A DNA stretch of 64,000 nt from the NCBI RefSeq assembly GCF_027579695.1, contig NC_083583.1:4702542-4766541 (forward strand). Direction: 5' to 3'. The notes beneath the pieces were generated by a model. That model ran no database searches. It was given only the letters and a program-made list of their open reading frames with translations, and had not been told where the DNA came from. Shown here piece by piece: positions 1 through 64,000 of this stretch. The position numbers and the translations under genes are program-made. This DNA is from Neoarius graeffei. Lineage: Eukaryota; Chordata; Actinopteri; Siluriformes; Ariidae. How positions within the stretch are numbered: position 1 is the first letter of the stretch; every line of letters starts with the position of its first letter.

Positions 1-178
1 ATAAAAACATGATACAGAGATTAATTTGTTGTAATATTCAGGCCGTAACAATGAAATTAAACTGAAGGGGGCACAAACTTTTGTGCTCAACTGTACAAGA
101 GATATTTTTTAGACTTGAAACAAATTTTGACTGCATTATAAAAAAAAAAGTTGCTTCCAAGTTACTGACAGTCAACTG

Positions 179-180
<2 letters not shown>

Positions 181-222
<42 letters not shown>
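181..222. repeat. (GT)n microsatellite
   Basis: About 21 uninterrupted GT dinucleotides. The run lies some 50 bases upstream of a possible splice acceptor (ctcctctcctcag near 273). It codes for nothing. Confidence 0.97.
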
Positions 223-223
<1 letters not shown>

Positions 224-357
224 AGCAGAACACTGAGTCCTGAGGTGTCTCAATAACCCTCTCCTCTCCTCAGAGACTGAAGCCAAACATGTCTGAGTAA
301 CGAGAGTGAGACGATGGAGGTGATGAGATGATGAAGGTGACCCAGTCGCACTGCTCA

Positions 358-1185
358 TTACATTCTGTCCATCTGTTTTTCTCTCCTTCCCTCTCTCTAT
401 ATCAGTCACCTTCTGCCTGTCACTCACGGTCTCTCCATGCCTTTATCTGCCTGTCTCCACTGATATCTCTTTCATTCCTTCTCCATTTCTCTCCCTATCC
501 ATCACTCTCCCTCATTCAGATTTCATTACCCCTCTTGCTCTCTCTAGCCATTTCTGTCTCGCGGTCTCTCTCTTATTTCTCCTGCCCCCTGTCTTGCTCT
601 CTATCCATCATTCTCATTGTTTCTTTCTCCATTTCTTTCTCACTTTCTCCCTCTCATGTCTTTCTCTCTCTCCCCATCATTCTCATTCTGTTTCTCTTTC
701 CCTCTTTTCCCATTTCTCTCACTTTCTCCCGCTCATGCTTGTCTCTCTCTGTCTGTCTCCCTGTCCTTCCCTTTCCCACCATCTGTCTCTCTATCATTTC
801 TCCTGCTCCGTCTTTCTCTTTATCCATCACTCATTCTTCCTTTCCCTCTTTTCTCATTTCTTTCACTTTCTCCCTGTCATGTCTTTCTTGCTCCCCCTAT
901 CTTTTTCTGTCTCCCTGTCCTCCTCTCTCCCACCATCTCAATCATTTATCTTGCTCCCTTTCTCTTTCTTTCTTTCTCTCTATGCATCACTCATTCCATT
1001 TCTTTCTCCTTATCTCTTGAAGCATCACTCTTGTCCTCTTTCTCTGTCACCCCATCTTTCTATCTGTCTCACTTTCTCTCCTTGTCTTTCTATTCATTTC
1101 TATCTCGCTCCTCCCTGGTGCGTTTCATTCTGTTGCTCTGTTCATTTGTCTCACTTTCTCTCTATCCATCATTCTCTCTCTCTCT
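358..1185. repeat. Long pyrimidine (CT-rich) tract
   Basis: About 830 bases in which the plus strand is nearly all C and T (ctctctctgtctccct and variants) with very few purines. Several long open frames rich in Ser, Leu, Phe and Pro run across it, but they follow only from the base composition and are not genes. The tract ends directly at a tctctctgcag acceptor, so it is probably intronic. Such a homopurine/homopyrimidine mirror-like tract can in principle adopt triplex (H-DNA) structure; that is inference. Confidence 0.9.
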
Positions 1186-1191
1186 CTGCAG

Positions 1192-1249
1192 CAAGGTGAC
1201 TGTGAACATTCTCTCAGGGGAACAGATGAAACTGATCATCTCTGAGTAA
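1192..1249 (+). CDS. Possible terminal coding exon of an unidentified gene
   Basis: A strong acceptor (tctctctgcag) ends at 1191. It is followed by an open frame reading SKVTVNILSGEQMKLIISE and a TAA at 1247-1249. The exon is too short for me to recognise a family. In mammals the genes next to RPS13 and NUCB2 are PLEKHA7 and PIK3C2A, but I could not match this peptide to either. A second acceptor-like site near 273, followed by LKPNMSE and a stop, could be an alternative last exon. Both may be chance products of the pyrimidine-rich sequence. Confidence 0.27.
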
Positions 1250-1847
1250 ATTACTCCTCGCTGGATCATTTTGCTCTACAGCAGCAGAGGGGGAAAAAAA
1301 ACAAAACACTAAAACACTAATCGAGCTATAAAACAATTTAAAGAGCACGTGGCAGGTTTCATTGATTAGGAACCAAACATTTAGACTCTGAATAACAAGA
1401 CATACACTGTATTTAAAAACAAAACAGTCTGATTATCTCTTTGGCCAGAATGCTAATGTAATAGATGATTAAATGCATAATACATTAAACTTATCAAACA
1501 TTTAAACTGCATACATTTGCTCAAAGTACATCGATTACATTTTTTGGTTATTTAGAACTACACACCTAAAACAAGTTCTAATCTCGTAAATCCTATAAAT
1601 AGACTGCAAACAACCTGCATATTGTGTAATCTTGTTATGCTCCGCCCACATCTATGTAAATGAGCTGATAAGGATATTGATAAGACATTAAGTGATATGC
1701 ATTCAGCTCAAGCTGCACTAATCATTTAAATAAAACTAGTTTGTAATGACTTAAGATTAAATATTTAGTAATCAATCAGAGCTTAGTGCTTGTAAGAGAT
1801 GCCACTCACACTCATCCTCATGAATAACTATGAGCTGTGTTTTGCAT
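1250..1847. other. No gene seen (AT-rich spacer)
   Basis: Plain AT-rich sequence without a convincing reading frame, terminal repeat or RNA fold. It could be the 3' untranslated region of the exon ending at 1249, but no clear AATAAA closes it. Confidence 0.6.
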
Positions 1848-2000
1848 GTGAATGGTTGTCTGTCTTTATGTGTCAGCCCTGTAACGACCTGGCGACTTGT
1901 CCAGGGTGGACCCTGCCTCTCGCCCATAGTCAGCTGGGATAGGCTCCAGCTCACCTGCGACCCTGCATAGGATAAGCGGCTCCAGATAACGGATGGATGG
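1848..2000 (+). mobile_element. Partial SINE, 3' half of family A
   Basis: Matches the 3' half of the tRNA-derived SINE found in full at 5867-6240: the stretch from tgaatggttgtctgt through cagctgggataggctcc to the gcggctccagataa tail. The tRNA-like head is missing, so this is a truncated and diverged copy. Confidence 0.85.
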
Positions 2001-2078
2001 ATTTTGCATGTTTATCATGCTATAACTTTGCTTTCAAACAGTTGGAGGTCTGAATACTCTTCAAAATGATATCACTAA

Positions 2079-2754
2079 TGCCGCTTTTCCACTACCAACG
2101 CGGCTGAGTTGGGCTGAGCCGTGTGGTGCTGAGTTGGGCTGAGTGGGGCTGTTGGAGTTGCATTTCGACTACAACCGCGCTGAACCGTGCTGGCTGGAAG
2201 TGGGTGGACACACTGGGTGGAGTTAGCGAAAGTGGGTGGACGTCACGTGATGTCGTTAGGCGGCGCAAACAGTGACATCAGTGATCTTTTAAGCGGTAGT
2301 CTCATGACCCGGATAGTAAACAATAAACATGGAGGACATGGAGTCGTTAGTGTTGCTGGTCTTGGTGCTGTGGCTTGTTGTCACCGACAACGCCAACAGA
2401 TACTGGCAAGAGCGTATAGATGAGGCGAGGCGCATAAGGCTTCAGAAATTCTCGTAATTCTTCTTCTTCCGGGTTTACGGTGTTTACAGATCCCAGCGTG
2501 CTCGCGGGGCGTGTGTGGGCATGTGAGGACACTCCTCCTCACCAACCAGTGCACAGGGGAGTGTCTCCTCACGCCCCTAGCCTCACTCAGCTCGGTTTGG
2601 CTCGCTTCAGCCCCACTCCAAAACCGTGCGAGTTTTGGGTGCTAAGCAGGGCTGAAGCGAGCTGAGTCGTGCTGCTCTAAGGTAGTCGAAACGCGAGCCG
2701 TGTCGGGCTGAAGTGAGCTGAAGCGAGCTGAAAAAGGGTAGTGGAAAAGGGCCA
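2079..2754 (+). mobile_element. PIF/Harbinger-type nonautonomous element, copy 1
   Basis: The termini TGCCGCTTTTCCACTAC and GTAGTGGAAAAGGGCCA are inverted repeats flanked on both sides by TAA (2076-2078 and 2755-2757), the three-base target typical of PIF/Harbinger. The interior keeps a 42-codon open frame (2329-2457) that starts [18 protein letters not shown] and continues into a charged [20 protein letters not shown] tail. It resembles the N-terminus of a Harbinger-type transposase gene whose remainder is deleted. Close copies lie at 29624, 39907 and 44104. Confidence 0.85.
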
Positions 2755-2920
2755 TAAGGCTAACTAGCTGAACAGCGGTTGGTTCTGGGGGCGGAGCTTT
2801 GATGCAGAGGTAGATATGAGGGCAGACTCCAGGTGCAAAATAATCCAGATCTAATTCATTGCCAGCTATTTAACCTTTAGAACACACCTTTAATCCAACT
2901 TGAGTAGCTGAATTTAACCA

Positions 2921-3805
2921 TTTTTAGCAAGAGCGCTCTGAGAGCACAATATCCCCCGCTGGTAACTCGGCCATAACTCTGGTAAAATGTGACTGAATTG
3001 ACAAAATTGCAATATGCGTATTACTGACATACAACAACGAATCCTGTCAAGTTTCATGAAATTCTTCCAAAAATTATGAGTTGATTTCAGAAGGTGAGTA
3101 CCCTTCCCGGGACGGACGGACATCACCACCACCACCTTCGGGCCTTTCGGCTAGCGGGGGATAAAAATTGTGAGGGAAGTTGATTTCAGAAAGCAAGTAC
3201 ACCTTGATGAAATTGCCAAAGTACAAGTTTGTTAATAATCAAGGGCATAACTCTGGGAAAATTTTCACAAACAAAATTAAATTGCAATATATGTATTATT
3301 GTCATATAACAAGGCCTTTTGCCAAGCTTCGAGAAATTCATCCAAAAATTGTGAGAAGACTTGATGTCAGAAGACAAGCACACCTTCATGAGATTGTAAA
3401 AAGTACAAGGCTGTTAATCAAGGGCCACAACTGGTAAAATGCGACCAAATTTAACAAAATTACAAATATGCGTACTACCGACATATAATAATGCCTTTTG
3501 CCAAGTTTGGTGAAATTTCTCCGAACTTTGAGAGCTGATTTCAGAAGGAAAACATTCATGAAATTGCCAAAGTATAATTTTGTTAATCAAGGGCTGTAAC
3601 TCTGGTAAAATGTGACTGAATTGAACAAAACTGCAATATACATATTACCGACATATAACAAAGAATCCTGACAAGTTTCGTGAAATTCCTCCAAAAATTG
3701 TGAGAGGAGTTGATTTCAGAAGGTGAGCACCCTTCCTGGGATAGACGGACGGACATCGCCACAACATAATCCCCCTTCGGGCCTTTCGGCCAGCGGGAGA
3801 TAAAA
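2921..3805. repeat. Irregular tandem repeat with cagcggggga-type inverted ends
   Basis: Several diverged units share phrases such as taactctggtaaaatgtgac, aattgcaatatgcgtatta and gagttgatttcagaaggtga. The left edge reads atatcccccgctgg. Its reverse complement recurs at about 3149-3162 (agcgggggata) and 3789-3802 (cagcgggagata), so units end in short inverted repeats. I do not recognise the family. The Tc1 element starts directly to its right. Confidence 0.6.
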
Positions 3806-3834
3806 ACCAAGTTGAAAAAGTTTGCAATGATGTA

Positions 3835-5398
3835 CAGTGCTGAGCGTAAATGAGTGCACCCCCTTTGAAAAGTAACATTTTAAACAATATCTCAATGAAC
3901 ACCAACAATTTCCAAAATGCTGACAAGACAAAGTTTAATATAACATCTGTTTAACTTATAACATGAAAGTAAGGTTAATAATATAAACTTAGATTACACA
4001 TTTTTCAGTTTTACTCAAATTAGGGTGGTGCAAAAATGAGTACACCCCGCTGAAAGTCTCTGGAGCAAAGCTAAATTGTAGACTACAAATGTCTAATTTA
4101 ACAAGAATGCAATCACAGGTGAGTCTAATTAGTCGTTACACAGGTGTCCAGCAGACAGTTGACTGTAAAAGAGTGTTACTTAAAGAAAACCCCTTCCCAT
4201 TTCATGCTGTCAGCAATGGCACCACATGGAAGAGAAATGACACAAGACCTGAGAAAGAAAATCATTTCTTTCCACCACAAAGGTGAAGGCTACAAGAAGA
4301 TCAGCAAAGCTTTACTTATCAGTCAGAACACTGTAGCAAAAGTGGTACAAAAATTTAAGAAAGATGGAGCTGCAACCATCTCACAGAGACGTCCAGGTCG
4401 TCCACGGAAGTTAACACCTCGACAGGAGCGTCTTCTGATGAGAAGTGTTGAAGAAAATCGGCATGAAAGTTCACTGCAGTTATCTAAAGAAGTAGAAAGC
4501 CAAACTGGGGTGACTATTTCCCGTGACACAATACGGCATACACTGCAGAGGAATGGCATGCATGGATGCCGTCCACGAAAGAAGCCTCTCCTAAAGCCCA
4601 GGCACAAAAAAGCCCGCCTAGAGTTTGCCAGGGCCCATGCTGACAAAGATGAAGACTACTGGGGCTCTATACTCTGGAGTGATGAGACCAAGATAAATGT
4701 TTTTGGAACTGATGGCTTCAAAACTGTACGGCGTCGCAAAGGTGAGGAATACAAAGAAAAATGCCTGGTGCCTACAGTGAAACATGGTGGTGGCAGTGTC
4801 CTTATGTGGGGCTGCATGAGTGCTGCTGGTGTCGGGGAGCTGCATTTCATTGATGGCATCATGAATTCACAGATGTATTGCTCTATACTGAAAGAGAAGA
4901 TGCTACCATCACTCCGTGCCCTTGGTCGTTGTGCACTTTTCCAACATGACAATGATCCTAAACTCACATCTAAGGGCACTGTTGGATTTCTGAAGAAGAA
5001 CAGGGTGAAAGTGATTCAGTGGCCAAGTCTGTCTCCTGATCTGAACCCAATCGAACACCTATGGGGAATTCTGAAGAGACAAGTTGAGCATCACTCTCCA
5101 TCCAGCATCCAGTCACTAAAAGAGGTCGTTGTTGAAGAATGGAAAAAGATTGATGTTGCAAAATGTCGCCAACTTGTTCATTCCATGCCTAGAAGACTTG
5201 GCGCTGTCATTAAAAATCATGGAGGCCATACAAAGGACTAGATGGAGTAGTTTTTGTTGTGGGGTGTACTCATTTTAATATAACAGATGTTATATTAAAC
5301 TTTGTCTTGTCAACATTTTGGAAACTGTTTGTGTTCACTGAGATATTGTTTAAAATGTTACTTTTCAAAGGGGGTGTACTCATTTACGCTCAGCACTG
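3835..5398 (+). mobile_element. Complete Tc1/mariner element with intact transposase
   Basis: A 1,564-base element flanked by TA on each side (3833-3834, 5399-5400). Ends are CAGTGCTGAGCGTAAATGAG and its inverse ctcatttacgctcagcactg, and inverted similarity extends about 100 bases inward (for example ttaaacaatatctc against gagatattgtttaa). It encloses one transposase gene without a stop (4216-5241). The intact frame and well-matched ends suggest a young insertion. Confidence 0.95.
4216..5241 (+). CDS. Tc1-family transposase, 341 residues, intact
   Basis: Cuts and pastes its own element at TA dinucleotides. I start at the ATG at 4216 (MAPHGREMTQ) because it gives 341 residues, the usual Tc1 length; an in-frame ATG at 4144 would add 24 residues. 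The order is an N-terminal paired-like helix-turn-helix DNA-binding region (about residues 5-110, including GRPRKL as an AT-hook-like linker), then the RNase H-fold catalytic core. The DDE triad is visible: D156 in WSDET, D245 in FQHDNDPKLTS and E280 in SPDLNPIEHLWG. The last two are 35 apart, which is DD34E spacing. There is no internal stop or frameshift. Whether it is expressed or active cannot be told from sequence. Confidence 0.95.
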   Translation: MAPHGREMTQDLRKKIISFHHKGEGYKKISKALLISQNTVAKVVQKFKKDGAATISQRRPGRPRKLTPRQERLLMRSVEENRHESSLQLSKEVESQTGVTISRDTIRHTLQRNGMHGCRPRKKPLLKPRHKKARLEFARAHADKDEDYWGSILWSDETKINVFGTDGFKTVRRRKGEEYKEKCLVPTVKHGGGSVLMWGCMSAAGVGELHFIDGIMNSQMYCSILKEKMLPSLRALGRCALFQHDNDPKLTSKGTVGFLKKNRVKVIQWPSLSPDLNPIEHLWGILKRQVEHHSPSSIQSLKEVVVEEWKKIDVAKCRQLVHSMPRRLGAVIKNHGGHTKD

Positions 5399-5866
5399 TA
5401 TATGAAAGGATTAATTTATGCCTCAACTACAAATATAACCTGATCTACCTACAGGGATACAACTATAAACCATTTCAAATGACTATTTATGAGCACAGGA
5501 AGTGATGCTGCTTTTCCTCGGACACATCCAAGTGGCAGTAAACAGCATCAAAACAATCGAGAAAAAAAAAAGAACCACATCAAGGTTCATTTCAGCTCGG
5601 GATGTTGGTTAAATTAGGACCATGGAAGATCTGTACATCATTTTTTTGACCTCTTAAAGTGACACAAACAGAAATGTTTTATGAATGGACACGTACAGGA
5701 ACTGTTAAAAACTGTCTATACATTTACATGAATAAACACAAAACACTTGAACTTAACCCTCCTGTTACCTTCAAAATTACTAACATCTTTTATCCTTGGG
5801 GTCAAATTGACCTCAGCAATTTAAACTTCCAAAAAATTATTAAAATTGTTCCCCAAGTTTATTTGT

Positions 5867-6240
5867 GGCGGCACGGTGGTGTAGTGGTTAGCGCTGTCGC
5901 CTCACAGCAAGAAGATCTGGGTTCGAGTCCCGTGGCCGGCGAGGACCTTTCTGTGTGGAGTTTGCATGTTCTCCCCGTGTCCGCGTGGGTTTCCTCCGGG
6001 TGCTCCGGTTTCCCCCACAGTCCAAAGACATGCAGGTTAGGTTAACTGGTGACTCTAAATTGAGCGTAGGTGTGAATGTGAGTGTGAATGGTTGTCTGTG
6101 TCTATGTGTCAGCCCTGTGATGACCTGGCGACTTGTCCAGGGTGTACCCCGCCTTTCGCCTGTAGTCAGCTGGGATAGGCTCCAGCTCGCCTGCGACCCT
6201 GTAGAACAGGATAAAGCGGCTACAGATAATGAGATGAATG
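5867..6240 (+). mobile_element. tRNA-derived SINE, family A, full length
   Basis: Head ggcggcacggtggtgtagtg with pol III A box (tagtggttagcg) and B box (ggttcgagtcc), a body of about 300 bases and the tail gcggctacagataatgagatga. A 12-base target duplication, aagtttatttgt, flanks it at 5855-5866 and 6241-6252. It sits just inside the left end of the piggyBac element. Open frames across it are by-products. Confidence 0.93.
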
Positions 6241-7358
6241 AAGTTTATTTGTCAGGTACTTTATGTTTCTTGACTACCTAAATAGCCCTTTAAAGAAAAC
6301 AACACACAATTTCAAAAATTTAGAAGGATTTTATTTGTAAAATAGAACATCATCATCATCAGAACATCAGTAAGGAACACATAACAGTTCTTTATTTACA
6401 AAAAACCTATGAAAAAGTATATTTGAGCATTGTGTCAGGGATTGTTCTATGCTACTCTAAGCGCTATGTATAGAAATATGTACATGCAATAGTAAAAAAC
6501 AAAGTTACATAGTCACTAAAATGAGTTAAACAGAATTTGAACAGACAGAATATGAACAGCATTTTTCCTTCAGGCCACCAGAAGGTACATTCCAGCCTTT
6601 TGTCTGCACTACTGTACACATGATGTGCAGAGAATGCATGCATGTTCCTTGCAGACATATTTCTTGCATTTCACACAAGTGTTGCTGGTCTTGGAGTCAT
6701 TTCTGTTGGGACAGACCTGGCACCTGCCACGTTTCCTGCCTGCAGTTTGAACCACTGGAGGAGTTGGGGTGTGTCTCTGTTTGGATGTCCCTCACAACAG
6801 TTGCAGCAGCTGTTGATGCTCTTGGAAGGCACTGTCTTCTCTCGATATGAGGTTTCACCAATGCGTAACCCAGCTGCTCCAGGAAAATCCTCCTTCGACT
6901 CAGTTTTCCGCTGTTCCAGTCCTTGTTTATTTCACTCCATATTACAAAGGCTCACATCAATGATGTTGAAGAAAATTACAAGGGGCCAACGGGCAGTCAT
7001 GCGTCAGCACCTGTATGTGGCTGTGACCTTGTCCAAGTTATCAACCCCACCTTTTGTCTCGTTGTAGTCCAAGACCATTTCTGGTTTTCTGTCTTCTCTG
7101 GTGCTCAAGACAGCATCTTTGTGCATGGTGCTCATTAGCAGGACATTCTTCCCTTTCTTGGGGCAATAGGAGATGACAGTGGCTCTGTCAGTGAAGACAA
7201 ACATTGAAGATGTTACCTTCCTGTTCATCACAAGCAGCTCAGAGGGAAGCTCCGGCTTGTTTTTTCTCACTGTCCCCAACATGGTAACCTTCCTTTTCAG
7301 CAGTTCTTCACCCAGGGCGCACGATGTAAAAAAATTATCACATGTAATGTTATGATCA

Positions 7359-7729
7359 GGGCGGCACGGTGGTGTAGTGGTTAGCGCTGTCGCCTCACAG
7401 CAAGAAGGTCTGGGTTCGAGCCCCGGGGCCGGCGAGGGCCTTTCTATGTGGAGTTTGCATGTTCTCCCCGTGTCCGCGTGGGTTTCCTCCGGGTGCTCCG
7501 GTTTCCCCCACAGTCCAAAGACATGCAGGTTAGGTTAACTGGTGACTCTAAATTGAGCGTAGGTGTGAATGTGAGTGTGAATGGTTGTCTGTGTCTATGT
7601 GTCAGCCCTGTGATGACCTGGCGACTTGTCCAGGGTGTACCCCGCCTTTCGCCCGTAGTCAGCTGGGATAGGATCCAGCTCGCCTGCGACCCTGTAGAAG
7701 GATAAAGCGGCTACAGATAATGAGATGAG
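7359..7729 (+). mobile_element. tRNA-derived SINE, family A
   Basis: Full-length copy with A and B boxes and the gataatgagatgaga tail. The flanks match as a target duplication: atgttatgatca before, atgttatgacca after. It is inserted in the C-terminal third of the piggyBac transposase. Confidence 0.93.
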
Positions 7730-7832
7730 ATGTTATGACCATTCATTCCTTCAGCCCTGTCAAGTACCACCCTCATGCCCTGATTTTTTTCAGGTGCTTC
7801 CCCAGGGGATTTACCAGTGTACACCTGCATAG

Positions 7833-9443
7833 CAGTGGCGGCTGGTAGTCTTTCAAACAGGGGAGGCTGGTCGGTTTCAATATTTCCAGATTTTAAAAGA
7901 AAAAAAACACATCAATTTTGCCCATACTCTTGCCTCTGATCTGGCTGATTGTTGGCAGGGTCACAAACTGTGAAATAACAGGTTCTTTTGGCCCATTAGC
8001 CTACTGTCCAATATACATGATGGTGGTGTTGGGGGGGAGGGGTATATTTTAACATTTTATATTTTAAAATTGTGGCATGTTGTTTAAAAATTTATCATTA
8101 TTGAAAGCAGCTCTTTGTCAGGAACCTCAGCAGTAGAGCTGGGGGCCACACATTTCATTCAATGACACTTTCCCTATATTTTACTTATTTTGACTGAGAA
8201 ATGTTTTATTGACAATTTTGATAACCCTTCACTTTTAATCCAGGTCTGTAGTGTGAAATGTTCTCGGCTGTGTTTTTGTTTTTAAAAATGTTTTCCAAAT
8301 TGTAGCTGTGTTTAATTCATATCCAGAAAAATATATATTCCAATATAATATACTCAGCATAAACATTTTAAATAGATTCTATATTTTTGGTCCATCCATG
8401 ACATATTACTAAAGTAGCCTATTTACTGTTGTTAATGTGGGTCACTTGCTGTTAGCCAATTCACTTTCTCGTACCAGGAGAGCTGAAAGGAATGAGTATT
8501 ATTCCCTACCTTTTTCACCAAGTCAATTTGAGGCGTTGGTCTACCCTGCTCTTTAATTTTAATTTTTTCCTCGAAAGGAAGACTGGCAAATGGCTTCGCC
8601 AAAATTAAATCAGCAATGCTTGGCATCCGTGCGCAGCTTTCTTGCTAGCTGACTAGCCCCCTCAAGTTCAAGTTCAGTCACTCAAATAAACGAAATTTCT
8701 GGAACCAAGATAGCAAACTTGACAACACTATATTTACACTTTATTTACAATGAAAATATATACAAACTAAAAAAGCTGGTAGAAACCGTATGTAATGAAT
8801 GAAATCGAAATGTAAGCTGATCTCTTACAATACACCACAGCACTCGCGAATCCGCATGGGACTGAACTGAGATTCACCGCTGCCTGTCTATAGTTGAAAC
8901 GAGCTGTCAATCAAAGAAAATATCCAGCCGCTTTCACCAATCACCAGTCTCCTCGCAGAAAGCTTTGCCATATCCCGCCCATGTGAGGCTCGGAGTCCGT
9001 GGGCGGGCATTTTCGCAGTATTTGTCCAATAACCGTCTTGCATTTTGAGATTGAAAAGCGCAGAGCTCCCAAATGCCATTGAAGTCCACTGAGGCTGGGA
9101 CTCCGTGAGACTCCGTGGGCGGGCGTTTTCGCAGTATTTGTCCAATAATCGTCTTGCATTTTGAGATTGAAAAGCGCAGAGCTCCCAAATGCCATTGAAG
9201 TGCACTGAGGCTGGGCTGCATCGCGCTGTCACGAGGGGGAAAAACTCACGCACACGTTAAAGTTATAAGGGAATGATTTCGCACTGTAGTGGGTTGAGCA
9301 CATATATTTCTATGATTCTGGATCTGAAATAGCAATGTTATAAGGTCGGCTATAACATAAGCCTAGCGCAATTCATCCTACACGATGTTCGTCATTTTAG
9401 AGGAGGCTGAGCCTCCCTCGTTGTCTTAGAGCAATCGCCCGTG
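7833..9443 (-). mobile_element. hAT element with zf-TTF reading frame, copy 1
   Basis: Perfect 8-base target duplication CTGCATAG at 7825-7832 and 9444-9451, ends CAGTGGCGGCTGGT and GCAATCGCCCGTG. It is inserted in the piggyBac transposase. It encodes on the minus strand a start exon (8432-8626). A segment of about 116 bases is tandemly doubled at roughly 8997-9215 (cgtgggcgggc...ttttcgcagtatttgtccaa). The sister copy at 23992-25554 has only one unit. Confidence 0.9.
8432..8626 (-). CDS. Fragment of zf-TTF (ZMYM1-like) hAT transposase
   Basis: A 64-residue frame starting MPSIADLILAKPFASLPFEE and containing GNNTHSFQLSWYEKVNWLTA. The S-F-Q-x-S-W-Y-x-K-x-x-W-L pattern is how the TTF-type zinc finger region of ZMYM1-like hAT transposases begins. 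Only this first part exists; the catalytic region is absent, so the element is nonautonomous. The nearly identical frame at 24707-24910 shows that the reading frame has stayed open in two copies. Confidence 0.6.
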   Translation of the reverse strand: MPSIADLILAKPFASLPFEEKIKIKEQGRPTPQIDLVKKVGNNTHSFQLSWYEKVNWLTASDPH

Positions 9444-9666
9444 CTGCATAGTCCAGGCATAGCTGGACTGTGCATCACATGCTGCCCATATTTTGATACC
9501 GTATTTGGCCGGTTTGCTCGGCCTGTACTGTCTGAAGGACAGCGCCCACGAAATGCAACCAGACATTCATCCACAGTCACATGCAGGCCTGGATTGTAAA
9601 GAAAGGGTAATCGCTGAACCCACTTGTCCCATACATCCCGTATTGCTGCGAGTTTGTCACACTCTT

Positions 9667-9985
9667 GGCGGCACGGTGGTGTCGTGGTTAGCACTGTTGC
9701 CTCACAGCAAGAAGGTTCCGGGTTTGAACCCAGTGGCCGGCGAGGGCCTTTCTGTGTGGAGTTTGCACGTTCTCCCTGTGTCTGCGTGGGTTTCCCCCAC
9801 AATCCAAAGACATGCAGTTAGGTTGATGTGGGGCGGCCTTGAGCTGAAGTGCCCTTGAGCAAGGTACCGAACCCCTGACTGCTCCCCGGGTACTCTGGGC
9901 TGCTCTGGGTGTGTGCGCATGTTCACTGTTTCAGATGGGTTAAATGCAGAAGATAAATTTCACTGTGCATGTGACAAAGGTTCTC
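9667..9985 (+). mobile_element. tRNA-derived SINE, family B
   Basis: Shares the tRNA-like head and the first 130 or so bases with family A, then switches to a different 3' half: ccttgagcaaggtaccgaac, tgggctgctctgggtgtgtg, tcagatgggttaaatgcaga, aatttcactgtgcatgtgac. Other copies lie at 25846, 27031, 28738 and 34222. It is inserted in the piggyBac transposase. Confidence 0.9.
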
Positions 9986-11233
9986 TTTTCTTCTCTCGTC
10001 GACCCTGCCTTGTTTCTCTGTCATCAAAGCATACGACACAGGAGAAAACATTGAATGTGTTGAGACACAGTGGATGGAAATATTGCTTTTCCAGTGTCAG
10101 CAGCCCAAAGGCTCGCTGTTGCTTCGCCTTTTGGCTTGTACACTCCTGCCAAAATGAGCAACCCAATGTAGGCTTGCAAGTGGGTCACATACACGTCTTT
10201 CCAACTGTCCCCATACACACGCCTCTCCTCTAAATTTGTCATCTCAAGTAGGTCCTTTTCGACTGATGGGGTTATGAAGAGCTCAAATGCTGATTTTGTG
10301 TCTTGGACATGGCTGACAGCGTATCTGGTGGGGCCTGGAACTATTTTGATGACATTAGTAGCACCAAGTCTACCCTGTTGTTCAAGTGGGGAGACGGACC
10401 ATAATAACTCTCCATTTTTGGAAGGTAGTGCATTTGCTGGTGGTTGAGAGACAACAGGAGGGTCAACACTGAGGGTCTCATTCTCATCAGAGGAGGATGC
10501 CTCAATCAGGGTCCTCCTCAACATCATCTGTCTCAGACACATTTTCCTCTATGTCAGTTTCATGGTCAAAGACATGTGACAACACATCATTGACAAAACC
10601 TTTCCTTAGAGGTCATTTTCAGTTGAGAGGGAGCAGAAAGAAAGAGCGCCAAGAGAAGTGGTTTAGAAGGATGCTGTGCAAGCTTTTATATGCTTACTTC
10701 ACACAACAGAGGTGGAGCATCAATATTTTTTGGCGGGAACCATATTTTCCCGCCCCCACAGCATGGGAAATATCAAATTTCTCATGAGAATTATGTTTTC
10801 CCCTCCCCCATGTCATGTGAACTATCGGTGGTTCTCGCACTACTACAGTTATGGTTACGTTAGGGCCCTAAAGCCTTTGAAGATGATAAAATTGCATGTT
10901 ATAGTGACCTCAGTATCATCCAAAACAAATGTGTGTAAAATGTTGATATTTCTTGTATATTTTATATAGCTAAAACAGCCTGGGGTCAAATTGACCCCAA
11001 AGAACACCCATGCGTACAGGAAATTGAAAACATGTATTAATTTTATGTTTACGCAGTTGCCCCCATTAAATTAGGAAAAGTCATAAAATATGAAGCAAAA
11101 AAAAAAAAAAAAGATATATATTTAGAGACGTTAAACATTGAATGGGGTCAAATTGACCTCAAAGATAATAGGAGGGTTAAGGAGCACAGACCAAAAAACA
11201 AAAGCACACACAGGCAACTTCATCCAAATGGTC

Positions 11234-11239
11234 TTTATT
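11234..11239 (-). promoter_or_regulatory. RPS13: RPS13 poly(A) signal
   Basis: AATAAA on the minus strand, about 20 bases past the RPS13 stop codon at 11259-11261. This gives the very short 3' untranslated region usual for ribosomal protein genes. Confidence 0.85.
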
Positions 11240-11258
11240 TTGTGTAAAGTCTTTACAT

Positions 11259-21808
<10,550 letters not shown>

Positions 21809-21914
21809 GATGGCGTTCGCGAGAGAGCCGAGAAAGAGAGAACGCAGAACGAGGCTGACAGGAAGTAGAGTGCGCCCAAGCGGAAGTGACGTTTAAATAT
21901 TGAGACGGAAGAAG
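21809..21914 (-). promoter_or_regulatory. RPS13: RPS13 5' untranslated region and core promoter
   Basis: On the minus strand, upstream of the ATG, a pyrimidine-rich run (cgttctctctttctcggctc) suits the 5' terminal oligopyrimidine start of a translation-machinery mRNA. An AT-rich aatatttaaacg lies about 60 bases further up. The LINE 3' end begins at about 21915, so the unique promoter sequence next to the gene is only about 100 bases long. The exact transcription start is inferred. Confidence 0.55.
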
Positions 21915-23064
21915 AAAAGTTTTTTTTTCTTTTTCTTTCCAAAAACATTCAAAATACAAACAAATAGAGCACCATATATATACAGATCCAAAAAATATCA
22001 AAGAAGTAAAACACACACATAGCAATAAAGTAAAAAAATATGAACAAGAAAGGGGCTACTTAACTATCTTTACATATGTTAATCGAGTAAATCAAAGTCA
22101 TCCAAAAAGGATATAAAATAACCAACATCCTTATTTTCAACTAACTTTAAAGATTTGGCAAAAAGCTTGAGGTCATTCTTCCAGTGTGTAACATAAGGTT
22201 TAGTTTAAAAAAAAAACGACATTTGTGAATAAAGTGTTTACCTAAAAGTAGTAAATTATTAATACCATATTCCATTTTGTTATTATTTAAAAACACTCCA
22301 AATTTAATTTCTTTAATGGATAAAGGGGCAAACTGAATCCCCCTAGACTGTAGCCAAGCCTGAAAATCAATCCAAAATCTTTGTATTAAATCACATAGAA
22401 AGAAAAGATGTTCCAAATCCTCCTCCTCTGTTTCACAAAACACACATTTACCAGTTTCAAATTTAAATTTCTTCTTAAAAAATTCTTTGGTTGGGTAAAT
22501 TCTATTCAAAATTTTGAACTGTATTTCTTTCGCTTTGAAGGGAATTAGAAAGGAGAGATATTTAGTTCTAATCTTTTTAATTTCTACTGTTTCAAAATCT
22601 TTTAATATGTAATCTCTTTTGACAGAATTAGGAAAGCAAATATTTTGTAAGGAACGTCTTAAAAATTTGTTATCGCACTTTTTATTACAAAATTCGACAC
22701 CTTCAATCCAAAGTTGTCTCAGTCTAGGAGAAATATCAGAGTACACCATATCCTGTTCCACCATAGTTCGGATTGGTACAGGAATAGCCTTTACGATTTG
22801 GTTGTATTTTCTTTTTGTACATTGAATCTGAAATTTCTGACAGAAATGACCATGTTGTAAAATCTGTCCATCATTCATAAAGTGAGCAATAGCCCACACA
22901 CCTTTGGAAAACCATTCCTCAATAAAAATAGATTTTCTATTAACCAATATATACCTATTATTCCACACTGGGCTATTATGAGGGGTAAAATTATGCTTAA
23001 ATATTATTTTCCAATAAAGGAGGACCTGTAGAAAAGTTTTTTTTTTTGGTAAAGATTTTATCAA
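21915..23064 (-). mobile_element. L1-group LINE, 3' end with reverse transcriptase C-terminus
   Basis: The minus-strand frame 23064-22147 (305 residues) carries KCVFCETEEEDLEHLFFLC, a zf-RVT type Cys/His motif, preceded by KAKEIQFKILNRIYPTKEFF. This is how the C-terminus of L1/Tx1-group ORF2 proteins looks. The catalytic reverse transcriptase and endonuclease are missing, so the copy is 5'-truncated. The 3' untranslated part ends in a T-rich run at 21917-21935 (a poly(A) on the minus strand). Confidence 0.82.
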
Positions 23065-23075
23065 GTGAACCCTGT

Positions 23076-23520
23076 ATGGATTGATTTTCAGGCTTGGCTA
23101 CAGTCTAGGGGGATTCAGTTTGCCCCTTTATCCATTAAAGAAATTAAATTTGGAGTGTTTTTAAATAACAAAATTGAATATGGTATTAATAATTTACTAC
23201 TTTTAGGTAAACACTTTATTCACAAATGTCGTTTTTTTAAAACTAAACCTTATGTTACACACTGGAAGAATGACCTCAAGCTTTTTGCCAAATCTTTAAA
23301 GTTAGTTGAAAATAAGGATGTTGGTTATTTTATATCCTTTTTGGATAACTTTGATTTACTCGATTAACATATGTAAAGATAGTTAAGTAGCCCCTTTCTT
23401 GTTCATATTTTTTACTTTATTGCTATGTGTGTGTTTTACTTCTTTGATGTTTTTGGGATCTGTATATATATGGTGCTCTATTTGTTTGTATTTTGAATGT
23501 TTCTGGAAATAAAAAAAAAC
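23076..23520 (+). mobile_element. Second LINE 3' end in inverted orientation
   Basis: The same LINE tail read on the plus strand (WIDFQAWLQSRGIQFAPLSI to FDNFDLLD, stop, 3' untranslated region, A-rich end near 23510). Its sequence mirrors 21935-22360, forming an inverted repeat with arms of about 430 bases around a 700-base spacer. One base run differs (aacaaaattgaa here, aataacaaaatgga there), showing slight divergence. Confidence 0.85.
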
Positions 23521-23689
23521 AAAAACCGAAAAAAAGTGAACTCTGTATAAGTTCGTAACTCATGTGTCAAGATGTTAAGGAAAACTCATAACGTGATAAA
23601 ATGTCATAAAATAAAATTAAAATAAGTGAAATGAAAGAACAAAATGTCCACTGCATACTACACGACAAAGAAAACATATAGCTTTTAAA

Positions 23690-23790
23690 AAAGAAAGCAA
23701 GCACAACTTTATTCATCACACACTTGTGAAATTTCTTCTCTGCATTTAACCCATCTGAAGCAGTGAACACACGCATGCGCACAAACTGTG
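23690..23790 (-). mobile_element. SINE family B, tail only
   Basis: Minus-strand match to the family B 3' end: cacaactttattcatcacac, gcatttaacccatctgaagc, agtgaacacac. The tRNA-like head is missing. Confidence 0.75.
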
Positions 23791-23991
23791 GGTGGTAAAA
23801 GAGAGTAGAAGAGAGCAACTGGACTTGTTTGAAGGTTCTTGAAGACGTTTCGCCTCTCATCCGAAAGGCTTCTTCAGTTCTGTGTGACTAATAGGGAGTA
23901 TCAGGTATTTATCCTCTCATGGATGAAAAGCAATCCTAAGGTGTCGTTGAGTCCTCCTGTTGGTGTGGGTCACTGGGGGCTGGGTGTGAAC

Positions 23992-25554
23992 CACGGGCGA
24001 CTGCTCTAAGACAACGAGGGAGGCTCAGCCTCCTCTAAAAATGACGAACATCGTGTAGGATGAATTGCGCTAGGCTTATGTTATAGCCGACCTTATAACA
24101 TTGCTATTTCAGATCCAGAATCATAGAAATATATGTGCTCAACCCACTACAGTGCGAAATCATTCCATTATAACTTTCCCCAGTTCACCTCATGTGTGCG
24201 TGAGTTTTTCCCCCTCGTGACAGCGCGATGCAGCCCAGCCTCAGTGGACTTCAATGGCATTTGGGAGCTCTGCGCTTTCAATATCAAAATGCAAGACGAT
24301 TATTGGACAAATACTGCGAAAACGCCCGCCCACGGACTCCCAGCCTCACAGTGGGAGGGACATGGCAAAGCTTTCCGCGAGGAGACTGGTGATTGGTGAA
24401 AGCGGCCAGATATTTTCTTTGATTGACAGCTTGTTTCAAATATAGACAGGCAGCGGTGAATCTCAGTTCAGTCCCGTGTGAATTCGCAAGTGCTGTGGTG
24501 TATTGTAAGAGATCAGCTTACATTTCGATTTCATTCATTACATACAGTTTCTACCAGCTTTTTTAGTTTGTATATATTTTCATTGTAAATAAAGTGTAAA
24601 TATAGTGTTGTCAAGTTTGCTATCTTGGTTCCAGAAATTTCGTTTATTTGAGTGACTGAACTTGAACTTGAGGGGGCTAGTCAGCTAGCAAGAAAGCTGC
24701 GCACGGATGCCAAGCATTGCTGATTTAATTTTGGCGAAGCCATTTGCCAGTCTTCCTTTCGAGGAAAAAATTAAAATTAAAGAGCAGGGTAGACCAACGC
24801 CTCAAATTGACTTGGTGAAAAAGGTAGGGAATAATACTCGTTCCTTTCAGCTCTCCTGGTACGAGAAAGTGAATTGGCTAACAGCAAGTGACCCACATCA
24901 ACAACAGTAAATAGGCTACTTTAGTAATATGTCATGGATGGACCAAAAATATAGAATCCATTTAAAATGTTTATGCTGAGTATATTATATTGGAATATAT
25001 ATTTATCTGGATATGAATTAAACACAGCTACAATTTGGAAAACATTTTTAAACAAAAACACAGCCGAGAACATTTCACACTACAGACCTGGATTAAAAGT
25101 GAAGGGTTATCAAAATTGTCAATAAAACATTTCTCAGTCAAAATAAGTAAAATATAGGGAAAGTGTCATTGAATGAAATGTGTGGCACCCAGCTCTATGT
25201 TTGGCTCCCCAAGGTCAGTGCTTGTGCCTATTCCAGAACACTCTGCTGTTACTGCTGGGGTTCCTGACAAAGAGCTGCTTTCAATAATGATCAATTTTTA
25301 AACAACATGCCACAATTTTAAAATATAAAATGTTAAAATATACCCCCCCCCCCCCCCCAACACCACCATCATGTATATTGGACAGTAGGCTAATGGGCCA
25401 AAAGAACCTGTTATTTCACAGTTTGTGACCCTGCCAACAATCAGCCAGATCAGAGGCAAGAGTATGGGCAAAATTGATGTGTTTTTTCTTTTAAAATCTG
25501 GAAATATCATAACTGACCAGCCTCCCCTGTTTGAAAGACTACCAGCCGCCATTG
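23992..25554 (+). mobile_element. hAT element with zf-TTF reading frame, copy 2
   Basis: Perfect 8-base target duplication GTGTGAAC at 23984-23991 and 25555-25562. Ends CACGGGCGACTGCTC and ACCAGCCGCCATTG. Same family as 7833-9443 but opposite orientation and without the internal 116-base doubling. A C-run (25344-25359) marks the place of a G-run in copy 1. Confidence 0.93.
24707..24910 (+). CDS. Fragment of zf-TTF (ZMYM1-like) hAT transposase
   Basis: A 67-residue frame, MPSIADLILAKPFASLPFEE to NNTRSFQLSWYEKVNWLTA, the same as 8626-8432 apart from one His/Arg change and the end. The SFQxSWY motif opens the TTF-type zinc finger in ZMYM1-like hAT transposases. No catalytic domain follows. The frame may be the first exon of a gene whose remainder was deleted in this nonautonomous family. 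Confidence 0.6.
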   Translation: MPSIADLILAKPFASLPFEEKIKIKEQGRPTPQIDLVKKVGNNTRSFQLSWYEKVNWLTASDPHQQQ

Positions 25555-25845
25555 GTGTGAACGGCCTAGAGAGTCGTTGGTTCTCTCTGTCCTCCTGTGA
25601 GTCACTGAAAACAGCTGGGTTTTGGTGTGCATTCAGTTGTCTGGGAAGTGCGCCAAGGACTGCATTGTAGGTGGCTGATAAATGATGTCTTAGACCCCCA
25701 CCTCTGTTCAGTGATGGCTGTTCCAGGTTGACAAAAATGGCTTCTTTAACTCCTCGCTCATACCAACGATCCTCTCTGGCTAAAATGTGTACGTTGCAAT
25801 CCTGAAATGAGTGTCCTTTGTTGTTAAGATGTTACACATGCACGC

Positions 25846-26149
25846 GCACACACACACACACACACACACACATACCCAGAGCAGTGGGCAGCCATGCTAA
25901 CAGCACCCGGGGAGCAGTTAGGAGTTCGGTGCCTCGTTCAAGGGCACCTCAGCCCAAGGCTGTCCCATATTAACCTAACCACATGTCTTTGGACTGTGGG
26001 GGAAACCGGAGCACCCGGAGGAAACCCATGCAGACACAGGGAGAACATGCAAACTCCACACAGAAAGGGCCTCGCCAGCCACTGGGTTCAAACCCAGAAC
26101 CTTTTTGCTGTGAGGCGACCGTGCTAACCACTACACCACCGTGCCGCCC
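25846..26149 (-). mobile_element. tRNA-derived SINE, family B
   Basis: Minus-strand copy whose tRNA-like head is at the right end (ccactacaccaccgtgccgcc). The family B tail at the left runs into a (CA)n microsatellite at about 25847-25872. Confidence 0.88.
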
Positions 26150-26411
26150 GGTGTAATGTATTTTATTAATACATTTACAATTAACAGCTATGAATATACA
26201 AATAAGAAAAATACAAAATTGATCATATGCTTAAATAGCATTTTTAAAAATTAAGATTTAAAAAATTATACTTTAAGATTTTAAACTGAGTGTATTAATA
26301 TAACTCTAACAAAGCAAATAAATCTCGTCCATGCACTGTGTTCTAATGGTTCTCTATCATTTAGCAAAGTTATGATACTTATGTTTCACAGAGTATGTGC
26401 AGTAGTGACTC

Positions 26412-26414
<3 letters not shown>

Positions 26415-26453
<39 letters not shown>
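26415..26453. repeat. (AAT)n microsatellite
   Basis: About thirteen AAT/TAA units, followed at 26454 by agttcaatttatatagcacc, a common fish repeat start. A (CA)n run and an A-run follow at 26511-26550. Confidence 0.93.
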
Positions 26454-26454
<1 letters not shown>

Positions 26455-26507
26455 GTTCAATTTATATAGCACCTTTCACAAACCCAATGACGCTTTACAC
26501 AGGAGTT

Positions 26508-26551
<44 letters not shown>

Positions 26552-27030
26552 CCACTCGGAAGAGTAGTGAGGTAAAGAGGAAAGTTTTCAGGTTAGCTCC
26601 GAAGGAAGAGAGAGTGGAATGGTAATGAAGTGATTATGGTAGTAAATTCCAGAGTTTAGGAGCAGCAACACTGAATGATCTGCCACCCATAAATGCCAGT
26701 TTAAAACGTGGGACAGTCAGAAGTCCAGAGACAGAAGATCTGAAGGAGCAGGAGGGCTAGTACAAATGAATTAACTCACAGAGATAGGAAGGGGTGAAAC
26801 TATGAAGAGCTTTAAAAGTTAGTAGCAATTGCTCAGGGGTTCAAGTCCCAGCACCACCAAGCTGCTACTTAACACTCTCTGCCCTGTGTGTGCGCTGACC
26901 ATAGCTTCCTAACAAGCTAGTATATGAAAAGAATTTCACTGTGATGCAAATTTAAAAAAATACAAAATTATTCATATGCTTAAATAGGATTATAAAAAAT
27001 AAAATGTTGTTTAAATTATAATTTAAATAA
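26454..27030. other. Diverged repeats, no gene
   Basis: Contains an unclassified interspersed-repeat remnant (agttcaatttatatagcacc and following) and a short tRNA-SINE-like scrap around 26830-26945 (ggttcaagtcccagcaccac). I see no gene. Confidence 0.5.
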
Positions 27031-27363
27031 TGGTGGCACGGTGGTGTAGTGGTTAGCACTGTCGCCTCACAGCAAGAAGGTTCTGGGTTCGAACCCAGCA
27101 GCCAGCGAGGGCCCTTTCCAGACTCCCTGTGTCTGCGTGGGTTTCCTCCGGGTGCTGTGGTTTCCCCCACAGTCCACAGACATGCAGTTAGATTAACATG
27201 GGGCAGCCTTGGGCTGAAGTGTCCTTGAGCAAGGTACCTAACCCCTGACGCTCTGGTGTGGCTGCCCACTGCTCTGGGTGTGTGTGTGTGTTCACTGCTT
27301 CAGATGGGTTAAATGCAGAGGATGAATTTCACTATGCTTGAAGTGTGCATGTGACAAATAAAG
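27031..27363 (+). mobile_element. tRNA-derived SINE, family B
   Basis: Plus-strand copy: head tggtggcacggtggtgtagt, B box ggttcgaaccc, family B tail ending tgcatgtgacaaataaagg. Confidence 0.9.
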
Positions 27364-27426
27364 GTTTCTTCTATACTTTAAGATTTTAAACTGTGTGTAT
27401 TAATATAACTACAACACAGCAAATTT

Positions 27427-27627
27427 GGGGGGCAGTGGTGCCTCAAAGGTTAAGGTTACTGAGTTGAACCCAATGACGGGTTCAAGCCCCAGCACTGACA
27501 AGCTGCCACGGTTGAGCCCTTGAGCAAGGCCCTTAACCCTCTCTGCTCCAGGAGCACCGTGTCATGTATCCCCTTGTTGTACCGTATGTCACTCTGGATA
27601 AGAGCATCTGCTAAAAGCACTACACCG
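27427..27627 (+). mobile_element. SINE of a third type (family C)
   Basis: Short element with a B-box-like gggttcaagcccc, the phrase gagcaaggcccttaaccctc and the ending ctctggataagagcatctgc. It differs from families A and B. A related 3' end recurs at 57222-57358. Confidence 0.65.
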
Positions 27628-27982
27628 TGCTAACCACTACACGGTGGTATATTTACATCTTGGGTATTTTTAGGAACAAGATCAATGCAATTCTCTGATT
27701 TTATATTAAACTTTGGTCAAATATCTGTCACATTTTGCATTTTGTGCAATTTTTTTTACCTTGCGCAATACCAGAAAAATTCAGTTAAAATCAAGCCATT
27801 TGAGGCGAATTCGTCCACCTCTGAAAAAACTTGGCATTTGGATTTCCCGGCAATCATTGATTTTTGTGACGTCACGTGCGGGATGCCTCCTTCTGAATCC
27901 CATGTCAGCGTTGGTTTGTTTATGAGAAAACGACCTGGTGGTTTTCTGCAAATTTCTTCAATGTTATCACGTAATTATTAAA

Positions 27983-28459
27983 ATGGTTAACAGATGTATC
28001 GTAGGAGGGTGTAGCAACACCAATCATGATGGGATTAGTACTCATCGTTTTCCAAAAGACCGGACAATGAGAGAGAAATGGGAGCGCTTCGTGCGAGGCA
28101 CCCGGAAAAACTGGCAACATGCAACAGACCACAGCGTCATATGTGGGGCTCGCTTCATAAAGCCCGACGACTTTGAGAACTATTTGCAGTGGGAAATGGG
28201 CTTCAAAAAGCAACTTGATCTGAAAAAAGACACAGTTCCATCTGTTAGAATGCCCAAAGCAACACCGTCTCCATCTGTGTCAGCGTCACCAAAGGAGCCA
28301 GCAGTGCTCGTCTCCCCTGACAGAAGGCGAAGTGCCGCATCCACCGAGGCTCTCGAAGCTGAGGACCAAGCAGAGCCGAGAAAAAGACCAAGAAAATCGG
28401 CGATTCACAAGTTGACTGTTGCCAGGGTAAGAAATAAGAGAGATTATACTCTAAATTAG
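27983..28459 (+). CDS. THAP-domain protein start, probably Kolobok-type transposon gene
   Basis: A 158-residue frame starting at the ATG at 27983 (MVNRCIVGGCSNTNHDGIST). Residues 5-58 follow the THAP zinc finger: C5, C10, P24, W33, then C54 and F58. The usual final His (C-x2-H-F) is replaced by Arg57 (ICGARF). A Ser/Pro-rich stretch and a basic PRKRPRKSAIHKL segment follow. A possible splice donor (ccag|ggtaag) near 28425 suggests that this is a first exon. THAP proteins in fish genomes are often Kolobok or P-like transposases. I found no paired ends here, so a host gene cannot be excluded. Confidence 0.6.
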   Translation: MVNRCIVGGCSNTNHDGISTHRFPKDRTMREKWERFVRGTRKNWQHATDHSVICGARFIKPDDFENYLQWEMGFKKQLDLKKDTVPSVRMPKATPSPSVSASPKEPAVLVSPDRRRSAASTEALEAEDQAEPRKRPRKSAIHKLTVARVRNKRDYTLN

Positions 28460-28737
28460 GTGTTCATGTGGTACACGGATAATGTTAATTATTAACACAC
28501 ACAAAAGTAAACAACACAAAAGCGCTGGGCGATAATACACTTACTTCACATGTATCAAGGGATATACGGCGTGTCAGGGCTTGAGATCTTGGGACCTGTC
28601 AAACACATTAAATGTATATACAACCCTGCTTAGCTGATTCCATGGGTATAGCTTATGAAATCTTTCTCCTACAGTAGCCAGTACTCTTCTAAATGAAGAA
28701 ATATATAAATACATAAAAAGAAAGAAAGAAGAAAAGA

Positions 28738-29099
28738 AAGCACAGCTTTATTCATCACACACTTGTGAAATTTCCTCTCTGCATTTAACCCATCTGAAGC
28801 AGTGAACACACACATGCACACACACATACCCAGAGCAGTGGGCAGCCATGCTAACAGCGCCCGGGGAGCAGTTAGGAGTTTGGTGCCTCGTTCAAGGGCA
28901 CCTCAGCCCAAGGCCGTCCCATATTAACCTAACCGCATGTCTTTGGACTGTGGGGGAAACCGGAGCACCCGGAGGAAACCCACGCAGACACGGGGAGAAC
29001 ATGCAAACTCCACACAGAAAGGCCCTCAATGGCCGCTGGGTTTGAACCCAAAACCTTCTTGCTGTGAGGCGACCGTGCTAACCACTACACCACCATGCA
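28738..29099 (-). mobile_element. tRNA-derived SINE, family B
   Basis: Minus-strand full-length copy, from the tail (agcacagctttattcatcac) at the left to the tRNA-like head (accactacaccaccatgc) at the right. Confidence 0.9.
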
Positions 29100-29417
29100 G
29101 TGTAATTTTTTCTAATTACATAATAGTAATTAGAAAAAATATTATTTATGTAACAATAGATAGATGAGCAAAGTAGCTAACTGCTAACCTTGGTCTACAC
29201 AGACTGTGCACTGAACCCATGCAGGGTCTCTCAGCCTGCTGGCGGATCCGCGCGTGATGTCACGAATCTGGATCAATATAGCGCCAGACTCCCTTGGGAT
29301 TTTTCCAGACACGTTTTGTTATTTAATTTTTTTCTGCTGTAGACAGATTGTGCAAAATTACTCTTCTGGATGAGTGTGTAAAGGGACATACTTTCATAAA
29401 AAAACACTAAATTGGTC

Positions 29418-30443
29418 TGGGGTGGCACAGTGGTGTAGTGGTTAGTGCTGTCGTCTCACAGCAAGAAGGTCCGGGTTCGAGCCCTGCGGCCGATGAGGGC
29501 CTTTCTGTGTGGAGTTTGCATGTTGTCCGCGTGGGTTTGCTCCGGTTTCCCCCAAAGACATGCAGGTTAGGTTAACTGTTGACTCTAAATCGACCGTAGG
29601 TGTGAATGGTTATCTGTGTCTATTGCCGCTTTTCCACTACCAACGCGGCTGAGTTGGGCTGAGCCGTGCCGTGCTGAGTTGGGCTGAATCGAGCTGAGTG
29701 GGGCTGTTGGAGTTGCATTTCGACTACAACTGCGTTGAACCGTGCTGGCTGGAAGTGGGTGGACACATTGGGTGGAGTTAGCGAAAGTGGGTGGACGTCA
29801 CGTGATGTCATTAGGCGGCACAAACAGTGACATCAGTGATCTTTTAAGCGGTAGTCTCACGACCCGGATAGTAAACAATAAATATGGAGTCGTTAGTGTT
29901 GCTGGTCTTGGTGCTGTGGCTTGTTGTCACCGACAACGTCAACAGATACTGGCAAGAGCGTATAGATGAGGCGAGGCGCATAAGGCTTCAGAAATTCTCG
30001 TAATTCGTAATTCTTCTTCTTCCGGGTTTACGGTGTTTACAGATCCCAGTGTGCTCGCGGGGCGTGTGTGGGCATGTGAGGACACTCCTCCTCACCAATC
30101 AGTGCACAGGAGAGTGTCTCCTTACGCCCCTAGCCCCACTCGGCTCGGTTTGTCTCGCTTCAGCCCCACTCCAAAACCGTGCGAGTTTTGGGTGCTAAGC
30201 AGGGCTGAAGCGAGCTGAGTCGTGCTGCTCTAAGGTAGTCGAAACGCGAGCCGTGTCGGGCTAAAGTGAGCTGAAGCGAGCTGAAAAAGGGTAGTGGAAA
30301 AGGGCCATATGTGTCAGGCCTGTGATGACCTGGCGACTTGTCCAGGGTGTACCCCGCCTTTCGCCCGTAGTCAGCTGGGATAGGCTCCAGCATGCCTGCG
30401 ACCCTGTAGAACAGCATAAAGCGGCGAGAGATGATGAGATGAG
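29418..30443 (+). mobile_element. SINE family A split by a Harbinger element
   Basis: Head at 29418 (tggggtggcacagtggtgta), tail ending gatgatgagatgag at about 30443, with a 12-base target duplication actaaattggtc on both sides (29406-29417 and 30444-30455). Within the SINE phrase gtgtctatgtgtcag a Harbinger element is inserted at 29624-30307, so the SINE is the older of the two. Confidence 0.93.
29624..30307 (+). mobile_element. PIF/Harbinger-type nonautonomous element, copy 2
   Basis: Same termini as copy 1. The target duplication TAT lies at 29621-29623 and 30308-30310. The reading frame 29884-30003 remains open for 39 codons, with codons 2 to 4 lost in frame ([20 protein letters not shown]). 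Confidence 0.92.
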
Positions 30444-30704
30444 ACTAAATTGGTCCAGGATATGCACTTTAAACCACCATCATGGCACAGCACGTGTTCA
30501 TTTTGTGAATTCACATTTCTGTCTTTGGTAACAGCATTCGGTTTTGTAAGCGTTGTGGCAAGAATACAACAATGCGTTGACAGAAAATGTACTTTTAATA
30601 CTTAAGTATTTTTAAAAGCAAGTACTTTAACTTAAGTAAAAAAATTTGACTGGACAACTTTCACTTGTATCAGAGTAACATTTGACCAGTGGGATCTGTA
30701 CTTC

Positions 30705-31070
30705 GGGCAGCACGGTGGTGTAGTGGTTAGCGCTGTCGCCTCACAGCAAGAAGGTCCCGGTTCGAGCCCCGTGGCCGGCGAGGGCCTTTCTGTGCGGAGT
30801 TTGCATGTTGTCCGCGTGGGTTTCCTCCGGGTGCTCCGGTTTCCCCCACAGTCCAAAGACATGCAGGTTAGGTTAACTGGTGACTCTAAATTGAGCGTAG
30901 GTGTGAATGTGAGTGTGAATGGTTGTCTGTGTCTATGTGTCAGCCCTGTGATGACCTGGCGACTTGTCCAGGGTGTACCCCGCCTTTCGCCCGTAGTCAG
31001 CTGGGATAGGCTCCAGCTCGCCTGCGACCCTGTAGAACAGGATAAAGCAGCTACAGATAATGAGATGAGA
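30705..31070 (+). mobile_element. tRNA-derived SINE, family A
   Basis: Full-length copy with A and B boxes and the gcagctacagataatgagat tail. It carries a 10-base gap relative to other copies (catgttgtccgcgtggg). Confidence 0.92.
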
Positions 31071-31239
31071 AGAGAAGTTTGAGAATCCCTGAAACAAAAT
31101 GGCCGCTGAGTGGCGTGTAATTGCGGTGACCCACCATTGGGTGCCGCTGTGACTTTTTCCCCGACAGTGTTTCTGTGCCCCTCCCCCCGCTTAGCGGACA
31201 GGAGAAATGGGTTTGTTGTACTGTAGTGATGACGAGACA

Positions 31240-31335
31240 GTGAGGAAGTTCACTTCACTTCAGCGGTGATGAAAAAGCACCTGTGGGGAACTGAAAACAC
31301 GCCTGATTTAACTAATCTCCGAGGAAATAAACAAA
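31240..31335 (+). promoter_or_regulatory. NUCB2: Candidate NUCB2 5' noncoding exon
   Basis: The first recognisable NUCB2 exon (33974) starts right at the ATG after an acceptor, so at least one noncoding exon must lie upstream. The sequence cgaggaaataaacaaa|gtaagtgtc ends in a strong donor at 31336. It is preceded by GC-richer, non-repetitive sequence (31090-31270) that includes the YY1-like motif aaaatggccgct. This is placement by elimination, not proof. Confidence 0.35.
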
Positions 31336-31747
31336 GTAAGTGTCAAACAGTGTGTTTTCTGGCGATTAGTTTGATCTTTGACGTCATTATCCCAGAGCTA
31401 ATGAGCTAACTAATGATAACGGCTGAACAGTACTAATATTCACACTAATACTCGCGCACTGAATAGTACGCATGCGCTCTGGCAGCAGGGCTGTGAGGGA
31501 GTTCGTACTGCTGAGTATGGAAGGAGGAAGTGCGCGGTGTGTCTGAGCTGATCTCAGCTCTGAGGAGAGAAGCTGTGTGTCACACTGCGGTTGGCTGATG
31601 GAGAGGTCAATAATTAAACAGTGTGAAAGAAAAACAAGCTGAAAATAATGTTTATTTGATGACTTACAAAGCTTATAGACGTGTAAGCAGCTGTTCCTGT
31701 TCAGCATGAACCCTTTACTATGAAGCACTAATTCAGGAACTGATCTA

Positions 31748-32271
31748 CACTACCGTCAAAAGTTTGGGGTCACCCAGACAATTTTGTGTTTTCCATGAAA
31801 AGTCACACTTTTATTTCCCACCATAAGTTGTAAAATGAATAGAAAATATAGTCAAGACATTTTTCTGGCCATTTTGAGCATTTAATCGACCCCACAAATG
31901 TGATGCTCCAGAAACTCAATCTGCTCAAAGGAAGGTCAGTTTTATAGCTTCTCTAAAGAGCTCAACTGTTTTCAGCTGTGCTAACATGATTGTACAAGGG
32001 TTTTCTAATCATCCATTAGCCTTCTGAGGCAATGAGCAAACACATTGTACCATTAGAACACTGGAGTGAGAGTTGCTGGAAATGGGCCTCTATACACCTA
32101 TGGAGATATTGCACCAAAAACCACACATTTGCAGCTAGAATAGTCATTTACCACATTAGCAATGTATAGAGTGGATTTCTGATTAGTTTAAAGTGATCTT
32201 CATTGAAAACAGTGCTTTTCTTTCAAAAATTAGGACATTTCAAAGTGACCCCAAACTTTTGAACGGTAGTG
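31748..32271 (-). mobile_element. Tc1/mariner-type MITE, copy 2
   Basis: Inverted copy of 20547-21070. The left flank is TA. The right flank has become a (GT)n/TATA run (32272-32290). Ends are CACTACCGTCAAAAGTTTG and the inverse. Confidence 0.9.
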
Positions 32272-32287
32272 TGTGTGTGTGTGTATA

Positions 32288-33083
32288 TACACACTAAGTA
32301 ACTTTAAAAACGCACGTTGATTGATAAAACTTGCTGAATTCGTGCTGAGTTTATCTCAAGAAGAAAAGAAATATATCACAATGGAAAAATAACTTCGTTC
32401 CGCCCGAATAAGTTCCAAATCTGTGCTCAAATCAGAATTTAAGGGAGTTGTACTCAATAACGTACAGTATGACTCGGGTAGTCAATGACATGGACAGGCT
32501 TTAATTTTCAAACAAATTTTGCATACACTGTACACACACAATGTTGCCTATAAATACCCGGGGGAAATGATGGGAAAATTGTCATTATTGAAGATGCCAC
32601 GCCTAAGCCAAAATCAACGTGAACAGGCCATCGGGATGTCGCGTGCCGGAAGTACACAGACAGAGGTCGCCCGGCACTTCGGTGTTCATCATTCGACCAT
32701 TTCCCGTTTGAGTCAGCGTTACAGACAGACAGGGAGCACCAGGGATCGTCCACGCCCTGGTCAGCCTCGAGTCACGACGCCAGTTCAGGATCAGCACATC
32801 AGGCTAGCTCACCTCCGTGACAGATTCCTGACACCCTCAGTCACTGCTGCTGAGACCCCTGGACGACCCAGAATCTCCAGCATGACGGTCCGAACATGGA
32901 CCAACTGTCACTTTTTGAATTTTTTTATTGTGAATTAATTCTTGAGTTTGACAATAAATGTCCTTTATCGATGTTTCAAGATGTGTGTGCATTACATACA
33001 ATATCATAAATTTCAAATATATGCATGGATCTAAAGTGATATCGTGTTGAATTCCATTGTGCATTTTTAAAGTTATTTTATAT
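32288..33083 (+). mobile_element. Tc1-like element with internal deletion
   Basis: The left end taagtaactttaaaaacgcac and the complement of the right end, taaaataactttaaaaatgcac, are inverted repeats. Inside is the N-terminal third of a transposase (32594 onward). The catalytic core is missing, and the 3' end resumes at atggaccaactgtcac. This is a family distinct from the intact Tc1 at 3835. Confidence 0.78.
32594..32938 (+). pseudogene. Tc1-like transposase, N-terminal part only
   Basis: MPRLSQNQREQAIGMSRAGS, then HFGVHHSTISRLSQRYRQTG and a DRPRPGQPRVTT linker: the paired-like helix-turn-helix and GRPR-type linker of Tc1 transposases. After about 95 residues the frame passes across a deletion junction and ends. 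No DDE core remains. Confidence 0.85.
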
Positions 33084-33085
33084 AT

Positions 33086-33938
33086 TAGTGCTGTCAAGCG
33101 ATTAAAATATTTAATCGCGATTAATGTCGCGACTGTCATAGTTAACTTGCAATTAATCGCAATTTAATCGCACATTTTTGTCACATGAAAAACCATCGTA
33201 ATTCTCTTATCAGCATGAAAAAGTGAATGGGCTTGCTTTGTACCAATGTTTGTTTGTTTTTTTAATTGCAGAGCGTAACGCGTCTTGTCACAGCCACTGA
33301 CATCCATAACTTCCATATTAGATGAGAAAACCAAGGGATGAAAAATAAAGTGCATATCACTGTGAAAATAAAAAAGTTTTATTTTACTCTTCATTAGTTT
33401 CTTTTGAAGAGAAGTATTTGCCATAAAAGAAGAAAAAAAACAGAAAAATAAAAACATTCATCATACGTTCAAAAACGTTCATCATAGTGTGGCGCTGTAT
33501 TATCTAATGCTCACTGCTTATAACTATACACCCCCCCGTGGAGATGAGCTGGGAAACTGAAGACTGAAGGAACAGTATTGAAAAGTATTTTTCCAGTCTC
33601 ACCTGTGAAAGGTAATCCCATGTGATCTCGTTTGGACGGTAAACCTGTTGGTACAGTTAAACGCAGCACATGAATGAGGCATCTTTATTCTCGGCTACTG
33701 TCTAGACGCTATACCAGAGACGGTTGAAGAATCTCCACTTTGCCCCATCCAATATGGCGGCGAGGATGTTTGTGTGTCTATGCCTTTCTCCATCACTCAC
33801 ACGTACTCTTATTGAAGCAGCGCGCGACAAGCCTCAACAGGAACTACGGGTGACTCACAGGGCCAAATTAGAATTTGCGTTAACGGCACTATTTTTTTTA
33901 ATCGCGTTAAATTGAGATCGCGTTAACTTTGACAGCAC
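33086..33938. mobile_element. Nonautonomous hAT element just upstream of NUCB2 exon 2
   Basis: Ends tagtgctgtcaagcgattaa and ttaactttgacagcac are inverted. The flanks share TTATATAT (33078-33085, 33939-33946), an 8-base duplication. Subterminal taatcgcgatta palindromes are present. It ends only about 30 bases before the splice acceptor of the NUCB2 start-codon exon. Confidence 0.83.
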
Positions 33939-33973
33939 TTATATATAAATAAATTTTTTGTTTTATTTTTCAG

Positions 33974-36900
33974 ATGTGCTGGATAAAAGCTCTCACCGCT
34001 TGCCTTGTGCTCTCCAGCCTGCTGCTCAGCTCCCAGTCAGTGCCTATTAGTGTAGATAAAACTAAAGTCAAGGTGCCAGAAGAAAAGGTGCAGGAACCGC
34101 CTCAGAGTGTGGTGAGTTGTTGCTTTTGTTTTGTCCGAGTTCAGAAAGAGAAATGCACTCACTGGCCACTTTAATAGGAACTTGCTGTTGAGTCTAAGGT
34201 TCCTGTTCTTGGCTGCAGGAGGGAAAGAAAGCACAACTTTATTCATCACACACTTGTGAAACTTCCTCTCTGCATTTAACCCATCTGAAGCAGTGAACAC
34301 ACACACACACACACGCCCAGAGCAGTGGGCAGCCATGCTAACAGCGCCCGGGGAGCAGTTGGGAGTTCGGTGCCTCGCTCAAGGCCACCTCAGCCCAAAG
34401 CCGTTCCATATTAACCTAACCGCATGTCTTTGGACTGTGGAGGAAACCCACGCAGACACAGCGAGAACATGCGAACTCCACACAGAAAGGCCCTCGCCGG
34501 CCGCTGGGTTCGAACCCAAAACCTTCTTGCTGTGAGGCGACCGTACGAACCACTACACCACCGTGCTGCTGAGTGGAACCCAATGTGTTCTTCTCTCTCT
34601 GTTGCATGCTGAGATGCTTTTCTGCTCACCACGGTTGTAAAGAGTGATTATGCGAGTTCCTATATCCTTCCTGGCAAAAAAAAAAATCTCGAACCAATCT
34701 GTCCAGTTTCCTCTGACCTCTCATCAACAAAGTGTTTGGTTTTTTTTTTTTTTTCTTCCTCCTCACCCATAGAACTCTCACTCACTCAGTGTTTTTGGTT
34801 TCCTGCACTGTTTTTTTTTTTTTTTTTTTTTCTTTGTAAACTCTCAAGACTGTTTGTTTGGTGTGTGTGTGAAAACCCCATAAGATCAGCAGTTTCTGAA
34901 ATACTCAAACCAACAGTGAAAGAAAGTCACACTTCACTTTGAGATCACAGTTTTTCCCATTCTGATGTTTGAACATTAACTGAAGCTCTTGATTTGATGC
35001 GTCGTGCTGCTGTCAAGGGATCGGCTGATTAGAGAACTGCAGAAAACAGCAGGTGTTTTGTCTCTGTGTTCTTTATAAAGTGGCCGGTCAGTGTAGCCTG
35101 AAACACTAAAGCGCCGCTGCATCACTCTTAGATAAAGGTTTGTTTTTTGCTGTCTTTGACTTAAGGTTGATAAATACGCATACGCAAGATACAGTAGTTA
35201 CTGCACTTGTACCGCGGTGTTGTGGCGTGTCACTTGTTCACATCCTCAAAAGTTAATGTGACATTTCCATGTGCTGCAATACCAACATAAGCAGTGCAGG
35301 CAGTACAGAATAAACCAACTAATGCACATCAAATTGCTTACTTGGGTACTATTCTATTGAATACTAATGCCAATACAAATCTCAACTTTTTTTTTTTTTA
35401 AAACCTCCTGAAAGAGCTGTTCAAGTTCTGGATTTTCAGGTTAAGTAAATATTTTTAAAGGTAAAATGGAGTTTCTGGATTTGAGACTGAGATCATGATG
35501 GCATTCATGATGACAGCAGAACGTTTTAAAGAAACTGAATGGAATCACTAAATGCAAGGCTCGAAATTCATATATTTTTTTCACCAGCCAGCCGGACTAG
35601 TTTCCTTCCAAAGTAACTCGTCAAACAGAAAATCAACTCGCCAAAATTTGTTCATGTATGAATTTTACTTCTGTCAAAAATAACACAAGAGAGTCGTTAC
35701 CATTGTTCATGACTAATGTGCATTTATTTCAAGACCCGAGTATTTTGATACTGTTGTTAAATACATAAATGAGAACAACACAGAGCACCATAATAATATA
35801 ATATTAACAAATAATATATTGGACTTTTTTCCCCATCAGAATGCTCTTTGTCTAGCATGCGCTTTATGAACAGGCGCACACGCACTCTGTCATATGCGCG
35901 ATGCAGACATTGTTTCGCGTCCACGCTCTTGCTTGCTTGCTCTAGATTCTGGGAGATATTCTTCAATTTGCGGGCATCAGGGAGCCACTATCAATATGCG
36001 GGAGACTCCCGGAACTTCCGGGAGACTTGGGATGTCTGTTATATGCATGCTTAGTAGTGAAAAAACCGACAGCCTGACCATCCTGCCGATAAACACATCG
36101 ATTAACACAGACACGGTACACGCTTAATATGTGGCGGCTTTAGTTGACGGCGTGTCTGAATCTTCGCTTCATATAGCTCATTTTTATTTTCAACTAGTGA
36201 CAGGAATTACTCGCCAAATGACAAATTAAGTCGCCTCGGGCGACCGGACCACCGCGAATTTCGAGCCCTGAAATGTTACAGTTCAGTTTGTAAGCAGATG
36301 AGCACAGATGTTGGGTTATGTTTTGGCTCCGGTGTGCCGTCAAAGTGCAAGCTACAAAGTGGAGGGAAAACATGGACACCTCTTTGAAAGCATGTTTTGT
36401 TAGCAAGAAGACAGCCAGTTAACATTTTATAATCGTAGGTTTATGGTGTGTGTGTGTGTTTATTTTACATACAGTGACCTGTATGGTCAGTGTTTATAGG
36501 GTTAATCAACTTGTGTGTTTGAGTGATCTAAAGTAAATATCTCATCTCATCTCATTATCTCTAGCCGCTTTATCCTTCTACAGGGTCGCAGGCAAGCTGG
36601 ATCCTATCCCAGCTGACTACGGGCGAAAGGCGGGGTACACCCTGGACAAGTCGCCAGGTCATCACAGGGCTGACACATAGACACAGACAACCATTCACAC
36701 TCACATTCACACCTACGCTCAATTTAGAGTCACCAGTTAACCTAACCTGCATGTCTTTGGACTGTGGGGGAAACCGGAGCACCCGGAGGAAACCCACGCG
36801 GACACGGGGAGAACATGCAAACTCCACACAGAAAGGCCCTCGCCGGCCCTGGGGCTCGAACCCAGGACCTTCTTACTGTGAGGCGACAGCGCTAACCACT

Positions 36901-39900
36901 ACACCACCGTGCCGCCTAAAGTAAATATGACTTTTAAAATAATTTTTAAGTCGTGAACTGATATTTACTGTAGGCGCACTCGGTGGCCATGTAGACATGA
37001 TGTCATAAGCTGACTATGGTTTGAAGACCCCCCCCCCTTCTTTTTTTTATTATAAACTTTTAACTGGAACCCGAGTTTGGAAATTCTGAGATTTTCAAAT
37101 GCGGCATAAAACTCAAAGTAGTCAAACGGCATTGTGGGTGAGAAACTGTTAAGCAAAATTAACAGTATTTCTACAAACTTTTGACAAAAGAATCAGAAAT
37201 TAAATTTAGAAAGTGTGTTTCGTGCCAAACTCCATTGAGTTTTTGTTTGTTTTCAGTCGAAGGTCAATTATTTTTGCCTTCAACATCAGCTGCATCATGG
37301 AACGGTCCGAAACTGTAAAACATCAAGAATATTGCTATATTTCTATCTCACAATGAATGTTAACAATTTGCTTATAACCACACTGGAAGAGTTTTTTTTT
37401 TTTTTTTTAATAAAAAACACAGCTCCAGAAAGATCAACTCTTGTTCCTCTGACCTCTCATCAACAAAGTGTTTGTTTCCACCCACAGAACTGTCGCGCTC
37501 TCACTCACTGTTTTGTTTTTCACACCATTCTCAAACCAACACCCATGCCACAGTGAAAGAAAGTCACACTTCACTGTGAAATCACAATTTTTCCCATTCT
37601 GACGTTTGAACGTTAACTGAAGCTCTTGATTTGTATCTGCGTGATTTGATGCGTCGTGCTGCTGTCGAGGGATCGGCTGATTACAGAACTGCACAAAACA
37701 GAACAGCGGGTGAGTGTTCCTAATAAAGTGGCCAGGTAGTGTAATTTGAGCTGAACGCAGAGTGCTACAGTGTTTACACAAAGCGAGTGTTTGCACAGGG
37801 ACAAATAGAAAGTGTTTACTGAGCGATGAATGTCGTTAACTTTACAAACCATGAATGCATTTTAAAAAAAAAAATCCAAGTAAAATTTTATGATTTTTGT
37901 GACCTAAATTCTGCTAATGTTCTCTCCATGTTAAGGACACTGGACTGCATTATGACCGCTATCTCAGGGAAGTTATCGATTTCCTCGAAAAAGACCAGCA
38001 TTTTAGAGAAAAGCTCCACAACACGGACATGGAGGATATAAAGGTAGAATTAATTCTGGAATCAGGTTTATGATGTGTGTAAGTTGTAATTCTGACTGAT
38101 CTCGTATTCCAGCAAGGGAAACTGGCAAAGGAGCTCGACTTCGTGAGTCACCACGTCAGGACGAAGCTCGACGAGTTAAAGAGGCAGGAAGTGAACCGGC
38201 TGAGGGCGCTGATCAAAGCCAAGCAGGACATCGAAGGAGGGAACGGTACGCAACCTCACATGATGATAATGATGTCGATATTAAATGTGGGTTTGTTCGT
38301 TCTTTTTCCTTCTTTCTTGTTTTGTCCTGAGAATTTAGACAAATTTTTAAAGTGTTTGAGTTTTTTGTGCTGCGTGTTAGGGTTACGGACACCAACAGGA
38401 CGGTCGATCCTGTCATCTCGAGTACCGTCCTGGTTAAAGGAACAGTCCACCGTACTTCCATAATGAAATATGCTCTTACCTGAATTGAGACGAGCTGCTC
38501 CGTACCTCTCCGAGCTTTGCGCGACCTCCCAGTCAGTCAGACGCGCTGTCACTCCTGTTAGCAATGTAGCTAGGCTCAGTATGGCCAACGGTATTTTTTG
38601 GGGCTGTAGTTAGATGCGACCAAACTCTTCCGCGTTTTTCCTGTTTACATAGGTTTATATGAGCAGTGATATGAAACAAGTTCAGTTACACAAATTGAAA
38701 CGTAGTGATTTTCTATGCTATGGAAAGTGCGCACTATAATGAGAGGCGTACTAACACCTTCTGCGCGCTTCAGCAGCGCATTGATATCTGAGCTCTGTAT
38801 CAATGCGCTGCCGAAGCGCGCAGAAGGTGTTAGTACGCCTGTCATTATAGTGCGGACTTTCCATAGCATAGAAAATCACTACGTTTCAATTTGTGTAACT
38901 GAACTTGTTTCATAATCACTGCTCATATAAACCTATGTAAACAGGAAAAACGCGGAAGAGTTTGGTCGCATCTAACTACAGCCCCAAAAAATACCGTTGG
39001 CCATGCTGAGCCTAGCTACATTGCTAACAGGAGTGACAGCGCGTCGGACTGCGTCTGACTGACTGGGAGGTCGCGCAAAGCTCGGAGAGGTACGGAGCAG
39101 CTCGTCTCAATTCTGGTAAGAGCATATTTCATTATGGAAATACGGTGGACTGTTCCTTTAAAGCTGCAATTGATTAAAAGTCATAACTTATTTGTGACCT
39201 GCATTTTTGGGAAAACCAAAAAACAAACCCAACTTGAATTACCGTTCAGGAGCTCGGGATGGGATGGTCTCCTCAAGCCCAGAGTTCAGCAAGTAACCCA
39301 GGACTCGACATTAATCCACTCGTCCAGTCAGACAAGCAGCGAGATTTTTCCACTCGTCCTGACCATAACCTTTTTATTCCGATGTATTTACTCGTTCAGT
39401 GAAAAGGAAAGGGATTAACAGAGTTTATCAAAAAGCAGGTATAGTTATGATCATTTTAATTTTCCAATAAAACTCAAACTTTAACTGTCTCAATAAACAG
39501 AAACTATCCAAAGCCCCATTATGGTGTGTGTGTGTGTGTTCTAACCCATTACCTGATCTGCAGTTGTAAGAGTTAGACTCGCCCACATTCAAAGCTTCTA
39601 GAGGAAATAAAGTTAAATCCTGATTAAATCCAGTAAAACCTGAAGTATAAATTAATTTAAAGAAAACGAGTTGGACATGATAAGGACAGAATCAGTGTGA
39701 GTGAAAACAAACCGAGAGTTCGGCACCGTCGTAAAATTCCCCTGAAATATTTTACGACAATTGAGATGGTTAATGTGAACCATAGCAAAGAAAAATACAA
39801 TGGAACGAAGATTTCATTGTATTTTTACAATGAAATCTTATAAAGAGATTTTTTTTTTTTATTGAGGTGTTTGATCGCCACTTCTCTGATTTTAAATGAA

Positions 39901-42900
39901 GTCTTATGCCGCTTTTCCACTACAAACGCGGCTGAGTCGGGCTGAGTGGGGCTGTTGGAGTTGCATTTCAACTACAACCGCGCTGAACCGTGCTGGCTGG
40001 AAGTGGGTGGACACATTGGGTGGAGTTAGCGAAAGTGGGTGGACGTCACGTGATGTTGTTAAGCAGCGCAAACAGTGACATCAGTGATCTTTTAAGCGGT
40101 AGTCTCACGACCCGAATAGTAAACAGTAAACATGGAGGACATGGAGTCGTTAGTGTTGCTGGTCTTGGTGCTGTGGCTTGTTGTCACCGACAACGCCAAC
40201 AGATACTGGCAAGAGCGTATAGATGAGGCGAGGCGCATAAGGCTTCAGAAATTCTCGTAATTCTTCTTCCGGGTTTACGGTGTTTACAGATCCCAGCGTG
40301 CTCGCGGGGCGTGTGGGCATGTGAGGACACTCCTCCTCACCAATCAGTGCACAGGGGAGTGTCTGCTCACGCCCCCAGCCTCACTCGGCTCGGTTTGGCT
40401 CGCTTCAGCACCACTCCAAAACCGTGCGAGTTTTAGGGGCTAAGCAGGGCTGAAGCGAGCTGAGTCGTGCTGCTCTAAGGTAGTCGAAACGCGAGCCGTG
40501 TCGGGCTGAAGTGAGCTGAAAAAGGGTAGTGGAAAAGGGCCATAATAATCTATAGACCCCTTCGCATGTTTGTAAACAAACCGAGCATTGCCAGGATGCG
40601 CGCGCAGCCTGGACTCAAACAATGGTGCTGCCCATAGACCGGCATTATGAGCTGTCAGATTATGCAAAACAATTGTCGTTACAAGATCGAGAACGCTACA
40701 TAAATAAGTTAACTCTAACAAGTGGACATCGCCTACCGGATCCGCATTTCATTAAAGAGTGGGCGGACGATGTTAGTAAGTTTCCTGGTATACAATGGCC
40801 AGATATATACTCGTACCTTATTGACAAGACTTCAGTGTACACCCACGAAAAACTTCGTGCCTACAAGTCTTTAGACGCATATGATTGTGGGGGCATGTAC
40901 AGAATGTGTTTTACACTGAAATTGTTTTAATCAAATTATGCCAGTGATGTGATGGCAATGTGGCTTTAGCTACAACAGCAAATCCCAACACTAAACAGCA
41001 ATTTGCAGGAGGTGATGGCATGAAAGGAATGATAGTGTAAAGAGTGCAGCTAAGAGAAATCAGAGCTGCGTAAAAAGCGAGAGGCAGAGAGCAGAAATGA
41101 AACTGAACGGGGCGGGAGCTAGGTTAGAGCAGTCAGCGTAAGTTGGCATTTAGAGTGAGGGCACACAATTTTACCTTTCCATCCTTGCTTTAAAATTGTG
41201 ATTTTCGGCAGACACAAATAATGATGGCACAAAATCTGGACTGCTTGAGTCAAGCGAGACCTCTCCTACAAACAAAACTGCATGCAAAGCTAAGTTAACA
41301 TGCTAACAATATTCATTACATTGTGTAACTATGACCCAGCTAATCAGACAAACGTTACCAAAGTATTTTGCTACATCAATAAACGAAGACTAGAAAGAAT
41401 AAAAAAGAAAGATTTAATAAATATCCTGATCTTACCTGTGATGAAGTGGGCGCTGCAAACCCGCGCATTTTTGATGGTGCTTTCATCCCAGTCTACACGT
41501 TTGATGGCTTATAGACATCGGCGATTTTTTTTTTGAATAAGTGAGATCCTGCTGGAATTCTGAACATTTTAACCCCGTCATTGCTACGATTCTGACACCC
41601 GACAACACAACAACTAGGCATTTCTGAGTCTGGGTCCAGGCTGCGCGCGCAATTTCCGCTTTTGTATGAATGACGTTTACTGCGAAGGGGTCTATAATTA
41701 GATATTACGACGTGGTCATTTTTTACACACGCACACCTGCTGTACTCGGCTTCCCTGGAATTTCGTAAACAATAACACGGCCGGATAACTGAGGGGATTG
41801 AACTTATTTTGGTGAAACTTTGATGTAACTCTGGAATAATTATTATAAAAATGGTGATTAACAAACCATCAGACAGGCAGATGTGGATTTGACTTGTCTG
41901 GACCAAACCATTTGATTGTCCTGGACAGTCGGGCTACCGTTAATGTTGAGCCCTGAGTAACGTCAAAACAAAATGGCTGCCCACAGCATCAGCAGTTCTT
42001 ACTTTCAACAAAGGTGTGTGTGTGCGCGCACAAGTATTTTCTTGATCATACAGACATTCGCTTGTTAATCATTCTGAGATCAGACTTTCTGCTGCTGAGG
42101 TAAGTCAAATTCAGAAAAAAAAACCTCTTCACTGTTACTCTGACTTCGTTTTAAAACCCAACGTGCATGCCAGCATCTGGAATCGAATCTCAGCTCTGGA
42201 AACCCCATTTCCTGTGGAATTAATTCGAATGCTTCTATCCCGTGTGTTGTTCAGGTGTCGCTGTGGACCATCAGGCTTTACTGAAGCAGTTCGAGTACCT
42301 GAACCACATGAACCCTCACACGTTTGAGGTGGAAGATCTGGACCGACTCATCAAATCAGTAAGTTGACTTTTGGTCCAGTCAGCGTTCTGGTCCAGCCAA
42401 GAAAACCTGGTTTCCATCAAAGGTTTGTACGTATTTGCGTCCAGGCTACAAAGGATTTGGAGAATTACGATAAAGAACGTCACGAGGAGTTCAAGAGGTA
42501 CGAAATGATGAAGGAGCACGAGCGCCGCGAACACCTCAAGACCCTTGATGAGGACAGCAGGAAGAAAGAAGAGGAGCATTACGAGGAGTTGAAGAAGAAG
42601 CACGCAGATCACCCAAAAATCAATCATCCTGTAAGTTCAGTCACAACTTCCTCTTCCTGGTTCTTTCAGATTTCTTCAAGGTGTTTGTTGAGTGTGTTTG
42701 TTGTAATTTTAGGGCAGCCAGGATCAGCTGAAAGAGGTGTGGGAGGAAGCAGATGGTCTCGACCCTGACGATTTTGACCCCAAAACTTTCTTCAACCTTC
42801 ATGGTAAGGTTTTGTTTTTCTCTCTTTTTCTTCACCAAACCTCGTCCAGCAGGTTAGCATCTAATTTTAATTTGTAATAAAATCTGAAATTCTCTCGTGT

Positions 42901-45900
42901 CATCCAGATACAAACGGAGACGGCTTTTTCGATGAGCAGGAACTCGAGGCGTTGTTTACGAAAGAGGTACACGTGTGTTGATTTTCTGCGTCATGAAAAA
43001 CAGCGAGTGCAATTCTGTTTTAAAATATAAAAACTTGCGCTCACAGCTGGAGAAAATCTACGATCCTGCGAACGAGGAGGACGACATGGTGGAGATGGAG
43101 GAGGAGAGGTTACGGATGAGAGAACACGTCATGAACGAGGTGCCTTTTTTTTTTTTTTCCTCCCTTCCTTTTAATACCTCGAGACACTCAAAAGTCCAGG
43201 AATCTTTCTACATCTTTGAGTATCTATGAATACTAATTTGCATAAACACCCCCTCTTTAAAGTAGTTTTAGAATTTGAAAATCGGCTTTGCATGTAACGA
43301 TGAATACTAATATTTGTAGTATATTACAAAAAAAAATCACTAAAAAATGTTTATCCGTAATGATTTTATAGAGGATTTTCTGCGATAGCCCACGAGCAAA
43401 ACATCGCGCCGCGATCACGTGACCGATGACGTAGTAAATTGACAGGCTAGACAGCTCACTGCCTGTACATACTGTGACTGTGAGTGACAATTCGCGGATC
43501 TACGGATTATTTCCACTGTATACGATGGTAAAAAAAAAAGTGTGTAGTGAAAGTTCATTATGTCTACCTATTGAAACTCATCTCCTCTCATTATCTGTAG
43601 CCGCTTTATCCTGTTCTACAGGGTCGCAGGTGAGCTGGAGCCTATCCCAGCTGACTACTGGCGAAAGGCGGGGTTCACCCTGGACAAGTCGCCAGGTCAT
43701 CACAGGGCTGACACATAGACACAGACAACCATTCACACTCACATTCACACCTACGCTCAATTTAGAGTCACCAGTTAACCTAACCTGCATGTCTTTGGAC
43801 TGTGGGGGAAACCGGAGCACCCGGAGGAAACCCACGCGGACACGGGGAGAACATGCAAACTCCGCACAGAAAGGCCCTCGCCGGCCACGGGGCTCGAACC
43901 CAGGACCTTCTTGCTGTGAGGCGACAGCGCTAACCACTACACCACCGTGCCGCCCCTATTGAAACTATTCTTTAAATTCGTTTCTTAAGACAAGGATTTT
44001 TTAAGATGTTACCTTGACAGTTTCGGCGATAAACTTCCGCCTTCTTCAAAACAGTCACCAGATGTCGAGTGGTGACGTGCCTTATCAGCTGATGTTACTC
44101 TAACGCCGCTTTTCCACTACAAACGCGGCTGAGTCGGGCTGAGCCGTGCCGTGCTGAGTCGAGCTGAGCGGGGCTGTTGGAGTTGCATTTCGACTACAAC
44201 CGCGCTGAACCGTGCTGGCTGGAAGTGGGTGGACACATTGGGTGGAGTTAGCGAAAGTGGGTGGACGTCACGTGATGTCGTTAAGCAGCGCAAACAGTGA
44301 CATCAGTGATCTTTTAAGCGGTAGTCTCACGACCCGGATAGTAAACAATAAACATGGAGGACATGGAGTCGTTAGTGTTGCTGGTCTTGGTGCTGTGGCT
44401 TGTTGTCACCGACAACGCCAACAGATACTGGCAAGAGCGTATAGATGAGGCGAGGCGCATAAGGCTTCAGAAATTCTCGTAATTCTCCTTCTTCCGGGTT
44501 TGCGGTGTTTACAGATCCCAGCGTGCTCGCGGGGCGTGTGTGGGCATGTGAGGACACTCCTCCTCACCAATCAGTGCACAGGGGAGTGTCTGCTCACGCC
44601 CCTAGCCTCACTCGGCACGGTTTGGCTCGCTTCAGCCCCACTCCAAAACGGTGCGAGTTTTAGGGGCTAAGCAGGGCTGAAGCGAGCTGAGTCGTGCTGG
44701 TTTTTGGTAGTCGAAACGCGAGCCGTGTCGGGCTGAAGTGAGCTGAAAAAGGGTAGTGGAAAAGGGCCATTAGGAGGCGTGAACGTCCCGCCCAATTTCA
44801 AAAAAAGACAAAAAAAGACGTTCACGCCTCCTTAGAGTAACATCAGCTGATAAGGCACGTCACTACTCGACATCTGGTGACTGTTTTGAAGAAGGCAGAA
44901 GTTTATCGCCGAAACTGTCAAGGTAACATCTTAAAAAATCCTTGTCTTAAGAAACGAATTTAAAGAATGGTAAAAAAGTGTGTCGCGTACAGCTGTTCTA
45001 AAACCAACAAAGACGGAGTATCTCTGCATCAGTTCCCTGATCCTGATAAGAATAATGGATACGATCTCGCTGAGTGGAACCGGCAAGTAAAGCGGACGAG
45101 GGCAGACTGGTGCTAGTTGAAGGCTAGTGCACATGTTTATGCTGGTGAGTGTAAAGCGAAAAGTGGTTTTTATAGTCCATGGGAGAATCTTGAGGCGCGC
45201 TTTGAACGAGCTTCCCGAACCTTTAGGACAATTAAAGGGTTCTTTAACTAAACAAGAACTAGACGGTCCCCATTCAGGCCCGCATTTTTCTTCTCCCCAA
45301 GCTCCGAACACACACAAAGCAGACTTTGACAGCTGCAGTCATTTCCGTGTTGTTGGAAAGGCCGCTTGAACGCTATCGGTTCGCCCCAAATATACTGCCG
45401 ATCACGACGCACATTTCGGCCCAGACCTCTGATTTAGTAGAAAAAATGTTGTGCATCGACTCACCTCGACTGGAACACGATTCACTTTCGTCTTCAGACG
45501 CAATTTCGTCTGAATAATCGCTGTCTGATTCACTCATTTCGCTTGTGTTTCTACTGGATGCTGCCATCCTGGTCAATTTACTACGTCATCGGTCACGTGA
45601 CTCCCGACTGGGATTTCCAGGAAATGCTTCCCAGAAGCTCGGTTTTGTCGCTCAAATACACCCCTTTGATGGGGAAATTTTTTATTTTTAATTTCCATAC
45701 ATTGAATATATACCCTTATACTACATTTTCATCAATAGTGGGTTCTAAAATTCTAGAACTACTTTAATAGACTAATATTATTCAAATGAGCTAGCTGTGC
45801 TAGTAACATTACAGCCGTGTCATCATCAATATCTTGAGCGCAGACGTTGTCCTCATTGTCGTTACCGTTCTCGACTCCCCACGATACATTTTGTTTAGAA

Positions 45901-48900
45901 TATTAAACTCCTCCTTTCTTCTCCTGAGACAGGTCGACACCAACAGGGACCGTCTGGTCTCTTTAGACGAGTTCATGATTGCGACGAGGAAAAAAGAATT
46001 CCTGGAGCCGGATAGCTGGGAGGTGAATGACGTGTTGCTGTGAAATGGTTAGGATGTCGTTATTGAGTAGCGGTGAAGGTCATTCCTCTATCATACATGA
46101 TTTCTAGACTCTGGAGCAGAACCAGGCTTACACAGAGGAGGAGATGCGTGAATTTGAGGAACATCTCATCAGGCAGGAGCAGGACCTGAACCAGAAAACG
46201 GCCGAACTGCAGAAGCAACGAGACGAGCTGGAGAAACAGCAGGAGCAGCTCAATGCACAGAAAATGGAACTCCAACAAGTATGAATATCATATCTCGCTC
46301 AAATATGCAAATTAGCTCATTAATTTCAAACATTGTAGTTTAAAAAAAAAACCCTGCCACATCAGAAGTTGTGGAATTATTTGTGTGCTGATTTTTAAGA
46401 TCTAAACAGATGGTTTGTGTTGTTCTTGAACTGTGTTTTTCCTCGCAGGCTGTAGAGCACATGGAGCGTTTAAAAAACCAGAAGCCTCCACCTGAAGTTC
46501 ACAGTGAGTTTTTATGTTAGATAAAATTTAAAACGTTGATCTATCTGGACGAGTCGTATTTGCTGGCAGTGACGCCACAGCCTGTTCGTTTCCTTGACGA
46601 TGACAACGGTCTATGTGGTGTCCCAGAGGGTTACTGGTACCTGAGAGTGTGGATTGGGATATGCAGCCATGGTATTTCTATATTTAGCCATGTTCTTCCC
46701 CTACAAAGATCTTTACTGCCATCTACTGGATTTTAAATGACGCTTGAGTGCAGACTTCCACCAAGGCAAATGGCAGTGAAATTCATGGTCCTCTGATTTG
46801 GTGTAAGATTATTTATTCTTTGGCCCATGGAGATCAGGGCGGTGGGTTTTGTGCAATTCTAATGAGAGACAGAACTGGCCTGGCCAAATATTTCACTAAT
46901 GTAATCATACCCTGAATATAGAGTTGATTTCTGCCTACTTTCAGCTGCATTTGATTTAAGTGTATTCAGTGCTGAACCCTGGTGTGGTTCTTTAGGCAGC
47001 TGAGAAACAGCCTCAGTTCTCTTCCACATGAACGCCAACGAGACTCTGAATCAACTTGATGGCAGGAAGTGACTCAAACCTGGCTTTAAAGGTGGAGTAC
47101 GAGATTTTTTTTCCATGAGTATTTTAACCATATTGCTTGAAAAGCTCCTCACACCCATGTTGCAAGCAGTACAATAGAAGGTTTGACCCAAAAATGAAAT
47201 ATTTTTATCCAGTCTACGGTGTAAAATAAAGGAAAAACGCCATCCAATCATATCGAGGTACCACCTCAAAATGATTGGATACTGACATGTCAGACTGAAG
47301 CCCGAGCAGCCCATCCCTTGTGCGTGAGTGTGTGAGCAGAGTGTCACACAGAGCGCAGGATTTTGTCAGTACGCTCCCTCCAAACAACGGGGATTTACAC
47401 AAAAACGGGAGATTTTCACTGAGCGCCATAAGGGTCTCCTGAACACATTGATGTAATTTTGTCTGTAGTGTAAAAAATGAGGTCACTAGAGCGAGTTAAA
47501 AACGAGTGACTTTTCTGCTAAGTTTATAATGCCAGTCCATGTGGCTGTCCTCTCTTCACTTTCAGGCTTCTCATTCGAAAACTGCAAGTCCTATCGTGTA
47601 GGTAGACACATTGTGTGAATCAGGACAAGTGTGGCTGCTACTTTTGAGAAAATTGTGTGTGGAATGAAAATTGGGGCTGAAAACAGTTTAAATGAGAAAG
47701 TTTGAGCTATTTTTCCAAGCTCTGTATGGAGCACTTGCATGTGACGTCACAGCCGATCCAGATTGTGACAGACGCCATCTTGTCGGTCAAACGCCATATT
47801 CCGCCTTCTACTTCTACCTTTTCTTCTGGAAAACCCTACTATATACAATTCTACTACAATGGCTGCGGCTACAAGCTCTCCCTACCTGTGCACGTTTATG
47901 CTTTTTTGTGTGTATTTTTGCGTGTTGTTTGTCTGTACCGGACTTCAATATCCACTACAACCGTATGGACTTACTGGACATTGGTTTTCAGCAGAAAATG
48001 ACGGTTTGTAGCGATTTCCAGCGCATGCACAACATTCCGGACGAGATAGCGAGCCCAGCGGGGTCTCCGTGGATTGTTATCGGAAGCAAAGCGAAGGAGG
48101 CGGTGCCGAGAGCGGAAGGAAAAGCGAGGCTGCAGAGCCGGCCTGTTGACTAAGCTCAGAAAACAGCCACTCAAATCTCCACTGCCAAGCCTCTACCTCT
48201 CCAACGCCAGATCCATGTAAACAAGACGGACGATTTGGAATTACAGCTGGAATTACTTTATTCTATAATGGGCTGGTCAGTGCTATACTCAATACCTAAG
48301 TGACTTACCCATCCAATGAGGATTCTTGTTTACAAGATGCCACATCTGAGTCGCTGACAAATCCTGAATTTCTGTAAAGATAACTGTGCAGAGATTTATA
48401 GGCACGCAGTGCTTCACCACTGAACAGCGAGGGAAAGTTAATGAGGTAATCATACACGTCCGGGTATTCCACTGGCAGTTCAAAATCCGGTCGTGAAAAC
48501 TCCGTCCGGTAAGCCATAAGGGTCACAAATCTGTAGATCGTTTATTTTAAACATATATCTAGTTATCTGTTCATTAGAAAAATGAGCCGTGTAGTCCGTC
48601 GGTTGAAATTGATCCATTCTGTACACGAGTGCAGCAGTATTCAGCGGTGTTTTTGATTGACAGGATGGCAGTTGTGTACTTTCCGGTCACGTGACTGCAA
48701 GATCTCTATACTCTGCTCCACTGGTGTGTAACACAATAGACACTTATTATAAAGGCTGATTTTCTCAGGCTTTATAAGGGGGAGGAGGAGCATGGCGAAG
48801 GCGGCCGTGTTTCTTTTCAAAATATGGTTTGCGGGAACAGTTATTCCAAAATCTCATGCCCCACCTTTAACTGCAATATTTTATTTTTAATGGTTTCACA

Positions 48901-49272
48901 AGGTGCTTAACAAGTCAATAAATGCAGAAGTGTGTGCAGTGTAAATCAGCCCCAGGCACTTATTACCATCACATCCATTTCACATTCCCTTATTTTTGTA
49001 AAACCATCTAAATTTGATCAAGTGGAACATAACCACAGTAAGAAGTTAAAACAACTTCAGTCTCACAAGCACTAAAATGTCACTTGATCCTGGAGACTGT
49101 ATGATTTGGATTTTTTTTTTTTATTATTACAGTTGAAGGGAATCCAGTCCCACAATCCCCTCAAAACGAGCAGCAGCAGCTTCCTCCAGAACAGCAGGAT
49201 TTGAGCCAAGGTCAGCCTCTGCCTCAGGATTCCCACCCCAACATCATCCAGGACGTCCCACAAGTACCATAG
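33974..49272 (+). CDS. NUCB2: Nucleobindin-2 / nesfatin-1 precursor, complete, twelve coding exons
   Basis: A secreted or Golgi-lumen Ca2+-binding protein and precursor of the satiety peptide nesfatin-1. Exons: 33974-34111, 37936-38043, 38113-38245, 42255-42358, 42445-42630, 42713-42803, 42908-42966, 43047-43139, 45933-46022, 46108-46278, 46449-46503, 49133-49272. The phases fit and give 455 residues. Seen: signal peptide [13 protein letters not shown]; nesfatin-1 region from VPISVDKTK with the active core [20 protein letters not shown]; dibasic KR (DELKRQE) where nesfatin-1 is cut; EF-hand 1 [12 protein letters not shown]; acidic [13 protein letters not shown]-hand 2 [12 protein letters not shown]; then a leucine-zipper-like coiled coil and a Gln/Pro-rich C-terminus. 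Human NUCB2 is 420 residues; the extra length is mostly at the C-terminal end. Residue-level similarity identifies NUCB2 rather than NUCB1, but I cannot separate fish a and b paralogues. Confidence 0.95.
34156..35093. mobile_element. Interspersed repeat with CACT...GGCCACTTTA inverted ends, holding a SINE
   Basis: Left end CACTCACTGGCCACTTTAAT; the complement of the right end is CACTGACCGGCCACTTTATA. Inside is a family B SINE (34222-34570). The 3' half (tctgacctctcatcaacaaa, gaaagaaagtcacacttcac, gcgtcgtgctgctgtcaagg) recurs at 37425-37741. It lies in NUCB2 intron 1. Superfamily not assigned. Confidence 0.72.
34222..34570 (-). mobile_element. tRNA-derived SINE, family B
   Basis: Minus-strand full-length copy (tail cacaactttattcatcacac at the left, head cactacaccaccgtgctg at the right) inserted in the repeat at 34156-35093. 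Confidence 0.9.
35555..36270. mobile_element. MITE with CAAGGCTCGAAATTC ends
   Basis: Ends caaggctcgaaattc and gaatttcgagccctg are inverted. The flanks share AAATG (five bases; a diverged 8-base duplication is possible: actaaatg / ctgaaatg). It contains the common fish phrase cgggagactcccggaacttc. No coding capacity. Possibly hAT. Confidence 0.7.
36541..36916 (-). mobile_element. tRNA-derived SINE, family A
   Basis: Minus-strand full-length copy with a perfect 12-base target duplication, TAAAGTAAATAT, on both sides (36529-36540, 36917-36928). It lies in NUCB2 intron 1. Confidence 0.95.
37425..37741. repeat. 3' half of the 34156-35093 repeat, second copy
   Basis: Same order of phrases as 34700-35093 and the same end (aataaagtggccaggtagtg). 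The 5' half is absent or too diverged. It ends about 190 bases before NUCB2 exon 2. Confidence 0.72.
38438..39157. mobile_element. 720-base near-perfect palindrome with TTAA target duplication
   Basis: TTAA at 38434-38437 and 39158-39161. Ends are AGGAACAGTCCACCGTA and the inverse. The two halves are inverted copies of each other over about 350 bases each, with only scattered differences and a centre near 38796 (tgatatctgagctctgtatc). No coding capacity. TTAA target choice points to a Kolobok- or piggyBac-mobilised foldback. It lies in the NUCB2 intron after exon 3. Confidence 0.93.
39158..39906. other. NUCB2 intron, no feature recognised
   Basis: AT-rich intronic sequence with one short hairpin (acaatggaacgaagatttcattgtat and neighbours, 39798-39840). 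Nothing else is supported. Confidence 0.5.
39907..40542 (+). mobile_element. PIF/Harbinger-type nonautonomous element, copy 3
   Basis: Same ends as copy 1. The flanking three bases are TTA at the left and TAA at the right. The 42-codon frame 40132-40260 is open. A THAP-associated element begins only 11 bases to its right. Confidence 0.88.
40622..40930 (+). CDS. N-terminal fragment of a transposon accessory protein (YqaJ-type candidate)
   Basis: A 102-residue frame: [20 protein letters not shown], then a [10 protein letters not shown] motif and [13 protein letters not shown]. Related fragments with PDVYDYLI and [11 protein letters not shown] occur at 48289-48617 (minus), and a weaker one (PRDLYTYVV) at 63325-63546 (minus). 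In fish, proteins that start this way continue into SWIM and YqaJ nuclease domains, but none of that part is present here, so the function is not shown. Confidence 0.5.
   Translation: MVLPIDRHYELSDYAKQLSLQDRERYINKLTLTSGHRLPDPHFIKEWADDVSKFPGIQWPDIYSYLIDKTSVYTHEKLRAYKSLDAYDCGGMYRMCFTLKLF
41496..41621 (-). CDS. THAP zinc-finger start, truncated
   Basis: Starts at the ATG ending at 41621: [32 protein letters not shown]. The C-x4-C pair and the following D-G-V-x-M-F-x-I-P match the first half of a THAP domain. The second C-x2-H pair is deleted. It would be the transposase end of the 40554-41693 element. Confidence 0.6.
41697..42254. other. NUCB2 intron 3, right part, no feature recognised
   Basis: Nothing supportable up to the acceptor of the exon at 42255. 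Confidence 0.5.
43579..43954 (-). mobile_element. tRNA-derived SINE, family A, inside the Kolobok-like element
   Basis: Minus-strand full-length copy with a 12-base target duplication cctattgaaact (43567-43578 and 43955-43966). Confidence 0.94.
43967..44968. repeat. Inverted repeat with a Harbinger element inserted in its left arm
   Basis: The left arm attctttaaattcgtttctt...cttatcagctgatgttactc continues, past the Harbinger element, into ggaggcgtgaacgtc. The right arm (about 44813-44968) is its inverse: gacgttcacgcctcctta...gagtaacatcagctgataag...aagaaacgaatttaaagaat. Each arm is about 150 bases, around a 25-base spacer rich in A. Confidence 0.92.
44104..44769 (+). mobile_element. PIF/Harbinger-type nonautonomous element, copy 4
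   Basis: Ends CGCCGCTTTTCCACTAC and GTAGTGGAAAAGGGCCA, flanked by TAA and TTA. The 42-codon frame is open (44354-44482). The opposite palindrome arm preserves the empty target ctctaaggagg. Confidence 0.92.
44967..45116 (+). CDS. THAP zinc-finger start, truncated
   Basis: A 49-residue frame: [43 protein letters not shown], then a stop. C5, C10, the F-P pair and the later W are THAP-like. The C-x2-H pair that should follow is missing. A second, decayed copy of the start (atggtaaaaaaaaagtgtgt) lies at 43525 on the left of the SINE. Confidence 0.6.
   Translation: MVKKCVAYSCSKTNKDGVSLHQFPDPDKNNGYDLAEWNRQVKRTRADWC
45373..45567 (-). CDS. Acidic transposon-encoded peptide, unidentified
   Basis: [20 protein letters not shown], followed by an [13 protein letters not shown] stretch. 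A Ser/Asp/Glu-rich N-terminus facing inward from the right end of the 43261-45763 element, in the position where a second transposon protein would start. I do not recognise a domain. Confidence 0.4.
   Translation of the reverse strand: MAASSRNTSEMSESDSDYSDEIASEDESESCSSRGESMHNIFSTKSEVWAEMCVVIGSIFGANR
46504..47085. other. NUCB2 last intron, left part, no feature recognised
   Basis: Intronic sequence without a supportable element. Confidence 0.5.
47830..48265 (+). mobile_element. LINE 5' fragment (start of ORF2-type protein)
   Basis: Across shifted frames the plus strand reads [38 protein letters not shown], an Arg-rich segment, then [17 protein letters not shown] and [10 protein letters not shown]. 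The P-L-P-S-L-x-L-S-N-A-R-S motif opens the endonuclease region of many fish non-LTR retrotransposons. Stops and frame changes break it, and the endonuclease and reverse transcriptase are absent. I do not assign a clade. Confidence 0.6.
48289..48617 (-). pseudogene. Fragment of the AYKSL-type transposon accessory protein
   Basis: From the ATG ending at 48617: [20 protein letters not shown] and [12 protein letters not shown], then in another frame [20 protein letters not shown] and [11 protein letters not shown]. It matches the order of motifs in the 40622-40930 frame. A frame change and the loss of everything after about 110 residues make it a remnant. Confidence 0.55.
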
Positions 49273-49758
49273 AGGGTTATTAGGAGCTGGACTGTGCAGA
49301 TAAGACACACCCTACTTTTCCTCCAGTGTCTGGAGATTAATCAGGACCAGGTGGAATAATCTTCCCTTGAGAGCAGCAATCATTAATTTTATTTTTTAAA
49401 CTTTATCCATCCATCCCTCTTCATGCTGGTTTGAATAGTTGTCAAAGCTGTTTTGCACATTTTTAAAGACTACAGGAAGGGCAAGAGCTATTTTAAATAC
49501 CATCCTGTGCAATTGTCTACGCTGTTGTAAAGTCCAGACACTTCCCTCAACATTTAATGATAAAAATAAAAGTCTTTGATTTAACAGAGACTGCACTTGA
49601 GATTTAAACTGTAAAGAAAGTGATTAATGCCCAGAGATTACAGGCTTAAAATAGTGAAACACATACAAGTGGAATTGTGTAGTGTTATTTAAATTCCAGT
49701 TCTTGTTTACTCTTGTATTATGTGCCCAGTTTAAGGTGCATCAACTTTTTCTGCACAG

Positions 49759-49764
49759 AATAAA
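49759..49764 (+). promoter_or_regulatory. NUCB2: NUCB2 poly(A) signal
   Basis: AATAAA about 490 bases after the NUCB2 stop codon at 49270-49272. The CAPRIN1 3' end lies about 330 bases further right on the opposite strand. Confidence 0.75.
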
Positions 49765-50431
49765 AATAATGAACGTCTCATTACAGAGACCTGTGTGCTA
49801 TTAAAGTGGTCAAAGCATCCTGGAATCAGACTGGTCATTTATTAAAAGGTTGAGTATTTTATTATTAAAAAAAAAAAAAAGACCCTAGGGTTGTTCACGT
49901 GCTAATGAACGTTTTTGTGTGAACTTCAACCTAAAGTGTGTCATGACTTACCCCTTACCAAGTTTTTGGACCAAAAGGGGAGATTAAAAAATAAGCAGCT
50001 ATAGTTTGAGACATTCACAACCGACTCGGGTGCTCTTCATCTCCAAAAAGAACGACTGCAATGAACCACAACCACCACAGCTCTACTGAAAGACATTTAA
50101 TTCTACGAAGCTCGTCATCATTAGTACGGTGGAGATTAAAGGAGGCGATCCAAACAAAATTACAATACAGTACAGATCATACTTCACATTTTTTGGCTAT
50201 GTTTTTGTGTGTATTTTATATATATGAATAATTATCCTGGTCCAATTTTAGACAAACTAAAAAGGCACAAACGTTCCTGCTTTACAGAATTAAGGCTATC
50301 AACAGCGTGCAACTGATTGAAAGCTTTACAATGTACAGCGTTAGTTAAGAGTGGTATGGCTTCGTTATGATCGTATTGTGTGCGCGCATAAACACCTTGC
50401 TACATGGACAGATGGAGGAGGGTGTTGAGGG

Positions 50432-53400
50432 TTAGCTCGTCTGTACTGCAGCCATGGCGCTCATCCCTCGGCCCGGTTTGTAGAGTCCGCCTCGTCCTGC
50501 AACACAAGAATTCCGACGTGATCACAGGTTTTCGTCTTTCAAATCAGAATCATGCATGTTGAGAATCGGTAATGAATCGCATGCACAAGTCTTTAAAGTT
50601 GAAGACAGGACTCACCTGGTTAAGCAACTAAAAACAGGTCATTTTAGCAAACGGACGAGGTTTAAATCCGAGCTACAAATCCTACTTGTGTGGAAGAGAA
50701 ATCCAAACGCGATCTACAGCAAGGGTGTCAAACTCTAGAGGACAGTGAAGTGATCTATAACATCAAGTTCTTGTAAACAATGCATATGAATAATCCTGTA
50801 TTTAAAAAAAAAAAAAAAAAAAGTTATGAAACTAGTCCTTTTGGAAAGAGACTCCTGAATTGTGTCAGCACCTGAATTTATTGCTTTTTTTTTTTTAATT
50901 CAATTAGTACATTAGTTATAACTTGCATGACAGGATTATAATCAGATTATCAGACTGTTTGACACCCCTGCTCTACAGGATTACAGTTTTAGCATTGTGG
51001 AGTATTTCCAGAAGCCAGATGGAAAGAAAAGTGGACTAACACTGCTGGATTTAGGATCAGAACCAAAATCAGTAGCAGCATTTTAACATGACCTTTTCCC
51101 TGTACAGCAGGACGATAAACAGCGCAAAAGAGACAGGAAAGCAAAGCCGTGGAAATCTTGTTGGGACAGCTAAGGCAGACCAAAGAAAAATTATTTAAAA
51201 AAAAAAGCCAACCCACACAATCCCCCCAAAAACTGCAATCCTTTCTTTTTAATATAAAGAAAAAGTTTTATAGCCAAAGCCAGCATAATCCATGATCCTG
51301 TTTTAGGCAGGTATAAAGATTCTGGAGCACCCAAAAAAAAAAAAAAAAAAAGCACACTGGGGCAGGGGGGAAGGAAGGAAAAAAAAAAAGAAAATGAAGC
51401 AGCAGACAAAGCAGGTAATGCAACACGTCTTTATTGAAACATTCTCTCAAGGAGCAACATGAGCATACAAAGGCCAGGGCTGCAGGAATTTCTTCTAAAT
51501 GAAATAAGAGGACGATGGGATTATTTCAAAACCCACTGGTGAGAACTCCAGGATAAGGAGGGTAAAAAGAAAAAGGTGGGGAAAAAAAAAAAAACCAAAC
51601 AAAACCCCTCGTATGTATTGGATTAACAGTGGCGGTTAGTTTTTTGCATTTTATTTTATACAAAAAATAAATTAATGAAAATCTTAAGTTTTACATGAAT
51701 ATCTATTTGCTTTTAACACAACCTTACTGGGGGAGGAGGGGGAAATAAACGACAGTTTCAGCTCTGCATGTGTCTCAAAAATATCAAGGGTTACTTGATA
51801 AGCCAAAATAGAAACATACCACTGATGTCAAAGAGCGCACAAGTGCAAGAGAGGGGTGAGAGGGGAAGAGGGAAGGGAGAAAAAGAAAAAAAAAAAAAAG
51901 TGGGGAGGGCCAAGGTTAACCCATTCTCAATAAATGAATGTTCAAGGTGGCCAAAGACAACTACGTCTTCTCAAAGCGTTTTAGGATCGCATCGCTTGAG
52001 CATTACCTCGAGAGCTACCTCGAGCTCCCTGGGCAGCTCCTCTCTTGAAGCTCGGCTGATATCCTTCCTGTAGGGAAGAGGAAATGGGGGCGATGAGGAA
52101 AAGGAAAGTCAGACTGGAGTTTACACGGACTAGCAATCTAGTAACAGTGAAGTCAGATTCCAGCAGTGATTCACGTCAACTTGGATATAAAATCTGATTA
52201 CAGCAAAACTCAGGGTTTATATGAACTGGATTTTTCCATGATGACCAGGATTGAGGAGTTTTAAAATCAAGTAGCAGATCATCAAAACTCATTTTCCCTT
52301 TTAGCTTTATAAAAAGCAGCACTGATTTAAAGGGGCCGGCTCACCCTTCCCGGAATCTAATTGTTTTGAAGGCACATGACCGCTACACACCAAAAACCTA
52401 CAAGTTTCCCTGCTACTGACCCCTTTGAAACTCGTCTACAACTTTTGCCCTTCCTTTTTCCCTTGTGTACACTTTATGGAAGCTTTGCTCAAACCACACC
52501 ATCTTTTCGTCATGGCTGCTTGCAGAACCGGTCCATTAAAAGAACTTACAACATACTTTGACAAAACATCTTCAATTTCACATTCCAGGTAAAGACCTAT
52601 GGTCTCCCATGTTGCAGTATTGTTGGCTCGTATTTGAATCACATCACTCACATTGAAAGCAGCACCTGGTTCCTCAGCAGAGGATTCTGGGAAGGGTAAG
52701 CCACCCTTTTAAGACAAGCAGCTAAAGTCACTAATAAATATTTTGGAGTTTCCATGATCACAATTCTTTCCATGTACACAATCAGATCAACCATACATAC
52801 ATTTGCTGAATTACATAAACATGTGATCTGGGGTAGGTGTTTAAAAAAAAAAAACCCCGCACTAGTTTAAGACCACTAATTGGTTGAACAAGCAAGGGAT
52901 TAGTACGATACTTGCTCTCCCATTTAGCAGGGGTCTTTGGGCTACAGTGCTTGAGAAACTCCACCCTAATTAGGCTACTACTGTACGTAATTTATGCTCT
53001 GGGAGAATCAGCGATTTCTATTAGAAATATGAATCAAACACTAACATTCATTCATGCACACAGAACATCAGTTTAATACTGTGTGTGGGGTGATGAGTGT
53101 GTACCCGTTGGTAGGTGCCACTTGAGTAATCCCGTGGAGTGCTGAACTGGGTCTGTCCATAGCCAGTGTTGGGAGTGTTGGGGAAAGGAGCACGATAGCC
53201 GTCATATCCACCTGAAACAGACCAATCACAATCCGTACTTTTTTTTTTAAATCCATCAAATCAAGTTTTATAAAATAAGGAATTAAAAAAAAAAAAACCC
53301 AGATTTAGAAAAAGGAGTGTTCAGTCATTGCTAAACCTTCAACTACATTCACATTAGACTCCACACCCCAGATCATAAAAAGGCAAAGCTCAGAGTGCTG

Positions 53401-56400
53401 TGAATGATCCATCTACCAGTAACGCACTCCTTTTACTGGGCACCATTACTTTTGTTCTGACTGAACAGCTGGGCAAGGTCAAGGGGAAGTGAACATCGAT
53501 GGCAAAAATTCAAAATGGTCTTAGGCACTTTTGCTCATTCTAGATGTTTAGGTATTGGTCTGAACCTTCTGGAAGAAGTTGAATTTCTCTAATTGGATCA
53601 CTACGAAAAAAATGAGAGCTGTTTGAATTGGGGTGTGTGTAAATATGTCGGAACTAATTTTTTCACATAAATATTGGCATTTTTGCTTCAAGTTTTTTCT
53701 TCAGTGTTTAATTCAAAATCTTATCCATTTAACTATTATTTGCATTGCCATGATCATAAAATTAGCATACAACCTTAGTTTTAGGGGTTGATCTGAAAAA
53801 AGGTGTTTTTGAATGGTCTGAATTTCACAATCTTGGGTAATCCTGATTGTTATTCCGTTACCAAAAAAACCCCATTTTTAAATTTTTTTTTGCCTAATTT
53901 TTATTTTGAAAAAGTGAAACTTTTAAAAAGAAAGCTTCTTTGGACCTATAATCAGATTCTAAGATCAGTTGTTTGATTTAAAATTTTTTTGGTTGTTTGT
54001 TCAGTGGTCCAAATCAGTTACTCCGTTACCAGGTAACGGAGTAACTGATTAAGTCACGGAGTAACATCAGCTTTTAACTTACTAAATCAATGTTTTCAAT
54101 GCATTTCTTTTCGGTTTTTCCCATTTTTATGTTATAGAAATGCAGATTAGCACAATACCAGTCTTAAAACATCACAGACATGCAGTAAGATGATATCTTT
54201 ATTCACCCTGGGCACTCGACAACTTCACAATCTTTGACCCTCCATGGCTTCGTGGGCTTCTTCAGTTCAACTTAGAATTTTTATTCATGTCTTCTCTACT
54301 TGCATTGGTGGCTTCATGTAATAAAAGATGCTGATAATGAAAAGGCAAGAGATAGGATGCGGACGTGGCGGGCTGCCAAAAAAGCAGAAAACAACAAAGC
54401 TAAAGCATACAGTACACCCTCAAGTCTCAATCGTGCCGTCAAGCGTACGCTTAATACCCTTCCACAATCTCCACGCAAACGAAGGAAGGTTGTTACTAAA
54501 CTGACCCAGCAATTTGAAGCAGAGTATTCTGCGGAACCAGAAGCTGCCGAACCAGAACAACTCCCACCACCACCACCGGCTAATAAGATTCCAGATGAAA
54601 TACGAAATCGCATACAGGAATTCTACCTTCGGTCAGACATCAGTTGGACGGCCCCAGGCAGGAAGGACAGCATAACGGTCGTTAGAGATGGCAAAAAAGT
54701 CAAAGAACAGCGCCACTGCCTCTTAATGACAATTCAGGAAGCATTTGCTCTCTATAAAGAAGAAAATCCAAATGACTCTGTCAAACTGACGAGTTTCAAA
54801 TCATTTCGGCCAGATGTGGTGCTGTTCAGAAGTGATATGCCGCACAATGTTTGCGTGTGCCAATATCATGAAAACGTGAATCTTATACTCCAAGGACTCG
54901 GTCGAATAAATACCATTCCTGACAATCACAAACTTCTCCTTCGTACATTGTGCTGTGACATTGACAATGAGAACTGTATTTTTGGGAAGTGCGAAACTTG
55001 TCAGCGGAAGATAAGCACCGAGTCATTAGCAGAACTGGTTGATGATGATGAACTGTTGTCCGAGAATGCCAAATGGTTCAAGTGGATTCGTACTGATGAA
55101 GGGAAGATGGCCAAAGTGGAAGAAACAGGAACCGTAAATGATGCATTGCAGTTACTTGCCGATAAGCTCCCCGCCTTCAAGATTCACTGCTTCATCAAAA
55201 GCAAGCAGGCTGCTGAGTTCGTGCTGGCCTATTCGAACCCTCGCCCCAACCACGCCGTAATGCAGATTGACTTTAGTGAAAATGCTGCGATAATCGAGCA
55301 GGATGAGGTACAGAGTGCGCACTGGAGTCACATCCAGGTGACAATCTTCACTGCTGTCGCATGGATCATGGAAGATACCAAGTCGTACTGCATTACATCT
55401 GACACCCAGTCACACGATAAATACACTGCTGCCGTCTTCTTGAACACTTTGATTGACAACCTGCGGGCGGCAATGCCAGGTGAACTTACAGATCTAGACA
55501 TTTTCTCTGATGGCGCTGGTCAGCACTTCAAGCAGAAGTACATGTTCTTGTTCATCTCAAGTTTGCTGGAATCGAAAGGCATACGCATCCATTGGCACTT
55601 CTTTGCAACATCGCACGGAAAAGGAGCCGTTGATGGTATTGGCGGAACTGTCAAAAGAACTGTTTTTAGTGGTGTGAAGAGTCGCCGTTATCACATCACC
55701 AGTGCAGAAGAATACGCATCTTGTGCCAAGGAGCTCCTGAAATCGACAACTATTCTTCATGTAAGCAGTGCTGAAATCAATGACATGAAGCCAGAGTTGG
55801 ACAAACTGTGGGGTGCGGCGATCACAGTTCCCGGTACACACAACGTGCACTGTGTTCGAACAATAAGTCATGGAGTCGTGTCCGTGTCAAATTACTCCAG
55901 GCAGGTTGGGTCCACACATTGTCTCCTGCCTCAAGCTGCGATCGATACCCAAGACACTACATTCAAACCCGAGAACAACCCATCAGATGAGACTCCGATC
56001 CCAGATGAGACACCAATCGCAGATGAGACTCCGATCATCGAGTATGTGCCATCCCAGTCAGTTCCTGATCCCAGCAGCGAGGAAGAAAAAGAAGCTGCTT
56101 CGTTTGTCGTCGCTGGCAAATGGTATGCTGTCTACTGGGAGAAAACTCATTACTGGTTCATTGGACAGGCCCTGCATGAGCATAAGAAGGACAAGTCAAA
56201 ATGGGTGTTCTCATTCCTCGAGCAAGTTGACGAAGAAACAAATGGTTTCAAGACAACAAATGACATTGACTCTGCTAAACTTGATCACGTTCTAGCAGAA
56301 ATTGATGCTCCAGCTCCATCCTCATCCACAAGGACCAGTCTCTTAAAACTTACTGCCACTGACTTTAACTTGGTTAGGGAGATGTTTGCCAACTTCCTAT

Positions 56401-59400
56401 AAAATGAGAACTTTTGATGAACTGTGAATATTAATTTGATACGAACTTGAATGAACTTTTGGTCCCTGTGAATGATGAACTGTGAATATGAATTAACTGT
56501 GAACCTGAATGAACTTAAAAGATAAATGAAGCCCTTTTGCTCTTTAAAACAGTTATTTGATTACTTTAATAAAGAAAATAAGATAAAACAATGCTTATTA
56601 TTCATTTTAAACAAACCCTCACTCATCATAATTATTTGTTACTCCGTGACCAGGTTGCCTTGTTACTCCGTTACCACGCAAGGCTAAAAAAAAGTGTCCC
56701 TGATTCAAGAGGGGTTACAATTTCACCCTAATTTTTTGTTTGGGGATAGATAACTCAATATACTAACAGAATAAATAGCCACTTTTACATTCTTGTGCTG
56801 GAAACCGCATGTTATCCCTATCTGACTAAACATGCAAAAATCAGATGTAGTTTTCAGGTTACTCCGTTACCGGGCCTATTTTGGTGGTTTTCACCCAAAA
56901 AGTGTCAAAATCCAAAGAAAAATTTTTACCATTTAAAAGCACTAATATGGCCTATTAAAAATGTATTTAAGTCATTTTCATATCCAAATTGGTTTGAGTG
57001 TAATGGCCCAAAAACAGAAATTTTGTTACTCCGTTACCCCTTGACCTTGCCCAGCTACTCTTTTTTATACATACGTGAAAACCAACCATCAAACTCCAGG
57101 ATTTAAACTGTGTACTTCTCACTAACCACACTAACTCAAAGCCAATCAGAGGAGCGATTAGCGAGTCTCGTTATACCCAAATTTACACAAACTCTGACGA
57201 GAACTTTTTTTTTTTGGACAAGTAATTGGGGAAGCCATGGCCCAACGGTGAGAGAAGTAGCTTTGGGACCAAAAGGTTGCCAGTTTGATTCCCTGGACCA
57301 GCAGGAATAGCTGAAGTGCCCTTGAGGCTCCTCTGGATAAGAGCGTCTGCTAAATGGCAGTAATCAGGGATGTGATTTTTTCGCGGAATTCCACTTTTTT
57401 CACCTCAAAACTTGGAAAAAAAAAAAATGTTTCCGATTTTTCCCTCAAATCCACATTCGTATTCTATTCGTTCCGACTTTGAAAGATGGCAGCCTCGGAT
57501 TTGCATCTTTATGCCTCGATCACGGAGGCTGCCATTTTTCAACTCTTTGTTTGAAGCGAGCGCGTTCATTGGTTGTTACAGAGCGATGGGCCAATCATGT
57601 ACCTCGTTTCATCTCAATGACGTAATTACATCATTGAGATGAAACGAGGTACGTGATTGGCCCATCGCTCTGTAACAACCAATGAACGCGCTTGTTAGCT
57701 GTACGTAAGCTCGCTTCAAACAGAGTTGAAAGATGGCAGCCTCCGTGATCGAGTGTAAAGATGCAAATCGAGTTAAAGAAATCGACAGAATAGTGAAAAA
57801 CAAGTTCCGCTGGGAATGGTTGGAGAAAGAGGTTCCTACAGACGTTGGACATAACTGTGAGACATTTGTTCAGCGATTTCGTTCTTTGGGGAGAGGGCAG
57901 AGGTCTCTGGCTGTCAAGTTTGGGGATACTGGGACCTCCCCTGCCCGAGCTACGAGCGTCCAAAGTTGGGATAGAAACGAAACCTAAGCGGAGCGCCGCG
58001 GCTCGCTTTGGGGCGAATTACGTCCCAAGGCTAGCGGGCCCTGCTCACGCTGGTTCTTTGGGGGGGGTGAGTGAGTGAGTGTGTCAGAGTTGCATGCTGA
58101 CTGTTAAATTGGCTTGAATTTGTTAATCATGACAAGTTTTTTCTTGTGTGTTTTGCTTGCCATTTTAGTACAATTTTTAAGTCAGAAAAACCCAGGAGCT
58201 TCGGGGCGGCTTCCCCCCTTGTCCCCCCCACCAGGGCGCTGCCCTGGACCAGCTGGGGGCCTGTGGCCCCCAGACCCCCGCCTAAAATTTTCAGATAATT
58301 TCACCAGCCCCAAATCACATCCTTGAGTAATGTAATTGAGAGAACGAACCTCTGAAGCCGTTGGATGGTCCGCGGTATCCGTTCATGGCCCCTCTGGCGT
58401 TGCGGGGACCTCCACGTGGCACAGCTCGGCTGCTGTAGAACGACTGAGGCTGGCGTACGAACCCTGCGTTCTGCCCTGATGGCTGCTGGCTCATCGACTG
58501 GTGGCCCCCAGGGGAAGGAATCCCTTGGTCTTGAGAGTGGAACGCTCCGACGACTAAAAAGGACAAAATGGACATTTTACAGCAAGTCCGGCTCTCCGGC
58601 CGTGTGAAAGCAGCGATTATGAAAACTGAGAGGTGACATCATACATTAGTTCTGTATGTTCTCCACAGCACTACATAAAGATTTTATTCTTCTCTTATTA
58701 AAATCAAGAGTTCCACAACTGAAAGTGTCCTCCAGTGAAAAATTTCTGACTGGGACACGTACCTGACTGGAGAGGTTCCTGCTGAAGCTCCTGCTGCTCC
58801 ACCGAGTGTGTGGTCTGGCTGCTGAAGCTCTGGGTGTAAGTGCTCTGATACTGACTGGACATCTTCTGAGACTCTCTCTCATTCGAAGGCGGAACCGGGG
58901 CGTTCAGATTGAACACCTGACGACCAGATCGGACAAAAGAACATTAAATCATGCAGTCCTTAATAAGCATCTGTGATCCAGGAATATTTAGCACCTTCAT
59001 CTAATTGAGAACAGCAAAAACTACCAACTCTTATAATGGAAGTCCAAGCAGCCCTTCTGAAGTTTAACCATTTGCGAAAAACACTTTTGTATTTGGTGCG
59101 TTCTTCAGTCAAGTGTGTTTTTACACGTAAAGGAATCTGTGAAGCAGAAGAACTAACCCTTTGAGACAGAACTATTAAAAAGCAAAAGGGTGTGGCGGTG
59201 TATGAAATTCCTAGCTGCGATGGGAATGAAGGTGCAGGTGAAAATAAAAGAAAGGATGGAGTCAGGAGAAAACGAGGGCTCGGGCGTTCTTACCGCTTGC
59301 ATGGACTGGAATGGTGCGGCGTTGACGTTGATGCCACTGTGCAGGGGTTTGGACACCGACTGAAAGGCCTGGGGCTGGGATGATGGGGCAGGAGGCTGCT

Positions 59401-60419
59401 CAGGTGACAAGGGCATGGACACCTGGAACATGGACAAGGGAAAAGTTGAACACCGACATCTCATCCCTACAGCCGGATAAGACACATGGAGGAGCAGTAG
59501 GAAATACCTGCAGGGGGTCGATGGGGTCGGGTTGAGGCCGAGGGTCTGCGCTGTGAGGGGGCTGGTAGAGCGGTGGTGTAGAGGTGTACGCTTCAGTGGG
59601 AGGAGACACCATAGGAACCTAAACACAAGAAACAGGAGGACATTTTAGAGGCTCAGCTTTAAGGAATGCTTTCTCCCCCTCCCCCAGGACGCGTCTACTT
59701 ACTTGTGTGGGCTCTGGATGTACTGGAACTGTGCTGTGTTGAGGGAGTCGGGTTTCTGTGTGAGCTGCACAAAATCAAGCACAGGATTTCAAAACAAGTC
59801 GTCTCATTGTGAACAGATCCGGTCTCGGATACACAAACAAAATGGCTGCCATGTTACAGAATGACTAATCCTTTCTGATGCAGAATCGGAAAGTCATTGC
59901 CGAGAAGGAAAAGTATGCAATCAGCACACGCATTTCGAGCCCTTGTAGGGTTTTATAGAAACTCTTCGTGACTGGAAAATATGACTCAATTGTCCAGCTG
60001 CGTTTTGGATGAATATGCAAATTTCCATCTTTACCTGGAGCACAGACCATCTGTGCAGACTTCATAGGCTGAGCGGATACGATGGCAGGATCCAGAGGCT
60101 GTCCGTCAAACTCCAGCATGGAGTCCTGCCCAAAATAAAATAAAACGGAGGAGGGAATTAGATTTAGAATGCACATGGAGGAATAACTTGCCTGTTTATC
60201 TCCACGTGACAAGCTGCTGACCTGCATGAAGTTGTAGGTGCCCTGCATCTGTGCCATGAGATCCTGCACGGCCTGCTTCCTGACCAGCGGGTCAGCCGAG
60301 GAGGGAGGGAGTACAGGGGCGAGCGAGTGGGTTTCCGAGCTCACAAGTGCTGGGCTCATTGATGGAGGCTGTTGAGGCTGAGGAGGCTGCTGCTGCTGCT
60401 GCTGGAGGGAGTTTACGAT
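50432..60419 (-). CDS. CAPRIN1: Caprin-1, C-terminal ten coding exons (N-terminus outside the window)
   Basis: A cytoplasmic RNA-binding protein of stress granules that works with G3BP1 and FMR1. Exons, minus strand: 60419-60222, 60125-60035, 59764-59703, 59618-59508, 59422-59294, 58916-58763, 58553-58350, 53211-53105, 52067-52007, 50496-50432. All phases join, giving 393 residues. Seen: VNSLQQQQQQ; DPLVRKQAVQDLMAQMQGTY; LDPAIVSAQPM; HTETRLPQHSTVPVHPEPTQ; PLHSGINVNAAPFQSMQ; NLNAPVPP; RGG-rich RGAMNGYRGPSNGFRGGYDG; SFKRGAAQGARGSSR; end GRGGLYKPGRGMSAMAAVQTS. This follows human CAPRIN1 throughout. The coiled-coil and dimerisation part, with the G3BP-binding motif region, must lie beyond 64000. 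Large transposons fill the introns 53212-58349 and right of 60420. Confidence 0.95.
50720..50970. mobile_element. Short hAT-type MITE in CAPRIN1 last intron
   Basis: Ends CAAGGGTGTCAAAC and GTTTGACACCCCTG are inverted. An 8-base duplication with one mismatch (ATCTACAG / CTCTACAG) flanks it. Confidence 0.82.
51430..51435 (-). promoter_or_regulatory. CAPRIN1: Poly(A) signal of the short CAPRIN1 isoform
   Basis: AATAAA on the minus strand, about 550 bases past an in-frame stop (51981-51983). That stop is reached if the donor at 52006 is not used; the reading is then GSSRGNAQAMRS and stop. A matching short isoform ending in RGNILWW is known for human CAPRIN1. Confidence 0.6.
52068..53104. other. 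CAPRIN1 intron, no element recognised
   Basis: Intronic sequence between the two Arg/Gly-rich coding exons. Nothing supportable found. Confidence 0.5.
53471..57052 (+). mobile_element. 3.58-kb DNA transposon with perfect ends and long intact frame (Sola-like candidate)
   Basis: Terminal inverted repeats GGGCAAGGTCAAGGGG and CCCCTTGACCTTGCCC are perfect. The four-base AGCT is duplicated outside (53467-53470, 57053-57056). A single uninterrupted frame (54300-56402) reads antisense to CAPRIN1. Both flanks carry many copies of the word gttactccgttacc or its inverse: near 53848, 54016-54046 (palindromic pair), 54056, 56638, 56669, 56860 and 57024. A four-base target, a GGG start and the protein's D...D...D core would suit the Sola superfamily; this is inference. 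Confidence 0.85.
54300..56402 (+). CDS. Putative transposase, about 681-700 residues, intact
   Basis: The frame opens at 54300 with TTG; the first ATG is at 54357 (MRTWRAAKKAENN), so an upstream exon or the shorter start is likely. Numbering from 54300: basic N-terminus (16-70); Cys/His cluster C185, C187, H190, C218-219, C226, C231, C234, probably zinc-binding; an RNase H-like core with candidate acidic residues D324 (MQIDFSENA), D404 (IFSDGAGQHFKQKY) and D445 (SHGKGAVDGIGGTVKR); a DETPI repeat three times (563-579); a small W/Y-rich module (607-624, KWYAVYWEKTHYWF). No stop in 700 codons. I recall similar proteins, usually unannotated, in invertebrate and fish genomes. Transposase function is inferred from the flanking inverted repeats and the acidic motifs. 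Confidence 0.8.
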   Translation: MHWWLHVIKDADNEKARDRMRTWRAAKKAENNKAKAYSTPSSLNRAVKRTLNTLPQSPRKRRKVVTKLTQQFEAEYSAEPEAAEPEQLPPPPPANKIPDEIRNRIQEFYLRSDISWTAPGRKDSITVVRDGKKVKEQRHCLLMTIQEAFALYKEENPNDSVKLTSFKSFRPDVVLFRSDMPHNVCVCQYHENVNLILQGLGRINTIPDNHKLLLRTLCCDIDNENCIFGKCETCQRKISTESLAELVDDDELLSENAKWFKWIRTDEGKMAKVEETGTVNDALQLLADKLPAFKIHCFIKSKQAAEFVLAYSNPRPNHAVMQIDFSENAAIIEQDEVQSAHWSHIQVTIFTAVAWIMEDTKSYCITSDTQSHDKYTAAVFLNTLIDNLRAAMPGELTDLDIFSDGAGQHFKQKYMFLFISSLLESKGIRIHWHFFATSHGKGAVDGIGGTVKRTVFSGVKSRRYHITSAEEYASCAKELLKSTTILHVSSAEINDMKPELDKLWGAAITVPGTHNVHCVRTISHGVVSVSNYSRQVGSTHCLLPQAAIDTQDTTFKPENNPSDETPIPDETPIADETPIIEYVPSQSVPDPSSEEEKEAASFVVAGKWYAVYWEKTHYWFIGQALHEHKKDKSKWVFSFLEQVDEETNGFKTTNDIDSAKLDHVLAEIDAPAPSSSTRTSLLKLTATDFNLVREMFANFL
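57222..57358 (+). mobile_element. Diverged SINE scrap (family C type tail)
   Basis: Contains a B-box-like ggttgccagtttgattccc, gaagtgcccttgag and the ending ctctggataagagcgtctgc, related to 27427-27627. Confidence 0.6.
57501..57768. repeat. 268-base palindrome
   Basis: Arms of about 120 bases: tttgcatctttatgcctcga...ggaggctgccat...aacgcg...ttggttgttacagagcgatg mirrored from 57660 to 57768, centre near 57624 (tgacgtaattacatca). It duplicates the start region of the gene at 57733. Confidence 0.9.
57733..57987 (+). CDS. N-terminal fragment of a transposon protein
   Basis: MAASVIECKDANRVKEIDRI, then KNKFRWEWLEKEVPTDVG. The K-F-R-W-x-W-L-E-K pattern starts a group of fish transposon proteins with a BED/C2H2-like finger further on; that finger is not reached before the stop. 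The first codons also occur inverted in the other palindrome arm. Confidence 0.45.
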   Translation: MAASVIECKDANRVKEIDRIVKNKFRWEWLEKEVPTDVGHNCETFVQRFRSLGRGQRSLAVKFGDTGTSPARATSVQSWDRNET

Positions 60420-60981
60420 CTGTACAGAAAGACGAGGCACACGCTGAAAGAAGTGATCAAACGACCAGTCTGTTACACGCTTGGCCTGAATATGAGAGCA
60501 TGGGTGGATTCTGGGGTGAGGCTCATAATCTCAAAGACCTGCTTGAAGATGGGTATAGAATTATGGATGCCATCCACATCACTTGTGCATGCAGGTCTGC
60601 ACAAGATGCATTTCACTGTGTCCAAAACCTTGCAAATAAGTTCAAGACTTTTGGCTCCCCCCCTCCCCAACATTCTCAGCACAAGCACTTGCACCACAGA
60701 GACGTTAATTACATCACTCCAGTCATGTCAAAGCATGGTTTTGTTGTGTTTGACCAACAGTGAAACACTTCATTTTCTTCTATTGTGCTTTCCAGCTTCT
60801 GCAATGAAGGACACTCGGCGCTGATTAGTGACATCACAAAACCTTGATTAGTGAGGAGTACATTATCTTTATTTGGGTTGGGCATCATTTGCGTTTTATT
60901 AATTCCAATTCTGCATTTCAATTCCAAAATAGTGAAAGTTGCATTTAAAAAAAAAAAAATCCCAGTTCATTCTTTTAAGCA
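60420..60981. other. CAPRIN1 intron, unrecognised reading frame
   Basis: A plus-strand open stretch (to 60763) reads EYESMGGFWGEAHNLKDLLE and HITCACRSAQDAFHCVQNLA. It begins inside a CAPRIN1 exon on the opposite strand, has no start of its own that I trust, and matches no family I know. It may be a remnant of a transposon gene. Confidence 0.3.
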
Positions 60982-61534
60982 TTAAAGTGCTGATGACACG
61001 AACATGACTCTATGCAATTTCTTAAATAAACTATACAACATGACAAACATGTTAGATTTCTGTTATAATTACGTGAAAAGAAGCTGTTGTTACGCGAATA
61101 TCCACTTTTAATTGCACAGCGCAAGAAAACTGGGTCCGTGGCTTGCGGCCCGTCAGTGGAAGAACACGCTGCGGTTCACTGGCTGTTCTACTCAATGGAA
61201 ATGGTGCATGAAAACGCCGGTGAACTCTAGTGCTAGCTCTTCCTCTTCTGGGAGTCTAGAATTGTGTTGATCTCTTCCGAATAGAATCTATGATAGCCTA
61301 CCCTCTTTACCCTTTGCCTCTCGTTGCTAGGCGGCAGTTACATGAAAGCCGCAAGCTTTCACAAGCAAATACATGACTGATATCACGCCGACTTTATGAT
61401 TACATTTATGATTATCATGTAGAATCTATAGCTCTACGTACCTTTATCTTATGTCGTTTCACAACACGTGTTCTGACAGGAGGACTGTCTTTGGATCCGG
61501 CATAGCTACTAGTAGACCCCCTCCGGAATACTGG

Positions 61535-61734
61535 CAGTGTTGCCAGATTGGGAGGTTTCCCGCCCAGTTGGGCAGCTTCAAGTGCATTTTGGACATATTT
61601 TGGGTTGGAAAACTTCAGCAGTATCTGGCAACAGATACTGCTGACGTTTTCCAGCCCAAAATATGTTCAAAACCCACCAAAATGCACTTGAAACCACCCA
61701 ACTGGGCGGGAAACCTCCCAATCTGGCAACACTG
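61535..61734. mobile_element. 200-base foldback MITE
   Basis: cagtgttgccagattgggag at the left and ctcccaatctggcaacactg at the right; the arms mirror each other to a centre near 61635 (gcaacagatactgc). One arm is also present inside the hAT element at about 13692-13779. It interrupts the THAP gene. Confidence 0.85.
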
Positions 61735-61735
61735 T

Positions 61736-61997
61736 AGGCACTGCTGATGGTAGTAACACGTTTGTGCTGAACTGAACACCCAAGAGATTCCTTTAAGCTG
61801 GGAAGGGTGTCAAAACAATCCAAATCGAAGTGTTCAGGGCACAGGACGGATGTTGGTGAGGGCTCCCACTTGTCACGAGTGCGCCTGACTTGCTTCACCC
61901 ACTTTGCATGCAGCTCGGGATCTCTGGGAAACTTGAATAAACTTACCCCATCCTTGTGGGTTTTGGAGCAAAAGCCAGCAACACAACTCGAAGACAT
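61736..61997 (-). pseudogene. THAP-domain transposase start, interrupted
   Basis: MSSSCVAGFCSKTHKDGVSL, FKFPRDPELHAKWVKQVRRT, then SVLCPEHFDLDCFDTLPSLK. All four zinc ligands of the C2CH THAP finger are present: C5, C10, C53, H56, with P24 and W33 at their usual places. The frame runs into the foldback at 61734, so only the DNA-binding N-terminus is left. Kolobok transposases of vertebrates carry such a domain. Confidence 0.75.
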
Positions 61998-62013
61998 AAC
62001 TCATTCATATTTA

Positions 62014-62017
<4 letters not shown>

Positions 62018-62078
<61 letters not shown>
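62018..62078. repeat. (TA)n microsatellite
   Basis: About thirty uninterrupted TA units next to the THAP start. Confidence 0.97.
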
Positions 62079-62086
<8 letters not shown>

Positions 62087-62506
62087 AAAATAATAATGAC
62101 AAACTGAACACCTGCCGCATCAACAACAAACTGTTAAGTTAGGAGGAAGGCTCTTTTGCTGACGTCATATAGCTCCTCCTCCTCCTTCATCTCCTGGGTG
62201 CTGCAGCCCCGTCAAATTTGCCCAAATAGCCGCGTTTATCATAACTTGTAAAACAGGCGCCTTCGTGAATTAATATATGGATCATCGGGAATTACTTTTT
62301 ATGTTATAAAACATCGCCAAAGATGTCAAAAACGTGTCATCAGCACTTTAACTAAACATTCACAAAGTAAACAGCCATAGCTTCACACTTGTAACATGAG
62401 CCACGCATACTAGCTCGTATCTGAACAAATGGACATGCTATTGAGGTATTTCACCTGACGTCACAGGGTCACGTGACGCCCCGGTGTCCGCCATTTTGAA
62501 GGTCAA

Positions 62507-63012
62507 GCTAGCTAATGTCAACATCATAGCTGGTATGTTACTGTAGCAATGTTTACGTTCAGTCATTTGGATGACTTAAAACCTTTCAGTCTCAAGTTTT
62601 TCCTTTACTGTATTTACTAGTTTACTGTAATTATGATCCAGCAGCTATTTACACCGGATCCAGTGTAAATAGCTGCCGGAGCGTGCTCCAGCTTGCTCCC
62701 CCTCAAATTAAGCAGCACGCTCCTGCTTGCTCCTGGAGTGCTCCGGCCGAGGTTCCGGAGTGCGCGCCGGCTTGCTCCCCCTCAAATTAAGCAGCGCGCT
62801 GCTTAATTTGAGGGGGATCAAGCTGGAGCGCACTCCGGCAGCTATTTACACTGGATCCGGTGTAAATAGCTGCCGGATCATAATTACAGTAAACTAGTAA
62901 ATCCAGTAAAGGAAAAACTTGAGACTGAAAGGTTTTAACAGTCATCCAAATGACTGAACGTAAACATTGCTACAGTAACATACCAGCTATGATGATGTTG
63001 ACATTAGCTAGT
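62507..63012. repeat. 506-base imperfect palindrome
   Basis: Left arm agctagctaatgtcaacatc...gtttacgttcagtcatttgg...tttactagtttactg...agctatttacaccggatcc, inverted on the right to 63012. Centre at gcagcgcgctgc (62791-62802). The left arm is about 75 bases longer, from an extra unit of the tgctccccctcaaattaagc type. Confidence 0.9.
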
Positions 63013-63324
63013 GCTAACAGCTAGCTGCTAGTACACTGCTACAACACAGACACCGACCCTAATAATACAGTTCTTGGTCATTGCCTGGTAACAGCAAATT
63101 TATAACGGGCCATGTCTCAACAGACTAAGAAGTTATTTCAATGACATTTAATAACATTTTGTTTATCCTGAGGACCGAAAGTAAATGAAAATGTGAACAA
63201 ACCTTAGCTGTAATAAGATGGCGACCACCGGCTCCAGGGACGACCCGCTGATGTAGGCATGTTACCCAGCCTGACAATATTTGTAGGCATCCAAACTCTT
63301 ATACGCTTTCAGATCAATAGCTGT

Positions 63325-63546
63325 CTATGGCGATGGGTTTTTAACGACATAGGTATACAGATCACGTGGGCCGAAGTCAGGTAAAGACGAGGGCTTCGTG
63401 TACTTCCGTACGTCAGTGAACAATCCTGGTGGAAGCAGGTAAACGTCGTTCTCTAAGCCTGCTAACCTCAATTTTTGCAAATACCTCTCCCTCTGCTCGC
63501 CCTGTAAATGCCCTACGTCGCTGGGTAGTGAAGGTGTTTTCTGCAT
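63325..63546 (-). CDS. N-terminal fragment of a transposon accessory protein
   Basis: MQKTPSLPSDVGHLQGEQRE and RYLQKLRLAGLENDVYLLPP, then PRDLYTYVVKNPSP and a stop. It resembles the 40622-40930 frame in the R-E-R-Y-x-x-K-L and D-x-Y-x-Y-x-V/I motifs, but is more distant and cut off before the AYKSL motif. Confidence 0.45.
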   Translation of the reverse strand: MQKTPSLPSDVGHLQGEQRERYLQKLRLAGLENDVYLLPPGLFTDVRKYTKPSSLPDFGPRDLYTYVVKNPSP

Positions 63547-63693
63547 CTCACGCCTTTTTTTTTTTTTTATGTTTTTCGTTTGTCGCCTTCCTCGCATTCA
63601 AACTGATTTGAGCCGTGCCGTCCAAAATGGCAGCATCACATGACTTGGTCACGCGAGTGAAAAACCTCAATTGAACCTCTGCGTAGTCACTTA

Positions 63694-64000
63694 TGCCCCT
63701 TTTCCACCAAAGCAGTTCCAGGGCTGGTTCGGGGCCAGTGCTTAGTTTGGAACCAGGTTTTCTGTTTCCTCTGACAAAGAACTGGCTCTGGGGCCAGAAA
63801 AAAAAAAAAAAAAAAACCGGTTCCAGGCTAGCACCAACTCTCTGCTGGGCCAGAGGAAAGAACTGCTTACGTCAGCGGGGGGCGGAGTTGTTAAGACCAA
63901 CAATAATAAGACCGCGAAAGATCGCCATTTTTAAGTGACGAGAAGCAGCAGCTGTACAAATGCGAAGTCATCCATTATTATTGTAGTTGTTGCTGCTGCT
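63694..64000 (+). mobile_element. PIF/Harbinger-type element of a second family, cut by the window end
   Basis: Starts TGCCCCTTTTCCACCAAAGC right after TTA, the Harbinger-like target, and continues with gcagttccagggctggttc and a cgtcagcggggggcggag motif. The right end lies beyond 64000. Confidence 0.65.

Follow-up and report, generated by a model that had tools for sequence, protein, structure and literature searches.

What kind of mobile element occupies positions 53471–57052 of the window (the whole 64,000-nucleotide stretch of Neoarius graeffei DNA analysed here), and might its family still be moving? Few vertebrate DNA transposons seem intact and recently mobile, and those that do are mostly Tc1/mariner, hAT or piggyBac elements. 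The initial annotation described the locus as a complete, probably young DNA transposon, and its coordinates were borne out: the inverted ends are perfect over 16 bases, or over 20 of 20 bases when the adjoining AGCT is included. That AGCT is a genuine 4-base duplication, as had been proposed, because in sister copies the GGGCAAGG...CCTTGCCC ends recur with other 4-base sequences beside them. The element is bounded by the following features:

53467..53470, unstranded: left target-site duplication AGCT (from the sequence, and from sister copies with other 4-base duplications outside the GGGCAAGG end)
53471..53486, plus strand: left terminal inverted repeat GGGCAAGGTCAAGGGG, common to sister copies
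57037..57052, minus strand: right terminal inverted repeat (comparison of the inverted ends)
57053..57056, unstranded: right target-site duplication AGCT (from the sequence and the copy alignment)

A stretch of the window near 24870–25043 was considered as a decayed second copy and rejected (E 0.29, in-frame stops).

Other genomic copies had been expected to share these termini, and they do: across 2.34 Gb of host genome, our searches placed the 5′ end at 14 sites and the 3′ end at 13, all at least 99% identical, and found no older copies of the ends. The 14 copies are spread over twelve contigs. Exact 4-base duplications flank 11 of the 13 two-ended copies (ATTT, ATAT, ATAT, AGCT, AAAG, ATAA, ATCA, CTTA, TTAA, TAAT and TCTT), with A or T at 38 of the 44 duplicated bases; one of the 11, the ATAT of copy L030, is uninformative because it lies inside a TA repeat. 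L029 and the C11 copy (ATAT/CTAT) have no exact duplication. Paralogous empty sites elsewhere were found for two insertions: for L032, with ATTA present once, at two places in the window and one in L041; and for L035, with ATAT present once, in L042 and L045. No empty site of the window copy itself was found at the five places compared, which are uninformative because the left flank's last ~44 bases belong to the margin of a dispersed repeat. Flank matches spanning the junction of L033 fall in that copy's own neighbourhood.

Two copies, L027 and L028, lie on different contigs with unlike flanks and different duplications (ATTT and CTTA), yet are 0.00% different over 3766 bases, and both keep an unbroken 732-residue frame; from this pair we infer that the family moved very recently. 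The full frame is kept in three of the 12 aligned copies, among them L024, whose two ends have one mismatch apiece. Substitutions within codons appear neutral across the copies (50 non-synonymous to 16 synonymous, a ratio of 3.1 against 3.6 expected), and variable sites number 65 of 2196 in coding and 50 of 1570 in non-coding positions. The youth and the present or recent activity suggested by the initial annotation were both upheld, the former by ends at least 99% identical in 14 copies, two of these being identical over their full length, and the latter by the different duplications of that pair; these observations support a family still live, or active until very recently.

Completeness did not survive the same comparison. 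The window copy has the one long unbroken frame previously noted, which from residue 17 onward agrees with the 732-residue protein encoded by intact copies; relative to the 3766-base copies, however, it lacks 184 bases, and with them the start codon and roughly 40 N-terminal residues, and the first in-frame ATG remaining (54357) would yield 681 residues.

54276..56402, plus strand: transposase frame, 708 codons stop to stop
54323..54324, unstranded: approximate junction of the 184-base deletion (columns 861–1044 of the copy alignment; frame comparison)

A splice-site explanation for the N-terminus was dropped because the intact copies reveal a simple deletion. The same deletion is present in L032 and L033, which also have a one-base frameshift in common, and the three copies carry three different duplications; they probably moved in trans, by borrowed transposase.

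Within the frame, the Cys/His cluster and three Asp motifs reported earlier are present, the aspartates then numbered D324, D404 and D445 being D332, D412 and D453 when counted stop to stop, and D356, D436 and D477 in the intact protein. The first four features below come from protein alignment and the last from profile searches:

54852..55001, plus strand: Cys/His cluster (C193, C195, H198, C227, C234, C239, C242), putative zinc site
55269..55271, plus strand: first Asp of the putative triad, D332, in IDFSENA
55509..55511, plus strand: second Asp of the putative triad, D412, in FSDGAG
55632..55634, plus strand: third Asp of the putative triad, D453, in SHGKGAVDGIGGTVKR, with a Lys seven residues on
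56088..56270 (approximate limits), plus strand: C-terminal segment weakly and tentatively resembling Tudor/Agenet domains

The cluster, the three aspartates and the Lys at +7 are invariant in all eight aligned proteins (from five lineages of the host genome and one outside relative, and standing for six independent sequences because two pairs are near-identical), with a spacing of D-(78..83)-D-(40..42)-D. Conservation and spacing, so far as they go, support the DDD-type core proposed earlier, and the three aspartates may form the active site of an RNase H-like transposase; E155 and E335, likewise invariant in the eight-protein alignment, count against this reading of the triad. The C-terminal segment is tentatively Tudor-like: PHF19, Agenet or SETDB1 chains, which we take to be Tudor-type folds, made up nine of ten matches in one profile search (E 0.07–1.8), and PHF19 three of seven in another. 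In single-sequence searches of related lineages, three in all, every match was unrelated, and no Tudor match was found in Pfam for L027, L036 or the aligned family members.

Both non-coding ends of the element contain a 14-base repeat, GTTACTCCGTTACC, in eight copies with up to two mismatches; it occurs nowhere else in the window (chance expectation 0.17; none of 100 shuffles reached eight). These repeats, located by repeat search, are putative transposase binding sites:

53849..53862, plus strand: subterminal repeat, one mismatch
54017..54065: cluster of three repeats, at 54017–54030 (plus), 54032–54045 (minus) and 54052–54065 (minus), the first two forming an inverted pair with one base between
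56638..56651, plus strand: subterminal repeat, one mismatch
56662..56675, plus strand: subterminal repeat, exact
56858..56871, plus strand: subterminal repeat, exact
57025..57038, plus strand: subterminal repeat, exact, sharing two bases with the right terminal repeat

In keeping with the initial annotation, sequence searches with the window protein found no significant match to any established cellular gene family in Pfam (E up to 10; a single match, E 0.73, far below the cut-off), NCBIfam or PDB. Nor did it have relatives in the viral contigs, genome contigs, phages and plasmids searched. Viral contigs also gave no result with a core fragment and the codon pattern HGKG..DG.GG, and 548 pattern matches with no relatives for alignment A1. 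Alignment A2 matched one of 294 genomes of one bacterial phylum (E 0.006), a match attributed to chance because the frame, judged by eye, resembles an ordinary tryptophan-synthesis gene. Six peptides guessed for the third-Asp motif and its surroundings had no match in the literature searched.

Relatives came from the codon pattern in genome contigs, where 22 loci included one clear relative, L013, and one possible relative, L007 (E 0.012). The L013 protein matches the window family at 33% identity over 591 residues (E 1.4e-95); its contig, JAAEPJ010000558.1, sits in a bacterial metagenome bin, and our guess is that it is a eukaryotic contaminant. L013 has a frame of 705 codons and eight 12-base repeats of its own, and its GGGCAA...TTGCCC ends enclose 3536 bases. 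It resembles the window family in size (3.5 kb), ends and number of subterminal repeats, and differs in the sequence of the repeats and in having no target duplication (AAAT / TTCT). Two related lineages have long inverted ends, of about 850 and 812 bases. Exact 4-base duplications, judged by eye, occur in five of eight and two of three copies of two long-ended lineages. Among related lineages, the flanks of L038, L042 and L048 agree at three of four bases and those of L040 at none. Lineages B and E have ends that are delimited in part only.

To which superfamily might such a family belong? The single long open frame would also suit a domesticated cellular gene between chance inverted repeats, but that reading is already refuted, because the ends recur in fourteen copies over twelve contigs, the duplications differ and two insertions have empty sites. 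Sola was the initial best guess, and, judging by published description, we consider it somewhat more likely than not that the family is a true member of that superfamily (Sola1 or Sola2). As characterized in one account, Sola elements have a DDD transposase, 4-bp duplications, lengths mostly of 2–9 kb with some over 15 kb, and inverted ends of 11–1124 bp (PMC10741241); the window family (3766 bases, 16-base ends) and the ends of the related lineages (~850 and 812) fall inside these ranges. By these descriptions (PMC10741241, PMC3627910), the likeness extends to a putative DDD transposase, 4-base duplications, size and a wide range of inverted-end lengths. Sola2 targets are given, in the second account, as AWWT for Dictyostelium fasciculatum elements and AT-rich for another amoebozoan (PMC3627910), where AWWT is not shown to define all Sola2. 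Unlike that one Sola2 group, the window family is not limited to AWWT, which fits only three of the 11 duplications (ATTT, ATAT and ATAT, one of them uninformative) and not the other eight. More tentatively, the family may represent a distinct DDD superfamily that is poorly described and has a distant kinship with Pfam DUF7869 (PF25273) proteins, a name absent from the literature searched. When profiles were compared by hhalign, seven DUF7869 proteins from the host genome had the second and third Asp in register (E 0.0018 for a single comparison), but with a probability of only 15% and the first Asp out of register. DUF7869 was matched by two of the eight members (best E 0.0057) and, in a separate scan, by L036 over the core (E 0.062), but L036 at 13.3 bits did not reach the curated cut-off (26 bits) and the window protein had no DUF7869 match in Pfam. 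One DUF7869 protein has the arrangement D-86-D-42-D with Lys at +7, its D-86 spacing depending on a motif chosen by eye. The likeness lies in the second and third Asp motifs, their spacing and the Lys, whereas the sequence match is very weak and no mobile element was delimited around these proteins here.

Kinship with AcademX, Kolobok/piggyBac or Ginger is disfavoured, and we judge it very unlikely. The 4-base duplications are compatible with those given for AcademX (3–4 bp) and Ginger1 (4 bp) in PMC10045372, but there is one long frame, and neither the window protein nor L027 has a nuclease, helicase or integrase match in Pfam, whether to the Academ nuclease (E limits of 10 for the window protein and 1 for L027) or, for the window protein and aligned family members, to the Gypsy-type integrase core of Ginger. 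Kolobok, as portrayed in PMC9587614, shares RR...YY ends (GG...CC in the window family), a short duplication and, putatively, a DDD/E transposase; it is mostly specific for 4-bp TTAA duplications, however, and TTAA accounts for one of the 11 here. By target alone, the KolobokP lineage would still fit, its duplications being 3–5 bp (PMC9587614), but the composite structure and long terminal direct repeats described there are not seen: the ends are 16-base inverted repeats, and comparison of the window element with itself gave short matches only, the longest of 39 bases. In sequences read by eye, the interval from the second to the third Asp showed no C/DxxH signature of the kind that the same source describes.

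We read the family as young, probably live and belonging to a Sola-like DDD group. A bolder proposal, an active animal (probably vertebrate) DDD superfamily distinct from the ~20 named, with subterminal arrays, a C-terminal Tudor-like chromatin reader and recent horizontal transfer, we regard as unlikely. Leaving the name Sola aside, the family very probably comprises cut-and-paste transposons with an RNase H-like DDD enzyme, moving as modelled here. The 732-residue protein, the presumed transposase, would bind the 14-base subterminal repeats and inverted ends, cut the element out at GGG...CCC and join it to target DNA through cuts staggered by 4 bases, which would produce 4-base duplications at variable, AT-rich sites. 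The family has spread very recently in the host genome; copies bearing an intact gene persist and may be active today, and the window copy is one of three derivatives without the gene start, probably mobilised in trans.

Identical, unbroken copies from a group other than those that supply most recently mobile vertebrate transposons would make the transposase directly testable and could yield a new gene-delivery tool. In addition, the family documents a transposon at an early stage of its genomic lifetime, with 14 copies found, none of them old, and defective derivatives already spreading.

The transposon at window 53471–57052 was compared with the rest of the host genome (2.34 Gb in 38 contigs) by DNA searches with the first 300 and last 300 bases of the element, which matched 14 and 13 places, respectively (both lower bounds), all at least 99% identical. 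Both ends were present in 13 of the 14 copies (the copy at L034 lacks one), comprising 12 aligned copies and one on contig C11. The ends GGGCAAGG...CCTTGCCC were common to the window copy and its sisters, and other 4-base words flanked the sisters. As initially annotated, the inverted ends of the window copy pair perfectly over 20 bases if the palindromic AGCT is included. Since this word equals its reverse complement, it could, judged from the window alone, be either element end or duplicated target; the sisters, with the same ends and other flanking words, identify it as duplicated target, as had been proposed.

Exact 4-base duplications flanked 11 of the 13 two-ended copies (AGCT, AAAG, ATAA, ATCA, ATTT, CTTA, ATAT, TTAA, TAAT, TCTT and ATAT), with A or T at 38 of 44 bases; one ATAT, that of L030, is uninformative, falling within a TA repeat. 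The exceptions were L029, with an altered 3′ end, and the C11 copy (ATAT/CTAT). Three uninterrupted repeat copies, each with ATTA once, match the joined flanks of L032, and two, in L042 and L045, each with ATAT once, match those of L035. By these paralogous empty sites, the 4-base duplication is shown to be precise in two independent insertions. The repeat holding L032 is ~413 bases long in the window (31860–32272 and 20545–20957), 98% like the L032 flanks. A second dispersed repeat, of ~260 bases, is 95–99% identical to the L030 flank and forms a young, SINE-like family, with at least two further matches at 91–92%. L061 on contig C11 (1802–3863) is an internally deleted short family copy of 2062 bases, with ~375 bases of other sequence inserted. 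The window sites, with three further features, are as follows.

Window 31860–32272: empty site of L032 (joined-flank match)
Window 20957–20545: empty site of L032 (joined-flank match); the third lies in L041
Window 5860–6128, 7360–7621, 20131–20392, 30706–30959, 36654–36916 and 43692–43954: ~260-base dispersed repeat, among the matches listed
Window 27926–28459, + strand: THAP-domain frame (Pfam E 1.3e-11), perhaps the first part of a P-element/THAP9-like gene
Window 22147–23097, − strand: zf-RVT frame, fragment of a non-LTR retrotransposon (E 6.7e-8)
Window 11949–12078, − strand: SNORA19 snoRNA, scoring higher than the Rfam gathering threshold, so an intron of a host gene may be nearby

The initial annotation took the window copy to be complete, with one unbroken frame. 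The frame is indeed open over 708 codons (54276–56402), but the element measures 3582 bases versus 3766 in full-length copies, a 184-base deletion having taken away the start codon together with roughly 40 N-terminal residues (MALTKAEKQRRYRERQ... in L027). By its sequence the window copy is thus a derivative of the family, broken at the gene start; translation from the ATG at 54357 could at best give it a protein of 681 residues. L032 and L033, which share a one-base frameshift, carry the same deletion at different sites with different duplications; the defective form has therefore moved more than once, most simply mobilised by transposase from an intact copy.

The family has spread very recently. 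Copies diverge from the commonest letter by 0.36–0.69%, pairwise differences fall to 0.03% (L030/L031) and 0.08% (L025/L026), and L027 (contig C4) and L028 (C20), which have different duplications and unlike flanks, do not differ at any of 3766 bases, bearing out the reading of a real, young transposon. An uninterrupted 740-codon frame (732 residues from its ATG) persists in 3 of the 12 copies, L024, L027 and L028, the first with one mismatch in each end; the remaining start-codon copies have stops or frameshifts. Codon variants among copies gave no sign of purifying selection (50 non-synonymous and 16 synonymous, 3.1 to 1 versus 3.6 expected), and variable sites were alike in coding (65 of 2196) and non-coding (50 of 1570) sequence, neutral-looking variation being usual for transposon copies once inserted. 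The suggestion of a live or recently live element passes to the family, with its identical copies and intact frames, as the candidate, and not to the window copy. The 300-base DNA searches found no older remnants of the family in the 2.34-Gb genome, which suggests a recent arrival, possibly through horizontal transfer.

Searches of Pfam, NCBIfam and the PDB with the window protein, P0001, yielded no significant match to a family. At least four further lineages in the host genome (L036/L037, L038–L045, L046–L048 and L049/L050) are 24–32% identical to P0001 over the alignment, and a 705-codon relative is encoded at L013, on a contig from a bacterial metagenome bin. Across eight aligned proteins from these lineages and L013 (including two near-identical pairs), the putative triad of D332, D412 and D453 is invariant, spaced by 78–83 and 40–42 residues, as are, alone among the other acidic residues, E155 and E335, together with C193, C195, H198, C227, C234, C239, C242 and a Lys seven residues past the third Asp, reminiscent of the E(6)K/R pattern in other DDE enzymes; the acidic motifs and Cys/His cluster had been well read. 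The L013 element (JAAEPJ010000558.1, 288–3823) is apparently intact, is the single match in its bin and probably represents eukaryotic contamination of it. In a lake metagenome bin, a frame containing GHGKGVWDGLGG (L007, 1244–1723, − strand; E 0.012 and 0.009) is a possible distant relative by sequence.

Eight 14-base repeats (at most 2 mismatches; 0.17 expected) lie on both sides of the gene and nowhere else in the window. L013, whose ends GGGCAATTCCAT...ATGGAATTGCCC lie 3536 bases from each other, is arranged alike, with a different repeat, of 12 bases, present eight times (0.14 expected). A layout kept while the sequence differs fits binding sites evolving with their transposase, and we infer that the subterminal repeats are putative sites of this kind. 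Two related lineages have inverted ends of ~850 and ~812 bases, both beginning GGGTCATTCCA, and in each no 10-base word occurs five or more times in one terminal repeat. Read by eye, exact 4-base duplications flank 5 of 8 and 2 of 3 of their copies; in L038, L042 and L048 the flanking words agree at three of the four positions, and in L040 they do not match. Compared copies in these lineages (L038–L045 and L046–L048) are mostly ~99% alike, so also young.

Sola, the initial best guess, is described in print as DDD, with 4-bp duplications, lengths mostly of 2–9 kb and inverted ends of 11–1124 bp (PMC10741241), general features that fit both the short-ended and long-ended lineages. For one Sola2 group the target is reported as AWWT (PMC3627910), a rule that the duplications of the window-copy family do not follow. 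The nearest sequence hint is DUF7869, matched by 2 of the 8 aligned members (best E 0.0057; L036 gave E 0.062 in a second scan) and, in Pfam, not by the window protein. Profile–profile alignment with host-genome DUF7869 proteins (E 0.0018, probability 15%) aligned the motifs of the second and third Asp but left the first Asp out of register. Twelve DUF7869 matches lie in the host genome (L064–L071); the seven that were aligned carry D...GQNKN and a third-Asp motif, and by sequence they look like another DDD transposase group. The range of duplications rules out the TTAA-specific superfamilies; KolobokP, whose target is not TTAA-limited (PMC9587614), is disfavoured by its composite structure, and Academ and Ginger are disfavoured, there being no nuclease and no integrase match in Pfam, respectively.

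The ends of the copies are fixed, the duplication is of 4 bases, the empty sites are clean, and defective derivatives have moved. In the mechanism we propose, the transposase would recognise the ends and subterminal repeats, cleave through its DDD site and insert the element at AT-rich places with a 4-base stagger. From profile searches we speculate that its C-terminus is Tudor-like, a reading not backed by single-sequence searches of related lineages; if true, target choice would be linked to chromatin.
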